Positions 1 through 64,000 of a stretch of DNA of 64,000 bases are shown here, in pieces; position 1 is the first letter of the stretch, and each line of letters opens with the position of its first letter. Position numbers and translations under genes: made by a program. The stretch comes from Candidatus Nezhaarchaeota archaeon (lineage in GTDB: Archaea > Thermoproteota > Methanomethylicia > Nezhaarchaeales > WYZ-LMO8). The stretch covers positions 190,966 to 254,965 of the forward strand of contig JANXDO010000002.1 in assembly GCA_025059375.1 (NCBI GenBank). The letters run 5' to 3'. The notes below the pieces were generated by a model. It saw nothing but the letters and a program-made list of their open reading frames with translations. It ran no database searches and was not told the origin of the DNA.

Positions 1-469
1 TCCTATTGAAAAATCTTTCCAGTAAGTCTAGCTCGAGCCCTCTTGAAGAGAAAGGTGATATAACATTCTAGTTTGTTGAATCTGGTTGCTCCACAGTCAA
101 CCCATTGATTTTTGTTAAATCTCCTAGCAGAGCTCCTATCCTCTAGATTGCTTTACAGGTACACCTTTAAGGGGTCATGCTGAGCCGGAACTCCAGGACT
201 ATAATCGACCTCTAGCGGTCTAAACTTGGACTTAATTTTGATGGAGCTATGATCCTTAAGGTATGATGCCTTCTTAACCGTAGTCAATCAAAGATATTAC
301 AGGTGCCAAAAGAGGTATATGTTAAGTAGTGCTAGATGAAGTTAAAGTTTAACATGATGGTAGGATTTGACTTCTCTCGTAATTTGATTGGGGTCACTAA
401 TAACTGCATTAAAGCTCATGATGAAAGAAAGGATGGGGTTCTTCTTTGACGATTACTATGCAGGCTCTA
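1..469. other. Left-edge stretch without a recognisable gene
   Basis: I see no convincing coding region, RNA gene or repeat in this AT-rich stretch. It lies downstream of the minus-strand nitrilase gene. Reading frames on both strands are short and broken, and nothing resembles a conserved protein end. It may hold the 3' untranslated region of the nitrilase transcript and the flank of a gene outside the window. Confidence 0.4.
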
Positions 470-1588
470 TCAAGGCTTTAAGTATACTCTCTTTTGCACC
501 AGTTTATCTACGACGCCTAGATAAGTAACACTCCTCTTGTGCAGCTCAGGTATGTATTGAACTCTATTCTCTGGTTTTAGGTAGAGGTTGGGTGGATACA
601 CTGTTTCAGCATATATCTCACGAAACACTTCATTTCTGAGTTGAGCTATGAAGTTCCTACCAGGGTCTAGCCTCCTCCTCCTCAAGGTGTTTAAGTCTAT
701 TGCCCCAACGACGATAGTCTCTGATGGGTGTGGTGCCCTGGCTATTATGATGCCATTGAAGTCGACTATCATTGAGTCTCCACCCGTTATTCCTCTTGGA
801 TATGGAACATCCCTTGCAACCCCTATATTGGCTGCGCACACGTAAAAGCAATTTGCCCATGCAGCGTCTCTATTCTGTATCTCCCATATATTGCTTGGTG
901 GGTCTATCATGCTCGCCATGAATCCATGCCTCATGACCACTTCAGCCCCCTGAACACCAAGCGCTCTATAACACTCTGGGAAGTGACCGTCCATGCATAT
1001 TATCGCTCCCAGCTTTCCAATTGATGTCTCGACGACGGGGAACATAACCTCCACGACTGACTTCCCCTTGCCGTACTTCTTCATGTACTCGTCCATGACG
1101 TCGTGGGGGCTTGCAGCAGTTTCGAAGTGAAGTGCTGGCATAACTTTACGATACTTCAGTATCACCTTACCACTAGGATCTATTATGAAGGACGTATTGA
1201 ATACTAGGTCGTCGCCCCACTCGGGATCGTACTCTAGGACCACTCCATTTATGTAGGCGTCCAACTCTATAGCCTTTTCAGCAAGCTTATCAGTCTCTTG
1301 ACCAGGTACCTGTACGTGAACCCCCTTATTGTTTAGCTCTTTAACGCTAACTTTGAAGCCTGATCTGTGGAAGAATAGTTCTCCTTGAAGGAAGTACTCT
1401 GGAAAGCATATCAGCTTTATCGGGGCAAACCTATCTCTAGCAGCTTTACCTACTGGTCCATAAACCATGACGCTGTCCAAGAGTTGAAGAGCATGTTGTA
1501 GGTTTACTTTAACATCCTCCTTTTCAAATGCCAACTTCTGAATTTCTACTTGCATGAGGGCGGCTCTATAAAGGTCGAAGCGCTCCAT
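470..1588 (-). CDS. Nitrilase-superfamily carbon-nitrogen hydrolase (aliphatic amidase/formamidase-like)
   Basis: A cytosolic hydrolase expected to cleave an amide or nitrile C-N bond. The Glu-Lys-Cys catalytic triad is visible: Glu in CFPEYF (about residue 64), Lys in YRKVMP (about 148) and nucleophilic Cys in IICMDGHFPE (about 198). The later segment EIQNRDAAWANCFYVCAANIG is the usual oligomer/active-site region. At about 372 residues it is as long as aliphatic amidases and formamidases and longer than small omega-amidases. I prefer the ATG at 1588 over the TTG one codon upstream, because GGGTGA sits a few bases before it. It stands alone, 140 bp from the next gene. Family is clear; the substrate is unknown. 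Confidence 0.85.
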   Translation of the reverse strand: MERFDLYRAALMQVEIQKLAFEKEDVKVNLQHALQLLDSVMVYGPVGKAARDRFAPIKLICFPEYFLQGELFFHRSGFKVSVKELNNKGVHVQVPGQETDKLAEKAIELDAYINGVVLEYDPEWGDDLVFNTSFIIDPSGKVILKYRKVMPALHFETAASPHDVMDEYMKKYGKGKSVVEVMFPVVETSIGKLGAIICMDGHFPECYRALGVQGAEVVMRHGFMASMIDPPSNIWEIQNRDAAWANCFYVCAANIGVARDVPYPRGITGGDSMIVDFNGIIIARAPHPSETIVVGAIDLNTLRRRRLDPGRNFIAQLRNEVFREIYAETVYPPNLYLKPENRVQYIPELHKRSVTYLGVVDKLVQKRVYLKP

Positions 1589-1731
1589 CAAAAATCACCC
1601 TTAAGAGCGTCTAACAACACTTCTTAAAAATAAAAGTTTTGCGTGATCTCGTTGATGTGATTGACGGAGAAGGTATTAAGGCTATAAAAAATACATTAAT
1701 GGTATTGAAGGAAGGGGGTTCTACCTAATCC

Positions 1732-2856
1732 TTAGACTACTACTTGTAAGGTCTTTACCCTCTTGGCGATCTCATTTCCGACCTCGTCAGTGTGAGCAGA
1801 ACCCCCAAGATCATAAGTCAGGACCTTCCCTTCTTTTAAGACGTCTATGACGGCAGCTTCGATTCTCGCAGCAGCTTCAGCAGCAGCTTTGTCTCCATAC
1901 TTCTGGTGGAAGTACCTCATGAGCCACATCACCGAGAGTATGATCGCCATGGGGTTTGACACCTTCTTGCCGTAGTACTTGGGTGCTGAACCATGAACTG
2001 GCTCGGCCATTGCTAGCTGATCGCCAACTTGAATGCTTGGAGCTATCCCTAGCCCTCCTTGTATGGCTGCAGCTAGGTCTGTTAATATGTCCCCGAACAT
2101 GTTTGAGGTTACGCAGACGTTATACCATTCAGGTCTCCTGACGGCCCATTGCGTCCAAGCATCCACGTACGCGTAGTCCTTTTCGATGTCAGGGTAATTC
2201 TCACCAACCTTATTGAATACCTCTCTCCAGAAGACACAGCCCTTGAGCACATTGCTCTTATCGATGCACGTTACCCTCTTCTTGCCATCTAGAGGGGCAC
2301 CTTGAGGTAGTGACCTTGCAAGCTCAAATGCATATCTAATGACCCTCTCGCAGCCCTTCTTCGTTAAGACCCTTACATCTATAGCTAACTCTGATTCCCC
2401 TCCTCTGTTAAGCCTACCTCCTATGCCTTGGTAAAGGCATTCAGTGTTCTCCCTTATTACGACCATATTCACTTCTTCCGGTTTCTTCTTAATTGGTGTG
2501 GGCACGTTAGGGTATAGCTTGCAAGGCCTCACGTTAGCGTAGAGATCTAGACCAAATCTCACATCGAATATTAGCTTTGCCCCAGCATAGGTTCCATCAG
2601 GCCATCTAGCATCCTGCCATCCAACTGCACCAAAGATTACTCCGTGGCTTTTCCTGCACGTCGGCAGTAGATCTGGTGGGTACTCCTCCTTCAAGTTCTT
2701 TAGGTAGTACATTGCGCCAGCTTCAAACTCTATAAACTCAAAGTTCAACCCCGATATTACCTCTTCACAGGCCTTAAGGACCTTCACTGCCTCTGGTGTA
2801 ACCTCTCGACCAATGCCGTCTCCGGGGATCACAACTATCTTATAAGTACCGGGCAT
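1732..2856 (-). CDS. Isocitrate/isopropylmalate dehydrogenase family enzyme, specificity uncertain
   Basis: A beta-decarboxylating dehydrogenase that oxidises a 2-hydroxyacid with a neighbouring carboxylate. Family landmarks are visible: PGDGIG near the N-terminus, substrate arginines near 100, 110 and 135, Tyr142, catalytic Lys200 in DKSNV, and metal-binding aspartates in NMFGDILTD (near 256 and 260). The cofactor loop [14 protein letters not shown] carries Lys293-Tyr294, the pair that NADP-dependent isocitrate dehydrogenases use. NAD-dependent LeuB enzymes usually have Asp-Ile there. The phosphorylation/substrate loop before Arg100 lacks the isocitrate-type S-x-N. Substrate could therefore be isopropylmalate, isocitrate, homoisocitrate or tartrate. 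The LeuCD-type hydro-lyase at 17917-19691 would supply a matching substrate. Divergent from tfrA over a 91 bp shared promoter region. Confidence 0.85.
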
Positions 2857-2893
2857 GTTGGAGTATCACCTCACGAATTAAACCTTGGGGAAA

Positions 2894-2902
2894 GTTTAAA
2901 AC
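2894..2902 (+). promoter_or_regulatory. TATA-like box of tfrAB (divergent promoter region)
   Basis: TTTAAAACC lies about 50 bp before the GTG start of tfrA, and the gene has a strong AAGGAGGT ribosome site at 2931-2938. TTTAAA is symmetric, so it or the neighbouring AT-rich bases could also serve the divergent minus-strand dehydrogenase. Confidence 0.5.
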
Positions 2903-2947
2903 CTCAGCTATTTAACGCTTACTGCACCTCAAGGAGGTTTAAAGATA

Positions 2948-4687
2948 GTGAAGTTGCATGATGCTGCTGATGACGTGGTTGAAACCGACGTACTTGTAGT
3001 TGGAGCTGGTGCTGCCGGGCTTTTAGCCTCTATTAAGGCTGATGACATGAATGTTGATGTCGCTGTGTGCTCTAAGGGGCTTTTCAGGAAGAGTGGTGCA
3101 ACCGTCATGTCTACTGGCGGGATGGAGGTAGCTATAGGTCATGGTGATCCTGCAGATAACCCTGATGTGCATTTCGTCGATACGGTTGTTGGAGGCGAGT
3201 ACATTAATGATCAGAGGCTAGTAGATGTTCTGACGAGAGAGGCTGTTGAGAGGCTTGTGGATCTTGAGAGGATTGGCATAGTATTCGAGAGGCAAGAGGA
3301 TGGGAGGCTGTTCCAATTTGCTCCTGGTGGCGCTCACGCTAGAGTCGTCATTCTCGGCGACTTAGCTGGATCTCACTACATGGTGGCACTTAACAGGGAG
3401 GTTATGAGGAGGAACATAAGAGTATTCGAGGAGGTTATGATAACCAATCTCCTAGCCACTAATAATGCAATTAGTGGAGCTGTCGGCTTAGACATAAAGA
3501 GAGGTGAGGTCATAGCCTTCAAGACTAAAGCTGTCGTCTTAGCGACTGGTGGTGCAGGTCAAATCTACAAGTATACGTCTAACCCAGTTCAAAATACTGG
3601 CGATGGGAGGGCCATGGCATATAGGGTTGGCGCTGAGCTGATAGACATGGAGATGGTGCAGTTTCACCCCACAGGACTTGCCTACCCTCCTGAGAAGCGT
3701 GGCACACTTGTAACAGAGGCTGTTAGAATGGTTGGAGCGCACTTGCTTAATGTTAAAGGTGAGCGCTTCATGAAGAGGTATGATCCACAGCGTATGGAGC
3801 TTGCTAAGAGGGATGTGGTTTCGAGGGCCATATGCAATGAGGTAAGAGAGGGTAGGGGGACCGAGTGGGGAGGTGTTTATTTAGATGCTAGCCACATACC
3901 CGAAGATGTAATCGAGCGTAGGCTCGGTGTAACTAGAAGGAAGATCCTCTTCTTAACGGGGATGGACATCGCTAAAGAGCCGATACACGTTTACCCCACA
4001 TGCCACTACTTCATGGGTGGTGTTAGAGCTGACCCTGACTGTTCAACTAGAGTTCCGGGGCTTTTTGTTGCTGGCGAGGAGATGGGAGGAGTTCATGGAG
4101 CCAATAGGCTTGGGGGCAACTCGATAACTACTCTGATAGTGTTTGGTTGGAGAGCTGGCATTAGTGCAGCTAAGTACGCTAAGAGCGTTGATTACAAGCC
4201 CCTAGATACAGCTGACGTCGCCAAGGAGAGAGATAGACTGTTTGGTCTCTTAAGTAAAAAGGACTACATATCCCCATCAGTAATTAGGAGGGAACTTCAG
4301 GAGGTTATGTGGAATAATGTTGGTATAGTGAGGACCGAGGAGTCAATGAAGGCTGCCTTAAGTGTAATAGAGAGGATGAAGATGAAGGACTTGCCTAGAG
4401 TTGGAGTGCCTGATGGTAGTAGGAGGTATAGAATGGATTGGGTAGAGGCAATAGAGCTTGAGAACATGCTCACGGTTTCAGAGATGGTTACCAGGGCAGC
4501 GATGTTCAGGAAGGAGAGTAGAGGGGCTCACATTAGAGACGATTATCCAAAGAAGGACGACGATAACTGGCTCGTTCATACCGTGATAGGGAGGGTTGAT
4601 GGTAGGATGAAGGTTTGGACTGAGCCTGTTGAGCTAATTAAAATTAAGCCTCCAGTTCATGGGGTGGTGATCTATGAGCCAAGATAG
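2948..4687 (+). CDS. tfrA: Fumarate reductase/succinate dehydrogenase flavoprotein, thiol:fumarate reductase-like subunit A
   Basis: Catalytic FAD subunit that interconverts fumarate and succinate. The dinucleotide fold VLVVGAGAAGLLAS is at the N-terminus, VLATGGAGQIYKYTSNP at about 200-215, and the substrate/capping region with FHPTG and RGTLVTEA follows. HGANRLGGNS near 395 is the usual FAD-binding signature. The His that binds FAD covalently in most succinate dehydrogenases (S-H-T-V) is replaced by Ala (S-G-A-T-V-M-S-T-G-G), so FAD is probably non-covalent, as in L-aspartate oxidase. The GTG start at 2948 follows AAGGAGGT. The end overlaps tfrB by 14 bp, so the two are co-translated. Assignment to Tfr rather than a membrane Sdh rests on the fused tfrB partner and the absence of membrane-anchor genes. 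Confidence 0.9.
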   Translation: MKLHDAADDVVETDVLVVGAGAAGLLASIKADDMNVDVAVCSKGLFRKSGATVMSTGGMEVAIGHGDPADNPDVHFVDTVVGGEYINDQRLVDVLTREAVERLVDLERIGIVFERQEDGRLFQFAPGGAHARVVILGDLAGSHYMVALNREVMRRNIRVFEEVMITNLLATNNAISGAVGLDIKRGEVIAFKTKAVVLATGGAGQIYKYTSNPVQNTGDGRAMAYRVGAELIDMEMVQFHPTGLAYPPEKRGTLVTEAVRMVGAHLLNVKGERFMKRYDPQRMELAKRDVVSRAICNEVREGRGTEWGGVYLDASHIPEDVIERRLGVTRRKILFLTGMDIAKEPIHVYPTCHYFMGGVRADPDCSTRVPGLFVAGEEMGGVHGANRLGGNSITTLIVFGWRAGISAAKYAKSVDYKPLDTADVAKERDRLFGLLSKKDYISPSVIRRELQEVMWNNVGIVRTEESMKAALSVIERMKMKDLPRVGVPDGSRRYRMDWVEAIELENMLTVSEMVTRAAMFRKESRGAHIRDDYPKKDDDNWLVHTVIGRVDGRMKVWTEPVELIKIKPPVHGVVIYEPR

Positions 4688-6242
4688 GCCCACGGTCAAG
4701 CTTAAAGTGTTCAGATATGATCCTACCATAGATGAGAAGCCGAGGTACGAGACTTACGAGGTGCCGTACTACCGTGGCATGAAAGTCCTTGACGCTCTAA
4801 TATATGTCCATGATAATTACGACTCGACTTTGGCATTCAGGTATAGCTGTAAGATATGGCGCTGTGGCTCGTGTGCAGTCATGGTTGACGGTGATGCCAA
4901 ACCGGCATGTAGGGCTGAGGTTGAGCCAGGCAGGGAATATGTAATTGAGCCCTTAGCGAATTTGCCTGTGATCAGGGATTTAGTAGTAGATTTTAGTAAG
5001 ATCTATAAGAGGTTTACAGCTCTTGGACCATACTTCGTGACTACGAAGCCTAGAGGTAATGAGCCTGCCAGGGTTCCAGGTCGGAAGTACGAGGACTTCA
5101 TAAAAGTAGCTGGATGCATTGAGTGTTGGTCCTGCATATCTGTGTGTCCAGCAGTGAAGGTTGCATGGGCAGAGATGGCTGGTCCAGGCTTGATCGTCGC
5201 TTTAGCTCAGTCCGCGTATAACCCACTTAATGAGCACGACGTTATACCGATAGCGTTCGCTCAAGGTCTCTACTCATGTACGACTTGTGGGAAGTGTGCT
5301 GAAGTTTGTCCAGAGGAGATAGCGATCCCCGAAGTCGTCTTTGAAAAGATGAGAGCTATTGCCGTTAATAGAGGCATAGGGCCTCTACCTGGACACTTAG
5401 TCCCTAAGGAGTTAATTGAGAAGACAGGCAGGTCGGTGGTGAAGAAGGAGACGCCGTTCCTTGAGACGATAGAGGTAGAGGTCTTTAAGCCGGCCGAGAA
5501 GACTAGGAGTGAGCCCATCGATAGAGTTGGCTACTTTACGGGATGTCTTGCTGACTACAGGCTTCAATCCGTTGCTAAGTCGACAGTGGACATACTGTTA
5601 AAACTTGGTGTTGAGGTTGTAGTGCCTAAAGATCAAGTATGCTGTGGCTCGCCGATGATCAGGATAGGTGCACTGAGCGCCCTCAACGACTTAGTCAAGA
5701 GGAATATAGCATCATTCGAAAGGTTTGGCGTCAAAACCATAGTGACTCCTTGCGCTGGATGTAGCTTAACGCTCAAGAAGAATTACCCTGAACTCGTGAA
5801 GAAGATTCTTGGTAGAGAGATGCCATTCAAAGTTTACCACCTATCGGAGTACATAGTTGATGTGTTGGGAGCAAAGATGAAGGACCTGAAAGAGGTCAAG
5901 ATGAAAGTTACGTGGCACGATCCATGCCACTTAAGAAGAGGACAAGGGATATACAAGGAGCCTCGTGAACTATTGACATCAATACCTGGTATACAGCTCA
6001 TAGAGATGAGGAAACCTGATCAGTGCTGTGGTGCTGGTGGAGGTGTTAGATCTGGTAAAAGAGAGCTTAGTGATCTCATAAGAGCCGACAAAATAAAGAT
6101 AATCTTAGAGACAGGAGCTGAAGCTGTGGTAACTGAATGTCCATTCTGTGTTATACAGATAAGAGATGCACTCGACGAAGCTGGCTACAAGGATATAAAT
6201 GTCTTCTACCTTGAAGACCTCATAAGAAAGGCAATGAAGTAG
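4674..6242 (+). CDS. tfrB: Thiol:fumarate reductase-like iron-sulfur subunit B (FrdB fused to HdrD-like CCG domains)
   Basis: Electron-transfer subunit partnering TfrA. The N-terminal half is FrdB-like: [2Fe-2S] Cys59, Cys64, Cys67 and Cys79, then two ferredoxin-type motifs (CIECWSCISVCP and CTTCGKCAEVCP). The C-terminal half carries two CCG domains (CCGSPM and CCGAGGG, each paired with an earlier or later Cys), as in heterodisulfide reductase HdrD. This fusion is known from the cytosolic methanogen thiol:fumarate reductase, which uses coenzyme M and coenzyme B thiols as donors. CCG domains in other enzymes serve other donors. Because no methanogenesis genes are present here, the physiological thiol or electron partner is open. 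Length (522) fits the fused form. Confidence 0.9.
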   Translation: MSQDRPTVKLKVFRYDPTIDEKPRYETYEVPYYRGMKVLDALIYVHDNYDSTLAFRYSCKIWRCGSCAVMVDGDAKPACRAEVEPGREYVIEPLANLPVIRDLVVDFSKIYKRFTALGPYFVTTKPRGNEPARVPGRKYEDFIKVAGCIECWSCISVCPAVKVAWAEMAGPGLIVALAQSAYNPLNEHDVIPIAFAQGLYSCTTCGKCAEVCPEEIAIPEVVFEKMRAIAVNRGIGPLPGHLVPKELIEKTGRSVVKKETPFLETIEVEVFKPAEKTRSEPIDRVGYFTGCLADYRLQSVAKSTVDILLKLGVEVVVPKDQVCCGSPMIRIGALSALNDLVKRNIASFERFGVKTIVTPCAGCSLTLKKNYPELVKKILGREMPFKVYHLSEYIVDVLGAKMKDLKEVKMKVTWHDPCHLRRGQGIYKEPRELLTSIPGIQLIEMRKPDQCCGAGGGVRSGKRELSDLIRADKIKIILETGAEAVVTECPFCVIQIRDALDEAGYKDINVFYLEDLIRKAMK

Positions 6243-6319
6243 TTCTTACATTTTATCTCTAAAAGAGGTTAAGGATATAGAGTAAGCTTTGTTTTATCTC
6301 CCACATTCCCTTACTCTAT

Positions 6320-7537
6320 TTACTCTGTCACCACATCAAGAATCTCCATTAAGTCATACATTTTCATGTGCGAGCCCGTCATTTGTATGGCATCGCTTAA
6401 GTTTCTGTAGCAGAATGGACATATTGAGGTCACTACTTCAGCCGAGGTCTTCTCAGCCTCTTTGATTCTATTTTTAGCTAGTGCTAGCGATACTTCAGCG
6501 TTGTACGATCTTAACCCTCCACCAGCACCGCAACACCATGAGTTTCTCCTATTCCTCTCCATTTCAATGAGCTCAGCACCGGGTATCTTTTTGATTATCT
6601 CTCTAGGTTGTTCGAATATCTCAGCCTTAATGTGTAGCAAGTGTCTACCAACGTGGCATGGATCATGATATGTTATCTTATGCTTAAATTCCTTCTTGAT
6701 GGAGAGCCTCCCTTCATTGATTAATTGAAGTGCAAGATCTATTGCGTGTCTTAATTCAAATTTCGGTTGTAGCCCGTGCAGTGGATAATCGATCTTAAAA
6801 GCTCTATAACAGCCGGAACATGAGAAGACTACTGTTTTAGCTCCAGTTTCTTCTATTGCCGCCACATTATGTTCAGCTAATTGTTTTGCTAGGTCCCTAT
6901 GTCCTATCCTCATCATTGGAGAGCCGCAGCACCATTCATTTCCATATAGCAAAGCAACGTTGATCCCAGCCTTTCTCAGCACTCTTACAGTTGCAGTCGC
7001 TATGTTCTTATGCCTGTAAGAAGCCGTGCAACCAACAAAGTATAGGACGTCACCCTTCGATGGTGGGGGCTCAATGCCTTCATGGACCCACTTAGTTCTA
7101 TCCTCATGTCTCTCAAGGTATGGGTTGTGCTCCTTTTCTGTCCATTCTAGTATCTGCTTGTGCCTGGGGCTTATTAAGCCGGCCTTGAATAAGTCGTGTC
7201 TGAAGGCCTCATATATTTCGACTTGATTGAGCATGTGCTCGCCCTTAAGCTTCGTCTGAGAGACGTAACACTTGTCCCAGCAGTTTCTACAAGTCGAGCA
7301 CGTGTACACTAATTCAGCTAGCTTCTCGTTTAGAGGTAATCGACCTTCTAGTACAAATCTTATCAGCATTAAGCGTCCTCTAGCACTGTAAGGCTCAAAA
7401 CCAGGCGTGGCATCTCCCTCTCTAAGTGGGCACACCTTGTATGCTGAGTCTCTATACCTTGCAAAGTCGCGACAATAGCCGCACCTAATACACCTATATA
7501 CTTGATCCTTAAACTGTTCTACAAACAGTCCGGACAT
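6320..7537 (-). CDS. GlcF/HdrD-like Fe-S oxidoreductase with two CCG domains
   Basis: Electron-transfer partner expected for the two flavoproteins just upstream in the same minus-strand run. The N-terminus has two Fe-S motifs, CIRCGYCRDF...CP and CSTCRNCWDKC. The second half has CCGSPMMRIGHRD with CSGC, and CCGAGGGLRS with CPFC, the two cysteine-rich domains of GlcF and HdrD. It is visibly related to the C-terminal half of TfrB, which it faces convergently. The ATG at 7537 is favoured by GGGTGGTGAT just upstream; a GTG four codons earlier is possible. It follows the 479-residue flavoprotein gene with a few bases between. The final electron acceptor cannot be read from the sequence. Confidence 0.87.
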   Translation of the reverse strand: MSGLFVEQFKDQVYRCIRCGYCRDFARYRDSAYKVCPLREGDATPGFEPYSARGRLMLIRFVLEGRLPLNEKLAELVYTCSTCRNCWDKCYVSQTKLKGEHMLNQVEIYEAFRHDLFKAGLISPRHKQILEWTEKEHNPYLERHEDRTKWVHEGIEPPPSKGDVLYFVGCTASYRHKNIATATVRVLRKAGINVALLYGNEWCCGSPMMRIGHRDLAKQLAEHNVAAIEETGAKTVVFSCSGCYRAFKIDYPLHGLQPKFELRHAIDLALQLINEGRLSIKKEFKHKITYHDPCHVGRHLLHIKAEIFEQPREIIKKIPGAELIEMERNRRNSWCCGAGGGLRSYNAEVSLALAKNRIKEAEKTSAEVVTSICPFCYRNLSDAIQMTGSHMKMYDLMEILDVVTE

Positions 7538-7553
7538 GACTATCACCACCCGC

Positions 7554-8993
7554 TCATAAAAGCAAGAGGCCCGGATTCATTATGCCATTAGGATCTAGTG
7601 CTCTCTTTATGGTCCTGAGAAAGTCAAAGTACACGCCAGTGTAAGCCTTAGCTACTCTCTCACCTATTACCTTGCCGAGCCAGTAGTGTATAGCGCCATG
7701 CCTTATTTCGTTCTCTATCAAGTCCCTCCAAATCCTTCTAACCCACTCCCTAGCCTCTTCATCCTCATCAAACCAATAGAGCACGTTCATTGGATCAAGA
7801 GTGTTCTCTACAACTAGTGAGGCAACATAGAAGTCTATCTTCTTCTCCTTCATTACATTCTTGTATTTTTCAAGCACTTCATACCATAACTTTCTGTGAG
7901 CTGGGTAGTCAAGGATTGGTACTTTATAGCAAGCTGTTGTCCATGCTTGCCCTAGAGGGCCTGTCCTAGGTTGCCACTCCCATGGCCTTGTGAAGTTCCA
8001 AGCTGGAAAGTCAGGTGGTATCTCCTTACCGTCATTCTTTTTCATTATATCGTCGGCTACCAACTTCTGTCTTTCAACCTCATCCTTGCTATAACCTTCT
8101 ATGTGAATGTGGACGGAGAATGGCACGCCTAATAATCCCCTAAAGCCGGCTTTACCGAAAATTGCGTTGAAGTCAGGCTCCAGGAGCACTATGTTTGTGG
8201 GTATGTGTCTCAATTGAAGCTCATAAATTGCTCTGCATGCCTTTTCTAGGTCCTGAAACGTGTAGCTACCAAATGCTTGTTCATCCGGCCAAGGCATGAT
8301 CTTGAGTGTCGCCTCAGTTTTCACGCCGAACACTCCTTGATCGCCAATGAATAGCCCGGTCATGTCTGGGCCGAAGCCCCACCTAGTAAACTTCTTAGCA
8401 AAGGGGTTAGCACCAGATCCCGTTCTTATGACGTCGCCTGTCGGCAAGACGACTTCTAAGCCAACTAGTATGTCGGCTACTGTTCCGTACTTAGCGCTTC
8501 CAAGACCAACACTTGCATTGCTTATTCCTCCACCTATCGTGGCTGCCCCACCGCTGAAGGGGCCATAGAAGGGTGTCCTGTACCCCTTCTTCTTTAACTC
8601 GTAAGTTAGTAGTGACCAGTTTATCCCTGCTTGAACCGTTACCGTCATCGATGCTTCGTCAAGCTCTACTATATTAGACATCCTAGTCATGTCGAGAGTT
8701 ATTCCACCGCTCCCTGGTGGAAGTCCTACTAAGTTTGCTCCTCCACCCCTAATGATGATTGGTGTCTTAAATCTATTGGCCACTTTCACGATCTCAGAGA
8801 CTTCCTCTGTTGAGGAAGGTCTCACAACTACATCGCTTAGCCTTGGAGGTTCCGGGCTTGCATCTCTAGAGTATGCTAGCCTGATGTTTAAGTCATCACT
8901 AATGAACTTCGAGCCAACAATGTTACTTAGGGCTTCTATAAGAGCTGAACGCGAGCTCATCATTTTCGTAGACCCGTAGAATGTGATGTACAT
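7554..8993 (-). CDS. FAD-linked oxidase (GlcD/PCMH family), second copy
   Basis: Flavoprotein with an N-terminal PCMH-type FAD domain: RGGGANLVGLPPGSGGITLD, then GPFSGGAATIGGGISNASVGLGSAKYGT, and the C-terminal end LDPNGIMNPGLLLL, which is typical of the GlcD/D-lactate dehydrogenase/vanillyl-alcohol-oxidase superfamily. It is much diverged from the neighbouring 493-residue copy and lacks that copy's GHLGDGNLH motif, so it probably has another substrate or is a partner subunit. The start could be 8993 or the double ATG about ten codons inside. It lies between a GlcD-like and a GlcF-like gene on one strand, which suggests one oxidase complex. Substrate unknown. Confidence 0.83.
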   Translation of the reverse strand: MYITFYGSTKMMSSRSALIEALSNIVGSKFISDDLNIRLAYSRDASPEPPRLSDVVVRPSSTEEVSEIVKVANRFKTPIIIRGGGANLVGLPPGSGGITLDMTRMSNIVELDEASMTVTVQAGINWSLLTYELKKKGYRTPFYGPFSGGAATIGGGISNASVGLGSAKYGTVADILVGLEVVLPTGDVIRTGSGANPFAKKFTRWGFGPDMTGLFIGDQGVFGVKTEATLKIMPWPDEQAFGSYTFQDLEKACRAIYELQLRHIPTNIVLLEPDFNAIFGKAGFRGLLGVPFSVHIHIEGYSKDEVERQKLVADDIMKKNDGKEIPPDFPAWNFTRPWEWQPRTGPLGQAWTTACYKVPILDYPAHRKLWYEVLEKYKNVMKEKKIDFYVASLVVENTLDPMNVLYWFDEDEEAREWVRRIWRDLIENEIRHGAIHYWLGKVIGERVAKAYTGVYFDFLRTIKRALDPNGIMNPGLLLL

Positions 8994-9033
8994 TATATTT
9001 TAAAGTTTTCTGAGAAAATACTCTAAACTTAAC

Positions 9034-10515
9034 TTATGATTGTTGGGATTCAAGAAGCTTTTCAAGAAAATCCTTCTCGTCTTCAGGCCATAGCTTACCT
9101 GGGTTCATTATGTCATTTGGGTCAAACACCCTTTTTATTTCCCTCATGTACTCTATGAGGGGGCCATGCTGGAGCTTCATGTACGGTGCTCTTAGAGCCC
9201 CCACCCCGTGCTCTGCTGATATTGTCCCCCCTAACTCTACTACTTTTTGAGCTAACCTCTTAGTTAATGATATTGCCGCTTTAATGTCGACTTTCCTTTG
9301 AGGATTGATGTACCAGTTAATATGAAGGTTCCCATCACCTAAGTGCCCAAAGGGCATTATTGATATGTCAAGCTTCGAGCTCTCCTCTTCAGCGAACCTT
9401 AAATATTCAAGAATTCTGGAGAGGGGAAGACAAACATCGTGTATGTGGACTGCTTTGAGCTTCAAATCAGTTTCATCAAACATTCTCAGTATCGAGAAGC
9501 CAGCATAGTTCCTAGCGTACCATAGCTCCTCTCTGTCTCTCTCATCCCAGTAAATCTCAAGAGCTTCTGAGCTAGCTGATTTACACTCCTGGATTACTAC
9601 ATCTACTTGTTCTTCTACTTCACGCTTAAGACCGTCGACCTCAATCATTATCACGGCTTTGCATTCAGGGTACTTTAACCGCTTTAATACCTTGTTCATA
9701 GTCTCAACGTACTTCTCGGTTACAAGCTCTAAAGATGATGGAGTTATCTTTCTTAATATCAGTTGAGAAGCCTTTATTGCCCCTTCAAGGCTTGGGTACC
9801 CAGCTATTATCAATGCTCTATGTTCGGGTAAGGGTATTACCTTAAGCATGGCCTCGACTATTACTCCTAGAGTCCCTTCAGAGCCTACGAAAATCTGAGT
9901 TAAATTGTATCCAGAGGCATCTTTGAGGGCTCTTGCCCCTGTCTTTATTATCCTACCGCCAGGTAATACTACCCTGAGACCTAGCACCCAATCTCTTGTA
10001 GTCCCATACTTGCAGGCCCTAACGCCACTTGCATTGTTAGCTAGCATACCACCAATGGTGCACATATTAGCGCTTCCAGGTTCAGGGGGGAAGAATACGC
10101 CTTGCTCACGAAGCTCTTCTTCAAGATTTCTATGCACAGTACCGGGTTCAACAATTACGACTCTATCGTCAGGGTTTACCTCTTTGACGTTGTTCATCGA
10201 TGTGAGGTCAAGAACTATGCCACCCTTCACTGGTATGCAGTTACCACTTAAACTAGTTCCGGCACCTCTAGGTGTTACTGGGATCTTTTCTTTGTCTGCT
10301 AACTTAAGTACGTTGATGACGTCCTCATCACTTCTAGCTTTAACCACGACGTCAGGCATGAATCTAAGCTTATTGTTTAGCAGAGAGAATAGAGGTAAAG
10401 AGCCGCTATCCCAAGAATATGCATAGAGTGCGGCCTCATCCGTATAGACATTCTCACTTCCAACAAGATCCTCAAGGAGATTTATGATCCTTTTAGGTAT
10501 TGGCATCCTGAGCAC
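9034..10515 (-). CDS. glcD: FAD-linked 2-hydroxyacid oxidase/dehydrogenase (GlcD/D-lactate dehydrogenase-like)
   Basis: Expected to oxidise a D-2-hydroxyacid such as glycolate or D-lactate with bound FAD. Visible motifs are RGAGTSLSGNCIPVKGGIVLD and EPGSANMCTIGGMLANNASG in the FAD domain, and PFGHLGDGNLHINWYIN and SAEHGVG in the C-terminal domain, whose histidines form the metal/substrate site in GlcD relatives. LFDPNDIMNPGKLWP closes the protein. At 493 residues it has full family length. Transcribed first in the order GlcD-like, second flavoprotein, GlcF-like. The GTG at 10515 or the ATG at 10505 may start it. The CCG protein is the likely electron acceptor. Confidence 0.87.
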   Translation of the reverse strand: MLRMPIPKRIINLLEDLVGSENVYTDEAALYAYSWDSGSLPLFSLLNNKLRFMPDVVVKARSDEDVINVLKLADKEKIPVTPRGAGTSLSGNCIPVKGGIVLDLTSMNNVKEVNPDDRVVIVEPGTVHRNLEEELREQGVFFPPEPGSANMCTIGGMLANNASGVRACKYGTTRDWVLGLRVVLPGGRIIKTGARALKDASGYNLTQIFVGSEGTLGVIVEAMLKVIPLPEHRALIIAGYPSLEGAIKASQLILRKITPSSLELVTEKYVETMNKVLKRLKYPECKAVIMIEVDGLKREVEEQVDVVIQECKSASSEALEIYWDERDREELWYARNYAGFSILRMFDETDLKLKAVHIHDVCLPLSRILEYLRFAEEESSKLDISIMPFGHLGDGNLHINWYINPQRKVDIKAAISLTKRLAQKVVELGGTISAEHGVGALRAPYMKLQHGPLIEYMREIKRVFDPNDIMNPGKLWPEDEKDFLEKLLESQQS

Positions 10516-10578
10516 CGATAAGGCGTGCTACGCTTAGCTGACGTAACTCAGTAAGATAAGCTTTCGTGGACGGGAAGC

Positions 10579-10607
10579 TTTAAAACCTGGAAACCACCTC
10601 GGGTGGT
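10579..10607 (+). promoter_or_regulatory. TATA box plus 6-bp inverted repeat before the hydroxyacyl-CoA dehydrogenase gene
   Basis: TTTAAAAC at 10579-10586 is a good archaeal TATA box, predicting a start near 10606. ACCACC at 10593-10598 and GGTGGT at 10602-10607 form a perfect 6-bp inverted repeat with a 3-base spacer between TATA and start codon. It could be an operator or a small hairpin; GGTGGT may also act as the ribosome site for the GTG at 10616. Confidence 0.45.
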
Positions 10608-10615
10608 GCATAGAG

Positions 10616-11497
10616 GTGTCTTGGATGAGGGTTGAAGACGTAAAGAAGGTTGCAATCATAGGTTTCGGGACTATGGGGAGCGGTATAGCCCAGGTATTTG
10701 CGCTAGCAGGCTATGAAGTTGTAGCTAGGGACGTAACTCGAGAGCTCCTGGACAGAGGTCTAGGCTTAATAAGGGATGGTCCATTTGGATTGAGCAAAGC
10801 TGTAGAGAAGGGAAGGATTAAGAAGGAGGATGCTGATGCTGCACTAGCAAGAATAAAAACGACCACTAGTCTGGCCGAGGCAGTTAAAGGCGTAGACATA
10901 GTTATTGAAGCTGTCTTTGAGAACTTAGACCTAAAGAGACAAGTATTTAAGGAGGTTGATGAGGTTGCACCTCCACATGCAATCATAGCTAGCAATACTT
11001 CCACCTTAAGTATAACCGCTCTAGCAGCTGTGACGAAGAGACCTGAGAAGGTTGTTGGGATGCACTTCTTTAACCCGGTTCCTGTGATGAGGCTAGTCGA
11101 GGTCGTGAGGGGGTTAGCCACCTCTGATGAGACTGTTGAGGTTGTGAGGCAGCTAGCTATAAAGTTGGGGAAGACTCCCATCGTGTGCAAGGACGTACCC
11201 GGATTCGTAGCCAATAGGGTAGCGTTCCCCTATCTTGTTGAAGCGATGAGGTTGTATGAAATGGGGGTTGCTTCAGCTCAAGATATAGATGCTGCAATGA
11301 AGTTAGGCTACAACTTTCCAATGGGTCCACTAGAGCTCATAGACTTAATAGGACTTGACGTCACTCTTGACGTCCTTGAAGCGCTATATAGAGAAACAGG
11401 CGATGATAAATTCTTCCCACCAACTGTTCTTAGGCAGATGGTTAGAGCTGGATGGCTAGGTCGAAAGACAGGTAGAGGTTTCTATAGTTACAAGTAG
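10616..11497 (+). CDS. 3-hydroxyacyl-CoA dehydrogenase (3-hydroxybutyryl-CoA dehydrogenase-like)
   Basis: Single-function NAD-dependent dehydrogenase converting 3-hydroxyacyl-CoA to 3-oxoacyl-CoA or the reverse. The N-terminal Rossmann motif is AIIGFGTMGSGIAQVFA, SNTSTLSI follows near 127, and catalytic His is in GMHFFNPVPVMRLVE. The C-terminal helical domain has KDVPGFVANRV and ends GWLGRKTGRGFYSYK, as in the short (about 280-residue) bacterial/archaeal enzymes without a fused hydratase. GTG start at 10616. It points towards the thiolase-fold gene, 73 bp away and convergent. With that neighbour it suggests acyl-CoA chain handling, but no enoyl-CoA hydratase or acyl-CoA dehydrogenase gene lies nearby. 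Confidence 0.9.
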   Translation: MSWMRVEDVKKVAIIGFGTMGSGIAQVFALAGYEVVARDVTRELLDRGLGLIRDGPFGLSKAVEKGRIKKEDADAALARIKTTTSLAEAVKGVDIVIEAVFENLDLKRQVFKEVDEVAPPHAIIASNTSTLSITALAAVTKRPEKVVGMHFFNPVPVMRLVEVVRGLATSDETVEVVRQLAIKLGKTPIVCKDVPGFVANRVAFPYLVEAMRLYEMGVASAQDIDAAMKLGYNFPMGPLELIDLIGLDVTLDVLEALYRETGDDKFFPPTVLRQMVRAGWLGRKTGRGFYSYK

Positions 11498-11569
11498 TGG
11501 AATTAATCCCAACACTCAATACATTTTATTTGAATTGTTGTGATTGTAAATAAAATGGAGGAGAGAGGC

Positions 11570-12811
11570 TTACCAACCTTTACTTAGTATTGTTGCAGCA
11601 TTGTTGCCTGCATAGCCGTATGTTTGGGCTAGAGCGTACTTTACCTCCTTCTTAACTTGTCGTTGACCCGCCTCTCCACGTAGCTGCCATACAAGCTCGC
11701 ACACCTGGGCTAAGCCCTGTGCTACGACGGCCTCTCCAAATGCCCCGATGCCGCCGCTTGGGCATGTTGGTATCTTGCCGGTTATGGGATCTAAGTCTCC
11801 TCGCCTTAGCATCTTCTCCGGCTCACCTGGATTCAGGTTTAGTATGCAGTCCAAGTATGCTAAATAGTGCCAGGAGCTATTGTCTGGCAACTCAATTAAG
11901 TCTATCTTGTCTGGCGTTATCCCTGCCATTCTGTAAACCCTCTCCACAGCATTCCTACTTTCACTTAGACTTGGTACCCCGGGCTTCTTGTATGAGCTCA
12001 AGTACGTTAACCTAACTGTTGGATCGCCGAAAGTTGGAGTCCCAACTGTGACTGCGTTTATGTAAACGGGCTTCTTGCATATCTTCTTAGCCTTCTCGTA
12101 TTCGCATACTATGACTGCAGCTGCTCCATCACTTGTAGAGCAAATCTCGTAGAGCCTAAGTGGATCGCAGACTATCGGTGACTTTAGCACCTCTTCAAGC
12201 GTGAAGGACCTCTGATATCTAGCGTAAGGGTTGTATGGTGCAGGCTTGCTCGTCACAACCTTAACTAATGCTAAGTCCTCTTCTGTAGTTCCAGCCTCAT
12301 ACATTCTTCTTCTGCACTCCATAGCCCAGTATGCTGGGTTTGTTTCGCCGCACATGACGAACCTCATGTAGTCTATGTCTGCTCTACCGTCGGTTGATTG
12401 AGGTCTAAAGAAGCCAAATGCAGATTTATCTGCTGCAACCGCAAGCGCTATGTCGCATTCGCCGCTTGCAACAGCTAAGGCTGCCTCCCTTAAGATTGAT
12501 TGCCCCGTAGCACATGCATTAGCTACACTGACTATCGGTATTCCTGTATACCCCATTAAGTTAGCTATTGCAGTCCCGCTCAATATGCCGTGTATACCAG
12601 CTTGCTGGTTGACCCATAGATATACGCCTGCCACCATGGCCTCAACTTGGCGCCAGCTGATCTTAGCATCGCTGAGCGCCTTAGCAATAGCTTCAACTGC
12701 CATCTCAGGCATTGTTTTATCGGGAAAAACATCGAGTTGCTTAGGATCGGGGTATCTCCCCCATCTTATCATTCCAACTCCTATGATCGCAACATCCCTC
12801 TCCATATTCAT
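11570..12811 (-). CDS. Thiolase-superfamily protein with degenerate active site (acetyltransferase/lipid-transfer-protein type)
   Basis: Thiolase-fold protein of the archaeal/SCP2 type. The nucleophile is kept (Cys100 in SVANACATGQ). Three other catalytic loops differ from working thiolases: the usual GHPIG after the SGG motif reads GEAVV, so the catalytic His becomes Glu; the usual HDAF reads PDNSSW; and the second Cys region reads TYGYAGNNAA. The surrounding frame (GLAQVCELVWQLRGEAG) is intact, so this is not gene decay. It is followed by a DUF35 gene on the same strand. Thiolase-DUF35 pairs occur in archaeal HMG-CoA synthesis, and Ltp2-DUF35 pairs occur in bacterial sterol side-chain retro-aldol cleavage. 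I infer a specialised carbon-carbon lyase or condensing role; substrate unknown. Confidence 0.8.
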   Translation of the reverse strand: MNMERDVAIIGVGMIRWGRYPDPKQLDVFPDKTMPEMAVEAIAKALSDAKISWRQVEAMVAGVYLWVNQQAGIHGILSGTAIANLMGYTGIPIVSVANACATGQSILREAALAVASGECDIALAVAADKSAFGFFRPQSTDGRADIDYMRFVMCGETNPAYWAMECRRRMYEAGTTEEDLALVKVVTSKPAPYNPYARYQRSFTLEEVLKSPIVCDPLRLYEICSTSDGAAAVIVCEYEKAKKICKKPVYINAVTVGTPTFGDPTVRLTYLSSYKKPGVPSLSESRNAVERVYRMAGITPDKIDLIELPDNSSWHYLAYLDCILNLNPGEPEKMLRRGDLDPITGKIPTCPSGGIGAFGEAVVAQGLAQVCELVWQLRGEAGQRQVKKEVKYALAQTYGYAGNNAATILSKGW

Positions 12812-12818
12812 AAACCCC

Positions 12819-13262
12819 CTATTTCTTGCATGCCTTTTCTACGGGTTTCCACATCCAGGTTATGTACTCTTTCTCTTCATCTTCGTAAAGCTTGCCGACC
12901 GTTAGCTCTACTTCCATGTCAAACCTTAAGTTTTCTGTCGTAGTTAGCATTCCTAAGACCCTTAGACCTTCAGGTAGATCTACCATGCCCACTGCATACG
13001 GCTTAAATGGCTCCATTTTAAATGGTGGGGGAGGGGGGTAGTATTGGATTGTCCAGCTCCATAACTTGCCTACACGACTTAACTGTACTGTCTCCATGTT
13101 CTGGGAGTTCTTCTCGCAATCTGGATTTGGACAGTAGGTAGCCTTTGGAAAGACTATTGCACCACACTTCTTACAACGAGAGGCTATGAGGGCTGGCTGG
13201 TCTGAAGGCCAGGTGAAGAGCCCCTCGACTATTGGAACCTTCTTCTTGACCTTCTCAGTCAT
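12819..13262 (-). CDS. DUF35 zinc-ribbon/OB-fold acyl-CoA-associated protein
   Basis: Small partner of thiolase-fold enzymes. It has an N-terminal rubredoxin-like zinc ribbon (CKKCGAIVFPKATYCPNPDC) and a C-terminal OB fold (GKLWSWTIQYY through VGMVDLPEGLRVLGML), the DUF35 layout. In archaea such proteins bridge thiolase and HMG-CoA synthase. In bacteria a DUF35 domain binds the Ltp2 aldolase. I start it at the ATG at 13262 (MTEKVKKK), because a TATAAG-like box about 35 bp upstream predicts a start of transcription close to it; an upstream in-frame start at 13313 would add 17 untypical residues. It precedes the thiolase-fold gene by 7 bp, so the two are probably one operon. Confidence 0.88.
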   Translation of the reverse strand: MTEKVKKKVPIVEGLFTWPSDQPALIASRCKKCGAIVFPKATYCPNPDCEKNSQNMETVQLSRVGKLWSWTIQYYPPPPPFKMEPFKPYAVGMVDLPEGLRVLGMLTTTENLRFDMEVELTVGKLYEDEEKEYITWMWKPVEKACKK

Positions 13263-13337
13263 GAGGACCACTCGATTAAGTAATAAGGTTTGTCTTATAA
13301 TGCTTACGATCACATGGCGATAATCAGGCTCTAGAGC

Positions 13338-14585
13338 TTATTGAGGGCCTGGAAGTATGTGACCTCTAATTGTTTGACAGACTACAGTCTTAAGACCTGC
13401 ATCTTCAAGTATTTGCTTTGCCTTCATCATCTCTTCGAAGCTTGGTCTTCGCAGGTATTGAGCCCTAAATTCAGGTCTGTAATCTAGCACGCAGACTTGA
13501 ATTGTTGGCTCTATGCTAGCTATTTTAAGTCCTATTTCGTACAGTTCATCAGTGCTCATGAAGGCCTTATTGTAAGGTATTCCAACCCCTATGAACACCT
13601 TTCCCCAATACTTATCAACTACATACTTAACGGTTGACCACTCATTCATCAACATCTTTTGAGCTAAGTTCCTATCTTTGATCCCAGTTATCTTCATGAA
13701 GGTCTCGACTCTTAGCCCCTTTACGTCAGGGCCTATGTCTGTCATCCCAGCTTCAACGAGCTCATCTATGTAGTCAGGTGTCAGTACGACTGCATTAGTA
13801 TCCACGTGGAACCTGGCCTTCTCATTGCGGTTTAAGCTTTTGAGCGACTTTATGAACTGGACTAGCCAGCGCCTATTGAGTGTCGATTCTCCACCGCTTA
13901 TAGCCATTCTGTCAACGCCATAGAGTCTCCTAGCTTCGGTTAGAAGGTAGGCAGCTTGAAGAGGTGTTAGAGGTGTATCGGTTGAACTATAAGTTATCTC
14001 CCAGTTTTGGCATGATGGACATCTAAGTATGCAGCCATGTGCAAAGCAAGCAACCTCTATGTACTTGTATAGAAAGCCTCTAGGCTTAAGCCAATATGGT
14101 GTCCCAACACCACCAACAGGATGTCCTTGAAAGCTTGAGACTATTCTAAGCGGAGGCTTCTCGGCTATTGTGTAGGGCTCTGTTATTATCTCCATCCCAT
14201 TTCGAACTGGAGTTATGCATGATGGCTTAAGCTCGCGATCAATTATTAAGGCGCAAGCCCAACAACCACCGGTTCTACATGGAGCATATATATCTCCCTC
14301 TCCTGGAAGACTCGAAACCTTAAAGCCTATGAGCTCCAAGGCTTTGAGGACTGTTATTCCTCGATGTACTCGATGTTTCTCACCATCAACCTTTATGGTC
14401 ACATATTCATCAGGAGTCTCTACCACAATGAACTCTTTAGCTTCGTAAGGGCAGGCCCATACACAGCTTCCGCATCCAGTGCAGTGAGGCTCACCAGGAC
14501 ATGCTATGTACGTCCTACAGAAACCACACTCAACACATTTACCCTTCAATGTCGTAGCTTTAAGTAACTTCACAAAAGTACTCAA
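13338..14585 (-). CDS. Radical SAM protein fused to dicluster ferredoxin and [2Fe-2S] ferredoxin domains
   Basis: Predicted radical SAM enzyme with an unusual set of electron-transfer domains. Residues 17-29 (C17, C20, C23, C29) and 35-45 (C35, C38, C41, C45) form two [4Fe-4S] motifs. Residues 60-125 look like a plant-type beta-grasp [2Fe-2S] domain with C103-x4-C108-x2-C111 and C123. The radical SAM site is C185-x3-C189-x2-C192 followed by QNWEI, as in PflA/AmmeMemoRadiSam enzymes, with AISGGE at about 235. Four clusters are thus predicted in one chain. The natural substrate is unknown, and neither AMMECR1 nor Memo genes are nearby. It sits just upstream, on the same strand, of the DUF35/thiolase pair, with 75 bp between. 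Confidence 0.85.
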   Translation of the reverse strand: MSTFVKLLKATTLKGKCVECGFCRTYIACPGEPHCTGCGSCVWACPYEAKEFIVVETPDEYVTIKVDGEKHRVHRGITVLKALELIGFKVSSLPGEGDIYAPCRTGGCWACALIIDRELKPSCITPVRNGMEIITEPYTIAEKPPLRIVSSFQGHPVGGVGTPYWLKPRGFLYKYIEVACFAHGCILRCPSCQNWEITYSSTDTPLTPLQAAYLLTEARRLYGVDRMAISGGESTLNRRWLVQFIKSLKSLNRNEKARFHVDTNAVVLTPDYIDELVEAGMTDIGPDVKGLRVETFMKITGIKDRNLAQKMLMNEWSTVKYVVDKYWGKVFIGVGIPYNKAFMSTDELYEIGLKIASIEPTIQVCVLDYRPEFRAQYLRRPSFEEMMKAKQILEDAGLKTVVCQTIRGHILPGPQ

Positions 14586-14614
14586 GTGGCAATAGAGATA
14601 TAAGCTTGCCTTTG

Positions 14615-14833
14615 ATGGCCCCTATCGACTTCGTCAAGATCTTAGAGCACGATAAAATCAATGCTTAGTGGAGGGCCATCGATATCTTTCAGCATTTCAA
14701 AGCTTCAGATCTGAGGGCGTGCAAGCTACATGCAGAACTAGCCCGTTAAGTTGTTGCTAAGGTAGATCCATACCTGACTGATAGAGAATTCCATGAATGC
14801 GAGGACGCTCCAATGCTCATGATAGTTGCTTAA
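14615..14833 (+). pseudogene. Possible decayed small gene with two in-frame stops
   Basis: From ATG 14615 one frame reads protein-like sequence for 72 codons, broken by TAG at 14666 and TAA at 14747 and closed by TAA at 14831. The pieces include DFVKILEHDK, FKASDLRACKLHAELA and KVDPYLTDREFHECEDAP. I do not recognise a family. Two internal stops are no fewer than chance allows over this length, so this is a weak call that a protein-profile search could settle. Confidence 0.2.
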
Positions 14834-14955
14834 ACTGTTTCTTCTGCGTGCTCTATACGACAAGGTTTTGACGTGTATATGATGCTCTCCACATCAGTAT
14901 ATTTTGGGGGTTCCCCTAAGCCTTCTCAATTATGACCTGTCTTAATCTAAGAGGT

Positions 14956-14994
14956 GATGTTCTTGATAAGCTATAATAGTAAGAGGAATTGGTA
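14956..14994 (+). other. 12-codon ORF with ribosome site ahead of the DUF22-like gene
   Basis: GAGGTG directly precedes ATG 14956, which opens a 12-codon frame ending in TAA at 14992, 21 bp before the DUF22-like start. It could be a leader peptide that couples translation, or chance. There is no conserved sequence I can cite. Confidence 0.2.
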
Positions 14995-15015
14995 AGACTG
15001 CTACAGGGTGGTAGA

Positions 15016-15465
15016 ATGTCTCATCCCAAGACTATTACGATCAAGTACTTCTCTAGAAAAACAGGTGAAATAAAGAGTTTCAAGCACCCATCTGAGACGT
15101 TTGATTACATCATAAGCACAGCCGGAAGATGGGTCAATGTCGTAGCCGATGAGGATCTCGAAGTCAAGGCCGGTCAACATGCAATAATTAGGATAGAACC
15201 CATTAAGTTATATCCGAAGGAGTTAATGATTGCATGCGCCGTATCAAGGCATGCGCTCGGGATACTTCTGGGTGTTCATGGTTCCGAGGGCAGACCACAA
15301 CGCGTGGAGGAGGAAAGATTATTTGAAAAAGCGATATTTTATGTTCTCAAAGATGGAGTCATAGAGAGAGGAGACCTTCTAGGAGTCATGAATGTGCTGA
15401 TAGTGTACGAGGTGATTGAGAAGCACGTTATTAGGACTTGCCTATCACCTGAAGTTGCCCGCTAA
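15016..15465 (+). CDS. DUF22-like protein, copy 1
   Basis: Conserved archaeal protein of unknown function, resembling DUF22. It is paralogous to the gene at 43465: both share I-S-T-x2-RW-x2-VVA, R/I-P-I-K-L-x-P-x-E-L, GxPQ-x-VE and DG-x-IE-x-GDLLG-x-x-NV. These features suggest a compact beta-rich domain of about 120 residues without membrane segments or a metal motif. I choose ATG 15016 over the TTG at 14989 because GGTGG lies 5-9 bp before it. A possible 12-codon leader ORF ends just upstream. It lies between the radical SAM gene and elp3 and shares no obvious operon with them. Family name from recognition of motifs only. Confidence 0.7.
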   Translation: MSHPKTITIKYFSRKTGEIKSFKHPSETFDYIISTAGRWVNVVADEDLEVKAGQHAIIRIEPIKLYPKELMIACAVSRHALGILLGVHGSEGRPQRVEEERLFEKAIFYVLKDGVIERGDLLGVMNVLIVYEVIEKHVIRTCLSPEVAR

Positions 15466-15491
15466 GCAGCCCATACCCCCTTTCTTTGCCT

Positions 15492-16949
15492 TCACGGAGT
15501 ATTCAATTCCTTAACTACGTATTGCCCCAACCTCTTATAACTCAGAGAGTAGAAGTAGGGTCTAGCTCCTACTCCACTTATTACGGCAATCCTTCTAACC
15601 CCCATCTCCTCTCTAGCTATTCTCTCCGCCTCAACCATTAGTGCTTTTCCAAGGCCTCTATGCTGCCATGCGTTTTCATCATCCTCGCCTACGGGAACCT
15701 CAGGTCCATACACGTGAAGCTCCCTGACTATAGCTGTTGGCTTTTCAGTTAATTCAGGCCTCCATGGGCTTGAAGGGAGCCTTACCCTCACGTAGCCTGC
15801 TATGAGGTCCAGCCTTTCATCCTCAAATGAAATGAAGTACTCAAGCCCTCCTGAGGCCTCGTAGACCCTAGTCTTCATAACGAGGTTCAAGTCTATTGGC
15901 TTGACTCCTAACCTTAGACTTGCGAATCCAACTTCTCTACACCTTATGCATCTACACTTTAGCCCCAGCTTATTCATTATCTCCTTGACGATTTCTCTCA
16001 AGTTATTTGACTTTACACCTGCCGCTACACAATTACTTGGTATTGCCCTTTGAATCCTTATGACCCTGACCCACTCGGGTATTAGAGGTTTTGTTTTAAT
16101 TAGGAATTTTATTGCCTTCTCATCGTCCATCTCTTGGTACTCCCCTCTAACCCACATTTCATAGAGTTCTGTCCCCGGTATGACTAATGTTGGATATATC
16201 TTTATCATGTCCGGCCTGAAGTCTGGATTTTCAAATAGCTCCTTAAAGCCTTCGACATCTCTATCTAAGTCAACACCCGGTAAGCCGGGCATGTAGTGGT
16301 ACACTACTTTGAGACCTGCATCCTTTAAAGTTTTAGTGGCTTCAATGACACTACTGACTTTGTGGCCACGCTTTATTTTCTCTAAGACGTCATCAAATAC
16401 TGTCTGTACTCCCACTTCAACCCTCGTTACCCCTAACTTCAGGAAGAAGTCTGTTATCTCGCGATTCGCATAGTCAGGTCTTGTCTCAATGGTCAGTCCA
16501 ACACATCTGCTCAACGCTCTCTCATTTAGGGTATGTGCCTCCTCAATTGAGCTCGACTCTACTGTGGCGTCATGGTATGAGTTGAGGGCATCAAAGCACC
16601 TCTTTACAAACCATTCTTGATAATGTCTTGGGAGTGCTGGAAAAGTTCCTCCTATCACTATGAGCTCGACCTTTGATGGTTTATGGCCCATGTCCTCGTA
16701 GACCTTAAGCCTCGATTTCACCTGTAGGTATGGGTCGTAATCTAATTTCTGTGCTCTGAGTGCTACTGGACTTAAATCAATGTAGCTTTGGGGAGTAAGT
16801 GATGACCCCTTAGGACAGTATATGCACCTGCCATGCGGGCATGGATTGAACTTAGTCATCACGGAGACGATAACTACACCTGATATTGACCTGACTGGTT
16901 TCTTGACCCTCTCTAGAGGGGCACCTCCTGGCTTCATGGCTTCCACCAA
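15492..16949 (-). CDS. elp3: Elp3 family tRNA uridine-34 acetyltransferase-type radical SAM enzyme
   Basis: Single-protein archaeal Elongator homologue that modifies the wobble uridine of tRNAs. The N-terminal radical SAM part has the Elp3 motif CPHGRCIYCPKG and GGTFPALPRHYQEWF; VGLTIETRPDY and VEVGVQTVFDDVL are typical. A zinc-binding CRCIRCREVG lies near 330. The C-terminal GNAT acetyltransferase domain includes ELHVYGPEVPVG and WQHRGLGKALMVEAERIA, the acetyl-CoA-binding loop. Length (485) fits archaeal Elp3. It faces away from the TatD-like gene, so both probably start from the AT-rich stretch near 16950-17060. Confidence 0.95.
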   Translation of the reverse strand: MVEAMKPGGAPLERVKKPVRSISGVVIVSVMTKFNPCPHGRCIYCPKGSSLTPQSYIDLSPVALRAQKLDYDPYLQVKSRLKVYEDMGHKPSKVELIVIGGTFPALPRHYQEWFVKRCFDALNSYHDATVESSSIEEAHTLNERALSRCVGLTIETRPDYANREITDFFLKLGVTRVEVGVQTVFDDVLEKIKRGHKVSSVIEATKTLKDAGLKVVYHYMPGLPGVDLDRDVEGFKELFENPDFRPDMIKIYPTLVIPGTELYEMWVRGEYQEMDDEKAIKFLIKTKPLIPEWVRVIRIQRAIPSNCVAAGVKSNNLREIVKEIMNKLGLKCRCIRCREVGFASLRLGVKPIDLNLVMKTRVYEASGGLEYFISFEDERLDLIAGYVRVRLPSSPWRPELTEKPTAIVRELHVYGPEVPVGEDDENAWQHRGLGKALMVEAERIAREEMGVRRIAVISGVGARPYFYSLSYKRLGQYVVKELNTP

Positions 16950-17059
16950 GGCTCAAAACTATGTTGCTTCGACGTCACAAACTTCATTTTCAGAATCTCT
17001 CAATCATCTCCGTACAGTTTATTTTCAGAGGAACATTTTACTCTTCCTCAGATGAAGGG

Positions 17060-17899
17060 ATGGTTGAGGTTACGGATAACCACGCTCATGCAAATCCGTT
17101 GAGGGGCTTGGGCTTTCTAGAAGTGGGAAGGAGGTTCAGGGAGGAGGGTGGCATAGCCATCGTCTTCGCCCCATTGCCATCATGGCACTACTCTATTACG
17201 ATAAGCTCACCGGAAGGTTTTAAGAGGGTCTATGAGGTTGTTTTGAGAGGTGTTGAAGAGGCTTTAGATTATCTTAAGGCATTGGCTGTTCTAGGCGTTC
17301 ATCCAGCTGAAATAGTTAGCCTCACAGAGGTCTTTGGAGCTGAGAAAGCTCAAGAAATTGCCAAGAAGGCCATGGACATGGCCGGTGAGTACGTAAGTAA
17401 TGGACTTGCAATTGGTCTCGGAGAAGTGGGTAGACCTCACTACAAAGCCCCTGAAGTTGCAGTAAGAGTCTGCAATGAAGTTCTAGAATACTCTCTTGAA
17501 TTGGCTAAAGATCTCTCATGTCCGGTACACTTGCACCTAGAAAGAGGTGATGAGGGCTTAAAGGACGTTATGAAGAAAGTTCAAAGCGTGGGGATTAATC
17601 CTAGCTTGGTGGTCATTCACCATGCTGAACCTAAGATCATAGGTAGATGTGGAGGGCTGACCCCATCAATACCTCGTAGAGGAAGGAACTTAGAGAAAGC
17701 ATTTATGAGGAAGAAGCTTAACTTCGTTGTTGAGAGCGACTTCATAGATGACCCTAAAAGACCGGGGGTCGTGGCCTATCCATGGACCATAGCACTAGAC
17801 ATAGCCTGGATGATCAGGCAAGGTCTTGCGAGTGAAGACGGGGTTTATAAGGTCTTCATAGAAAACTTTGAGAAGCTATATCACGTAAGAATTCATTAA
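17060..17899 (+). CDS. TatD-like metal-dependent hydrolase
   Basis: Predicted TIM-barrel amidohydrolase of the TatD family. Metal ligands are apparent: the HxH of TDNHAHANP at the N-terminus, GEVGRPHY (Glu), PVHLHLER (His), VIHHAEPK (His) and ESDFIDDP (Asp). TatD enzymes include nucleases, but archaeal relatives are often uncharacterised hydrolases. I start at ATG 17060 (MVEVTDNHAHA); the open frame reaches back to 16961, but those 33 residues look like non-coding translation and overlap the divergent elp3 promoter. 279 residues. Substrate unknown. Confidence 0.8.
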   Translation: MVEVTDNHAHANPLRGLGFLEVGRRFREEGGIAIVFAPLPSWHYSITISSPEGFKRVYEVVLRGVEEALDYLKALAVLGVHPAEIVSLTEVFGAEKAQEIAKKAMDMAGEYVSNGLAIGLGEVGRPHYKAPEVAVRVCNEVLEYSLELAKDLSCPVHLHLERGDEGLKDVMKKVQSVGINPSLVVIHHAEPKIIGRCGGLTPSIPRRGRNLEKAFMRKKLNFVVESDFIDDPKRPGVVAYPWTIALDIAWMIRQGLASEDGVYKVFIENFEKLYHVRIH

Positions 17900-17916
17900 A
17901 AATAAGGTGATGGGGG

Positions 17917-18414
17917 TTATTTACCGAACTTCCTCTTAAGGAGCTCAAGAGCTCCTCCAGCTAATAGAATCTCTAGCATCATCGGTGGCAGGGGCTTAGC
18001 CTTAAGTGTTAACCCCTTAGTAAGGTTCTTAACATCACCTGTTGAGAAGTCAGCTTCTAGAATATCACCATCATTGAAAGCTTTAGATACACCTTCACAA
18101 ATGAGCACTGGTAGTCCTATGCTTATAGCGTTTCTAAAGAATATCCTCGCAAAGCTTTCAGCTATGATGGCCGCTATTCCAACCTCCTTTAATGCTCTTG
18201 GAGCTTGTTCTCTGCTAGAGCCACAACCAAAGTTTCTTCCTGCAACTATCACATCTCCCGGCTTAACGAGCTTAGTGAACTCTGGATTTATGGGTTCTAG
18301 GACGTGCAGCTTTAATTGGTCCATTGGCAGGCTTAAGTACTTGCCCGGTGTTATGACGTCCGTGTCGATATTATCTCCAAGCTTCCAGACTCTCCCCCTA
18401 ACCTTTATGGTCAT
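17917..18414 (-). CDS. leuD: Small (swivel) subunit of 3-isopropylmalate dehydratase/homoaconitase family
   Basis: Small subunit of a two-subunit hydro-lyase in the aconitase family. GDNIDTDVITPGKYL opens the domain and GRNFGCGSSREQAPRAL is the conserved swivel motif carrying the active-site serine region. The loop after GKYL reads SLPMD. This loop helps set substrate choice: homoaconitase small subunits carry an Arg there (YLRT), which is absent here, so isopropylmalate or a related substrate is more likely. It overlaps leuC by 4 bp, so the two are translationally coupled. The dehydrogenase at 1732 could act on the product. Confidence 0.87.
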   Translation of the reverse strand: MTIKVRGRVWKLGDNIDTDVITPGKYLSLPMDQLKLHVLEPINPEFTKLVKPGDVIVAGRNFGCGSSREQAPRALKEVGIAAIIAESFARIFFRNAISIGLPVLICEGVSKAFNDGDILEADFSTGDVKNLTKGLTLKAKPLPPMMLEILLAGGALELLKRKFGK

Positions 18415-19691
18415 CGTCCCTCACCCCCCATAAGCCTCCTGGGATCCGTTATCTCACCTGTCACTGCTGAGGCGGCTACTACGTATGGTGAGGCAAGGTA
18501 TATTTCTGCCTTTGGGCTGCCCATCCTGCCCTTGAAGTTTCTGTTTGAAGAGCTTATGCACCTCTCTCCCTCAGTTAATAGTCCTAGGTGTGTTCCCATA
18601 CAAGGACCACACGTAGGGTTGCACACAACTGCTCCAGCATTAATCAGTACCTCAATTATACCAGCTTTCAAGGCTTCGAGGTACACTCTCCTAGATGCTG
18701 GAATAACTATCATTCTGACAGATGGATTAACTTTCCTGCCCCTAAGTATCTCGGCTGCAGCTGCTAGATCCTCAAATCTGCCGTTTGTGCAAGAGCCCAA
18801 GAAGGCTTGATCTATCTTTATCCCCTCTGCCTTGCTTACTGGCCTAACGTTATCAACACTGTGGGGGAACGCTACTTGCGGCTCCAGATCACTAACATCG
18901 AGCTCATATAACCTCTCGTATATCGCGTCGGGGTCTGAGTATAGTGGAGTGAAGGGCTTAGTCGTTCTCCCTTTAACATACTCTATTACCTTCTCGTCAG
19001 GAGCCATTAAAGCGAACTTAGCACCAAGTTCCATAGCCATGTTCGATATCGTCATCCTCGACGATACGCTCATATCCCTTATGGTTGGACCCTCAAACTC
19101 GATAGATTTGTATTGAGCGACTTCTGTACCGTACCTCCCAGCTATGTAGAGTATCACGTCCTTCGACATAACATATCTCGGGAGGGAGCCCTTAATGTAG
19201 AACCTTATCGTTTCAGGAACTCTAAACCATAACTCACCGGTAACCCATACCACTGCCATGTCCGTAGTGCCTATCCCTGTCCCTCCAGCTCCGAATGCAC
19301 CATAAGTGGTTGTGTGGGAGTCTGTTCCAACAATTAATTCTCCAGGTCTGACGTGTCCAAGTTCCGGCATCACTTGGTGGCATATCCCTTCCTTTATATC
19401 GTAAAAGTACTTTATCCCATGCCTCCTGACAAACTCTCTAACTTTCTTGTGCATTGTTGCAGTCAGCTCTGTGGGTGCTGGAGCCCAGTGGTCAAATAAT
19501 ATTACGATCCTCTCGGGATCCCAAACTCTATCTATGCCCACCTTCATGAGCTCATCTATAACCCAAGCAGCGCCTTCATGCGCCATTGCGACGTCGATCT
19601 TAGCAGTCACGTAGTCTCCAGCTGCTACCTCCTTATTTCCGGATGCTCTAGCAAGGATCTTTTCAGCCAATGTCATGGGCACGGTAACCAC
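18411..19691 (-). CDS. leuC: Large subunit of 3-isopropylmalate dehydratase/homoaconitase family
   Basis: [4Fe-4S] catalytic subunit that isomerises hydroxy-di/tricarboxylates. GTDSHTTTYGAFGAGGTGIGTTD, FLGSCTNGR (first cluster Cys) and NPTCGPCMG (the other two cluster Cys) are all present, and SSNRNFKGRMG is the substrate-binding segment. At 426 residues it is the archaeal/bacterial two-subunit type. Start is GTG 19691 or ATG 19676. Together with leuD it forms a two-gene operon read towards the TatD-like gene. Leucine synthesis is the simplest role; no leuA-type synthase is in the window, so 2-oxoadipate or citramalate pathways remain possible. Confidence 0.88.
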   Translation of the reverse strand: MVTVPMTLAEKILARASGNKEVAAGDYVTAKIDVAMAHEGAAWVIDELMKVGIDRVWDPERIVILFDHWAPAPTELTATMHKKVREFVRRHGIKYFYDIKEGICHQVMPELGHVRPGELIVGTDSHTTTYGAFGAGGTGIGTTDMAVVWVTGELWFRVPETIRFYIKGSLPRYVMSKDVILYIAGRYGTEVAQYKSIEFEGPTIRDMSVSSRMTISNMAMELGAKFALMAPDEKVIEYVKGRTTKPFTPLYSDPDAIYERLYELDVSDLEPQVAFPHSVDNVRPVSKAEGIKIDQAFLGSCTNGRFEDLAAAAEILRGRKVNPSVRMIVIPASRRVYLEALKAGIIEVLINAGAVVCNPTCGPCMGTHLGLLTEGERCISSSNRNFKGRMGSPKAEIYLASPYVVAASAVTGEITDPRRLMGGEGR

Positions 19692-20220
19692 CCCAATACA
19701 TCATCTCAGAGGATACTCTACTGATTAACTAATGGTTATTTAAGTGTTACCGGAGGTCTATGAAAGTAGAGTAACTGAGATTGGATTCTATTAGGCGGGC
19801 AGTTCATGAGGAGCGTGTATCGCAGCTTAATTAAAGTTGACCTTATGTGAGTGCATTGAGCTTAATGAGGTAAGGTTGATGGTCAATAGCTCTGAGGATT
19901 TAGGCTTAGCATTATGACATTACATTACCCATGGACTATGGGCTTAAGCAAGGTTAAACCGTAATAAGGGTAGGTAGATGGCTTGAACATTGCCTCATAG
20001 AATGTTCTAAGTGATTATGGTGATTACAAGCATGTTTATGATGGCCACGACATGCCTCTTCATTGAGTGATAATTTGGATGGAGGACTTTTATAGGACGT
20101 ACAAGTTAATGGCTCTTTGAGTGCCTACTTATTAGAGCTCACTTCGGGCTCAAAAGCTATAGTGCTTGTAGGCTACCTTTATATTGGGAAGGAGGTTACA
20201 GATATGATGGTTGATTCCGC
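19692..20220. other. 529-bp intergenic region before the mre11 operon
   Basis: I see no intact gene. A frame around 20020-20130 reads protein-like pieces (DYGDYKHVYDGHDMPLH, then WMEDFYRTYKLMAL after one stop), which may be a decayed gene, but short runs like this also arise by chance. GGAGGT at 20191 and a seven-codon ORF lie at the right end (separate entry). Confidence 0.3.
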
Positions 20221-20227
20221 TTGTTAA
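20191..20227 (+). promoter_or_regulatory. Ribosome site and seven-codon ORF overlapping the mre11 TTG start
   Basis: GGAGGT at 20191-20196 lies 7 bp before ATG 20204, which opens ATG-ATG-GTT-GAT-TCC-GCT-TGT-TAA. Its stop (20225-20227) overlaps the TTG start of mre11 at 20221 in another frame. The ribosome site is poorly placed for the TTG (24 bp away) but ideal for the mini-ORF. This fits termination-reinitiation coupling. Confidence 0.4.
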
Positions 20228-21420
20228 TAGCTCACGTAAGCGATAGTCATTTGGGTTATAGACAGTATGGGCTTCTAGAGAGGGAGAAAGATCTCTACTC
20301 TTGTTTTGAGGAAGCTATAGGTAAGGCTCTCGAGGATCACGTGGACGTTGTTGTTCATAGCGGTGATCTCTTCCATTATCCTAGCCCACCACCTCAAGCT
20401 TACAGATCGGCTATAAGAGCTCTTAAGAAGCTTAAGCATCGCGGCATACCTTTCCTCTGCGTTATGGGCCAACATGATAGACCCAAGGTTCAGGCACTAC
20501 CTCCTCTAACAGTTCTCGAGGATATGGACCTCTTAATCCACATATCCCCCGATAAGCCATACGTGAGCGGCGACTTCAGCGCTGTCGGATTGGACTACAT
20601 GAAGAAGCAGACCATTAAAGAAAAGTTACAGAAGGTTAAAGCCTTGACTAAAAGAAGCGTATTGGTTGCGCACGTTCTTGTTAAAGAGGTTTCACCTTTT
20701 GGTGACGTTTCAATTCATGAGCTTCCTCGCGGCTTTAGCTACTACGCTCTAGGCGACTACCACATATTTAAGAAGTTCAAAGTCCACGAATTCATGGCTA
20801 CGTACTCCGGTTCAACTGAGGTCATCTCATTGAATGATGTGACTAGTGAAGGAAAGGGCTTCTGCATTGTTGACTTGTCAAGAGATGATGTGGAGGTGCA
20901 CTTCGTTAAACTTGAGGGGGTTAGACCTAGGTTAATAGAGCACGTTGAGTTCGAGAAAGTTAAGGAGGAGGTCTCAAAGATCATCTCTCGAGCCTTAGCC
21001 ATGAACATAAAGCCAATAATTCACTTGTTTGTGAAGAATGTCGGGGCCAAGAGGAGTGAGTTAAGTAAGATTAGGGAGGAGCTATTAAAGGTCAGCCTGA
21101 AGACAGAGATAACGGTGGAGGAAGAGGTCGCTCAGCTGGTATCTAGCACTAGAACATCATTTAGTGGTGTTGAGGATGCCATTAAGAGTCTAGGATTAAA
21201 CATTGGCAATCTGGTTCTTGAGATTTATAGAGCGTTTAAGAGTGGCGATCTTCACAATGAGCTTGAAAGAGTGTTGAAGTCCGGTGAGTGGATTAATTGG
21301 ACTGAACAGACAAAGATCGAAGTTCAACCAATCAAGCCATTAGGACCGGCTGACATGATGAGGAAAACCAAGAGTACAACCCTCTTAGGGTGGATGAAGC
21401 GTGATAGTAGAGAAGCTTGA
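20221..21420 (+). CDS. mre11: Mre11 DNA repair nuclease
   Basis: Manganese-dependent nuclease of the Mre11-Rad50 complex that processes double-strand breaks with NurA and HerA. Phosphoesterase motifs are visible: HVSDSHLGYRQYG at the N-terminus, VVHSGDLFHYP near 45-55, GQHDRP (usually GNHD) near 90, VLVAHVLV and LGDYHIFKK. The TTG at 20221 is the first codon after a stop and gives exactly the conserved start of the family. The C-terminal part is the capping/Rad50-binding region. It overlaps rad50 by 20 bp. Soluble, nucleoid-associated. Confidence 0.93.
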   Translation: MLIAHVSDSHLGYRQYGLLEREKDLYSCFEEAIGKALEDHVDVVVHSGDLFHYPSPPPQAYRSAIRALKKLKHRGIPFLCVMGQHDRPKVQALPPLTVLEDMDLLIHISPDKPYVSGDFSAVGLDYMKKQTIKEKLQKVKALTKRSVLVAHVLVKEVSPFGDVSIHELPRGFSYYALGDYHIFKKFKVHEFMATYSGSTEVISLNDVTSEGKGFCIVDLSRDDVEVHFVKLEGVRPRLIEHVEFEKVKEEVSKIISRALAMNIKPIIHLFVKNVGAKRSELSKIREELLKVSLKTEITVEEEVAQLVSSTRTSFSGVEDAIKSLGLNIGNLVLEIYRAFKSGDLHNELERVLKSGEWINWTEQTKIEVQPIKPLGPADMMRKTKSTTLLGWMKRDSREA

Positions 21421-23767
21421 GCTAAAAGATTTTCTCTCGCACAAGGAGACCGCGATAAGTTTTGGGAGGGGATTAACAGCAATAATAGGGCCTAACGGAG
21501 CTGGAAAATCCTCTCTCATTGAGGGCATAGTATACTCTCTATTCCAAGATAGCTTTAGGAATCTCAGAGGAGGTACTAAGGATTCATTGAAGAGGATAGG
21601 GGCGAGAAGTGCTTTCGTTAAGTTGACGTTTAACGTGGCAGGAAGAAGGTTTAAAGTTGAAAGATTCATAGGGGCTAGTACTGCAGATTGCCTATATGAA
21701 GAGGATAAGTTGATTGCAACTCAAGCTTCAGTCGTAGACAAGAAGACCCTTGAAATCCTTGGCATACCAAGGAAGGAGGCCTACCTGAATACCGTTGTCG
21801 TCAAGCAGGGTGAGCTTGAAAATGTCCTTGAAGCCTTCACGAAGGCAAGTGGAAGAGAGGACTTATTGAGGGCTATGGGGTTCAAGGAGCTTGAAGACAT
21901 AGCTGAAGCCCTTAAGGAAGAGCGTGGCAGCTTCGAGAAAAAATACATGGACCTGATGTTGGAGGCTTCAAAACTAGAGAGTCTAAAGAAGCAGATGGAG
22001 AAGCAGATGGATGAGTTACGAAGATTGGATGACGAGAGGGTTAAGGTCCTTGAGAACCTTAAGGTTTTAGAGAAGGGATTGTCGTATATCGACAAGACCT
22101 TAGCTGACTTACCTGAGAGCTTGGAGAGCAACTTAAGCAGCTTACAGGCGAGATACTATGAGTTGAGGAGCTCAGTAGAGCTTGTAGATGGTGAGCTAAA
22201 TAGACTTAAGCAGCGGTTAGAGGACATACAAAGACTTAAAAAAGAGTTGGAGGGCTTAAGGTCAGTATTAGGCTTTAAGGAAAAGCTTAATTACTTACTG
22301 AGGATCTCAGAGAAGGCCATAACGATTTACTCAAGACTCGAGCAGCTAAGGTCAGCGATACATGAACTTGAAGAGGGCATTAATAACAAGCTTAGGTTCT
22401 TGGCTCAAGTACTGCAATGTCCTCCAGACGTTGACCTAGTCATGAAAGCTTACGAAGATTTAAGGGCTAAGATCAAGCAGAAGGAGAGCTTGACTAGTGG
22501 TCTGAGGACTGTGATTGAAGAGAAAAGAGCTATGTTAAGTAGTTTAGAGAGAAGCGGTGAGTCTTGTCCCCTATGTGGAGCCAAGCTAACCGATGAAGCC
22601 AAATCGAGAGTTCGTGAAAAGCTCGAAAGGGAGGTGAAGGAGGCAGCTTTAGAGCTTGAGAGGGAGAGCATGATACTGAGCGATCTTAGGGGTCTACTAG
22701 GTAAGGTTGAGAAAGTAAACGTTGTTGGATTAATTGACGAACTTAACATGCTGAGCGAGAAGAGGATGAGGGGCAATGAGGAGGAGAGGAGGTACCTTGA
22801 CTGTATGAGCGATGTCAATAGGGTCTTGGAAGAGATATTGAACAGCGACGTTAGCGGTGATATTACGTCTAGATTGAGGGAGCTAATTAATGTCGTGGAA
22901 TTACCCTCCGAGGTCATAAAGATTGTTAGGGAGTTAGCAGACTTTACTGGTAGGGTTGAGGGTAGGGCTGAGGAGCTTAGCAAGGCTATTCTAGAGGAGG
23001 TCGATGTTAAGGATAGGATTAGGGAGCTGGAGGATAAGAAGGCTAGCACGCTTAACGAGGTTGCACGTCTTGAGAAAGAAATTGAGGAAGTTAGGAGGAA
23101 AGTGGATGCGAGGAGGAAGCTCATCGAGGAGAGGAACAAGATAGAGAGGCAAATAGCTGAGAGTAGAGGGAGGCTTTCGAGTATTGAGGAGAGCATTAAG
23201 AGGAGCAGAGCTGTTATTGATGAGCTTAAAGAACTCTACAGGAAGGCAGAAGAAGCTGAGCGTGAAGCTGCGAGGATAAGGAGCTTCATGGAGTTCATAG
23301 ACTTCTTGAGGACTAAAGTTTTCGGCAAGGATGGGCTCGTAGCGAAGCAACTTCGAGTAGCTTATAGAGCAAAGCTTGATAGCGAAGTCAACAATTACCT
23401 ATCAAGGTTCGGAATGGACTTTGAGGTTGAATTTGATGAGCAGTTAAACCTCAAGGTTAAGCTTAGAGGCGAGGAGAGAGACATTAATAACCTAAGTGGA
23501 GGGGAGAGGGCTGTACTTGCCCTTTCTACGAGACTTGCCCTAGCTAAAGCTCTTAGTAGCAAGGAGATAGAGCTCCTAATACTAGATGAGCCGACGGCAA
23601 ACCTTGATGTTGATAGGAGGAGGGAGCTAGTTAGAGTCTTAAGGGAATTGACAGACGATGTCCCTCAAGTCATTGTTGTAACCCATGACCCCGAGATTGC
23701 CGAGACGGCCGACCAAGTGTATAGGGTTAAAAAAGTTAGTGGTGTCTCGATTGTGGAGGAGGAATAA
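21401..23767 (+). CDS. rad50: Rad50 DNA double-strand break repair ATPase
   Basis: SMC-like ATPase partner of Mre11. Walker A GPNGAGKSSLIEG is near residue 30, the zinc hook CPLCGAK lies midway at about 388 between long heptad-rich coiled coils, and LSGGERAVLALSTRLALAKAL with LLILDEPTANLDVDRR gives the signature and Walker B motifs at the end. At 788 residues it is somewhat shorter than better-known archaeal Rad50 proteins (about 880), so its coils are shorter. Start GTG 21401 lies inside the mre11 end; stop TAA overlaps the nurA ATG by one base. One tightly coupled operon. Confidence 0.94.
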   Translation: MIVEKLELKDFLSHKETAISFGRGLTAIIGPNGAGKSSLIEGIVYSLFQDSFRNLRGGTKDSLKRIGARSAFVKLTFNVAGRRFKVERFIGASTADCLYEEDKLIATQASVVDKKTLEILGIPRKEAYLNTVVVKQGELENVLEAFTKASGREDLLRAMGFKELEDIAEALKEERGSFEKKYMDLMLEASKLESLKKQMEKQMDELRRLDDERVKVLENLKVLEKGLSYIDKTLADLPESLESNLSSLQARYYELRSSVELVDGELNRLKQRLEDIQRLKKELEGLRSVLGFKEKLNYLLRISEKAITIYSRLEQLRSAIHELEEGINNKLRFLAQVLQCPPDVDLVMKAYEDLRAKIKQKESLTSGLRTVIEEKRAMLSSLERSGESCPLCGAKLTDEAKSRVREKLEREVKEAALELERESMILSDLRGLLGKVEKVNVVGLIDELNMLSEKRMRGNEEERRYLDCMSDVNRVLEEILNSDVSGDITSRLRELINVVELPSEVIKIVRELADFTGRVEGRAEELSKAILEEVDVKDRIRELEDKKASTLNEVARLEKEIEEVRRKVDARRKLIEERNKIERQIAESRGRLSSIEESIKRSRAVIDELKELYRKAEEAEREAARIRSFMEFIDFLRTKVFGKDGLVAKQLRVAYRAKLDSEVNNYLSRFGMDFEVEFDEQLNLKVKLRGEERDINNLSGGERAVLALSTRLALAKALSSKEIELLILDEPTANLDVDRRRELVRVLRELTDDVPQVIVVTHDPEIAETADQVYRVKKVSGVSIVEEE

Positions 23768-24681
23768 TGTCAATATGGGAAGAGGATCTTCAAGAGGTTA
23801 AGAAGGCCGTAGAGGCGCTTCAGCGAAGCAGTAACCATTTCGAGAGAGCTATGAAGTATTGGGTTAAAGTTGAAGAATGGGCTGATATCAATGGCTGTGA
23901 GTTCATAGGTGTTGATGGAAGCTTCACCATCAAATCCTTTAAATACTCCACCCTCTACCTCACGAGAGCAATAGCACTTAGTTCAGCTGTCAATGTCAAG
24001 AAGTCTAAGTCCGAGCTTCTTAATACGGTATATGGCGAGCATGTTAGGCAGCACGCTCAAGCTATCATGGCCTCGCTGGAGGCTGATGTCGCCCTGACGG
24101 CCTTTGAGAAGGTCGAGAGGGGAGGGTCGAGGCCCATAGTGCTCTTCGATGGGAGTCTATCGTACATGATTCTAAGTCACAGTCCAAGGTCTCCACTAAT
24201 TAGGGAGGCGACAATAAAGACGCTTTCATCATTAATTGAGAGGGGCTCGGCCATTTTCATAGCTAAGAGTAGTCATAGTGAGCTATACGAAGCTGGCTTA
24301 CCGGATATGTCCCTCTTTAGCCGCATGCCTATGGGCTATAGCAAGCCGCAAGAAATTAGGATGGCGAAGCTATGTAACATGCCAGAGACGTACCTTAGAC
24401 AAATGGGGTTAGCTTTTAAGCTGATGGACGTGACTGTGTTCTACGCAAAGTTGGTTGAGGGAGGCTCACTACTAAAGTTTGAAGTACCTGGAGCTAGATC
24501 TGAGGAAGAGGTCTATAGGCTGTTGTCCATGATTAAGGCTATCTCACCTAAGGGGTATCCAATCCCGCTTCTTGTTGCCCACGATAACGTTAAGTTAAGC
24601 TCAATGACCTTGAGAAGGATCTTGTCGGTGACCGGCGTCAAAGTCTTGAGCGGGAGGGAGGTCTTAAAGGAGGTGATCTAG
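23767..24681 (+). CDS. nurA: NurA 5'-3' nuclease
   Basis: Nuclease that works with HerA helicase in end resection. The family's first acidic motif is clear (FIGVDGSF near residue 44), followed by VLFDGSLSYMIL with another Asp, and the later PLLVAHDNVKLSSMTLRR. 304 residues is slightly shorter than characterised NurA proteins (about 330-450). Its ATG shares a base with the rad50 stop, and its stop overlaps the herA GTG (TAGTG). This strict coupling argues for equal production of the four proteins. Confidence 0.85.
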   Translation: MSIWEEDLQEVKKAVEALQRSSNHFERAMKYWVKVEEWADINGCEFIGVDGSFTIKSFKYSTLYLTRAIALSSAVNVKKSKSELLNTVYGEHVRQHAQAIMASLEADVALTAFEKVERGGSRPIVLFDGSLSYMILSHSPRSPLIREATIKTLSSLIERGSAIFIAKSSHSELYEAGLPDMSLFSRMPMGYSKPQEIRMAKLCNMPETYLRQMGLAFKLMDVTVFYAKLVEGGSLLKFEVPGARSEEEVYRLLSMIKAISPKGYPIPLLVAHDNVKLSSMTLRRILSVTGVKVLSGREVLKEVI

Positions 24682-26306
24682 TGGAGAAGGAAATAGGATT
24701 AGTTGTAAAGTCCTCACCAGCAACAGTATACGTGATCGCATACGAGGCCCCTCAAGTTGCAAGTTACCTTTATTCTGAGACTCAGGATGTTAAAGCTGTA
24801 ATGGTGGTCACAGGCGTCGAATCAATTGATGAGGCCTTTAGTAGGGCCTTTGACTCCAGTGAGGCGAGAATGATAGCAAAGTATGCTGAGTCTAGCAGAG
24901 CATTAAAGATTATTGTAAGAGCTACCCCTGTCATTGATTTGAAAAGCAAGAAGAGGCCTCAGACACTAATACCACCTCGAACTCCAGTATATGCGGCTTC
25001 ACGAGATGTACTTGAAGAGGCCTTTTCAGTAAGCTATAGCGGCTTCGCGGAATTATACTCTGATTCACCGCCATTAAGTTGGATTAGAATAGGAGTTTTA
25101 AGATCTCATCCGAACGTTGAGGTCAAGGTTAACGTCGATGCTATACTGTCGAAGCACTTGGCCGTTTTAGGTAGTACTGGTAGTGGGAAGAGTAACATGG
25201 TCGCAATCCTCGTTGATAGAATTGCAGGGCTTGGGGGTCAAGTCATAATAATAGATGCTCATGCTGAGTACTCAGACATGAAAGTCATGTCTAGAGGTAG
25301 TAGGCTCATACACTTTAAGGCCAAGATAAATCCATTGAAAATGAGCCCATCAACGCTAGCCTCCATGTTAATATCAGAGCCCGCAGCTACCAAGCAGAGA
25401 AGCATTCTGAGAAAGGCCATAAGAGATTTGAATGCATTGTACTTAGGGACAGGTCACAAGAAGGTTGAGGCTGAGGGGACTATTGAGGCTCTAGTCAAAA
25501 GAGCAGATGGAGAGCTAGAACTTGACGTTGAAGAGTCAAGTGGTAAGAGGTACTTAAAGGGGCTATACGCGAAGGTCATGGATCTAAGGGATCGTTTAAG
25601 GGAAGACATTGGGAAGAGAGTCTTCGAAGACGTACTCTTTAAGATTGGGAGAACTATAGAAGAAGACTACGACGTGTACAGTACTGATGAGGTGGATCCT
25701 GTTGATCAGCTGGGACCTGGCACAATAGTTGATGTTGATATCTCGCCTTTACCTGATGCGGTCAGAGACGAGGTTGTTGCCTACGTCTGTAGGCAGGTAC
25801 TTCAGAAAGCCATGACGAGGAAGCTACTACCAACATTAATTGTCCTTGAGGAAGCTCACCTCTACTTGAAGAGTGGCCACGACACTCCAGCTAAGCAAGC
25901 CATAGAAAGGATAGCTAGAGAGGGTAGGAAGTATGGTGTTGGGTTACTAGTTGTATCTCAGAGACCTAGAGGTCTTGATCCTGATGTATTAAGCCAGATA
26001 AACAGCTTATGCATCTTAAGGATCATGCAGCCTGAGGATCAGAACTATGTTAAGCAGTATAGTGAGTGGCTCACGGAGGAAATGATAGCTGCCCTACCAA
26101 CCCTAGAGAGGGGAGAAGCAATACTCGTTGGAGAATGGGTCAGAATGCCGGTCGCTGTGTTGATAGATAAGCATGAGGGCAAAAGGAGAGGCGCTACATT
26201 AAGCGCGACAAAGACGTGGATTAAAGCAAAGCAAGATGTTGCTGAGCAGTTGAGGAGGGAAGATGAGGAGGAGGCTATGATTAAGAGTGCAAAGGATATT
26301 TTCTAA
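24681..26306 (+). CDS. herA: HerA bipolar DNA translocase/helicase
   Basis: Hexameric FtsK-like ATPase that drives resection with NurA. An N-terminal HAS-barrel region is followed by Walker A VLGSTGSGKSNMVA near residue 168, Walker B LIVLEEAHLYLK near 385, and the sensor/arginine-finger region GREGRKYGVGLLVVSQRPRG. DAHAEYSDM is typical of HerA. 541 residues fits the family. It closes the mre11 operon and its last 4 bp overlap the convergent bax1 gene. Confidence 0.93.
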   Translation: MEKEIGLVVKSSPATVYVIAYEAPQVASYLYSETQDVKAVMVVTGVESIDEAFSRAFDSSEARMIAKYAESSRALKIIVRATPVIDLKSKKRPQTLIPPRTPVYAASRDVLEEAFSVSYSGFAELYSDSPPLSWIRIGVLRSHPNVEVKVNVDAILSKHLAVLGSTGSGKSNMVAILVDRIAGLGGQVIIIDAHAEYSDMKVMSRGSRLIHFKAKINPLKMSPSTLASMLISEPAATKQRSILRKAIRDLNALYLGTGHKKVEAEGTIEALVKRADGELELDVEESSGKRYLKGLYAKVMDLRDRLREDIGKRVFEDVLFKIGRTIEEDYDVYSTDEVDPVDQLGPGTIVDVDISPLPDAVRDEVVAYVCRQVLQKAMTRKLLPTLIVLEEAHLYLKSGHDTPAKQAIERIAREGRKYGVGLLVVSQRPRGLDPDVLSQINSLCILRIMQPEDQNYVKQYSEWLTEEMIAALPTLERGEAILVGEWVRMPVAVLIDKHEGKRRGATLSATKTWIKAKQDVAEQLRREDEEEAMIKSAKDIF

Positions 26307-27745
26307 GATCTCTTAACTATGGCTTTAGATGGGTCTAGCCCTCTCCACACTATCGTTAATCCGTGTTCCTTTATGATCCTATAGGCATCCTCGAGATCTC
26401 GAACCCCTAATGTTCTCAGGGTATTAATCACACTTTGCAGAGGTTCCTCCTTTATTCCTAATAGGTAAGAGGCGATAGCTTCTCTATCTAGCTGACGATA
26501 CGCCTCTTCAATCCTTCTAAGCTTTGCTCCACCACTTTTAACATCAAAATCTCTAAGTACTGGAATTATGTCTGACAACCTCAGCTTATCATCGAATATT
26601 ACAACCCTATCTCTAGGTAAACTTGAGAGAAGAGTCTCAATATCTCTCGTGCATGCTAGCCTCCTACTTATGGCCACTATCATTGGTTCATCAACCCCAG
26701 CTAACTTCTTAATCTTCTTTTCTATGTACTGTCGGGTCCAGAAGCCTACTATCTCTAGGTATACTTTCGTATCATTCCTTACCAGGGCAAAGTCTGGTAC
26801 GAATATGCTGCCATCGACAATTAGTGGTTCGGGTTCCCTCATGATTTCCCAACCGAAACTTGAGGCTCGAAATTTGAGAGCAAATTCCTCTTCGATGAGG
26901 CTATCATAGTCCTCCTCGATTGGAGGCTTGAGGGGCATGAGCTCTCTGAGACGCTCATCAAGCTCCATTAGAAATCTTCTTTTCATGTGATAGATCTCAG
27001 CTTGGATCCTCCATCTTCTTAGGCGCAAAATTAGTGGAATTATCTTGGCCATTCTGACACCATACCTCCTAGTCAGCGTCAATGTGGATGCTGGACCGTC
27101 AATGTGAAGCCTCGTCACCTCGTCTTCCTTCTCAGCAGTGTACATTAGTCCAAGCCTCTTCACGGCTCTCAGCAGGCTCTTCGCCTCACTCCCAGTCATG
27201 TTAGCAGTCAAGCGCATGTAAGTGGCCTTGAACATTAAGGTCTGTAGGAGCGATAGGTTGTACTGCCTCAAGAGATCCATTGGGCTTATAGCTTTGAACC
27301 CGGTTATTACCTCGGAGCCTTCGTAACTTGCATTAAAGGCCTCCACAACCTCCTTTAGGGAGGTGTCAAGCCTCTTTGCCGCCTCACGTAGTATTTCCAG
27401 TCTTAGGCTCTCGGTCAGCGCGAAACCTTTCTCCGATGATATTGCAAATACCATCCTACGCACTAGGTCTGGCGGCACCTTGGTCTTCGGTCCCTCAACC
27501 TCTATTAGCCTATCTAGAAGCTCGATGAGCCCTCTAACGAACTTTGGGTGGTAGCCCATGTCTTCTAGCTCCGATTCCACTTCTTCGAGAGAGTTCTCTA
27601 AGCTCTCCACATCCTTGCCGACGTGCTCTTGGTATGTATCGATGAGGGTGGCGGAGGCAAACTCGTTCTCGTAATTAAGTGCTGCGAAATTTGGTAATAT
27701 CTTATTGCCCCTTCTCTTGATCCTTAAAAGAGTTGATGGTAACAT
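26303..27745 (-). CDS. bax1: Bax1-type (DUF790) nuclease, partner of archaeal XPB
   Basis: Predicted endonuclease that binds the XPB helicase and cuts DNA flaps or bubbles during repair. The N-terminus LPSTLLRIKRRGNKILPNFA and the middle region fit DUF790. The nuclease core appears near 310-345: LIVDGSIFVPDFALVRNDTKVYLEIVGFWTRQYI, a restriction-endonuclease-like D...ExxG/K arrangement. Length 480. It starts within one base of the end of the upstream xpb gene, so translation is coupled. Its end overlaps herA convergently by 4 bp, leaving no room for a terminator between the two operons. Confidence 0.85.
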   Translation of the reverse strand: MLPSTLLRIKRRGNKILPNFAALNYENEFASATLIDTYQEHVGKDVESLENSLEEVESELEDMGYHPKFVRGLIELLDRLIEVEGPKTKVPPDLVRRMVFAISSEKGFALTESLRLEILREAAKRLDTSLKEVVEAFNASYEGSEVITGFKAISPMDLLRQYNLSLLQTLMFKATYMRLTANMTGSEAKSLLRAVKRLGLMYTAEKEDEVTRLHIDGPASTLTLTRRYGVRMAKIIPLILRLRRWRIQAEIYHMKRRFLMELDERLRELMPLKPPIEEDYDSLIEEEFALKFRASSFGWEIMREPEPLIVDGSIFVPDFALVRNDTKVYLEIVGFWTRQYIEKKIKKLAGVDEPMIVAISRRLACTRDIETLLSSLPRDRVVIFDDKLRLSDIIPVLRDFDVKSGGAKLRRIEEAYRQLDREAIASYLLGIKEEPLQSVINTLRTLGVRDLEDAYRIIKEHGLTIVWRGLDPSKAIVKRS

Positions 27746-29133
27746 CAGCCGCTCACGAGCCCCTTGCGCCTCCTCCTTGATATTACTACCTCGGGTGTGC
27801 CCTTGGTTACAATCTCGTATAGTACGGCCCTCTTGTTTGGTGCTGGTCTAAGGATCCTTCCAAGTCTTTGAATAAATGATCGCCGACTTCCCGTTCCACT
27901 TAGAATTATTGCCACGCTTGCATCAGGGACGTCGATCCCCTCCTCAAGAACTCTGCTGGTAACAACAGCTTTGTAGATGCCCTTCTTGAATAGCTCCATG
28001 ATTAGTGCCCTTTCTTTAGGCTTAGTTTTGTAGGTTATTTCTGGTATTAGCAGTTCTCTCGATATTTTTCGAACAGTTCTATTGAGTTCCGTAAAAATTA
28101 TTATCTTATCTTGCTGGTGTCTTTTAAGTAAGTCTTTTAAGACGTCAAGTTTGGAGACCGAATTTAAGGCTAGCAACCTAGCATCTCTCCATGCAAGTAA
28201 GGCTCTTCTAGCATCACTACTTAGCCCGCTGGCCATGATTAGGCGTTTGAAGTCTCGGAGACTCTTCAATCTCCAGCCCCTCTTCATTAAGTAGTCTTTG
28301 TAGAGTGAGAAGAGCTTCATGAACTTCTCCTCCTCTTCATCAGTAAGTTCTACGTAAACCCTGATGAGGTCAAAATCTGCTAGGTGCTTACTCTTCATCT
28401 CGTATACTGCCTTCCTATAGACCACATCGCCGACAAGATCAGGTAGATCTACGTGCTTTCCGTCCTCCCTTTCAAACGTTGCTGTAAGCCCTAATCTATA
28501 GGGTGCAGCACTTAGTAAAGCTATCTGCCTAAAGTTCTCGCTTGGGAGGTGATGGACCTCATCGAACACTAATAGCATGAACTTGTTTCCAAGGTCCTCA
28601 GCATTTATGTAAGCTGAATTGTACGTAGATACAGTTATGAATGCCAATTCCCTACTTCCACCACCAAGAACCCCAACATGCGTGTTTAAGGCTTTCGAGA
28701 GTTCAAGCTTCCATTGATTAAGCAGCTCTATGGTTGGTACAACCACGAGCGTTGGCTCGTTGAGTAGAGCGATTATCTTTATGGCAATGAGCGTCTTGCC
28801 GGTTCCTGTGGGCAAGACTACTATGCCTCTCCTTCCAGCTTTAAGCCATGCTTCAACAGCCTCCTCCTGATAGCTCCTAAGTGGTTTTAAGTTGGGGCTC
28901 CCAATGGAGCCTTTAAGTGGAGACAGAACTATGTCCTTCACGTTTAGACCTAGTGATTCCAGCGATCTCCTGACTTCGAGGTACTTGTAAGCTAAGGCCC
29001 TCAGACATTTAGTTCTTGGATCCCACCTTAATGGGGGTATCTCTCGTTCGAGTTTTCTTACAACTATAGTGCCGCGGTCATATTCTAGAACTACATCTTC
29101 ACTACTCATAGTGCCGTCAATTCTAGAGGTCAC
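27745..29133 (-). CDS. xpb: XPB-type SF2 DNA helicase
   Basis: Superfamily-2 helicase acting in repair with Bax1. LRSYQEEAVEAWL (Q-like motif), LPTGTGKTLIAIKII (motif I), LLVFDEVHHLPSE (motif II, DEVH), LGLTATFEREDGKH (motif III), and RVLEEGIDVPDASVAIILSGTGSRRSFIQRLGRILRP (motifs V/VI) are all present. The N-terminal damage-recognition domain is short; total length 462 matches archaeal XPB. The GTG start at 29133 is well supported by AGGAGGG upstream. It is the first gene of the xpb-bax1 pair. Confidence 0.93.
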   Translation of the reverse strand: MTSRIDGTMSSEDVVLEYDRGTIVVRKLEREIPPLRWDPRTKCLRALAYKYLEVRRSLESLGLNVKDIVLSPLKGSIGSPNLKPLRSYQEEAVEAWLKAGRRGIVVLPTGTGKTLIAIKIIALLNEPTLVVVPTIELLNQWKLELSKALNTHVGVLGGGSRELAFITVSTYNSAYINAEDLGNKFMLLVFDEVHHLPSENFRQIALLSAAPYRLGLTATFEREDGKHVDLPDLVGDVVYRKAVYEMKSKHLADFDLIRVYVELTDEEEEKFMKLFSLYKDYLMKRGWRLKSLRDFKRLIMASGLSSDARRALLAWRDARLLALNSVSKLDVLKDLLKRHQQDKIIIFTELNRTVRKISRELLIPEITYKTKPKERALIMELFKKGIYKAVVTSRVLEEGIDVPDASVAIILSGTGSRRSFIQRLGRILRPAPNKRAVLYEIVTKGTPEVVISRRRRKGLVSG

Positions 29134-29194
29134 TTGACCCTCCTTTGATCTATAGAGAGGGGACTACTATATAGCTTAACTTTAGTGAGGACTT

Positions 29195-30055
29195 TCATAG
29201 GCTTCTCTTCAAATACTCAACGACTTTGTCCAATGATGCTGGTCGAGCATCATTGCCCTCACGATCTTGAAAAGCCTCTATTACTACGAAGTCTAAGCGC
29301 GTCTTTGTGTTATCGATGGTTGTGACGAGAGCTTTAATTGAAGGAGAGCTTATGGTGGGGGCTATGTGCTCATCAATCCACTTGCCCTGTGCTAAGCAAT
29401 CGTACACGTGAACTCCACGTATCAACGCTCCCAGCTCTCTAAACCATTGATCAACAACCTCTTGAATGTTTACACCCTTCCCCCTATTTGCTCTAACCAT
29501 GTAGGCTTGTGCGTGCCCTATGTCGAAGCACAACTTCGCTTCCTCGACATCCATGAAGATCTTCTTCACGTGATCTATTGAGCCACAGAATTGTGATGGA
29601 ATGTTCTCGAAGAATGCTGTAAGTCCCATTTCTAGCGCCGCTTTCAATATGGTACGAGTTGACGATGTAGCTGCTTTAATTATCACGTCCTCGTATTCCT
29701 GAGCCTCCCTTATTGCTTGATCTGTCGATACGTGAAATAGAATGTACATTGGGTCTAGCTCCCTTGCTATCTCGAGGGTCTCGATTAAGTACTTCACTGA
29801 TGCCTCCCTTACATGATCTATTGGTGAGGCTAGCCGCACATCTCTCCAACTTCCATGTATTGCTAGACTTAAACCAGCATCCTGTACTGCTTTAGCTATG
29901 CTTCTGGGTGTTGATGAGTCAGGTATTGGCCATGGATAATCAAAGCTAAGTTCAACGAAGTCAAAGCCAGCTTCCAAAGTCTCTCTTATTCTCGTTGCAA
30001 GCCTCTTTCTATCGCCCAACCATAGTGGAAAGCCTATTAGTGCCATGCCTCTCAC
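29195..30055 (-). CDS. Sugar-phosphate isomerase/epimerase-like TIM-barrel protein (AP endonuclease 2 superfamily)
   Basis: TIM-barrel protein of the xylose-isomerase/endonuclease IV superfamily. Visible metal-site-type segments are FVELSFDYPWP (Glu), LAIHGSWRDVRLASP (His), ILFHVST (His), TAFFENIPSQ (Glu), LCFDIGHAQAY (Asp/His), GVHVYDC (His) and VIEAF (Glu). Members include sugar isomerases and DNA AP endonucleases, and the sequence does not decide between them. The position directly upstream of xpb-bax1 on the same strand (61 bp) makes a repair role conceivable, but gene order alone is weak evidence. Confidence 0.75.
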   Translation of the reverse strand: MRGMALIGFPLWLGDRKRLATRIRETLEAGFDFVELSFDYPWPIPDSSTPRSIAKAVQDAGLSLAIHGSWRDVRLASPIDHVREASVKYLIETLEIARELDPMYILFHVSTDQAIREAQEYEDVIIKAATSSTRTILKAALEMGLTAFFENIPSQFCGSIDHVKKIFMDVEEAKLCFDIGHAQAYMVRANRGKGVNIQEVVDQWFRELGALIRGVHVYDCLAQGKWIDEHIAPTISSPSIKALVTTIDNTKTRLDFVVIEAFQDREGNDARPASLDKVVEYLKRSL

Positions 30056-30143
30056 TACCGAGGGATAATATCAAAGATAAGATAAGTAATATAATTTGTT
30101 CAAAATAATTGTTCACTAACTCTCAAAGGAAGGATGTTGTGGC

Positions 30144-30203
30144 CGTGAAGGTTTAAATAGGAACGCTCGAGGCTTGAGATTACATTAACGTGAAGACTTC
30201 ACG
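30144..30203 (+). promoter_or_regulatory. Promoter with candidate operator (CGTGAAG half-sites) before FrhB-like gene
   Basis: TTTAAATA at 30152-30159 is a strong TATA box. The heptamer CGTGAAG occurs at 30144-30150, touching it, and again at 30189-30195 as the left arm of a perfect 7-bp inverted repeat with CTTCACG (30197-30203) around one base. One half-site flanking TATA and a full palindrome just after the expected start is a typical layout for a repressor or activator. The regulator is unknown. Confidence 0.5.
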
Positions 30204-30282
30204 ATATTTAGATCTGGATTAGTGAGGGTAAGGGTTAAATGGAGATTTTACGCAAGTCTAGTGCATAAAGGAGGGAACTTTC

Positions 30283-31353
30283 ATGGTCTGGCAGCCCAAG
30301 CCTCCTCTTACGAACGTCTACCAACTATTAGATGCCAACATATGCTCCATATGTGGAGCATGCATAGCTGCTTGCCCTTGGAGTGCAGTAAGTTTCAGTT
30401 CTCAACAACCAAGTCAAGTATCTAGGGATATTAGGCTTTGTACAAATTGTTCGAGGTGCCTAATAGTTTGTCCCCAAACAATCCTTTGGATTAGAAGAGA
30501 TCTCTATACAGATGACGCTAAGATTGTAGATGCTTACCTTACGAGAAGCAAGGATAGCAATATACTGTCAATCGCCCAAGATGGTGGGACTGTCACGGCG
30601 TTGGCGGTTAAAGCCCTTGAAAGGAAGCTTGTAGATGCAGCTGTTCTCGCAGGGACTGAGGATAAGTGGATACCGAGGCCTACCCTAGCTCTTAGCCCTG
30701 ATGATGTCTTAAAATGTGCTAAATCCAAGTACTTCTACGTACCATCGCTAATGGAGTTAAGGAGGTTCGATTGGGTGAGAAGGATAATGGTCGTGGGGCT
30801 TCCATGTCAGATCAGAGCTATTGAAAAGTTGGAAGACCTCGATGTTGGAATTTCGAGGAGGATTATGTACAAGGTTGGACTGTTCTGTGGACATAATCTC
30901 GACTATGCCTCCCTAATAGAAAAGCTTTTACCTAAAGCTGGAGTTGGCGTAGAAAGTTTATCAAAGATGAATGTGAAGGGTAAGGTGCTCATTTACGATA
31001 AGGCAGGTGGGTCTTACGAGCTCCCACTATCTGAGTACGAGAGCCTCACAAGACCATCATGTCTACAATGTCCTGAATTCGTATCGAGGTCTGCAGATGT
31101 TAATGTCGGGTCTATCGGTGCCCCTGATGGGTGGAACATGGTCTTGGTTATGAGCAGGAGAGGTGAAGAGCTTTTCAATGCCTCCATGGATGCTCTTGAA
31201 GTTAAGAAGCCAACAAGTGATGACCTGGATAGGGTATATAGGATGGATAGAAGAAAGAGGGAGAGATCTAGCAAGTTCTTCAAAGACTTCTATGGTGTAG
31301 ATGTTGGGACGATGTTCCTAGACCGTGATACCTGGAGAGTGATTTCGAGATAA
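30283..31353 (+). CDS. FrhB/FpoF-like F420-type flavin Fe-S oxidoreductase subunit
   Basis: Coenzyme F420 hydrogenase/dehydrogenase beta-subunit family protein. The N-terminus has two ferredoxin motifs (CSICGACIAACPW and CTNCSRCLIVCPQT). The FrhB domain follows, with QDGGTVTALAVKALE, CAKSKYFYVPSL, VVGLPCQIRAIEKL, GLFCGHNL and CLQCPEFVSRSADVNVGSIG; the last Cys pair is part of the family's own cluster. Such proteins move electrons between reduced F420 (or a related donor) and Fe-S/flavin partners. It stands alone without frhA/frhG. ATG 30283 has GGAGGG upstream, leaving a leader of about 100 bases after the predicted start of transcription. F420 use is inferred from the family. Confidence 0.85.
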   Translation: MVWQPKPPLTNVYQLLDANICSICGACIAACPWSAVSFSSQQPSQVSRDIRLCTNCSRCLIVCPQTILWIRRDLYTDDAKIVDAYLTRSKDSNILSIAQDGGTVTALAVKALERKLVDAAVLAGTEDKWIPRPTLALSPDDVLKCAKSKYFYVPSLMELRRFDWVRRIMVVGLPCQIRAIEKLEDLDVGISRRIMYKVGLFCGHNLDYASLIEKLLPKAGVGVESLSKMNVKGKVLIYDKAGGSYELPLSEYESLTRPSCLQCPEFVSRSADVNVGSIGAPDGWNMVLVMSRRGEELFNASMDALEVKKPTSDDLDRVYRMDRRKRERSSKFFKDFYGVDVGTMFLDRDTWRVISR

Positions 31354-31537
31354 CGTCTGTAGCCAGGGGTTTCCATCAAATTTTTAACTATATCTCCCTT
31401 CTATCTGTTTCATGCTTAATACGTTTTATGAGCAGTTAACCGTGCAAGAAGATAACCTTTAGACTCCAATAACTCTGCTTAGAGTATCAACAAAGATTAT
31501 TAGGGATTTACTCCCTGGAATTTATGAGGTTTTCCAC

Positions 31538-32893
31538 ATGCCCCGGAAAAGTTATGCAGAGGTTCTCGCAGACTTTGTAGAATCGGTTGATCTAAATAAG
31601 GTTCCATTTAATGTTATTGAGCATACGAAGTTCTGCATATTGGACTGGTTCGGTGTTACAATAGCCGGGTCGGCGGAGAAGGATGCTATAACACTTGTTG
31701 AGTTATTTAAAGAATTGAGACCCAGAGATGCGAGCATAATCGGTTTTGACGTCAAGATACCGGTACATGAGGCAGCATATGTTAATGGCGTCATAAGCCA
31801 CATGATTGAGCTGGATGATATACATAGGGAGGCAATAATACACCCGGGAGTTCCAGTGATTCCAGCTGCTTTAGCTTTATCTGAAAAACTTGGAAGATCA
31901 GGTGAAACGTTAGTAGAAGCTGTGATAGCTGGTTATGAGGTTGAGATAGCTATTGGTAAGGCGGTAAATCCATCACACTACAAATACTGGCACTCGACAG
32001 GAACATGCGGTACCTTTGGTTCAGCCGCAGCAGCATCTAAAGTGCTTGGTCTAGGAGCTGAAATGATCGTGAGCGCCTTCGGTATTGCTGGAACACATGC
32101 AGCTGGTCTCATAGAGACCTTCGGAACTTCCAGTAAGCCATTAAACCCCGGAAGAGCGGCTAGGGATGGTGTCCTCGCTGCACTCTTAGCTGAAAGGGGG
32201 TTTGTAGGGCCGAGAACCATATTTGAAGGCGATAAAGGCTTCTTTAGGGCGACGTCAAGCGAGATAGACTACGATAAAGGATTTAGAGGGTTGGGAGAGA
32301 AGTACGAGATACTTATGAATAGTTTTAAGAGACATTCGTCGTGCGGTCATACGCATGCAGCAATAGATGCTATCCTGAGCTTAAGGGGGAAAACCGGGTT
32401 AAGACCCGTGGATGTAGTTGAAGTAGAAGTTGGGACATATAGCGATGCAGTTGAAATCGTGGGTAGAAACTATGAACCCAAGACCCCACTTGAAGCTAAG
32501 TTTAGCTTACCTTATTGTATCGCAGTAGCTATGTTAGATGGAGTTGTCAGCTTGAGGCAGTTTACTTTTGAGAGAATGTCAAGGGCTGATGTCAAGGATT
32601 TCATGAAGAAGGTTAAGGTATATGTGGACAAGGATGTTAATGCCTTATATCCACGTAAACTTGGTGCTAGAGTAAGAGTTAAGACTGCAAACGGTGATGT
32701 TTATGAAGAGCTTGTAGAGGTAGCTAAAGGAAACCCGGAGAATCCTCTCACCAGAGATGAGCTTATAGACAAATTCATTCAGCTAGCGTCAATGAAGTTA
32801 AGCCACGATAAATGCACGGAGTTGATTAGGGCAATACTACGTGTTGAGAAGTTAAGTGACGTTAGGGAGCTCATTGAAATCATGGCTTCTTAG
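31538..32893 (+). CDS. MmgE/PrpD family protein
   Basis: Protein of the 2-methylcitrate dehydratase/cis-aconitate decarboxylase superfamily. Family landmarks include CILDWFGVTIAGSAEKDA, AAYVNGVISHMIELDD (with the Asp-Asp pair), HSTGTCGTFGSAAAASKVLGL and FKRHSSCGHTHAAIDAIL. Known members dehydrate 2-methylcitrate or decarboxylate cis-aconitate; many archaeal members are untested. Length 451 is normal. It ends 14 bp past the stop of the convergent MFS transporter gene. The adjacent transporter may move its substrate or product, but this is inference. No propionate-cycle synthase is seen here. Confidence 0.85.
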   Translation: MPRKSYAEVLADFVESVDLNKVPFNVIEHTKFCILDWFGVTIAGSAEKDAITLVELFKELRPRDASIIGFDVKIPVHEAAYVNGVISHMIELDDIHREAIIHPGVPVIPAALALSEKLGRSGETLVEAVIAGYEVEIAIGKAVNPSHYKYWHSTGTCGTFGSAAAASKVLGLGAEMIVSAFGIAGTHAAGLIETFGTSSKPLNPGRAARDGVLAALLAERGFVGPRTIFEGDKGFFRATSSEIDYDKGFRGLGEKYEILMNSFKRHSSCGHTHAAIDAILSLRGKTGLRPVDVVEVEVGTYSDAVEIVGRNYEPKTPLEAKFSLPYCIAVAMLDGVVSLRQFTFERMSRADVKDFMKKVKVYVDKDVNALYPRKLGARVRVKTANGDVYEELVEVAKGNPENPLTRDELIDKFIQLASMKLSHDKCTELIRAILRVEKLSDVRELIEIMAS

Positions 32894-34040
32894 CTTCCTT
32901 AACTGGAATGCAGAGAAAAGAACCGATAGCCGGAACTAAGGCTAATACCGTAAAGAAGGCTTGATATCCAAAAACATCTATCATGAAGCCGATCCTCTCC
33001 TGAAGCAATCCACCAATAAATGTGGATGTTGACGTGACTAGGCCTACCATCAGCCCTCTTAGTTCTCTTTCAGACACATCAGTTATCAATGCAACTGCTA
33101 CGGGGTACATGCCATTAAAAGTTAACCCCCAACATATGAAGAGGGTCGTCTCGATCAATAGGTCTGAAGGGTTTAGCATGAGGAGGTAGAAGAAGGCACT
33201 TCCAGTAAGCATTGTAGCTATGATCATAGGCTTCCTTCCCACAAAATCTGACGTTCTCCCAATCAATGGCCTCGACACCATAGCTGTTAAGTAGGCAAGA
33301 GCTGTTAGTGATGCAGCTGCCCCCGGGGTTAGTCCTCCTGCATCTACTAAATACTTTGGCACGTAAGTGAGCATTGCCTGAAACCCTATAACTTCAGTCG
33401 TTATGCATGTGATCAGAAGTAGTGAGTTTGAATTTAGGATCTTCGACATCATCCTCAAGTCCATGTTGGATCTTCGAGAGGTTGGAGGTTCACGTACGAG
33501 CATAGCGAACAACAGCATTGTCGTGACCATTAATATCGTGGCAATGGCGTAAACGGAGCGCCAGGAGAACGTCTCAGCCAATAACCCACCTACAAGTAGT
33601 GAAAATGCTACGCTAGCTGTTATGTGGGATAACAGTAGTCCTTCAGCGAAGCCTCTCCTCGTCTTCGTAAACATAGCTGCTACTGCTGATATTGCTGGTG
33701 TCAAGCTCACTGCTCCTCCAATCCCTATCAATGCTTGGGCTACAAGTATCGTGGAGTAGTCTATGGATACAGAGCCTAAGGCTAGACCTAGTATGCTTAT
33801 TATAGCTCCCCCAGTCATAGTCCTCTTAAAGCCTACCCTGTCAGTCAAGTAGCCACATGGCAGCTGAAGGAGAGCGTACATAGTGTGTGTTACTGACGTT
33901 AATGCTCCCACTTGAGAGAATGAGAGTCTCAATTCTTGAACTAGAAGTGGTATTAATGGATAGAAGACCGATCTAGCGTAAGAGGTAAAGAAGCCTAATA
34001 ACCATATCAGAAAGAAGTTCTTCACTTCTTGGCTCTTCAT
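32880..34040 (-). CDS. MFS transporter
   Basis: Major-facilitator membrane transporter of about twelve predicted helices (386 residues). FFTSYARSVFYPLIPLLVQEL forms the first helix, GYLTDRVGFKRTM is the typical loop motif between helices 2 and 3, and GRTSDFVGRKPMIIATM repeats it in the second half. Substrate cannot be read. It lies between the MmgE/PrpD gene and the flavin reductase gene, on the same strand as the latter (42 bp gap), so it may carry an organic acid or aromatic compound metabolised by one of them. Confidence 0.87.
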   Translation of the reverse strand: MKSQEVKNFFLIWLLGFFTSYARSVFYPLIPLLVQELRLSFSQVGALTSVTHTMYALLQLPCGYLTDRVGFKRTMTGGAIISILGLALGSVSIDYSTILVAQALIGIGGAVSLTPAISAVAAMFTKTRRGFAEGLLLSHITASVAFSLLVGGLLAETFSWRSVYAIATILMVTTMLLFAMLVREPPTSRRSNMDLRMMSKILNSNSLLLITCITTEVIGFQAMLTYVPKYLVDAGGLTPGAAASLTALAYLTAMVSRPLIGRTSDFVGRKPMIIATMLTGSAFFYLLMLNPSDLLIETTLFICWGLTFNGMYPVAVALITDVSERELRGLMVGLVTSTSTFIGGLLQERIGFMIDVFGYQAFFTVLALVPAIGSFLCIPVKEAKKP

Positions 34041-34082
34041 CGGATGCGACTCTCAGCTTAAGAGCTGGGATAGAGGAGGAAG

Positions 34083-36101
34083 TCATATTTTTAGTGCAAC
34101 CTCGAAGCCATCGTGTATTGCGTTTAATGCGTTTAATGGAAGGAGAGCATCGCCTATAACATAGACTTCGGGGACCTTACCCTTAATCGCTTCAGCCAAA
34201 GTACGGTTTGGCTTAAAGCCAACGCTATGGACAAAGGTATCCACCGCCATCTTTGTATCTATACCAGCCCTGCTAACTATTACACCGCCCTCTGTTATTG
34301 CCTTGACCCTTATGTGCTTCGACATCTTAACTCCCATGAAGAAGAGCCTGTTGAACAGTGGCACCCTCGTTGTGAAGCCTATGCCCATGGCTATTTCGCC
34401 TCTTTCAGCAACTAGGTAGACAAGTTTACCTTCTGAAGCTAGCTTTTCAGCTGCGAAGACAGCAGCGTAGCCGGCTCCACATGCTGCCCTGGCTCTCTTT
34501 AAGGTACCGCATACGTATGGACAGTAGTAGCTGCAAGTCCATATCAGTACTTTATCTCCAACCTTTACACGATCAGCTAGGACGTCAACAGCACTAGCTA
34601 CGTTTGGAGTTACATAGCCAGCGTCCATACCTTTGAGCTGTGGGATTATTGGTTCAGCACCCGTTGCAATTACTGCAGCATCCGGCTTGTAGATATCGAC
34701 CATATCCGGTGTGAACTCCTTACCAAGCTTGACATCAACACCGAGCTTATACAGCTGAGCCTCGTAGTATCTTATGAGGCGCGCTATGTCCCTTCTTAGT
34801 GGAGAGCCAATCGAGTATACGTACACTCCTCCCAGCTTGTACGACTTTTCAAATAATGTTACTTTGTGACCTCTTCTTGCTAATGTCTCAGCAGCACTTA
34901 GACCTGCTGGTCCTCCACCAACAACTATCACATTCTTTGGCCTCTCAGCAGGTGTGACTTTAAGCTCATACTCCCTACCCAGTAGTGGATTAACTGTGCA
35001 TGTTATGGGTATTAGAGTCCATAACGTGTCATAGCAACCCTCGTTACAGTAGACGCATGGCCTAACATCCTCTATCCTGCCATCCCTAACTTTGATGGGC
35101 CACTCTGGGTCAGCGAGGATCTGCCTCGCAATGGCTACGAAGTCTGCCTTGCCTTCTATGAGGACTTGCTCTGCCATGAATGGGTCGTATATTCTATGAA
35201 CTATTATGACCGGGATGTTGACGGCCTTCTTTATAGCTTCAGCTGCGTAGATCCACGTACCTGGGGGTGATGCCATAGAGGGATCTGCTAGCGGGTGGTT
35301 TGAGTCCCTTGTCCTCCCTGATATGTTTATTGCATCGACACCAAACTTCTCAAGGGCTCTAGCTATTATCTGCGATTCAACCAGCGTAATTCCACCTTCA
35401 GCGACGTAATCCTCGCCATTTATCCTAACTATTAAGGCCATGTCCTTGCTCATATTGTCCCTCACTTCACCTATGAGCTCCTCCATGAATCTTAAGCCGC
35501 CTTCAAAGCCTCCATACTCATCCTTCCTTAAGTTAACGTATGGGTTCAAAAAGTTGTGAAGCAGGTATCCATGAGCAGCGTGAAGCTCTATAGCTTCCCA
35601 GCCAGCTTCTGTTGCTCTTCTAGCTGCTGCTCCAAAAGCCTTTATAATATCAAGAATTTCATCCTTAGTAAGCTCTCTAGGAACCTCAGGGTACAACAAT
35701 GCGCCCCTAATGAATGGAACTGGTGATGGGCATACTGGGTGGGCTTTGGCTATAGATGATTTTGTTTGCCTTCCAGCGTGCATTATCTGAATGCAAGCCT
35801 TGGCACCGCCAGACTTTATTGCTTCAGCAAGTTTAGCTAATCCAGGTATATACTTGTCGTCACTTATTGAAGAGTTCATGACTGCTCTTGCTTGAGGATG
35901 GTAGATGACTGATGCGCCATATATTAATAATCCAACACCTTTAGCTCTTACTCTGTAGTATTCAATTGCTCTTTCAGTTATGAAGCCATCATTTGTGGCA
36001 AAATTTTCACACACAGCTGGCATTACTATTCTGTTTCGAGTTTCTAATGGACCTATTTTTCCTGGTTCAAAAAGTTTCTTTAAACCATGAAGGGCCATCA
36101 A
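34083..36101 (-). CDS. Old-Yellow-Enzyme/2,4-dienoyl-CoA reductase-like Fe-S flavoprotein with Cys-rich insertion
   Basis: Three-domain reductase of the FadH/BaiCD/2-enoate reductase type. Residues 1-340 are the FMN TIM barrel (PGKIGPLETRNRIVMPA, HAAHGYLLHNFLNP). The [4Fe-4S] site C-x2-C-x3-C-x11-C is seen in CVYCNEGCYDTLWTLIPITC. The FAD domain has VIVVGGGPAGLSAAETLARR. The NAD(P)H-binding site is odd: where GGG is expected the chain reads WTCSYYCPYVCGTLK, then RARAACGAGYAAVFAAEKL, adding about 17 residues and four cysteines before the GxGxxA turn. Another Fe-S cluster or an altered electron donor is possible. Substrate is probably an unsaturated acid or acyl-CoA, not determined. Confidence 0.85.
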   Translation of the reverse strand: MMALHGLKKLFEPGKIGPLETRNRIVMPAVCENFATNDGFITERAIEYYRVRAKGVGLLIYGASVIYHPQARAVMNSSISDDKYIPGLAKLAEAIKSGGAKACIQIMHAGRQTKSSIAKAHPVCPSPVPFIRGALLYPEVPRELTKDEILDIIKAFGAAARRATEAGWEAIELHAAHGYLLHNFLNPYVNLRKDEYGGFEGGLRFMEELIGEVRDNMSKDMALIVRINGEDYVAEGGITLVESQIIARALEKFGVDAINISGRTRDSNHPLADPSMASPPGTWIYAAEAIKKAVNIPVIIVHRIYDPFMAEQVLIEGKADFVAIARQILADPEWPIKVRDGRIEDVRPCVYCNEGCYDTLWTLIPITCTVNPLLGREYELKVTPAERPKNVIVVGGGPAGLSAAETLARRGHKVTLFEKSYKLGGVYVYSIGSPLRRDIARLIRYYEAQLYKLGVDVKLGKEFTPDMVDIYKPDAAVIATGAEPIIPQLKGMDAGYVTPNVASAVDVLADRVKVGDKVLIWTCSYYCPYVCGTLKRARAACGAGYAAVFAAEKLASEGKLVYLVAERGEIAMGIGFTTRVPLFNRLFFMGVKMSKHIRVKAITEGGVIVSRAGIDTKMAVDTFVHSVGFKPNRTLAEAIKGKVPEVYVIGDALLPLNALNAIHDGFEVALKI

Positions 36102-36162
36102 AGACTCCTCCGGGTGTGGATTAGGCTGTGTTTTTTAGTTTAAACTTTTCCCATTGAAGGCG

Positions 36163-37116
36163 CTATATAGAAGGTGGAGCTTGTGATTTAAAAAAGACTG
36201 ATTCTCTCGTCAAGTCTATGAAGACCTCTTCCTCAACACCTAATTTAACCACGACTTTTTTATCATCAGTTGTTTTACCCACCATCGATGCTACATAGCC
36301 TGATTCCTTCAGATACTTCATGCACTCTGAAGGTCTCTCTGATGTCAATATGAAGCCAAATGACGGATAAGTCTTAAGCCAGGTCTCTAAGTCGATGCTC
36401 GGTGGTGATGGTATTAAGTTTAAGTCTATTACAGCACCCACACCACTAGATTCACAAAGCATGCTTAAGGAGCCTAGTAGTCCTGGTGCGCTTATGTCAC
36501 GCGATGCTGTGGCTAGGTTTTGCTCAGCTATATGGATCATGCCATCTATCAGCATCTTTACGCGATTTTGGTCTTTACCGCGAGTAGTATCAAAACAGTA
36601 GACCCAGCCCCTAGATCCAAAGCTTCCATTTATGTCTAAGGCCACTATTATAGATTGACCTGGTCTTGCTGTACTGCTTGGAATTACATTTTTCGCTATT
36701 CCAACAACACACCCGTCAACTGCGTCGTAGCTTGTGTCGGGATGAGTATGAAGTTTAAAGAGGGTGAGGCCGTAGAGCCTTAAGGCCTCTCTAATCCCCT
36801 TAACTAACATTGTTCTGGTGTGATTAAGGTTTGAGGATATTGTGCCAGCGTAGCCTATGGGTCTAGCCCCTTTAGCCACAACATCATTAACATTCACTAG
36901 GACTGAGTAGTAACCAGCTAAGAAGGGATCGTCTCTTATTAGTTCTTCAGTTATACCGTCACTCGAGACCACAATATAAAAGTCCCCAACTCTAAACCAG
37001 CCGGCATCATCATACTTGCACTCCTCACTAAAGATCCTAGCTAATGCTCCTATACAAGACTTCCTCGTAAGCCCCCTGTACATCTTTAATCTCTCAATTA
37101 ACTCTTTAAGCTTCAT
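36163..37116 (-). CDS. AIR synthase-related (PurM/SelD/HypE-like) ATP-binding protein
   Basis: PurM-superfamily protein that would use ATP to activate a substrate. VNVNDVVAKGARPIGYAGTISS is the family motif, MLVKGIREALRLYGLTLFKLHTHPDTSYD follows, and SRDISAPGLLGSLSMLCESSGVGAVIDL closes the second domain. The usual N-terminal GDDAAV-type motif is unclear here (YDDAGWFRVGDFYIVVSSDG). It recalls methanogenesis marker protein 2 and the sll0787-type proteins, whose functions are unsettled. I place the start at ATG 37116 (MKLKELIERL), with AAGGT just upstream; the frame extends to 37149. 317 residues. Neighbours give no firm clue. Confidence 0.75.
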   Translation of the reverse strand: MKLKELIERLKMYRGLTRKSCIGALARIFSEECKYDDAGWFRVGDFYIVVSSDGITEELIRDDPFLAGYYSVLVNVNDVVAKGARPIGYAGTISSNLNHTRTMLVKGIREALRLYGLTLFKLHTHPDTSYDAVDGCVVGIAKNVIPSSTARPGQSIIVALDINGSFGSRGWVYCFDTTRGKDQNRVKMLIDGMIHIAEQNLATASRDISAPGLLGSLSMLCESSGVGAVIDLNLIPSPPSIDLETWLKTYPSFGFILTSERPSECMKYLKESGYVASMVGKTTDDKKVVVKLGVEEEVFIDLTRESVFFKSQAPPSI

Positions 37117-37187
37117 GCACATTACCTTGGTTAAGACCTGTTTAACCACTCTCCACTTAATGCTTTCTCTCTTAACGTTTACCTCAA

Positions 37188-37757
37188 CTATGAAACACTA
37201 AATTCGCTGAGCTCAATTAGTGCCAGTACTATTGATGTTGTAGGCATGAGCTTTAAGATCCTTTTAAACTTTAGTTCCAGCGCTTCCCTTGGGGTCATGA
37301 ACACTATTTCAAGTGCCGCTTGAGTCCTCTTTGGTTCTCCTAATAGTTTACATGGTACGTAGAGGTACTTTTTGTTTGGTTTTTGTGGTTCGCTTAGGTC
37401 TAAGGAGCTTATGTTAACAACCTCGTACTTGTGTAGTCCGATCTTACCGTTGAATGGAGGCCAGTTCTTTTCTAAATAGTCGTCAGGTAACATAGCATTA
37501 CTAGGTCCTTCGATCACCAAGACTTTATCATTGAGGGGTTCAACAGCACAACCTATCTCCTCACGACACTCTCTTACTATCCCTATTATTGGGTCTTCTC
37601 CCACCTTTAAGTGGCCCTCAGGAAAAGAGTAGTAGCCCCTCTTAGGGGTTTCACCCCTCTTGATTAGGAGAAGGCTATCACCGTTGGCTATGAGCGCTGA
37701 GACAACTATTCTGATATCATCAACCTCCTTCTCCTTGACAATCCAAGCCCACCCCAA
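37188..37757 (-). CDS. Nudix hydrolase
   Basis: Hydrolase of nucleoside diphosphate derivatives. The Nudix box is complete at about residues 47-69: G-x5-E-x7-R-E-C-R-E-E-I-G. FPEGHL precedes it and SLLLIKRGETPKRG is the usual leading strand. Long insertion after the box (YLEKNWPPFNGKIGLHKYEVV) and acidic C-terminal half are not diagnostic. Substrate unknown. It lies 71 bp upstream of the AIR synthase-like gene on the same strand and faces away from mevalonate kinase. Confidence 0.87.
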   Translation of the reverse strand: MGWAWIVKEKEVDDIRIVVSALIANGDSLLLIKRGETPKRGYYSFPEGHLKVGEDPIIGIVRECREEIGCAVEPLNDKVLVIEGPSNAMLPDDYLEKNWPPFNGKIGLHKYEVVNISSLDLSEPQKPNKKYLYVPCKLLGEPKRTQAALEIVFMTPREALELKFKRILKLMPTTSIVLALIELSEFSVS

Positions 37758-37850
37758 TTAACGACTTGCTAATGTAGGTGCTCCACTTAAATCTTTTTTG
37801 TGAGAATAGGCACCTTTTATGTGTGCTAGATTAATGGGTGGGATTTAGTC

Positions 37851-38846
37851 TTGGTCATAGTCTCAGCACCAGGTAAGGTCACGCTGTTCGGTGAGCATGC
37901 TGTCGTTTATGGCGAGCCAGCTATAGCCATGGCCATAGATAAGAGGGTTAGGGTTGAAGCTGTTAAGAGGACTGATGAAGTGATTAGGATTGAGGCAAAG
38001 GATCTAGTGTTAGCTGGCTTTAGAGCAGTGATAGCCTCTAACGGCTCTATGACTCTTGAAGGCGAGTCGAGGAAGGTCTTGGCTGCCTTAAGTTACGTTA
38101 AGAAGGCTGTTGAGTTAGTACAGGATAGGTATGGAATTAGGCATGGTGCTCACCTATCGATCACGTCAGAAATGCCTGTTGGTGCTGGTTTAGGCACTTC
38201 AGCTGCCGTGGCGGTCTCAGTGGTTAAAGCATACTCGGCGATATGTGGGGTGGAACTTAGTGAAGAAGAGTGTGCCACCCTCGGACACCAAGTTGAGCTT
38301 GCTGTTCAAGGAATGGCAAGCAAGATGGACACCACAACCACAGCTATTGGAGGAGTTCTCTACATAGATCCTAAGAGGGAGAAGGTCTACGAGAGAATAG
38401 AGCATCCAAGTAATTTGAGGAGTTTAGTTATAGGGTACGTAAACAGGGAGTCCAGCACCAGTGAGATGGTTGATAAGGTTAGAAGGCTCAGGAGTGAGCT
38501 TCCAGGTGTAGTCGATTTAATAATTAAGATTATGGGGGAGATAACTAGGAGGGCTAGGAGTTGCATTGAAAGTGGAAACCTCAGCGAGATAGGTTTGCTC
38601 ATGAATGTGAATCATGGTCTTTTAGAGGCAATAGGAGTGTCTACTACTAAGCTGTCTCAGATGGTCTATGCTGCAAGGTTAGCGGGAGCATTAGGGTCGA
38701 AGATTACAGGTGCTGGTGGAGGAGGATGTATAGTAGCTTTAGCTCCAGGAAGAGAGGAAGAGGTGATAGCAGCCTTAAAGGCCATAGGGGCTTCAGCATT
38801 TAAAGCCAACCCCTCTAGTGAGGGGGTAAAGATTGAAGAGGGGTAA
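37851..38846 (+). CDS. mvk: Mevalonate kinase
   Basis: GHMP kinase phosphorylating mevalonate for archaeal isoprenoid lipids. The N-terminal APGKVTLFGEHAVVYGEPAIAMAID is characteristic, the phosphate loop is MPVGAGLGTSAAVAVS near 108-123, MDTTTTAIGG contains the usual Asp, and GSKITGAGGGGCIVALAP is the C-terminal motif. TTG start at 37851. It overlaps the GDPD gene by 14 bp, so the two are co-translated. Cytosolic. Confidence 0.94.
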   Translation: MVIVSAPGKVTLFGEHAVVYGEPAIAMAIDKRVRVEAVKRTDEVIRIEAKDLVLAGFRAVIASNGSMTLEGESRKVLAALSYVKKAVELVQDRYGIRHGAHLSITSEMPVGAGLGTSAAVAVSVVKAYSAICGVELSEEECATLGHQVELAVQGMASKMDTTTTAIGGVLYIDPKREKVYERIEHPSNLRSLVIGYVNRESSTSEMVDKVRRLRSELPGVVDLIIKIMGEITRRARSCIESGNLSEIGLLMNVNHGLLEAIGVSTTKLSQMVYAARLAGALGSKITGAGGGGCIVALAPGREEEVIAALKAIGASAFKANPSSEGVKIEEG

Positions 38847-39504
38847 AGTAATAGCACATAGGGGGGTACCGTCACTTAAGGTAGAGAATAGCCTTGAGGG
38901 TATCGAGGAAGCATTAAGGTTGAGGGTTGATGGCATTGAAGTTGATGTGAGGTTAACTAAGGATCGCATACCTATCGCTTTTCACGATGCTGATATGTTG
39001 AGGTTGTTTAAGATCAATAAGCTACTTAAAGAGGTAAGTTTAGCTGAGATTAAAGCGTTAAGCAGAAGGCGAGGGTTTACCGTACCCACGTTAAGTGAAG
39101 TTCTAAACTTAGTGGGCAATAAGTCAATGATAGTCTTAGACGTTAAGGAGTGGGGCGTCGTGGACCTCATGATGAGGATCCTTCACTCTTCAAGTGCTAA
39201 GGATATCGTGATTACATCCTTTGATCATAGAATTCCATTAAAGGTTAAAAGTGAGGCTCCCTGGGTTAAGGTGGGGTTCATAGTTTCATTCAGACCTTTA
39301 AGCGTCTCCAAACTCATAACAGATGATGTCAACTGCCTATTCTTAAAGAAAGATTACGCTGATGAGGAGCTGGTAAATGAGGCTATCGACTTGGGATTGG
39401 AGGTCTACATCTGGGTTATCAACGATGTCGTTAATGCTGAGAGATTTTGGCGTTTAGGGGTTAGTGGGATAGTGACTGATAAGCCTCAGCTGTTTGTAAA
39501 CTAG
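38833..39504 (+). CDS. Glycerophosphodiester phosphodiesterase family protein
   Basis: GDPD-type TIM-barrel enzyme hydrolysing glycerophosphodiesters. VIAHRGVPSLKVENSLEGIEEAL gives the catalytic His-Arg and Glu-Asn; GIEVDVRLTKDRIPIAFHDADMLRL gives Glu-x-Asp and His; VYIWVINDVVNAERFWRLGVSGIVTDKP closes the barrel. 223 residues is the short form without a signal peptide. TTG start inside the mevalonate kinase end. The link to lipid synthesis is plausible: it could recycle headgroup glycerophosphate. Confidence 0.88.
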   Translation: MKRGKVIAHRGVPSLKVENSLEGIEEALRLRVDGIEVDVRLTKDRIPIAFHDADMLRLFKINKLLKEVSLAEIKALSRRRGFTVPTLSEVLNLVGNKSMIVLDVKEWGVVDLMMRILHSSSAKDIVITSFDHRIPLKVKSEAPWVKVGFIVSFRPLSVSKLITDDVNCLFLKKDYADEELVNEAIDLGLEVYIWVINDVVNAERFWRLGVSGIVTDKPQLFVN

Positions 39505-39823
39505 GGTGCCGTGACCTCTAAACTTAAGTGTATGGCTTCTAATCGTCTTGGATTGCTGTAAAAGTGGAGATCTAATAGCATGATCTTTTTGTTAAGAGCT
39601 TCTTAGTGATTGTTGAAGTGACGCTAAATAAATGAGAACTTCAATGGTTTACCTCGAGATGGTGGCATTAGTTAGTACTGTACGTATTGCAGTCCTTGAA
39701 GCTCCCACTTGACGAGCTTGGAGTCACTTAGGACGAAGTGTTTTGAATGCTAACGGTTCAAAGGAAAGGTTAGGATAAAAGTTAAATAATTACAACGTAA
39801 TTCCAGCTCTGCTAGGGTGGGTC
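39505..39823. other. Intergenic region, no feature seen
   Basis: About 320 bp between the GDPD gene and the sugar-phosphate transferase gene. I see no ORF with protein-like content and no stable hairpin. A TATA-like TTAAATAATT at about 39782 is the likely promoter of the next gene. Confidence 0.4.
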
Positions 39824-40831
39824 ATGAAGTCCGAGATTATCGCCTCACTTATCTCGTTCGTCGTGACCTTGTTCATCACACCATACTTGATGAGATTCCT
39901 ATATTTAGCTGGAGTTGTTGGCCTAGATTTACAAAAGAAGGATAGACCTAAACTCCCAACTAGTGGTGGTATTTGCGTTGCTTTTGGAGTCTTAGCTGGG
40001 CTATTAAGCTACGTTGGGATTAAGACCTTCGTTTATGGTCTTCAAATTCAAGCTATTAACCTGCTTGCGGTGATATCATCAATCCTAATGGTTATGTTTG
40101 TTGGATTACTGGACGATTTGAACGTTGGAGAGAGGGCCATAAAGACGAAGGAGGGTGAGGACATAAGGATTGGTCTACCTCAGTGGATTAAGCCTTTGAT
40201 CACTTTGCCTGCTGCCATCCCCCTAATGGTGATAATGGCTGGTCATACTACCATGTCAATTCCCTTTATAGGGGAGGTTGATTTTGGAATCTTTTACCCC
40301 TTAATCTTAATTCCTATTGGGGTGGTTGGTGCCAGTAATGCTGTAAATCTTTTAGGGGGATTTAATGGGATGGAGGCTGGGATGGGTATTGTCTACATGC
40401 TCAGTCTAGGAATTTACGCTCTCATTAAACAGAACGTGGCCGCCGTGATCTTCCTGACGTCATTCGCTTCACTACTTGGATTTGTTCGTTACAATTGGTA
40501 TCCAGCTAAGATCTTACCTGGAGATAGCCTAACATACCTTCTCGGCTCTTTAGTTGCAGCTGGCGTGATAGTAGGTAACATGGAGAAGGTGGGGATCATA
40601 GTCTTAACCCCCTTCATTATAGAGTTCTTCTTGAAGGCTAGATCCAAGTTTAAGGCAAGTTGCCTAGGCAAATTGAGGGAGGATGGAAGACTTGACCCTC
40701 CATATGGAAGGAAGATATACAGCTTAACGCACATCATGCTACAACTGCGGCCAACGGAGAAACAGGTGGTATTAGCAATGATAATCTTAGAGCTTATATT
40801 CTGCCTTATACCATTTTTAGGTGTGCTCTAA
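39824..40831 (+). CDS. Polyprenyl-phosphate N-acetylhexosamine-1-phosphate transferase (GPT/MraY family, AglH-like)
   Basis: Multi-pass membrane enzyme starting lipid-linked oligosaccharide synthesis, probably for N-glycosylation. About ten hydrophobic segments are visible. Family motifs are DRPKLPTSGGICVAFG near 45, the Asp-Asp pair in VGLLDDLNVGERA, NLLGGFNGMEAGMG (sugar-nucleotide region) and PAKILPGDSLTYLLG. KDRPKLPTSGG and the length (335) fit archaeal AglH/eukaryotic ALG7-type proteins as well as MraY. ATG 39824 follows GGGTGGG. Likely donor is a UDP-N-acetylhexosamine. Confidence 0.87.
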   Translation: MKSEIIASLISFVVTLFITPYLMRFLYLAGVVGLDLQKKDRPKLPTSGGICVAFGVLAGLLSYVGIKTFVYGLQIQAINLLAVISSILMVMFVGLLDDLNVGERAIKTKEGEDIRIGLPQWIKPLITLPAAIPLMVIMAGHTTMSIPFIGEVDFGIFYPLILIPIGVVGASNAVNLLGGFNGMEAGMGIVYMLSLGIYALIKQNVAAVIFLTSFASLLGFVRYNWYPAKILPGDSLTYLLGSLVAAGVIVGNMEKVGIIVLTPFIIEFFLKARSKFKASCLGKLREDGRLDPPYGRKIYSLTHIMLQLRPTEKQVVLAMIILELIFCLIPFLGVL

Positions 40832-40862
40832 AGCTTACTGTGCCCTATAGTAACTCATCCAG

Positions 40863-41078
40863 GTGTTAAAGTTGACTTCAAAGTTTAGGATCGATAGAGA
40901 GCTTATTGATTCCACCCACCGATTAATGGAGCTGATTTTAGAGATAGATGAGTATTGGAGGAGGACGGCTCCTTTCTACGAGCTGAATGATGGTGAGAGG
41001 GGGAAGATTTTAAAGTTGTTGGATGAAGTTGAGGGCTTGGTGTCTAAGCTGAAGAGGGGGCTTAGCTCTAAATCATAG
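40863..41078 (+). CDS. Small helical protein of unknown function
   Basis: A 71-residue, charged, mostly helical protein beginning at GTG 40863. I recognise no family. It contains RLMELILEIDEYWRR and GKILKLLDEVEGLVSKLK, two amphipathic helices that could pair as a coiled coil. It starts 31 bp after the sugar-phosphate transferase gene and its last bases overlap the convergent PIN-ATPase gene by 11 bp. The position suggests co-transcription with the transferase. Confidence 0.5.
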   Translation: MLKLTSKFRIDRELIDSTHRLMELILEIDEYWRRTAPFYELNDGERGKILKLLDEVEGLVSKLKRGLSSKS

Positions 41079-42609
41079 GTCTTACTTCTATGTGCATGTC
41101 GAAGCGCTTACTTATCCTATCAAGCTTCTTACGGCACTTCTTCATTACAAGTGACAGGTAATGACGTGGCACGTATATGAAAGCTATTCCCTCCTCTGGC
41201 ATCTCAACCCTATAATCCGGTGTAACCTTGCTTAAAGTGTGTTCTAGCGCCCTAGCCACTAAGGTGTTAGGCACTTTTAAGCCCTTCTTTACTGGAACGA
41301 CGAAAGTCCTTTCCCCAAAGACGTAAAGCTCGTACTCGGGCTCGTCAGTTAGAAAGTCCTTAACGACCACTACGGGTCTAGCTAAATCCTCTTCCTTAAG
41401 CCCGTGGGGTATTTTGATTGTCGTCTCAATAGCGTAGGCTTTGCTTACATTACCCTCATTTATGAAGAGCACTGTGTCAACTATTGATGGTATCATGCCA
41501 AGCTCTATCCTACCAACAAATCTCTGTATTGCATCTATTGGTGACGTTGCGTGAACAACACCAACCATCCCGACACCAGCCAGCCTTAAGTCAGCGTATA
41601 ACTTAAAGTCCTCGGTATCCCTCATCTCATCAAATATGGTGTAATCAGGTCTACTTAGTAGTAGTACGTCGTGCATCTCTTGAGATGAAGCTAGGCTCTT
41701 TGAGTATTGAGTGACTTCTGGGGGTAATTGTAGGTCTCGTGGGGCCTCAATCGTCTTCACTATTTTGCCCTTTCTCCTGTAGTGTTCTGCTAGCGCCTGA
41801 GCGAACGTGCTCTTACCCATACCTGGCGCCCCAGCTATTAATATGCCCTCAGCATGCGAATCTAGCCTCTCTAAGAGCTTTGAAGGTAAGCCATAGTCCT
41901 CTAAACTCAACTTGACTATAGGCCTAACAGCTGTGAGCTCTAAGCCATCTGAGAATGGAGGTCTAGTTATGACTATCCTGTAACTTCCAAGCTGTATTAT
42001 CGTTGAAGTTTCTCTGTCAACCTCTATGAAACTGTCAGGGCTGCTCTTAGCTCTTTCTATGACCTCCCTAATGATTATTTGAAGCTCTTCACTGGTCATT
42101 GGTTTGCTCCTTATAGGTTCAAAGGTCCATCTCCCCGGTTGTCCCTTCTTCGCGTATGGTACTACGCCCTCCTTCAGATGGACGGACATAGTTCTTTGAT
42201 CAAAGTAATCCTCAAGCTTTAGCTTACCTTCAGATTTCACATACACTACTTTGACTCCCATGGCCTCGGCGACCTTGGCCATTACTAAGTCGCAAGTTAC
42301 TAACGAGCCCTTAAGATCTAGAGCTAACTCCCTAATCATCCCATTAAGTGCTTCGGGTGAAGGTCTTTTATCTTCATTCAAACCTCCAGCAAACAGAATC
42401 TTTACGTCCTTATTTTCGCATATCTCCCTTAACCTTAAAAGCTCCCCCAATCCTGAGAAGTCGTTGAACTTAGCCCTTCTCTCAAGCTCATTTACTATTG
42501 CTTTGTGTATGACTAGCCTATCCTTAATTACTCCACTCTCAACAAGCCTTCTCGCAAGGCCAGTCTCTATAGCTGCGAGGTCTGCTATGTACGTCTCGGA
42601 ACTTGACAT
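41068..42609 (-). CDS. PIN-domain/PilT-like ATPase with C-terminal KH domain
   Basis: Conserved archaeal protein of unknown cellular role (MJ1533-type). The N-terminal PIN nuclease fold spans about 1-125: YIADLAAIETGL, the Glu in IVNELERRA and the Asp in SLVTCDLVMAKVAEAMGVKVVYVK. The ATPase follows with Walker A GAPGMGKSTFAQ near 260, DYTIFDEMRDTEDFKLYADLRLAG and GVVHAT; a KH-like segment ends the chain. I start at ATG 42609 (MSSSETYIADLA); the frame reaches 42816 but that extension would overlap the divergent hydrolase gene. A TTTATAAA box near 42663 supports the shorter form. A role in RNA handling is inferred from PIN and KH domains. Confidence 0.83.
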   Translation of the reverse strand: MSSSETYIADLAAIETGLARRLVESGVIKDRLVIHKAIVNELERRAKFNDFSGLGELLRLREICENKDVKILFAGGLNEDKRPSPEALNGMIRELALDLKGSLVTCDLVMAKVAEAMGVKVVYVKSEGKLKLEDYFDQRTMSVHLKEGVVPYAKKGQPGRWTFEPIRSKPMTSEELQIIIREVIERAKSSPDSFIEVDRETSTIIQLGSYRIVITRPPFSDGLELTAVRPIVKLSLEDYGLPSKLLERLDSHAEGILIAGAPGMGKSTFAQALAEHYRRKGKIVKTIEAPRDLQLPPEVTQYSKSLASSQEMHDVLLLSRPDYTIFDEMRDTEDFKLYADLRLAGVGMVGVVHATSPIDAIQRFVGRIELGMIPSIVDTVLFINEGNVSKAYAIETTIKIPHGLKEEDLARPVVVVKDFLTDEPEYELYVFGERTFVVPVKKGLKVPNTLVARALEHTLSKVTPDYRVEMPEEGIAFIYVPRHYLSLVMKKCRKKLDRISKRFDMHIEVRPMI

Positions 42610-42711
42610 GATTCCTGCATAACACCCCTCATCAATGTCAACCTTAGCATAATCATAGAGTATTTTATAAATGTTTTCAATGACTAAGTAAGAGGCTAGG
42701 TGTGATTTGGA

Positions 42712-43368
42712 TTGAAGTTGACGAAAAAGTTGTACTATTACCCTGAAGTTGGGTTCACCTCGAACTCTTACATTATTGATGATGGTGTTAGGGTCCTCAT
42801 AGATCCCGGCCACCATAATCGCTTGGACGGTCTAATTAAGCTCATGAAGGAGGATGGCTTTAGCATGAGCGACGTGGACTGGATTATAGTGACTCACGCT
42901 CATGTAGATCACTGTGGTGCAGTTCATGACATTCAGAAGAAGCATAACATCAAAGTGGCAATGCATGAGGAGGAGAAGCAGTATCTTGAATTGGCAGTGT
43001 ACTTTCATAGACTCTTTGGTGAGCGCATGACACCTTTCACTGTCGATCACTGGTTTAAAGGTGAGAGGTGCAGCGACATTGGTGGTTTAAAACTTGTGAT
43101 ACTACACACGCCAGGTCATACCCCAGGGAGTATATCGATATACTCGCCTGAAGGAAAGTACTTAATATGTGGTGACCTGGTCTTTGAAGGTGGTGTGGGT
43201 AGGACGGATCTTGGTGGAAGTAGTGAAATGCTGAGGAAATCCATTGAGCTCGTCTCTCAGCTAGACATAGATATGTTGTTACCGGGCCATGGTCCACTCA
43301 TCGTGGGTAGAGAGGAAGTAATTAGAAACTTTAGGTTTGTAATGAAGTTCATGGACTACTTTCTTTAA
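42712..43368 (+). CDS. Metallo-beta-lactamase-fold hydrolase (glyoxalase II-like)
   Basis: Binuclear metal hydrolase. THAHVDHCGAVHDIQ carries the HxHxDH site near residue 62, HTPGHTPGSISIYS supplies the next His, CGDLVFEGGVGRTDLGG supplies the Asp and LPGHGPLIVG the last His. Length (218) and layout match glyoxalase II-like or persulfide dioxygenase-like members. No signal peptide. TTG start at 42712, with AGGTG about 10 bp upstream. Substrate not determined; divergent from the PIN-ATPase gene. Confidence 0.88.
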   Translation: MKLTKKLYYYPEVGFTSNSYIIDDGVRVLIDPGHHNRLDGLIKLMKEDGFSMSDVDWIIVTHAHVDHCGAVHDIQKKHNIKVAMHEEEKQYLELAVYFHRLFGERMTPFTVDHWFKGERCSDIGGLKLVILHTPGHTPGSISIYSPEGKYLICGDLVFEGGVGRTDLGGSSEMLRKSIELVSQLDIDMLLPGHGPLIVGREEVIRNFRFVMKFMDYFL

Positions 43369-43464
43369 TTCTTTTGGTTTAATGGTTTTAAGCGAAAGAA
43401 AAATAAAGGAGAGGAACCTCACCACATAAAAGCATGCTGAATCTTATCGCGTAGGTGATGATCG

Positions 43465-43911
43465 GTGAGCTACATAAACTTAGTATACATGACTGAGGGC
43501 TACCAAGGTGAACTCAAGAGGATAAGTGTTATGGAAGAGACCTATGAATATCTAATAAGCACTAGAGCTAGATGGGAGCCTGTCGTGGCTATAGAGAAGG
43601 CAATTCTAAGGGCTAATAACGTACATCAAATAAACATTAGGCCTATAAAGTTAAACCCCGATGAGCTCGTCATACCTTGTCCAGTTACATGGAACTCTCT
43701 AGGACACCTATTAAGCGTAGGACGTAAGGGCGCTCCACAAAAAGTTGAAAAAGCTAGAACCTTTGAATATGCAAACTTTCTAGCCTTTAGGGATGGAACA
43801 ATAATTGAGGGAGATTTACTAGGTATTCTAAACGTGTTCCCGAAAGCAACCATTGCGGCCTTGCTTAGAGGCGGTGCAGGAAGGATTCCTCCCCCACCCT
43901 ATAGAAGCTAG
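43465..43911 (+). CDS. DUF22-like protein, copy 2, beside the CODH/ACS operon
   Basis: Paralogue of the gene at 15016, sharing the ISTxxRWxxVVA, PIKLxPxEL, GxPQxVE and DGxIExGDLLGxxNV segments. DUF22 is an archaeal family without a settled function. This copy ends with a Gly/Pro-rich tail (GGAGRIPPPPYRS) that copy 1 lacks. Starts with GTG 43465 after AGGTGATG; the ATG at 43489 is an alternative. It faces the cooC/cdh operon convergently with its stop one base from the cooC stop. Their closeness may reflect a functional link with CODH/ACS, but convergent orientation makes it weak. Confidence 0.7.
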   Translation: MSYINLVYMTEGYQGELKRISVMEETYEYLISTRARWEPVVAIEKAILRANNVHQINIRPIKLNPDELVIPCPVTWNSLGHLLSVGRKGAPQKVEKARTFEYANFLAFRDGTIIEGDLLGILNVFPKATIAALLRGGAGRIPPPPYRS

Positions 43912-44691
43912 TTATGGTACTAAACCCATTTTCTTTACGATATCTTTGATAGCCATCAGGGCGGGGCTATTAGCTGGAAGCTTTAGCAGAGGCGTACCCT
44001 CGAGGTTGAAACGAGCTATGTTCTCATCGTGTGGTATTATTCCAAGAGGCTCTACACCTATCTCTTCCGCATACTTGTATATTAGGTCCTCCTTGTCCTG
44101 TGGAAACCTGTTGCCGACGAGGAATGTCCTCTTGAACTGTATGTGTACTTCTTTAGCTAGCTTCTTTATTCTCAATGCTGTCAAGAAGCCCATTCTGCTC
44201 AAGTCGGTTACTATTACCATGTAGTCGACGTCCCTATCAGTCCTCCTGCTTAAGTGTTCGAGCCCGGCTTCCATATCCATCAGCGTTATAGCATAGTTCC
44301 TAGATAGCGTATCAAGGATATTCGTAAGTACGTCGTTTACCATGCAGTAGCAACCTTCACCCTCTGTCCTACCCATAACTAAGAGATCGAATTGGGGGAG
44401 CTCCTTCAAGACTTCAAGGACTTTAAACTCGAGAATATCCCTCTTGGACATTAGTGGTGGAAGCTCTCCCTTATCTATTGCCTTCTTGAGTTCATTGGTT
44501 ATGTCCCCCACAGTCTTTTGTACATCTATACCTAAAACTTCTGGTAAGTTTGAGGCTGGGTCGGCATCCACGACCAATATCGATTTAATCCCCATGTCTA
44601 TTAGTGCTCTCAGCATGAGTGCTGTGATCGTTGTCTTGCCTACTCCACCCTTACCTGAAACTGCTATTACTAACTTTTTACCATTTGACAA
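43912..44691 (-). CDS. cooC: CooC-type nickel-insertion ATPase for CODH
   Basis: P-loop ATPase that helps load nickel into CO dehydrogenase or ACS. SGKGGVGKTTITALML is the MinD-type Walker A with its signature Lys, LVVDADPASNLPEVLGI follows, and GEGCYCMVNDVL contains the CxC pair used for metal binding in CooC dimers. MDMEAGLEHLSRRTDRDVD and VGNRFP are standard. Last gene of the cdhA-B-C-D-E-cooC run, 85 bp after cdhE. 259 residues. Confidence 0.9.
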   Translation of the reverse strand: MSNGKKLVIAVSGKGGVGKTTITALMLRALIDMGIKSILVVDADPASNLPEVLGIDVQKTVGDITNELKKAIDKGELPPLMSKRDILEFKVLEVLKELPQFDLLVMGRTEGEGCYCMVNDVLTNILDTLSRNYAITLMDMEAGLEHLSRRTDRDVDYMVIVTDLSRMGFLTALRIKKLAKEVHIQFKRTFLVGNRFPQDKEDLIYKYAEEIGVEPLGIIPHDENIARFNLEGTPLLKLPANSPALMAIKDIVKKMGLVP

Positions 44692-44775
44692 ATCGATAGT
44701 CCTCCTACGAATGCAGCTATTTGGAAAGTTTAAAGTATGTTTAGGAAGTTCACGTAAAAAAATTGAAGTTAAAGT

Positions 44776-46200
44776 TTAAGTTGCTCTTAGCTCCTTTTTC
44801 AGCACTTTTTCAATAAATTCTGGGATATTTGATGAGTCTCTTGGGCCTACTATAACCTTCCATCCTGGGAGGAGCTCTTCAAGTTCACCGCTCAATCTTG
44901 CTGCTCTGCCTGGTATTACGAGTACTTTCTTCTTGAGCTTGCCGTCCAAGCCACTGGACTTTATAGCTTCAGCAAACTTCTCAGCTGTTAGCCTTCTACC
45001 TGCTACTGATGACTCTACACTTAAGCCTTCACTATCTGCCACGACGAGGTAAGCATCTACTTTAGCGTTCTCTATATCACCTCTAACCAAGAAGTATGTA
45101 AGCGCAAAGTTGCCTGTAGCGAATACAGGTGATGTGTCCGTCGGTTTACCTATCTCGTATAGACCAGGCTTAACTGATGGTGGTACCCTCGGATCTGTGT
45201 AGACGCTCTGTCTCCATACGAGAATGGGCATTAAAACCCAAGGATCGAGAGAGTGCATTACCATGAGGTCCGCATACCTAGTCATTAATATCGAGGCTAT
45301 GTAGGACTCCTTCATCTTCTTCTCTATTTCATCTCCCTCAGGATCCATCCAAACTACTGCTGGAACAGCCATTAGTGGAAAGCCTACAAGCTTATCTTCT
45401 TTCTCTATAGCTGCCCTCCTAAGCATCGTAAACATGCTTACCGTCTCAGCTAACGAGTCACCCTTTACATAGGTGCCTGGATCTAGCACTATATCCTCTA
45501 TCCCAGCACTTATAAAGGTCGAGGCGAGGCTCTTTAACATATTGAGGTTTCCTGGAGATGATATTGTCACCGGGCACTTGTACTTACTAGCCAAATCAAG
45601 CATCTCTCTCCAGTTATCTTTTGTTGCAGCGTATATGAGGGGCCTCTTGTCACCAACAACTGTTAAAGCTTCCTCCATGACGTCAGGGTTGTAGCTGCAT
45701 AGTATTAATGGCAATGAAGTGTTTCTTGACAGTGTATCTGCAGCCTTAGCAAACTTCTCGGGACTATCAGATGTACATCGAAGAGCTAACAGGTTAAGCC
45801 TAAGCTGTTGGCCTATCCTCTCAAAGGCGAAAACCTCAACGGCCTTAGCTCTTTTAATTAGAGAGTCGACATCCACATCGTCTGTGACGTCTATTGCTAT
45901 TGCTGTGGGGTTGTACCAAGTTAATTCATGCCTGTACATAACCACCTTATTTCCAATGACCACTTGATTAGGTGGTACTCCTATTGTAACAGCCTTTACC
46001 GGTGGTCTTATTAGCTCAAGAGCTGATTGGAGTTTGCTCTTATACTTTGGATCCTCAAATAAGGGCTTACATTGTCTTATGTCTGCCACTCTATCAGCAA
46101 CCTTTGCAGCAAAGGCCATGCATGTCGATTCGCCACATTGACCACAATTCGTTTGAGGAAGTACCTTGTAGACGTCTAGTGGTCTAATTATCTTGGGCAT
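44776..46200 (-). CDS. cdhE: CODH/ACS corrinoid Fe-S protein large (gamma) subunit
   Basis: Subunit of the corrinoid iron-sulfur protein that carries the methyl group between the pterin methyltransferase reaction and acetyl-CoA synthase. The N-terminal [4Fe-4S] site C-x2-C-x4-C-x16-C is plain in LPQTNCGQCGESTC...IRQC. A TIM barrel follows (IYAATKDNWREMLDLA, VLDPGTYV), then a C-terminal Rossmann-like B12-binding domain (YFLVRGDIENAKVDAYLVVADSEG). 474 residues. It lies 3 bp after cdhD. Confidence 0.94.
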   Translation of the reverse strand: MPKIIRPLDVYKVLPQTNCGQCGESTCMAFAAKVADRVADIRQCKPLFEDPKYKSKLQSALELIRPPVKAVTIGVPPNQVVIGNKVVMYRHELTWYNPTAIAIDVTDDVDVDSLIKRAKAVEVFAFERIGQQLRLNLLALRCTSDSPEKFAKAADTLSRNTSLPLILCSYNPDVMEEALTVVGDKRPLIYAATKDNWREMLDLASKYKCPVTISSPGNLNMLKSLASTFISAGIEDIVLDPGTYVKGDSLAETVSMFTMLRRAAIEKEDKLVGFPLMAVPAVVWMDPEGDEIEKKMKESYIASILMTRYADLMVMHSLDPWVLMPILVWRQSVYTDPRVPPSVKPGLYEIGKPTDTSPVFATGNFALTYFLVRGDIENAKVDAYLVVADSEGLSVESSVAGRRLTAEKFAEAIKSSGLDGKLKKKVLVIPGRAARLSGELEELLPGWKVIVGPRDSSNIPEFIEKVLKKELRAT

Positions 46201-46203
46201 TAT

Positions 46204-47421
46204 TTACACCTTCATTTTAACCCAATCACTATAATTAATCTCCTCAAGCTTAGTATCGAGCTTAGGCTTTGATAGTATCTCAGCTAAACCCTTAACTATC
46301 TTTGCTGCGAGTGGATGCATCATCATAAACATGTCTGCTCCAGCTAGCAACCCTACTATCGCTGTCGTTGCTTCCCACAATGGCCCTCTATACTCTCTTG
46401 GCCCCCACTCATCAACCTTCATCCATGCTTCTCTAGCCGCCCAAGCATTTGTTGCTGCACATGAAATTGGTGCTTGGAGAGATTCGTCACCCATTAAACC
46501 TGATAGCCTAATTCTCTCCATTACACTGAAGGAGTATTCAATGCCATACCCGAGCGCTCCAGTTGTTGGATCTATTATTAGGTGGTCCTTCGGTAAACCG
46601 GACCCAATAAGCTTTCGTGAAAGTTCCTTTGCTTGGTTTATATCCATGAAGGCTAATGCCACAACATTGTGCTTTGTCTTTGACATAGCTTTTGCTACGG
46701 CTTCAAGGTCCATGTCGATGGTGGCTGAAGCAAAGACTAATCTTTCTCCAGCAGTTATCTCACCTATGTACTGGAAGATCTGAAGGTCCTTCTGCGGATT
46801 TCCAGAGCCTCCAATAATTATTGGTTCATCAATTGCTTGAAGAACTCTTTCAACAGTCTTAGCTGCTTCTTGAACTGATGTGTCCTTCAATGTGGGATCT
46901 GTACTCACTAAGTGTAGTGAAATCAAGTCTGCACCATAGACTTGAATGGCCTTCTTAGCCCACTCAGCAGGATCGTCTAGGACGTCCTTATATGATGCCT
47001 TAACCGGACCAGCTAGTGGAACTATTGGTTGATCAAAGACGTCCAGAGCTATTATCGGCCTGTTCTTTGGTGGGCTTTCAAACCTATAGTATGGTGGGCA
47101 AGTTTCTCCACCTACCTTTATCACCTTGCCTCGCGTGCCACCTTCAGCTTTCGTGGCTCCAATCTTAACTTCTGGTATTGAGCCTGGGTAAGTCATTACG
47201 GGTAGCTCAAATTTTTCCATTTTTAGCTCTATAACTCTCTTTAAAGCAACAGCAGCTTCAGGAGCAGCTTTAGCCATTGTCTGCACTACTAAGGGAAGAA
47301 ATTCTATAGCTAGCTCCTCAGCCTCTATGTTTACGTCCTCTAGCTCCAGCTCCTCAGCCTCACTAAATAAATCAAAGAGATCAAAGATCTTGTCCTTGTC
47401 CCTGTCCTTGCTCTTGCTCAC
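46204..47421 (-). CDS. cdhD: CODH/ACS corrinoid Fe-S protein small (delta) subunit
   Basis: Second half of the corrinoid protein, pairing with CdhE. A TIM-barrel core contains IALDVFDQPI, GADLISLHLVSTDPTLKDTSVQEAAKTV, IIIGGSGNPQKDLQIF, PKDHLIIDPTTGALGYGIEYSFSVMERIRLSGL and MMMHPLAAKIVKGLAEIL, all typical of CdhD. The N-terminal 45 residues are strongly acidic (DIFDLFDLFSEAEELELEDVN), probably a flexible tail. Overlaps the cdhC end by 4 bp, so the two are coupled. Confidence 0.94.
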   Translation of the reverse strand: MSKSKDRDKDKIFDLFDLFSEAEELELEDVNIEAEELAIEFLPLVVQTMAKAAPEAAVALKRVIELKMEKFELPVMTYPGSIPEVKIGATKAEGGTRGKVIKVGGETCPPYYRFESPPKNRPIIALDVFDQPIVPLAGPVKASYKDVLDDPAEWAKKAIQVYGADLISLHLVSTDPTLKDTSVQEAAKTVERVLQAIDEPIIIGGSGNPQKDLQIFQYIGEITAGERLVFASATIDMDLEAVAKAMSKTKHNVVALAFMDINQAKELSRKLIGSGLPKDHLIIDPTTGALGYGIEYSFSVMERIRLSGLMGDESLQAPISCAATNAWAAREAWMKVDEWGPREYRGPLWEATTAIVGLLAGADMFMMMHPLAAKIVKGLAEILSKPKLDTKLEEINYSDWVKMKV

Positions 47422-48836
47422 TTCTTCTCAGCCCTTTTTATTATCAGTTTCTTAATTGTTATCCTTGCTCCTTGAAGGATTATCTTTACTCCACCACCAG
47501 CTGCTACAGGTACTGCACCAACTGGGATTCCAGTCACTTCAGCTACTGGTGCAGCAGCTGGAGCTGGAACGGCTTCTGGTGGCTTTTCTACTGGTGGTGG
47601 GGCTAATGCAGCCTCCTTCTCTCTTATCTTAGCTGCAAGTGGATGATTCTTCTCGAGAAGGAACTTCTTTAACTCTTCTATGTTCTTAGCTTCCTTCTCG
47701 GTCGCTATCTTATCACGGAGCTCTGGTGGTATGGCATCCTTGACCCTCTCCTTTAGATCTGATGGCATCCAGACGACTCTGTTCCACCCTCCATCGGCTT
47801 GGAAGAACTTTGGTGACCTGAAGTACTCAATACCAACTCCGAGGAAACCGACTGTTTGTATGCCACCACCTGTCTGTGCAGCCATTGCTGAAAATGGCAA
47901 TCCATTTACTGCTGCCCCTTTGAAGCCTCGATGAGCAAAGCCCACTCCGTCAACTTCTGGTATATAGAATGCTATGCATTCAAAGCATCCACATGACGTG
48001 TGTGGGTAATCGAACATTGAGTATAGGAAGACCCTCTTTACTGCTCCCAGAGATCTCTTAGATACAACCTCGTTTACCCCTTCATACTCACCTTTTATTG
48101 GGTCTAAGCATTTACCCTTTGGTATTGGGAAGTTTGGTCCTTTAGGGTCTATATTTGCTGCAGCCCTAGCATCGAACCATGTTAATGCACCGCATAGCGA
48201 TACCCTGTTTGGAGTTATAACGCAGACGTGTTGTGGAGCAAATGACTGGCACAAAACGCAACCATAAAACGTGTCAACATCCTCATCCTTTATAGCTCTA
48301 GCTCTCGCATCCCTAGCATTATAAATCTCGAGAGCTTTGGCGTACCACTCTTTAACCTTCTCTGGATCAGTTATGAAGTTGACCTCAATCTTCTCTATAA
48401 ACGGCATTTCTGCCTTGAATAGCCTTATGAGAGCTTTACCCCACCATACTAAGCTCGTTAAACCCTTCTTGAAGGACTTCTTGCTAATTCTGATCCAGAT
48501 GTCATATCTTTGGTTTAGATGCATCACGCCCTCTATGTAGTTCGTGTATAAATGTATCCTCCTCTCGATGACTGGTTCCAAGTCCTTCTCTATCTTTGCC
48601 CCCGCAACCTTAATTAATATGCCAATTGGATAGCTTCCACCCTCTTTAAGCTCAGTTAGATCTGGACCTATCACCTTCACTGTTTCATCCTCAACTTCCT
48701 CCATTGGGGCCGCTAGTACAAGCTCAAACTTGTAGGGAACTGCGCCTCCACCAAACTCGGCGTACATGTCCTCTCTTCTAATTCTCTCTCCTTCGTATAT
48801 GGGGCTCACTTCGACTGGGAAGCCCTCAAATGACAT
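47418..48836 (-). CDS. cdhC: Acetyl-CoA synthase (CODH/ACS beta subunit)
   Basis: Makes or splits acetyl-CoA at the nickel A-cluster. A-cluster cysteine regions are visible: CVLCQSFAPQHVC near 190-203 and SCGCFECIAFYIPEVDGVGFAHRGF near 280. MWMPSDLKERV-type sequence follows. After a Pro/Ala-rich linker (about residues 405-440) the chain ends with VKIILQGARITIKKLIIKRA, the conserved C-terminal strand of archaeal CdhC. The bacterial N-terminal CODH-contact domain is absent, as expected for archaea. 472 residues. The linker may let the end move relative to the complex. Confidence 0.94.
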   Translation of the reverse strand: MSFEGFPVEVSPIYEGERIRREDMYAEFGGGAVPYKFELVLAAPMEEVEDETVKVIGPDLTELKEGGSYPIGILIKVAGAKIEKDLEPVIERRIHLYTNYIEGVMHLNQRYDIWIRISKKSFKKGLTSLVWWGKALIRLFKAEMPFIEKIEVNFITDPEKVKEWYAKALEIYNARDARARAIKDEDVDTFYGCVLCQSFAPQHVCVITPNRVSLCGALTWFDARAAANIDPKGPNFPIPKGKCLDPIKGEYEGVNEVVSKRSLGAVKRVFLYSMFDYPHTSCGCFECIAFYIPEVDGVGFAHRGFKGAAVNGLPFSAMAAQTGGGIQTVGFLGVGIEYFRSPKFFQADGGWNRVVWMPSDLKERVKDAIPPELRDKIATEKEAKNIEELKKFLLEKNHPLAAKIREKEAALAPPPVEKPPEAVPAPAAAPVAEVTGIPVGAVPVAAGGGVKIILQGARITIKKLIIKRAEKK

Positions 48837-48855
48837 GCTAAGTCACCTTGAAGTT

Positions 48856-49386
48856 CTAAGGTTTTAAAACTGTGAGTACATTATTTAAGGCTTGCTCCCA
48901 TTCTTCCTGCCTTAAATTAGGCATTGAAAAGGTTGCGTTGGGTTGGAAGTACCTATCAAGTGATAGCGTTCTTAGGTTTGTGAAGCTTTTTAGTGTTGAA
49001 AGCATCTGTGACTGAAACTGATACAAGATGCCTACATAAATGATGAGGTCATGAGGTCCCTTACCATCTATGCTCCAGGCCGGGTCCTGTAGCCTGTTCG
49101 TTATGTCGGCTAAGCTCATGATTGCAGCTGGTTCCACACCTCTATCCCTCAGAGCCTTGTACACGTGAGCTGTCGCAATTACTGGCATCCCTGCTTTAGC
49201 TAATTCAGCCACAAAGTCGATTAGCAGCTTATCACCCCATTTCTCCTTGAGAGCAGCTCCACCTACTACCACTAGAGGTCTCTTTGATGCCTTTATTAGC
49301 TTGGCAACTACATCACCTTTTACTGGAGTCGCCATCTCATGTCCTGGAACGTTACCCCACTGCCAAGGCTTAACAACCATAGCCAT
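48856..49386 (-). CDS. cdhB: CODH/ACS epsilon subunit
   Basis: Small accessory subunit of the archaeal CODH component, with a Rossmann-like fold similar to the DHS/TPP-enzyme middle domain. PLVVVGGAALKEKWGDKLLIDFVAELAKAG and PVIATAHVYKALRDRG are typical, as is SLDRYFQPNATFSMPN near the end. 176 residues is normal. It sits between cdhA and cdhC with short gaps (6 and 19 bp). Its presence marks the archaeal CODH type. Confidence 0.92.
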   Translation of the reverse strand: MAMVVKPWQWGNVPGHEMATPVKGDVVAKLIKASKRPLVVVGGAALKEKWGDKLLIDFVAELAKAGMPVIATAHVYKALRDRGVEPAAIMSLADITNRLQDPAWSIDGKGPHDLIIYVGILYQFQSQMLSTLKSFTNLRTLSLDRYFQPNATFSMPNLRQEEWEQALNNVLTVLKP

Positions 49387-49392
49387 GACTGG

Positions 49393-51753
49393 TCACCCTT
49401 GAGCTTTAACTAACCTCTTCAGTAGTGTTGGATCTATTGATGGCTTCTCCCACGATTTCCATCCAACCTCCTTTAAGTGCTGCATTATCTCGTTCTTGAA
49501 CGTGATTGGTATGTCTGCCTCAGACCTAACGAATAGATGCAAGTCTGGTGGTAGCCTTCCATATATCCTCTTGTAGAGGTCAACGTAGTGTGTAAGCTTA
49601 ATCATCCTGCCCTTAGTTGTATCGTTTGGCCTTATGCACAACTTGGCTGTCCACACCATGCACTCCTCCATGGTCTCTAAGGCTACAATTAGATGTTCTG
49701 GTGCTGGTCCAACCCAAACTCTCTCTCCAGTCCTTGCATCGTATACGGTGAAGGCCGCATTGTCTTCCGCCCTACCAAGGTATAGTCTTCTGTACTTAGC
49801 TCCTTGAGGTCCGATTATTACTGGGACTCCTAACCTATTAAAACCGGTTGCAATTGCAGCAGCCTTCTGCGAGTAAGCGCCCCATGCAACTCCAACCGCT
49901 CCAACTCTATTCAGTATGTAGTCTGCTATCTCCTCATAGTTTGCTCTTAGTGGCCTCTTAGCAAATATGTTTGCTATCTTTATGGCTGCACCCGCTATGT
50001 GAGCATTAGCTACGCATGAGCCTACGTTGACGACTCCACCTCTATCAAATGAGCCTGGAAACTCTTCATATATCGTCTTGCCCTCTTCATTCTTTACGTA
50101 GGATGCAACCATAGCAGAGCATCCCGAAAGCGTTATAATGAAGCCTCTTCTAGCAAATTCCCTAGCCATTAGTGCGACTTCCCTACCACCATTGGGGTAG
50201 TTAGCGCATCCAACATAGGCAATTACTCCAGGTATCTCACCTAAAACTATTGGTGAGCCAACCTCCCTAATCTCGGTGTCGAGTATTGGTCCTCTTCCAA
50301 CCCTTATCCTATACTTTTCAGTTTTTATTTTATGTTGAGCAGCAGCCTCTATGAGTGTTAACCCCGGTATTCCCTTTGGACAAGCTTGTTCGCATCTAGC
50401 ACATCCTAAGCACACATCGTGTAGTGTAGCGAGAAGCTGAAAGTCGCCCTTCTTAGCATTAAATATTGCTTGGTCTATTGGTAAGTCTATTGGGCAATTT
50501 CTTCTACACGATCCACAGAAGGTACAGCTGGCAGCGATGGACTGTATTTGTGATATATCTGGTATCGCTTTAAACTTTTGTCTTATTGGTGCCATCCTTA
50601 TAGCAGTAATAGCAGTTACTGCCCCGGCCTTCTCTAAGTCTGGTAGGAAGACTCCTGGTACCTTGCCACTAACTAATAGGTCAACTATCTTTTCTACTGG
50701 AAGTTCACTTGCATCCATTAGGCCGTATGCAGCCTTATCTGAAGCTGCTATTACCGGTGTCTTGACCTTCTGAGCCTCAAACAATAAGTTTGTCCTAATG
50801 CATTGTTCATCTAGTAGTAAGGCATCTGCTGCACCTGCTCTCACTATTCTAACTTGATCGGTTATTGGACCAACTATCTTTGCCTGGTCTCTATACCTTG
50901 TAATGTCATGAGCTGTGCAGCATAAGCCTGCCACTTCAACAGTCTCACCAGGTCCTCCTAGACCAGCTTTCTCCAAGTAGTCTATGACCTCTATTCCCGC
51001 GGAGACGTTATGTCCTACGCACAGTACAACTGGCTTACTTAGATCAAGAACTCCAAGCCCAATCCAGGTTAATGGTGCGTTGGGGTCTCCCTTGGGGAAG
51101 TTGAAACTCACGATTTGAGCCACATCTGCTATCTCAAGGGCTAAGTGGTCTATCATGCTAACGTGTAGTGCCTTCGATTCAAAGTCTAAGTAGCTGCCTT
51201 CTTGACCTGTATGGGTTGCAGCTAGACACTGAGTTACTTGTTGCTCGGCATAGTTAAGCAAGTAGGCTAAGTCACCTAGAGTTTTAGGCTTGATACCAGT
51301 TATAAGCCTAGCAATAGGCATTTCAATCGCTACATCTTGTCCTAAATTTAATGGATAATCCTCACCATACTTCTCAATGAGGTGGTCGACCATGTGCCTG
51401 GCATGTGCTAGGTGTGTTGATGCCCCAATGCAACACGCAATTAAGACGATCCTGGCTGTCTGACCCTTCATGTCGATGCCGCATGCTCCTAATTTACCCT
51501 TGGATAAGTCGCACTTACCGTAAGTACAGAGACAACAGTAATCACACACAGGGGCGTAGAAGGGTTTGTAACGGCTTAACAGCATGTGATCCCAAGATCT
51601 CAACGTCGATATATGCGGGAAGGGTGTTGGTCCCAGCGGCTCCCACTCCTCCTCCATTGCCATTCTTCCTATGAGTACCTCCACATCCTTAGCGTGCACT
51701 AAGTCACTCCTCAATTCCTTAGCAGATAGCTTCAATGGACCCTTCTCAGCCAT
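49393..51753 (-). CDS. cdhA: Carbon monoxide dehydrogenase (CODH/ACS alpha subunit)
   Basis: Nickel-iron CODH converting CO2 and CO. N-terminal cysteines CDYCCLCTYGKCDLSKGKLGACG build the B/D clusters. The ferredoxin-like insert CTFCGSCRRNCP and CLGCARCEQACP, missing from bacterial CooS, identifies the archaeal CdhA type. C-cluster residues are in VAGLCCTAHD, DEQCIRTN, YVGCANYP and NVGSCVANAH. 786 residues fits the family. First gene of the cdh operon, with GGAGGT before the ATG and a TATA box at 51791. With CdhB it forms the electron-transferring half of the complex. Confidence 0.95.
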   Translation of the reverse strand: MAEKGPLKLSAKELRSDLVHAKDVEVLIGRMAMEEEWEPLGPTPFPHISTLRSWDHMLLSRYKPFYAPVCDYCCLCTYGKCDLSKGKLGACGIDMKGQTARIVLIACCIGASTHLAHARHMVDHLIEKYGEDYPLNLGQDVAIEMPIARLITGIKPKTLGDLAYLLNYAEQQVTQCLAATHTGQEGSYLDFESKALHVSMIDHLALEIADVAQIVSFNFPKGDPNAPLTWIGLGVLDLSKPVVLCVGHNVSAGIEVIDYLEKAGLGGPGETVEVAGLCCTAHDITRYRDQAKIVGPITDQVRIVRAGAADALLLDEQCIRTNLLFEAQKVKTPVIAASDKAAYGLMDASELPVEKIVDLLVSGKVPGVFLPDLEKAGAVTAITAIRMAPIRQKFKAIPDISQIQSIAASCTFCGSCRRNCPIDLPIDQAIFNAKKGDFQLLATLHDVCLGCARCEQACPKGIPGLTLIEAAAQHKIKTEKYRIRVGRGPILDTEIREVGSPIVLGEIPGVIAYVGCANYPNGGREVALMAREFARRGFIITLSGCSAMVASYVKNEEGKTIYEEFPGSFDRGGVVNVGSCVANAHIAGAAIKIANIFAKRPLRANYEEIADYILNRVGAVGVAWGAYSQKAAAIATGFNRLGVPVIIGPQGAKYRRLYLGRAEDNAAFTVYDARTGERVWVGPAPEHLIVALETMEECMVWTAKLCIRPNDTTKGRMIKLTHYVDLYKRIYGRLPPDLHLFVRSEADIPITFKNEIMQHLKEVGWKSWEKPSIDPTLLKRLVKAQG

Positions 51754-51790
51754 TAATACAACCTCCAGTTCTAAACCGGCAATATTAGGC

Positions 51791-51800
51791 GTTTTAAAAC
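51791..51800 (-). promoter_or_regulatory. TATA box of the cdh operon
   Basis: GTTTTAAAAC is a perfect 10-bp palindrome about 40 bp upstream of the cdhA ATG (51753). GGAGGT follows at 51762-51767 on the minus strand. A short leader of roughly 15 bases fits. No other promoter-sized gap occurs until after cdhE, so the whole run cdhA to cooC is probably read from here. Confidence 0.55.
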
Positions 51801-51911
51801 TTGCGTAGAATTACACCTACAAGAAGAAGCTGACCGCTCAGTGATCTTTGAAATTGCTTCAAAAGCAATATTAAGATGTGAATTGATGATCTCTAAGTAG
51901 AGGGTCACTTT

Positions 51912-52334
51912 ATGTCACTTGGCGTGGAGGGGTTCGTAAGCATTAGAGAGCTTGAGGGTGGACACGCTCATGATAGGTTCCTTAAAAACGCTATTCAGAT
52001 GCGAGTCAAGGCATTAAAAGATTTAACGATAGATGAAGTTAAGATTGTAGCTATGGCTATAGGCGGCAGGCTTGTGGACTTTAAAGTTAATGACTCTACG
52101 GCATGGGCTATAGCTGTGACTCCTTTACCTGGGTTTCACATAGTCTTCTGCATGCAGAAGTACTCTCCTGAGTTTGAGGATACGATTGAGATCTTATTTT
52201 CAAAGAAAGCTCTTGAACTTGGAATTCCAGCAGAGGATGCAAGTGAGTGGGCTATATTGTACATGAACGCGATGATCTATGCTATTAGGAGGATATTAAA
52301 GAAGGAGGTCGAACGTATATCATACTATCTCTAG
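51912..52334 (+). CDS. Conserved-looking 140-residue protein of unknown function
   Basis: I do not recognise the family. The protein starts at ATG 51912 after AGGGTCACTTT and runs divergently from cdhA across a 158 bp gap. It reads as a mixed alpha/beta domain (ALKDLTIDEVKIVAMAIGG, TAWAIAVTPLPGFHIVFCMQKYS) ending in helices (EWAILYMNAMIYAIRRILKKEVERI). No metal motif, signal peptide or membrane segment. Shared promoter region with CODH/ACS makes a linked role possible. Confidence 0.55.
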   Translation: MSLGVEGFVSIRELEGGHAHDRFLKNAIQMRVKALKDLTIDEVKIVAMAIGGRLVDFKVNDSTAWAIAVTPLPGFHIVFCMQKYSPEFEDTIEILFSKKALELGIPAEDASEWAILYMNAMIYAIRRILKKEVERISYYL

Positions 52335-52347
52335 GGGGCTAAATAAA

Positions 52348-52358
52348 GCATAAAAGCC
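52348..52358 (+). promoter_or_regulatory. TATA-like box for the tRNA gene
   Basis: GCATAAAAGCC centres about 36 bp before the tRNA, a plausible TATA element for the archaeal RNA polymerase. No other AT-rich element lies between it and the tRNA. Confidence 0.35.
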
Positions 52359-52388
52359 TCTAGACCGACGTAGAGAAAGTAAGATTAG

Positions 52389-52463
52389 GGGCCGGTAGTT
52401 TAGCCTGGCTAAAACGCTACCCTTACGAGGTAGTGATCCCCGGTTCAAATCCGGGCCGGCCCA
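52389..52463 (+). tRNA. tRNA-Val (anticodon UAC)
   Basis: A full cloverleaf is readable: acceptor GGGCCGG with CCGGCCC (7 bp), D stem GTTT/AAAC around a 10-base loop, anticodon stem CTACC/GGTAG with loop C-T-T-A-C-G-A, a 5-base variable loop and T stem CCCGG/CCGGG with loop TTCAAAT. The anticodon at 52424-52426 is TAC (UAC), decoding valine GUA/GUG-type codons. The discriminator base is A, no CCA is encoded, and there is no intron. GC-rich stems fit a thermophile. Confidence 0.95.
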
Positions 52464-52839
52464 CTAGCCTTTTTGAACTCCAATACCAGCAAATCTTGAA
52501 CTGATATGAGGGTCGGATGCTTCTTACTTGAGGATGAAGATGCTAGGCATTAGTGTAATCTGTCGATAAATTGTTGTGAGGCTGGACACCTTCAGACCTT
52601 GCGTTGGGGTCACAACGACCGTTTAAAGTCTACGAAACTAGAGAGATCGCAGTCATTGTCAAGACAAATTCTGGAGATATCAGTAACAAGTGAGCGAAGA
52701 AAAGTTCAATGATGACATTTAAGATTTTAATTCAAGCACTTCTTAAGGATTTTAGAGTCTGTGTACTTCATGCTATAGACTTAGGGGAAGGAAACGATAA
52801 TTTCTACTGCTCTTGTTAACTATTACGGGGGTAGTTTTT
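52464..52839. other. Intergenic region after tRNA-Val
   Basis: About 375 bp without a gene I can support. A five-T run at 52470-52474 just after the tRNA may end its transcript. TTTAAG and TTTTAATT near 52717-52735 could serve as promoter elements for the protease gene, but are more than 100 bp upstream of it. Confidence 0.35.
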
Positions 52840-53766
52840 ATGAGCGAGGATAAAGTTGTTGAGATGCTTGAGAAAGTAAGTAAAAGTGTTGTGAATGTTA
52901 ATACTCTAAGGGTCTTCCAAGATTACTTTTACCAAGTCGTCCCCGTTAAAGGTATTGGATCTGGCTTTATATTTGACGAGAGAGGTTACATCTTGACTAA
53001 CTATCATGTTATTGAGGACGCTGAGAGAATAGTTGTTACTTTAGTGGATGGGCGCACTTTTAAGGCTAGGCTTGTTGGGGGGTATAGGGGTCTCGACATA
53101 GCTGTAATAGAGATAGAAGCTGATAACCTCATTGCAGCCAAACTTGGGGACTCAGATAGAGTTAGAGTTGGGCAAAGAGTCTTTGCTATTGGAAACCCTC
53201 TAGGCCTAGCTGGTGGGCCAACAGTAACCTCTGGAATAGTGAGCGCCATTAGAAGGACCATTTACTCTGATAGGGGGATCTTTAGAGACCTCATACAAAC
53301 TGATGCTGCTATAAACCCTGGAAACTCCGGTGGGCCATTAGTAAATATTGATGGCGAGGTCATAGGCATAAATACAGCTATAATTCCGTACGCGCAGGGT
53401 ATAGGTTTCGCCATACCCATAAATGCTGCTAAGGAGGTTGCCAATGAGATAATAATGTATGGCTATTACGCTAAGCCTTGGCTTGGGATAGCAGGCATAA
53501 ACCTAAGCAGGCAGATAGCCACATACTATGACTTGCCCGTTGAGCGAGGTGTGCTTGTAATTAATGTTGTACCGGGTAGCCCAGCTCATAGAGCTGGTAT
53601 AGAGCGAGGTGACATAATAGTTGAGTTCGATGGTAAACGTATTGACAAGATGGAAGATTTGCAGAAAATTTTATCCGAAAAGAGGCATGGCTGTGAGTGT
53701 GAAGGTGTTATAGTTCGAGGTTCAAGGAGATATAGAGTAAAGGTTACGCTCGAGAGAGAACCCTAA
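52840..53766 (+). CDS. HtrA/DegP-type serine protease with one PDZ domain
   Basis: Trypsin-like protease for protein quality control. Catalytic triad: His in LTNYHVIEDA, Asp in YRGLDIAVIEI, Ser in INPGNSGGPLVN. A C-terminal PDZ domain follows (VERGVLVINVVPGSPAHRAGIERGDIIVEFDGKRI). No signal peptide or membrane anchor is seen with the ATG at 52840, so it appears cytosolic, unusual for the family in bacteria but seen in some archaea. That ATG has GGGGGT about 8 bp upstream; the TTG at 52813 is less likely. 308 residues. Confidence 0.92.
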   Translation: MSEDKVVEMLEKVSKSVVNVNTLRVFQDYFYQVVPVKGIGSGFIFDERGYILTNYHVIEDAERIVVTLVDGRTFKARLVGGYRGLDIAVIEIEADNLIAAKLGDSDRVRVGQRVFAIGNPLGLAGGPTVTSGIVSAIRRTIYSDRGIFRDLIQTDAAINPGNSGGPLVNIDGEVIGINTAIIPYAQGIGFAIPINAAKEVANEIIMYGYYAKPWLGIAGINLSRQIATYYDLPVERGVLVINVVPGSPAHRAGIERGDIIVEFDGKRIDKMEDLQKILSEKRHGCECEGVIVRGSRRYRVKVTLEREP

Positions 53767-54065
53767 AAGGTGATTAGGACGCTATTGTCTGCCATAATAG
53801 AAGCAGCCAATCGGGTGAAATATTGAAGTTATCTAAACAAGTCTTGGTATGGATTCGGTTAAGAGCAGAGGCTACATTTATCATCTTGGGATCCTAATAT
53901 GCCTAGTGAGTTAAAGCTATGCTATCTTGTATGAGTCTATATCTTGTACTGTATGCATTGATGAGAATCAACATGGAACTTAATATGTTTGACTATGTAT
54001 GCCCACTCGCTTAACAAAGATATATGAAAGGCCACGATGGACTTTACTGCGTAGAAGCTTAATGC
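53767..54065. other. Intergenic region, no feature seen
   Basis: About 300 bp between the protease gene and the convergent MNT/HEPN pair. No protein-like frame, stable hairpin or repeat was recognised. Confidence 0.35.
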
Positions 54066-54392
54066 CTAAACTTCAATTAGCTTATTTGTGAACTTAGCGT
54101 ACCATTGTATTTGGGATGTGTTTACCACATGTAACTGTACTGGTGCATCTATCTCCTTATAGATGGCTGCCTTCATTTGGTAGGCCTTTTCTCTATCTAT
54201 GTTAGTTGCTATCAGTATGTCTATGTCGCTAGCTGCTGTATACCTTCCCTCGACAGCTGATCCGAACACGTATATCTTAGCATCAGGTGCATATCTTAGA
54301 GCCATTTCCTTCACCCTCTTCGCTATCTCCATGTAGCTCTTCATAGCCCTTAAGGCTCTTAACCCTTCTTCGATGTAAATGTCAAAGCTCAT
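54066..54392 (-). CDS. Minimal nucleotidyltransferase (MNT) of a HEPN/MNT pair
   Basis: Small nucleotidyltransferase, likely the antitoxin or modifier of the neighbouring HEPN protein. VFGSAVEGRYTAASDIDILIA is the family's GS...SDxD catalytic motif, with both aspartates present. ATG 54392 (MSFDIYIEEG) overlaps the HEPN stop by 11 bp (ATGAGCTTTGA), so the two are translationally coupled; a start at 54422 would add ten residues. In characterised MNT antitoxins the enzyme adds AMP to the HEPN toxin. That activity is inferred here. Confidence 0.85.
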   Translation of the reverse strand: MSFDIYIEEGLRALRAMKSYMEIAKRVKEMALRYAPDAKIYVFGSAVEGRYTAASDIDILIATNIDREKAYQMKAAIYKEIDAPVQLHVVNTSQIQWYAKFTNKLIEV

Positions 54393-54759
54393 CGAGTACA
54401 ACCTCAAAAACTTCTTTGGCATACTTAAGCATAGCTTCCACTTCCTCCTTCTCGTACCTACGTGGTAGATACCTCGAACCTATGTACGCGTCCTCTATCT
54501 TTGTCACTATGACAATGTCTTGGAGCACCCTACTAGCTCTGCCATCTATCTTAGAAAGCTCTCTCGTAAGCCTTATGATTGAATGGGTTCTAGGATAAGT
54601 CCCCGTCTTCACAAGTAGCTTATACTTCAACATTAGTTGACAGTACTGCTCTACGTTGAAGGCTGCAAGGTCATAGACCCCCTCTTCAAGCAACCTCTGC
54701 GCATTCTTGAGGAAAGCCTTCGCCCTCTCCCTCATGACGTATGCTTCCTCAAAGCTCAT
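54382..54759 (-). CDS. HEPN-domain protein of a HEPN/MNT pair
   Basis: Four-helix HEPN protein (125 residues), usually the toxin of such pairs. MRERAKAFLKNAQRLLEEGVYDLAAFNVEQYCQLMLKYKLL and THSIIRLTRELSK are typical. The clear R-x4-6-H RNase motif of toxic HEPN proteins is not seen near the C-terminus, which has AYIGSRYLPRRYEKEEVE instead. RNase activity is therefore doubtful, and the pair may act otherwise. The gene precedes the MNT gene with an 11-bp overlap. Confidence 0.85.
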   Translation of the reverse strand: MSFEEAYVMRERAKAFLKNAQRLLEEGVYDLAAFNVEQYCQLMLKYKLLVKTGTYPRTHSIIRLTRELSKIDGRASRVLQDIVIVTKIEDAYIGSRYLPRRYEKEEVEAMLKYAKEVFEVVLDEL

Positions 54760-55101
54760 TACCCTACAACTCGCAAGGTGATGCTGAACTCACGTAGCAT
54801 AAGATGTGTGTCGTCGCTTATATTAACTGCGGTCGCTAGGATATGGTTAAGGTCATAGGGACAATTTGTATCCGACAGGCTAATGGGATCTAACTCAACT
54901 TCTCCGATCCCTACTTGTTATGTTAAATTAGACTATAGATATGCGTACCTAAGGCAAGTAAGGTGCCATGAAAGTTGAGTTACCTTTAGGAGTTAGAGTT
55001 GATCGCGATTAAAATAACGTGCTTACTACTTTGCAAAGCTTAGAGTGTATGGGTAGCACCCTGTTTAAGTTTATGGTAAAGAAGGGGTTGAAGTGGTGAT
55101 A
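54760..55101. other. Intergenic region, no gene seen
   Basis: About 340 bp. I see no coding potential. The region holds upstream sequence for the HEPN/MNT pair and downstream sequence of the hydrolase gene, both on the minus strand. Confidence 0.35.
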
Positions 55102-55905
55102 CTAGTGAGCTGAATTGCGCAAGAAGTTGATTATAGACGTAATTAGTTCATCCATTTCCTCCGCAAGTCCATGTCCAGAGTTTTCTAGTATAATTAGCTT
55201 AGCATTGGGTATCGTACTGGCTAGTATTGAGGCGTTTTCAACCGGTAAAAGTATGTCCTTCTTGCCATGAATTATTAGTGTAGGTACTCTTATTTGTGGT
55301 AGCCTGTCATACGTGTCAAATTGCATTATGGCGTAGAACTGCTGCAAAAATGCCTTCTTTGATATTGGAGCTTTAAGTATTCGCTGAACCATGCCCTCAA
55401 AAGCTTGAGGGTTGTTCCTAATGAACTCCTCTGTGAAGATAGTCCAGGCCATGAATTCTGCTGCTCTTCGTGGATTTGCCTCAAGATCATCTATGGGGAA
55501 GGGTTGTGGGGGTGGGAGGATCCCTCGTTTTGTGCCGCAGAAGGTTGAGCAGAGAATTAGCTTTTTAACTTTTTCAGGATAGTTGAGTACAAGCTCTTGA
55601 GCTATCATTCCTCCCATCGAGAAACCTAATACGTTGGCTTTAGGGATACCTAGTGCATTCATTAAGCCAGCGGTGTCGTCAGCGAATAGCTTGATTGAGA
55701 AAGGTTTTTGACCCATATCACTACGTCCAGCACCTCTATTATCAAACAATATCAACTTGAAGTACTTTGAAAGCTCAGAGATCATTCGTGGATCCCACCA
55801 GTCCACATTCCCTGCCAACCCCATTACCATGATCAAGGGATCTCCTTGCCCTTTAACTTCGTAATATATGTTAACGTCATCTACTTTTACCCTCGGCATT
55901 TCCAT
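55102..55905 (-). CDS. Alpha/beta-hydrolase
   Basis: Serine hydrolase of the alpha/beta fold. The oxyanion region is MVMGLAGNVDWWDPRM, the nucleophile elbow is GFSMGGM (Ser near residue 95), the Asp lies in IHGKKDILLPVENA and the His in ENSGHGLAEEM. A cap domain of about 60 residues lies between. Length 267. Relatives include esterases and 3-oxoadipate enol-lactonases; the substrate is not determined. ATG 55905 (MEMPRVKVDDVNIYYEVKG) fits the family. It stands alone. Confidence 0.87.
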   Translation of the reverse strand: MEMPRVKVDDVNIYYEVKGQGDPLIMVMGLAGNVDWWDPRMISELSKYFKLILFDNRGAGRSDMGQKPFSIKLFADDTAGLMNALGIPKANVLGFSMGGMIAQELVLNYPEKVKKLILCSTFCGTKRGILPPPQPFPIDDLEANPRRAAEFMAWTIFTEEFIRNNPQAFEGMVQRILKAPISKKAFLQQFYAIMQFDTYDRLPQIRVPTLIIHGKKDILLPVENASILASTIPNAKLIILENSGHGLAEEMDELITSIINFLRNSAH

Positions 55906-56229
55906 CTACTCGCAGATATTTCATAGCGCATGACATAATATAACTTACGCCATTGATGTCGATAAGCAAAGGTTCATTTTGTAATTAACAAATTAGGGAA
56001 TGAATACTTATAGCCATTCAACCTTCTAAGGGTGTTGTAAGGGTTAAGTCTGCTATCATCAACTTAAAGCGAATAAGGCTGTGTACAACTATTGGTCATT
56101 ACGCTCTTAAGGATAGCCTTACAATGAGGATGTTAGTGAAGGAATCCTTAAATAAGTGCTACTCTTGTGCATCTTTATGACAATTTCAATGTAAGCTGTC
56201 AAGGTGGTTATCTTGAAGGTTTGATGCCT
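55906..56229. other. Intergenic region, no gene seen
   Basis: About 320 bp without coding potential. It separates the hydrolase and regulator genes, both on the minus strand. The hydrolase promoter must lie here; a TATAAT-like run is seen near 55940. Confidence 0.35.
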
Positions 56230-56784
56230 CTACCTTTTACTTACTAGAGCTGGGCACCCTCTGCACAGCCCCTCATTAAATGCCTTGCAATCCTTACAAA
56301 CTATTGCACTCCCACATGGCTGTCTTTCTCCAACCTTTGTGAAGAGCTTGAATGGTGCTATGAAGCCGTTTATAACTGATACTATAACGTTAAACTCCAC
56401 TTCTTGCACTCCTTCTTCAACTCTTAGGTGATTGTCCACTATGGATTCGAGTGTAGATATGTCTTCAGCCATGAAGAGTAAGCATAGATTGTTTCTCCCT
56501 GTTGTTATGAAGCCACCTATGAAATATGGGCAGTCTTTAAACTTTGAGAGCACCCTACTAGCACTTATAGCCGAGACGTCGACTTTTGCTAGGTGCAAGC
56601 CCATCTTTAATGGATCTACCCCAGCCCTAAATTGAAGAACCCCCAAACTCTTTAACCTTTTAACCCTCATGGCGACAGCTGGTTGAGATATTTTTAGCTC
56701 TCTTGCTATCTCCTCCTGTGAAATCTCAACTCTTTGTGAGTAAAGAGAGACTATTGCTAAGTCCTTCTCATCTAAGGGTCGCAT
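56230..56784 (-). CDS. Lrp/AsnC-type regulator with C-terminal cysteine cluster
   Basis: Transcription regulator. The N-terminal winged helix (EEIARELKISQPAVAMRVKRLKSLGVL) is of the Lrp/AsnC type, followed by a RAM-like sensing domain (LAKVDVSAISASRVL through VQEVEFNVIVSV). The last 35 residues carry C-x5-C-x2-C-x7-C-x2-C (CGSAIVCKDCKAFNEGLCRGC), a metal or Fe-S site that could sense redox state or metal. It is divergent from the ferredoxin gene across 105 bp. An imperfect palindrome overlaps its own start codon, suggesting autoregulation. Confidence 0.85.
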   Translation of the reverse strand: MRPLDEKDLAIVSLYSQRVEISQEEIARELKISQPAVAMRVKRLKSLGVLQFRAGVDPLKMGLHLAKVDVSAISASRVLSKFKDCPYFIGGFITTGRNNLCLLFMAEDISTLESIVDNHLRVEEGVQEVEFNVIVSVINGFIAPFKLFTKVGERQPCGSAIVCKDCKAFNEGLCRGCPALVSKR

Positions 56785-56807
56785 CCCCTAATCCCATTAT
56801 TGGGGAT
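56783..56807. promoter_or_regulatory. Imperfect palindrome in the regulator/ferredoxin divergent promoter
   Basis: ATCCCC (56783-56788) and GGGGAT (56802-56807) form a 6-bp inverted repeat. Inside it lie TAAT and ATTA. The element overlaps the ATG of the Lrp-type gene at 56782-56784. Lrp-type proteins bind such dyads, so this may be an operator for autoregulation and for the divergent ferredoxin operon. Confidence 0.45.
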
Positions 56808-56889
56808 AAGCATAACCATATATATGCCTTATTCTTTATAATGGATACTCTTATTAAGTATTAACATGGAATGTTATTTTGGTGGTAAG

Positions 56890-57543
56890 ATGTCGAGGAG
56901 GGTTGTTAGGAGGATAGTTAGAATTGATGAGAGTAAGTGTGATGGTTGTGGGCTTTGCGTATCAGCTTGCCCAGAAGGTGCTCTAAAGATTGTTAATGGC
57001 AAGGCTAGGCTCGTTAATGAGGCTCTATGCGATGGACTGGGTGCTTGTATTAGGGAGTGCCCAAGAGGGGCTATCGTGTTCGAGGAGCGTGAAGCTGAGC
57101 CTTTTGAGCTTGGGGGAGAGCGTGAGGGGCTTGTTGAGCGTGCTCACGAACAATTGGTTACTGCAAGGTTGAATTGGCCTATTAAGCTTGAGCTTATTAA
57201 TCCTCGATCACCGGCTATAAGTGGAAAGCAGCTGATCATTGTTGCTGATTGTGTCCCCTTCGTTTACTCCACGTTCAAGAGGGACTATTCAGGAGGATTT
57301 GTCGCTTCTGGCTGCCCAATATTTGGTGATAACTCCTTATATCGAGACAAGATAGCTGGCATGTTGAAGCGAAACGAGGTCCCATCATTGAAGGTTGTTA
57401 GGATGGAAGTTCCATGCTGTTCTAGGCTCACGAGCATAGTTGCTGAGGCGCTAAGATTATCTGGGAAAAGGATTAACTTGGAGGAGAATGTGATAGGAAT
57501 CGATGGAGCCTTCATGAGTAAGCAGATATTGGAGGTGAGCTAA
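56890..57543 (+). CDS. Ferredoxin-domain protein with C-terminal cysteine motifs
   Basis: Soluble Fe-S protein. CDGCGLCVSACPEGA is a full [4Fe-4S] motif; the second, LCDGLGACIRECPRGA, lacks one Cys, as commonly in this family, so it may hold a [3Fe-4S] or a cluster with another ligand. The C-terminal domain (LIIVADCVPFVY, ASGCPIFGD, VPCCSRL) resembles the conserved partner domain seen in many anaerobes next to a small zinc-ribbon gene. ATG 56890 has GGTGGT upstream; ATG 56866 would lie about 30 bp after a TTTATAA box and be leaderless, so both are possible. It starts a two-gene operon. Confidence 0.82.
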   Translation: MSRRVVRRIVRIDESKCDGCGLCVSACPEGALKIVNGKARLVNEALCDGLGACIRECPRGAIVFEEREAEPFELGGEREGLVERAHEQLVTARLNWPIKLELINPRSPAISGKQLIIVADCVPFVYSTFKRDYSGGFVASGCPIFGDNSLYRDKIAGMLKRNEVPSLKVVRMEVPCCSRLTSIVAEALRLSGKRINLEENVIGIDGAFMSKQILEVS

Positions 57544-57544
57544 A

Positions 57545-57835
57545 GTGGCTCTTAAGTATTGTCCTGGAGCTAGAGGTCTCGTTGAACCTCAAATCATTGT
57601 AACTTACTGTCCTGTTTGTGGAGCAGAGGTTGAGTTCTTTGAGTACGAAGTCGAGAGGAAGTGCCCAGAGTGTGGCAGAGTTGTTAAGCGTGAAGCCACT
57701 CCTTCATGCGTTACCTGGTGTAAGTCTGCGAGAGAGTGCATCATGAATCTTCAGCAATTGGGTAAATTAAGCGCCGAAAGAGCTAGAGAGCTTTTAGAGA
57801 TGCTGGATAAAACTAAGAAATCAAGCACTGAGTAG
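57545..57835 (+). CDS. Small zinc-ribbon/cysteine-rich protein
   Basis: A 96-residue protein starting at GTG 57545, one base after the ferredoxin stop. It has CPGA near the N-terminus, CPVCGAEVEFFEYEVERKCPECG as a zinc ribbon, and CVTWCKSARECI as a further cysteine cluster. This layout recurs in anaerobes beside the ferredoxin family above, where it is often annotated without good reason as a phosphohydrolase. Role unknown; a redox/metal sensory or carrier role is inferred from the company of the Lrp-type regulator. Confidence 0.8.
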   Translation: MALKYCPGARGLVEPQIIVTYCPVCGAEVEFFEYEVERKCPECGRVVKREATPSCVTWCKSARECIMNLQQLGKLSAERARELLEMLDKTKKSSTE

Positions 57836-57868
57836 ATCATTTTCAGCTTCTAGATTGGTCGTGAGTTG

Positions 57869-58858
57869 CTAGATTACTGATGATGGTAGTAAGACGGATA
57901 GTACAAGGGCTGCTACGGCCATTGGGAGTATGTACTTCCAGAATATCGTTAGGGCTTGGTCTATTCTCAGCCTTGCTGTTATAGCTTTAATCCATGTTAA
58001 TACTGTCACTACAATCACGTATTCCGCAACCACTATTATGAGCGCTACATACCAAGGTAGCCAGGCTAATGGTGCTAGTCCGCCAAAGAAGAGCATCGTT
58101 ATTAATAGTGAGCCTACAACCATCTCCACGTCATGGAGCCCAAGAATTAATGCCAGCTTGAAGCCTGAGTACTCAGTGAAAGGCCCCGCGACAACTTCTG
58201 TCTCTGCTTCAGGTATGTCGAATGGCTTCAATAGGAGTTTGCATTGAAGTGATAGAAGGACTGCTATTAGGGCCAATATCATTGGTACAACAGTGTAGGG
58301 GTTTAACCATAACTTCCAAGCATTTAAGCTAGAGTAATAGAGCGAGTAGTTGGAGTTATGCAGTCTACTTGATAGAATTATTGGCGTTAGTGTAGCAGCT
58401 ACGAAGGTGACCTCATAGGCAAGGGTCATGCTAAAGACCCTCGATGACCCTATGGCACTAAATGGGTTAGGTGTTAACAGTCCAATTAGTGCTATTGCTA
58501 TCGTTGGCCAGACAAGCAGGTACATTGCTAGCATCACGTCGTAATCAGCTGCTATTGGGCGGAAGGGCACTATGGGCAGCATGAGAGTTAACGTTACGAG
58601 GGAGCCTATGGCTATTGATAGAAGAGCTACCGTCAGTTTAGGGCTGGAGCCTTCAGTTGAGATATCTTCCTTGAAGAAGAGCTTAATGTAGTCTGCTATC
58701 GGTTGCAAAATCCCTATAGGTCCAGTGTGTAGGGGGCCTATCCTGTTCTGCATGCGTGCATACACTTTCCTGTGATACCATTGAGTTAGCCAAACAACTA
58801 AGCCTAGGAACATGATACCTGGATAAACTATCGCCTCGAACACTATGTCGTAGGGCAC
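57869..58858 (-). CDS. mbhM: NuoH/MbhM-like membrane subunit of a group-4 energy-converting complex
   Basis: Membrane arm subunit of a complex I/hydrogenase relative, eight or so helices. YARMQNRIGPLHTGPIGILQPIADYIKLFFKEDI is the family's key cytosolic loop, and FDIPEAETEVVAGPFTEYSGFKLALILG is the second. These contact the Fe-S arm. I start at GTG 58858, where TAGTG overlaps the mbhI stop; the open frame to 58915 adds 19 poor residues. Length 329 fits MbhM. It is the last gene of the minus-strand run. Confidence 0.87.
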   Translation of the reverse strand: MPYDIVFEAIVYPGIMFLGLVVWLTQWYHRKVYARMQNRIGPLHTGPIGILQPIADYIKLFFKEDISTEGSSPKLTVALLSIAIGSLVTLTLMLPIVPFRPIAADYDVMLAMYLLVWPTIAIALIGLLTPNPFSAIGSSRVFSMTLAYEVTFVAATLTPIILSSRLHNSNYSLYYSSLNAWKLWLNPYTVVPMILALIAVLLSLQCKLLLKPFDIPEAETEVVAGPFTEYSGFKLALILGLHDVEMVVGSLLITMLFFGGLAPLAWLPWYVALIIVVAEYVIVVTVLTWIKAITARLRIDQALTIFWKYILPMAVAALVLSVLLPSSVI

Positions 58859-59211
58859 TAGAGGATCACCACTATTAAGGCTATGATCGTGATAACCATG
58901 AAGGCAAACATCCATGCTAACCAGTCACTTAGAATTCCTGTATGTACCTTGTCTCTAAGTGTATCGTACAGTGACTTGAAAACCCTTTTCCAAACTATAG
59001 AGTACATGCTTACATCAGGTAGCCCTGTCTTAGATGATGGTAATGCTTCCCCACAAGCAAAAGGCTTCTGCTTCTCAGATGACCTGCTCGTCACGGATCT
59101 CGTGGCTCTTACCGAGAGACTGTAAGCGATTGAGAGAATTAAAGCAGTTATCGCTATTGCGAGGAAAGCTTCAAGCGTTGACACTAAGAGAGACGACATT
59201 TCACCCACCAC
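58858..59211 (-). CDS. mbhI: MbhI-like membrane subunit (NuoA-like)
   Basis: Small membrane subunit of the Mbh-like complex. Two or three helices flank a soluble loop with KPFACGEALPSSKTGLPDVSMYSIVWKRVFKSLYDTLRD; the CGE motif recalls NuoA-type sequence (CG in the loop). 117 residues. It lies between the antiporter-like subunit and mbhM, as in Thermococcus-type mbh operons, and overlaps the first by 11 bp. Confidence 0.8.
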   Translation of the reverse strand: MVGEMSSLLVSTLEAFLAIAITALILSIAYSLSVRATRSVTSRSSEKQKPFACGEALPSSKTGLPDVSMYSIVWKRVFKSLYDTLRDKVHTGILSDWLAWMFAFMVITIIALIVVIL

Positions 59212-60793
59212 CCATTATCAACTTTGCCATTTCTTGAGAGACAGATACGTAACCCTGGGTATCGAATAGAGATTGAACCGCCGGCACTATTATGTTGTCA
59301 ACGATTAACGGTGCGGCTAGACCGAATACCACGCATAGCGCTGCTAGGACAAGGAGTGGTGCAACCATCGAGGTGGGGGCTTCTTTAATCAGTGATACAT
59401 CCTTTATTGGTTGCTTTGCATAAACATGGTAGAAGGCCTTTAAGTAGCCCATCAGGGCAAAGACGCTAGTCACAACTATGACCACAACTATTGGGGCTAG
59501 CCAGCCAGATTCTAAATAAGCTTTAAAGAGGAGAAGCTTGCTCATGAAGCCACTTAGCGGTGGTGCTCCAGCTAATGCTAGTGCTCCTACAAGGAAAGTC
59601 GCGCTTGTTAATGGCATTCTCCTGCCTACTCCAGCTAGCTCGTCAAAGCTTCTCGTACCCGCTGCATGTATGAAAGCTCCAGCAGCCATAAATAATAGGG
59701 CCTTGCCTACTGCATGGTTCATTAAATGAAACAGTGCAGCTGCTAGCCCACTAATGTTAGCTAGCCCCATACCCATAGCTATGTATCCCACGTTAAGTAT
59801 GGTCCCATAGGCTATTAGCCTCTTTATGTCACGTTGAGTAAGCATTAATGTCGACCCTATTATCGTTGAAAGGAGCCCTAGAGCTATTGTTGCATAGTCG
59901 ATGATTTGGATTATCGGGATTGTCGGAGGCGCTCCTCTAAATATAGTGAATAGGTATCTCATCAACGCGAATAGGGCCACTTTAACCATGATACCTGACA
60001 GCAGTGCTGATATTGGTGATGGTGCTGCTGGATGCGCATCTGGAAGCCAGAAGTGGTTTGGTGCTACAGCTGCCTTTAGGGTGAAAGCCCAGAAAGTTAA
60101 TGCTAAAAAGATAGCTGAACCTAGGAAGACATCACCAACTGGTGAGCCTGTTACAGGTAGTGTGGAGCCTCTAAGCTTTAATGCTAGGTCGGCCATATTG
60201 AGCGTGCCGAAGGCGCCATAGGCGAACGTTACTGCTATGAAGTATGCAGTCGTTGCAACTGACCCTACAATAGCATACTTTATGGCTGCCTCGACAGCCT
60301 CATGGGTCTCGCGTCGAAATGCTACAAGGCCATAAGCAGCTAAGGACATAACTTCAAGCATTACGAACAAGTTGAATATGTCACCAGTGTAGACGCAGCC
60401 AAGCATGCCAGCTTCAAAGCCAAGCAGTAGAGTGTAGTACCATTGCACACCGTTCTCATGCTCCATGTAGCGGATACTGAATATTGCAGCTGCCAAGACA
60501 AGGCCGTTAATTAAGAGGCCCATTAAGGAGGCAGCTAGATCTATAGTGTAGACTATTCCAATTGGTGGGGGCCATGAGCCGAAAGCGTATAGTAGAGGCT
60601 TGCTCGAAATAGCGTAGAGGTAATGGAGGACCATTAGCGATAGGATGAAGTTTATCGAGCATACCGTTAGTGCGAAGGCCTCCCATATTTCTCTCCTCTT
60701 TAAGATTAGGCTTATAAGGGGTAAAGCAAATGATGCCGCCATAGCTAGGAATGGTTGCATTGCAGCTAGACTAGCGATGTAACCTGGTTCCAT
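59201..60793 (-). CDS. mbhH: MrpD/MbhH/NuoN-like ion-translocating antiporter subunit
   Basis: Large membrane subunit of the antiporter module, about fourteen helices. GDIFNLFVMLEVMSLAAYGLVAFRR contains the conserved Glu of the channel (near residue 140), FWLPDAHPAAPSPISALLSG the conserved His/Pro helix, and KRLIAYGTILNVGYIAMG the conserved lysine helix. 530 residues fits MrpD/MbhH. It shares one base with the gene before it and overlaps mbhI. It would move H+ or Na+. Confidence 0.9.
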   Translation of the reverse strand: MEPGYIASLAAMQPFLAMAASFALPLISLILKRREIWEAFALTVCSINFILSLMVLHYLYAISSKPLLYAFGSWPPPIGIVYTIDLAASLMGLLINGLVLAAAIFSIRYMEHENGVQWYYTLLLGFEAGMLGCVYTGDIFNLFVMLEVMSLAAYGLVAFRRETHEAVEAAIKYAIVGSVATTAYFIAVTFAYGAFGTLNMADLALKLRGSTLPVTGSPVGDVFLGSAIFLALTFWAFTLKAAVAPNHFWLPDAHPAAPSPISALLSGIMVKVALFALMRYLFTIFRGAPPTIPIIQIIDYATIALGLLSTIIGSTLMLTQRDIKRLIAYGTILNVGYIAMGMGLANISGLAAALFHLMNHAVGKALLFMAAGAFIHAAGTRSFDELAGVGRRMPLTSATFLVGALALAGAPPLSGFMSKLLLFKAYLESGWLAPIVVVIVVTSVFALMGYLKAFYHVYAKQPIKDVSLIKEAPTSMVAPLLVLAALCVVFGLAAPLIVDNIIVPAVQSLFDTQGYVSVSQEMAKLIMGGG

Positions 60794-61305
60794 TAATCAA
60801 ACACCTTCCTAACATAATATTCAAATGTTTTAGATATCATTTCATAACACCTCTCTTCATCCATGGTCTTAACGTCTATCCAATGCACATAGTATCTTTT
60901 CTTTTCACCTTCATCTACGTCTATAACAACAGTTCCAGGAGTATTAGTTATCGAACATGCAACTGCTGTTATAGCATAGTCACTCCTCACTTTGTAAGGG
61001 ACTCTCACTATGCCTGGCTTAATTGGCGCTTTTGGGTGTAGGATCCTCTTTATTACATCCCAATGACATTTAGGCTCCATGACTAGAATGTAGTAGAGGA
61101 AGAATAACACCGCCCAAGCCCATCTAGTCACGTTGAGGGCTTTTTGAGGGGCTTCTCTTATTATGAGGGTTGATGTGAAGGCAGCGACAACTATTGATGC
61201 CACTAATCCTAGAATTACGTCCATAGGCGATATCGAGGCTGATACTATTAAGAACACTGTAAAGAGCAGCATGAGTGCCACGATGAAGCTCAAAATCCTC
61301 GACAT
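60793..61305 (-). CDS. mbhA: MrpE/MbhA-like subunit
   Basis: Small membrane protein of the Mrp antiporter family (MnhE). Hydrophobic N-terminal helices (FIVALMLLFTVFLIVSASIS, WAWAVLFFLYYILVMEPKCHWDV) precede a cytosolic domain with PIKPGIVRVPYKVRSDYAITAVACSITNTPGTVVID, the MnhE signature. 170 residues. In Thermococcus mbhA comes first in the operon; here it sits between the MrpC- and MrpD-like genes. Confidence 0.85.
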   Translation of the reverse strand: MSRILSFIVALMLLFTVFLIVSASISPMDVILGLVASIVVAAFTSTLIIREAPQKALNVTRWAWAVLFFLYYILVMEPKCHWDVIKRILHPKAPIKPGIVRVPYKVRSDYAITAVACSITNTPGTVVIDVDEGEKKRYYVHWIDVKTMDEERCYEMISKTFEYYVRKVFD

Positions 61306-61310
61306 CTACG

Positions 61311-61703
61311 TCACCCTTTTAGCCTAGCTATCTTCTTAACCATTGTGGTGCCATAGAGCCTATACACCTGTATAATTAGGAACGCTAAGAACATTGTTAT
61401 AGCCATGTTTATGACTATAGCTGTTATTACGAGACATTGAGGTACAGGGTCTACAGCTACTGAAATAAACCAAGAAATTGTCTCTTGAGTTGGATTTAAT
61501 GTTGGTAGAATTGGGGGGTATATCTCTCCTCCAAATCTAAATCCTAGGAATATTATTAGTACGTTAGCTGTGTCCCCAAGTATCGTTAGGGCTATAAGCT
61601 TCTTTATTAATGAGGGGCCTCTTACTATACCATAAAGTGAGATTGCCACCACTGTTATTAGGGCTGCATAACCGTATAGCTGGAGTATCGCTTCAATGAT
61701 CAT
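61311..61703 (-). CDS. mbhG: MrpC/MbhG/NuoK-like subunit
   Basis: Three-helix membrane subunit. PSLIKKLIALTILGDTANVLIIFLGF carries the conserved NuoK-type region, and DPVPQCLVITAIVINMAITMFLAF the family motif (DP-x-PQ-A-L-x-L-T-A-I-V-I). 130 residues is a little longer than MrpC. It overlaps the next gene by 4 bp. Confidence 0.87.
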   Translation of the reverse strand: MIIEAILQLYGYAALITVVAISLYGIVRGPSLIKKLIALTILGDTANVLIIFLGFRFGGEIYPPILPTLNPTQETISWFISVAVDPVPQCLVITAIVINMAITMFLAFLIIQVYRLYGTTMVKKIARLKG

Positions 61704-62497
61704 AACTTCAAGATCCTCCTGAACTCCTCCTCTGGTATTGACATTAGGAGGAATAGTAACGTGAAGCCAGCTCCCACGGTGAGGTACTCAGCCACATTGT
61801 AGAAGAATAAGGAGCCTGCAAGCCATAGGGGACCTAGTGCTTCGGGGTATGAGAAGTGATGAGACCAAGGCTTAACTTGATTTTGCATAAGTGCCATGGC
61901 CCCAGCCAAAATGGGTATCGCTACTATTAGGGCTATTGCTATTAGTCCTACGGTTCTTAAAGTCAGACACTTATCCTTGGTGAGCCTAAGGTCCTCCTCT
62001 ATGAAATGTCTCGAGAAAGCCGCAATTAATACGAGTGGGGCGATGGCTAGTATTGAACCCGCTTGGAAGCCTCCTCCAGGAGTTAGATGACCATGAAAGG
62101 CTACAGATGCGGATGTTATTACTATTAGAGGGAAGACAATCCTAGACACGGATTTAACTATTATTGATAGGCCTCGCTGTCTTTCCCTCGTAACACTAAT
62201 CTTGATTTCTGCTACTCTAAAGATGGCCACTCCGCCGATTACTGCTAGAAAGAAGACGGCGGTTTCATAGTAGGTGTCTATTCCTCTATAGTCCCATAGC
62301 ATTGCGCAAACAGCTTCAGGGCTGGCCGCCCAAAGATCCTTGTTAAACACGTTAAAGCAGTTTTCAAGGTAGAATTTAGCTAGTGGACGTATTTCAGTTG
62401 AAGGGGTCCAGCCAGTGCCTCCTAGAGTTACTGCTAACATTATGGCGAAGAGGAGGGTGGCGGCCATGATCCCTATTGCTACCTCCCTTAACCTCAT
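61700..62497 (-). CDS. MrpB-type subunit, MbhE-MbhF fusion-like
   Basis: Membrane subunit of the MrpB kind, longer than either MbhE or MbhF alone (265 residues), suggesting a fusion of both. The first part has GIDTYYETAVFFLAVIGGVAIFRV. The second has FPLIVITSASVAFHGHLTPGGGFQAGSILAIAPLVLIAAF, the MnhB signature. A soluble stretch with Cys residues (LENCFNVFNKDLW...AVCAMLW) lies between. Shares one base with the gene before it. Confidence 0.82.
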   Translation of the reverse strand: MRLREVAIGIMAATLLFAIMLAVTLGGTGWTPSTEIRPLAKFYLENCFNVFNKDLWAASPEAVCAMLWDYRGIDTYYETAVFFLAVIGGVAIFRVAEIKISVTRERQRGLSIIVKSVSRIVFPLIVITSASVAFHGHLTPGGGFQAGSILAIAPLVLIAAFSRHFIEEDLRLTKDKCLTLRTVGLIAIALIVAIPILAGAMALMQNQVKPWSHHFSYPEALGPLWLAGSLFFYNVAEYLTVGAGFTLLFLLMSIPEEEFRRILKL

Positions 62498-62754
62498 TAT
62501 TCAACCTCCTCGTGCCTTTCTGTCTTGCTTATTAAGTAGACAAGTACTACGGTGTAAATTCCTACAGCTACAGCGATGTAGGCTAATACTATGTCGGGGG
62601 CCATGAGCATAAAGAAGGCTAAAGCGTAAGCTGCCGATTGACCAGCTGAAAAAACCGCAGCTTTAAGCAAGTCTTTACTTCTAATGGCAAAGTAAGTGAA
62701 AATAGCCCCTAATGTTAGAGCAAAAGCTACGAATGAAAATGCAAAGAACGACAT
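62497..62754 (-). CDS. mbhD: MbhD-like (DUF4040) subunit
   Basis: Three-helix protein of 85 residues with the MrpA C-terminal/DUF4040 type sequence: FAIRSKDLLKAAVFSAGQSAAYALAFFMLMAPDIVLAYIAVAVGIYTVVLVYLISK. The APD segment (MAPDIVLAYIAVAVG) is the family motif. Overlaps the neighbours by one base on each side. Confidence 0.83.
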   Translation of the reverse strand: MSFFAFSFVAFALTLGAIFTYFAIRSKDLLKAAVFSAGQSAAYALAFFMLMAPDIVLAYIAVAVGIYTVVLVYLISKTERHEEVE

Positions 62755-63131
62755 TAATCTCCCCTTCCCTTGTCCTCTTCAAGAAAGTCACATACCTTAG
62801 GCTCTACGGGAAGACCACTTCTATATGCGCCTCTAGCTAGTGCATGAGAGCCTGCTGGAGCCGTAATTATTATTATCAGTGCTGTTATGAAGGAACCTGA
62901 AGCAAGTAGCCACCTCCAGTATCCTAGGAAGTCACAGGCAAATGTCATGAGTGTAAGCCCAAATAGTGGATACGCAGCCCCTCCTATAATCCCTACCGTG
63001 GCCGCATGGAGGCGAACAAAGAAGTTTGGAAACCTCAATAGACCCAGCGCCCCTATTAAGTCGCATAAAGCTCCTACGAATATTAGGATTATACCTATGT
63101 AAAGAAGAACTTGCTCGATTATTCCCCACAT
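62754..63131 (-). CDS. mbhC: MrpG/MbhC-like subunit
   Basis: Three-helix MnhG-type subunit: GALCDLIGALGLLRFPNFFVRLHAATVGIIGGAAYPLFGLTLMTF is the family motif around R-x-P-x-x-x-x-R-x-H-A-x-T. A second segment (SGSFITALIIIITAPAGSHALARGAYRSGL) closes with the usual PAGSHALARAAY. 125 residues. Preceded by the MrpF-like gene with a 3-bp gap. Confidence 0.87.
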   Translation of the reverse strand: MWGIIEQVLLYIGIILIFVGALCDLIGALGLLRFPNFFVRLHAATVGIIGGAAYPLFGLTLMTFACDFLGYWRWLLASGSFITALIIIITAPAGSHALARGAYRSGLPVEPKVCDFLEEDKGRGD

Positions 63132-63134
63132 AAG

Positions 63135-63428
63135 CTACTCACCCAGTTCTTTTCGTTCGAGATATTTTGCTATGTACACACTAAATATGTACGTCCAGAG
63201 AGCAAGACAAATAGCACATACTATGAGGAAGGGGGCTTCGAAGTATATGGCCAGGAGGGCCATGAAGAAGCATACGTCATAAGATAAACAGTCGACCGCT
63301 AAAGCCATATCGGGGACCGTGGGTCCCTTTATTATCCTAATAGTGTAAAGAGCTATCGCAACAGCAAAGATTGGCATTGTGGTGATGATAACTGCCTTTA
63401 CTAACTCCTCAACAGGCAACGTACTCAC
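63135..63428 (-). CDS. mbhB: MrpF/MbhB-like subunit
   Basis: First gene of the minus-strand run. Three helices; IIKGPTVPDMALAVDCLSYDVCFFMALLAIYF is the MrpF motif (KGPT-x-x-D-R-x-x-A). 97 residues. It is divergent from the NuoB-like gene, with about 135 bp between them that probably holds both promoters. Confidence 0.86.
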   Translation of the reverse strand: MSTLPVEELVKAVIITTMPIFAVAIALYTIRIIKGPTVPDMALAVDCLSYDVCFFMALLAIYFEAPFLIVCAICLALWTYIFSVYIAKYLERKELGE

Positions 63429-63563
63429 CTCGTTCTAAATGATGTTGGGTAGGTTACTTTTAGTTCACTTATTAAGCCTTGCGTGTTTTCTACGTTGCTA
63501 GAAGATCCACAGAGCTTAAAACTCCCTCTCCCATTAAACCCTTTAGCGTAAAGGTGTGGATGA

Positions 63564-63998
63564 TTGCTGCTACAGAGAATCGCTACGTGGGCCAGATTGA
63601 GTTCGCCTTGGGTGCTCCATGTTAATACTGGAGCCTGCAATGCATGCGACATTGAGGTTCTAGCAGCATTGGCTCCTAGATTCGATGTTGAGCGTTTCGG
63701 GATTTTACTTAAGCCCTCTCCTAGGCATGCCGATGTTATCGTCATTACTGGTCCTGTTACAAAGCAAGCAGCTGAGAGGATAAAGAGGGTGTATGAACAG
63801 ACCCCCGACCCTAAGTTCGTCATTGCTGTTGGCAGCTGCACAATTAGTGGAGGAGTGTTTCAGGGCTGTTATGGCGTATTGGAGGGGGTTAACAAAATTG
63901 TACCGGTTGATGTGTACGTTCCTGGCTGCCCTCCAAGACCTGATGCTATAATACATGGAGTGATTAAGCTCATTGAGAAGGTGAGTAGGGGTGGCTGA
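63564..63998 (+). CDS. mbhJ: NuoB/MbhJ-like Fe-S small subunit of a group-4 complex
   Basis: Soluble subunit with the proximal [4Fe-4S] cluster. HVNTGACNACDIEVLAALAPRF supplies two cysteines, VIAVGSCTISGGVFQGCYGVL supplies a third and VYVPGCPPRPDAII the fourth. The CNACD spacing marks hydrogenase/Mbs small subunits rather than complex I (adjacent Cys pair). TTG start at 63564 after AAAGGTG. It ends with a TGA at 63996, so it is complete. The catalytic large subunit (MbhL-like) should follow beyond the window, so hydrogenase activity cannot be confirmed. Confidence 0.88.
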   Translation: MLLQRIATWARLSSPWVLHVNTGACNACDIEVLAALAPRFDVERFGILLKPSPRHADVIVITGPVTKQAAERIKRVYEQTPDPKFVIAVGSCTISGGVFQGCYGVLEGVNKIVPVDVYVPGCPPRPDAIIHGVIKLIEKVSRGG

Positions 63999-64000
63999 GA

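Follow-up and report, generated by a model that had tools for sequence, protein, structure and literature searches.

A Nezhaarchaeal thiolase-fold protein belongs to a mostly bacterial family with glutamate at the place of a catalytic histidine

The 64,000-nucleotide stretch of DNA analysed here (the window) encodes a thiolase-fold protein, P0001, that is a real and conserved case of functional divergence and does not stand alone but belongs to a clade. Among the features of true thiolases, the nucleophile cysteine is present (Cys100) and the histidines of the HDxF and GHPxG motifs are absent, their places being taken by Pro309 and Glu360. We favour, at about even confidence, the reading that P0001 is a DUF35-dependent retro-aldolase (an aldol-lyase, possibly run as an aldolase) of 3-hydroxyacyl-CoAs. 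The routine annotation of a thiolase-fold protein is acetyl-CoA acetyltransferase. Since the clade to which P0001 belongs lacks both thiolase histidines, name-based pathway maps of uncultivated mcr-bearing archaea would probably be wrong at this step.

The coordinates of P0001, its catalytic loops and its neighbours are collected in Table 1; residues are numbered from MNMERD, and the conserved start is probably Met3. P0001 matched the Pfam families Thiolase_N (6e-10) and Thiolase_C_1 (5e-21), and its best PDB matches by phmmer were true thiolases, headed by an archaeal acetoacetyl-CoA thiolase (6esq, 2.8e-44). Alignment with 6esq, SCP2 thiolases and BbsB was clear at the catalytic loops. An earlier note on this DNA had claimed that the nucleophile Cys100 survives, that GHPIG has become GEAVV with a change of the catalytic His to Glu, and that HDAF has become PDNSSW. 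All of this was borne out: the cysteine is aligned as claimed, both with these proteins and in a wider alignment of 63 homologs, while the GHP histidine of 6esq aligns with Glu360 and its HD histidine with Pro309. The note had also read the region of the second cysteine as YGYAGNN; the loop is correctly read, and the residue at the cysteine place itself is to be corrected to Thr397 (TYGYAGN versus NVGGTG). Less weight falls on this third change than on the other two, since the second cysteine is also absent from many DUF35-type thiolases. Besides Cys100, P0001 retains Asp310 and Gly399.

Table 1. Positions of P0001, its catalytic loops and neighbouring genes in the window
Feature	Positions	Strand	Basis or remark
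Thiolase-fold protein P0001	11570..12811	minus (12811 down to 11570)	ORF, 413 aa; Pfam, PDB phmmer, alignment
Cys100 codon, thiolase nucleophile place	12512..12514	-	invariant across Glu-bearing rows
PDNSSW, residues 309-314, place of HDxF motif	11870..11887	-	alignment
GEAVV, residues 359-363, place of GHPxG motif	11723..11737	-	alignment; catalytic His to Glu360
YGYAGNN, residues 398-404, oxyanion-glycine (Gly399) loop at second-Cys region	11600..11620	-	alignment
DUF35 partner (zf-ChsH2 zinc ribbon and OB_ChsH2_C; PF01796, PF12172)	12819..13313	-	Pfam
GlcD-like FAD protein 2	7554..8993	-	in synteny with P0001-DUF35 in four genomes; a fifth has a remnant
CCG-domain Fe-S protein (GlpC/HdrD/TfrB-like)	6320..7549	-	syntenic with GlcD-like 2
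GlcD-like FAD protein 1	9034..10515	-	at the locus in 3 of 5 genomes
3-hydroxyacyl-CoA dehydrogenase, divergent	10616..11497	+	at the locus in 3 of 5 genomes

Within the 63-homolog alignment, 39 rows carry Cys-His-His and 12 carry Cys with Glu, and Cys100 is invariant in 12 of the latter 12. Both histidine places are altered in the Glu-bearing clades, except that the paralog L013 keeps the first. The two histidine columns lie 50 residues apart throughout, and 51 apart only in P0001 and its four orthologs; this constant spacing makes the motif assignment secure. An alignment slip hiding a histidine was ruled out by the same spacing together with the composition of P0001, which contains only two histidines, H74 and H315.

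The five Nezhaarchaeal orthologs show no variation in loops 95-104, 150-165, 307-316 and 395-405, and loop 352-366 is invariant at 13 of its 15 positions. The dN/dS ratio was 0.020-0.035 in the three ortholog pairs with unsaturated dS. These data indicate that P0001 is a working protein, and decay to a pseudogene was ruled out by the ratios, the invariant loops and synteny. The proposal that the altered loops reflect functional divergence rather than decay is thus supported by purifying selection and loop conservation. Orthologs with 87-92% identity were present in five of the six genomes of the family, and no further ones were found among the other genomes examined (300 genomes sampled from the phylum, the order (9) and the class (40)); a scan of genome contigs with one query sequence matched only the Nezhaarchaeal orthologs. 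The sixth family genome (G175, 75% complete) carries L013, with 37-39% identity. P0001 is encoded in a MAG of 1.47 Mb, to which, among named organisms, Ca. Nezhaarchaeota are most closely related. mcrA was found in this genome and in three relatives, and the host archaeon is heat-loving and probably methane-making.

The best family model for P0001, matched over its full length, was NCBIfam NF004715 / PRK06059 'lipid-transfer protein', which we take to be the Ltp3 type of sterol degraders. P0001 scored 361.5 bits, below the curated cut-off of 424 bits, and the accepted bacterial members L041 and L042 scored 460 and 692 bits. The nearest relatives outside Nezhaarchaea, in a bacterial sampling made up of plasmid records, were proteins of Sphingopyxis FD7 (40%) and Nonomuraea (38%), both of which exceed this cut-off. 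P0001 has Cys, Asp, Glu360, Asn158, Gln365 and the DUF35 partner in common with L041 and L042, but identity is about 40%, and P0001 has Pro-Asp-Asn-Ser where members have Ala-Asp-Asn-Ser or Tyr-Asp-Leu-Ser. We found no biochemical test of the catalytic set of this mostly bacterial family, whose members are probably enzymes that cut carbon-carbon bonds, in the literature.

In a 63-protein tree built with the four catalytic stretches removed, eight proteins with the GEA motif, including L041 and L042, formed one clade with 100/100 support. All members have Cys, Asp and Glu at the catalytic places, and the residues that mark the clade include Trp17, Asn158, Arg198, Phe358, Glu360, Ala361 and Gln365. 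The GEA clade sits among otherwise bacterial rows, apart from 44 mostly archaeal rows without the Glu. Forcing its Nezhaarchaeal members to the archaeal side cost 67 log units (p-AU 0.005), in a tree with several long branches and two rows of odd composition that drew a program warning, and with groups picked for testing after the motifs had been seen. An archaeal thiolase rewritten in place was ruled out by this test: the Glu is a clade-wide trait common to bacteria and not private to this archaeon. The archaeal complex of acetoacetyl-CoA thiolase, DUF35 protein and HMG-CoA synthase in 6esq resembles P0001 as its top PDB sequence match and in its DUF35 architecture, but the GHP and HD histidines are kept there, and the tree and AU test set P0001 apart from the sampled archaeal thiolases. 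A second Glu clade, with the motifs GEPxG and QDTx, comprises L044, L048, L090 and L091 from Mycobacterium, Streptomyces, Novosphingobium and Rhodococcus plasmid records. A single origin of Glu in the two clades gave p-AU 0.209, so that one origin and two were indistinguishable. In the three annotated records of the GEPxG clade, acyl-CoA dehydrogenase genes lie close by, together with a DUF35 gene, a MaoC gene or both.

The DUF35 gene, whose true start likely lies near 13262, ends 7 bases before the P0001 gene. The thiolase-fold gene has a DUF35 gene beside it in each of the five orthologs, as it does at L013, L041 and L042, and this adjacency in orthologs and clade-mates supports the pairing with DUF35 that had been proposed. 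Upstream of the DUF35 gene, the window encodes a radical SAM protein (13338-14585) that carries ferredoxin-like domains (Fer4, Fer2_4) at its N-terminus. The same adjacency was seen in G216 and was absent from G103, G121 and G204; in G103 a LarA-like racemase gene adjoins DUF35. An isopropylmalate/tartrate-family dehydrogenase is encoded near the locus in four genomes. In G121 (L050:7853-9069), the genes for GlcD-like protein 2 and the CCG-domain protein are broken and partly deleted, through either real loss or an assembly fault, and the adjoining thiolase-fold and DUF35 genes are intact. Synteny of the P0001-DUF35 pair with the GlcD flavoenzyme and Fe-S protein may hint at a 2-oxo or 2-hydroxy acid. 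For other mcr-bearing archaea, however, a role of GlcD with HdrD in CoM/CoB regeneration has been proposed (PMC6783470), and the neighbours may accordingly belong to redox metabolism and not to the P0001 reaction. TfrA/TfrB-like fumarate reductase genes lie at 2948-6242 of the window (TfrB 540 bits against a cut-off of 385; TfrA 604 against 718). Outside the window, on contig 3 (G000, L063:3880-7561), the sole MaoC gene found in the P0001 genome adjoins a 2-hydroxyacyl-CoA dehydratase-like set with two HGD-D subunits and a BcrAD_BadFG activator.

Ltp2 and Sal, which combine a thiolase fold with DUF35, are proven aldolases, and the two thiolase histidine places are those repurposed in the known aldolases (PMC12329534). 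The catalytic pair is Tyr294/Tyr344 in TcLtp2 and Tyr302/Cys304 in CtSal, where Gln352 occupies the Tyr344 place and Gly that of the nucleophile (PMC12329534). Mapped by the 50-residue spacing and alignment, not by structural overlay, Tyr294/Tyr344 of Ltp2 and Tyr302/Gln352 of Sal fall on the thiolase histidine places and hence on Pro309/Glu360 of P0001. The steroid aldolase Ltp2-ChsH2(DUF35) (6ok1) thus resembles P0001 in its fold, its DUF35 partner and the change of both histidine places, but differs in the residues found there and gave only 89 bits by phmmer. The bile acid aldolase Sal-Shy(DUF35) (9myr) likewise shares the fold and DUF35, and has the hydratase-aldolase layout seen in clade-mates of P0001; it differs in its Tyr302/Cys304 (YDCY) and nucleophile-place Gly, where P0001 has Pro309/Asn311 and Cys100 (PMC12329534). 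Judged by its residues, P0001 is neither Ltp2 nor Sal, as their catalytic tyrosines are absent. The suggestion in the earlier note of an Ltp2-like lyase or an unusual condensing enzyme pointed to the right field and fails in the likeness to Ltp2 itself; of the two, the lyase is favoured by the clade in which P0001 falls and by how the operons of its clade-mates are laid out. Atf1 with the stand-alone DUF35 protein ChsH4, an aldolase identified genetically in Mycolicibacterium neoaurum (PMC10398937), is a further thiolase-annotated enzyme of this kind, likened to P0001 by description; it differs in having a steroid substrate.

In the ChsE-ChsH-Ltp2 pathway, the acyl-CoA is dehydrogenated and hydrated and then cleaved by the aldolase (PMC12502768, PMC6678751). 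This logic of hydratase followed by aldolase is mirrored on the 4.9 kb contig of L013 (acyl-CoA dehydrogenase / GEA protein / DUF35 / MaoC) and in Sphingopyxis (MaoC, a weak match / a protein without assigned family / DUF35 / GEA protein). An aldol-lyase is the reading that these MaoC/DUF35 operons, the 100/100 GEA clade and the precedent of Ltp2 and Sal together appear to favour. Such an enzyme would cut the Calpha-Cbeta bond of a 3-hydroxyacyl-CoA, releasing an acyl-CoA together with an aldehyde, a ketone or a 2-oxo acid. The acyl-CoA site would be completed by DUF35, in the manner of Ltp2-ChsH2 and Sal-Shy. Glu360, aligned with the Ltp2 catalytic acid Tyr344, would act as acid/base on the enolate or the 3-OH, the oxyanion hole may be formed by Asn158 and the Gly399 amide, and Cys100 could be a second acid/base or hold the substrate. 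More speculatively, the substrate might carry a carboxylate at C3, with the 2-oxo acid product linked to the neighbouring GlcD-like/Fe-S 2-hydroxyacid dehydrogenase. No citrate synthase family gene was found in the six genomes, which leaves an insufficient basis for assigning a citryl-CoA lyase.

Several observations count against a lyase. The P0001 gene has no MaoC neighbour at the window locus, a 3-hydroxyacyl-CoA dehydrogenase gene being adjacent in three genomes instead, and the MaoC match at L041 is weak. The invariance of Cys100, where CtSal has Gly, fits a covalent acyl-enzyme. A Claisen-type enzyme, which we consider possible though on balance unlikely, would be acylated on Cys100 as thiolases are, with Glu360 replacing His as the base that activates the cysteine or deprotonates the acceptor; P0001 would then act on an unusual 3-oxoacyl-CoA or acceptor, as a thiolase or a condensing enzyme. 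It would account for a cysteine retained throughout the Glu clades and for the adjacent dehydrogenase, which would make a 3-oxoacyl-CoA, and agrees with true thiolases being the best PDB matches. However, both oxyanion/base histidines are gone, the same genome encodes other DUF35-type thiolases that keep Cys, His and His (L068, L069, L070), and clade-mates sit with hydratases, with no 3-hydroxyacyl-CoA dehydrogenase gene on the contig of L013.

Ltp3 and Ltp4 have been described as a heteromeric aldol-lyase (PMC6678751), and by this precedent P0001 could be a scaffold of little catalytic power, or one of the two halves of a heteromer, that binds acyl-CoA and DUF35 and leaves the chemistry to another subunit. 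We regard this as improbable, since strong purifying selection has kept the polar residues of the catalytic places unchanged and the P0001 cluster contains no second thiolase-fold gene. That P0001 is an ordinary thiolase, its normal site restored by H74 or H315 from elsewhere, is very improbable: both are invariant in the five orthologs and H74 could enter the site from a loop, but elsewhere in the Glu clades neither is conserved, and the alignment around GEA is free of gaps.

For the favoured aldol-lyase, a broader proposal can be made, tentatively and as a rather unlikely one in its full form. The Glu clade would make up an additional catalytic class of DUF35-dependent C-C lyases or aldolases with the thiolase fold, in which a Cys-Asn-Glu set replaces Tyr-Tyr (Ltp2) or Tyr-Cys (Sal). 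In mcr-bearing archaea, and outside steroid metabolism, these enzymes would act on acyl-CoAs that are branched or carboxylated, in coupling with a GlcD/Fe-S 2-hydroxyacid dehydrogenase. If the lyase reading is true, the thiolase fold became a C-C lyase by at least one catalytic solution beyond the two described, and did so in an anaerobic archaeal setting.

Other thiolase homologs with altered sites were also observed. Outside the window, in the same genome, the thiolase of the mevalonate operon (HMG-CoA synthase / thiolase / DUF35; L067:4358-5515, G000:C1:120357-121514) has Gly for the nucleophile Cys (SGGASG), YDDY for HDxF and GAP for GHP in each of the five Nezhaarchaeal orthologs (identity about 71%), and its nearest homologs in the phylum (L033, L034, L036) keep all three catalytic residues. 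Its Tyr and Gly are reminiscent of the Sal aldolase site and raise the question of the acetoacetyl-CoA source there. Five archaeal DUF35-type homologs (L014, L015, L019, L035, L045) keep HDAF and GHP and have Pro, Ala or Gly for the nucleophile Cys. In a small Thermoproteota clade (L018, L021, L022, L025, L027), the GHP histidine is replaced by Asn (GNPIG) and the Cys is kept.
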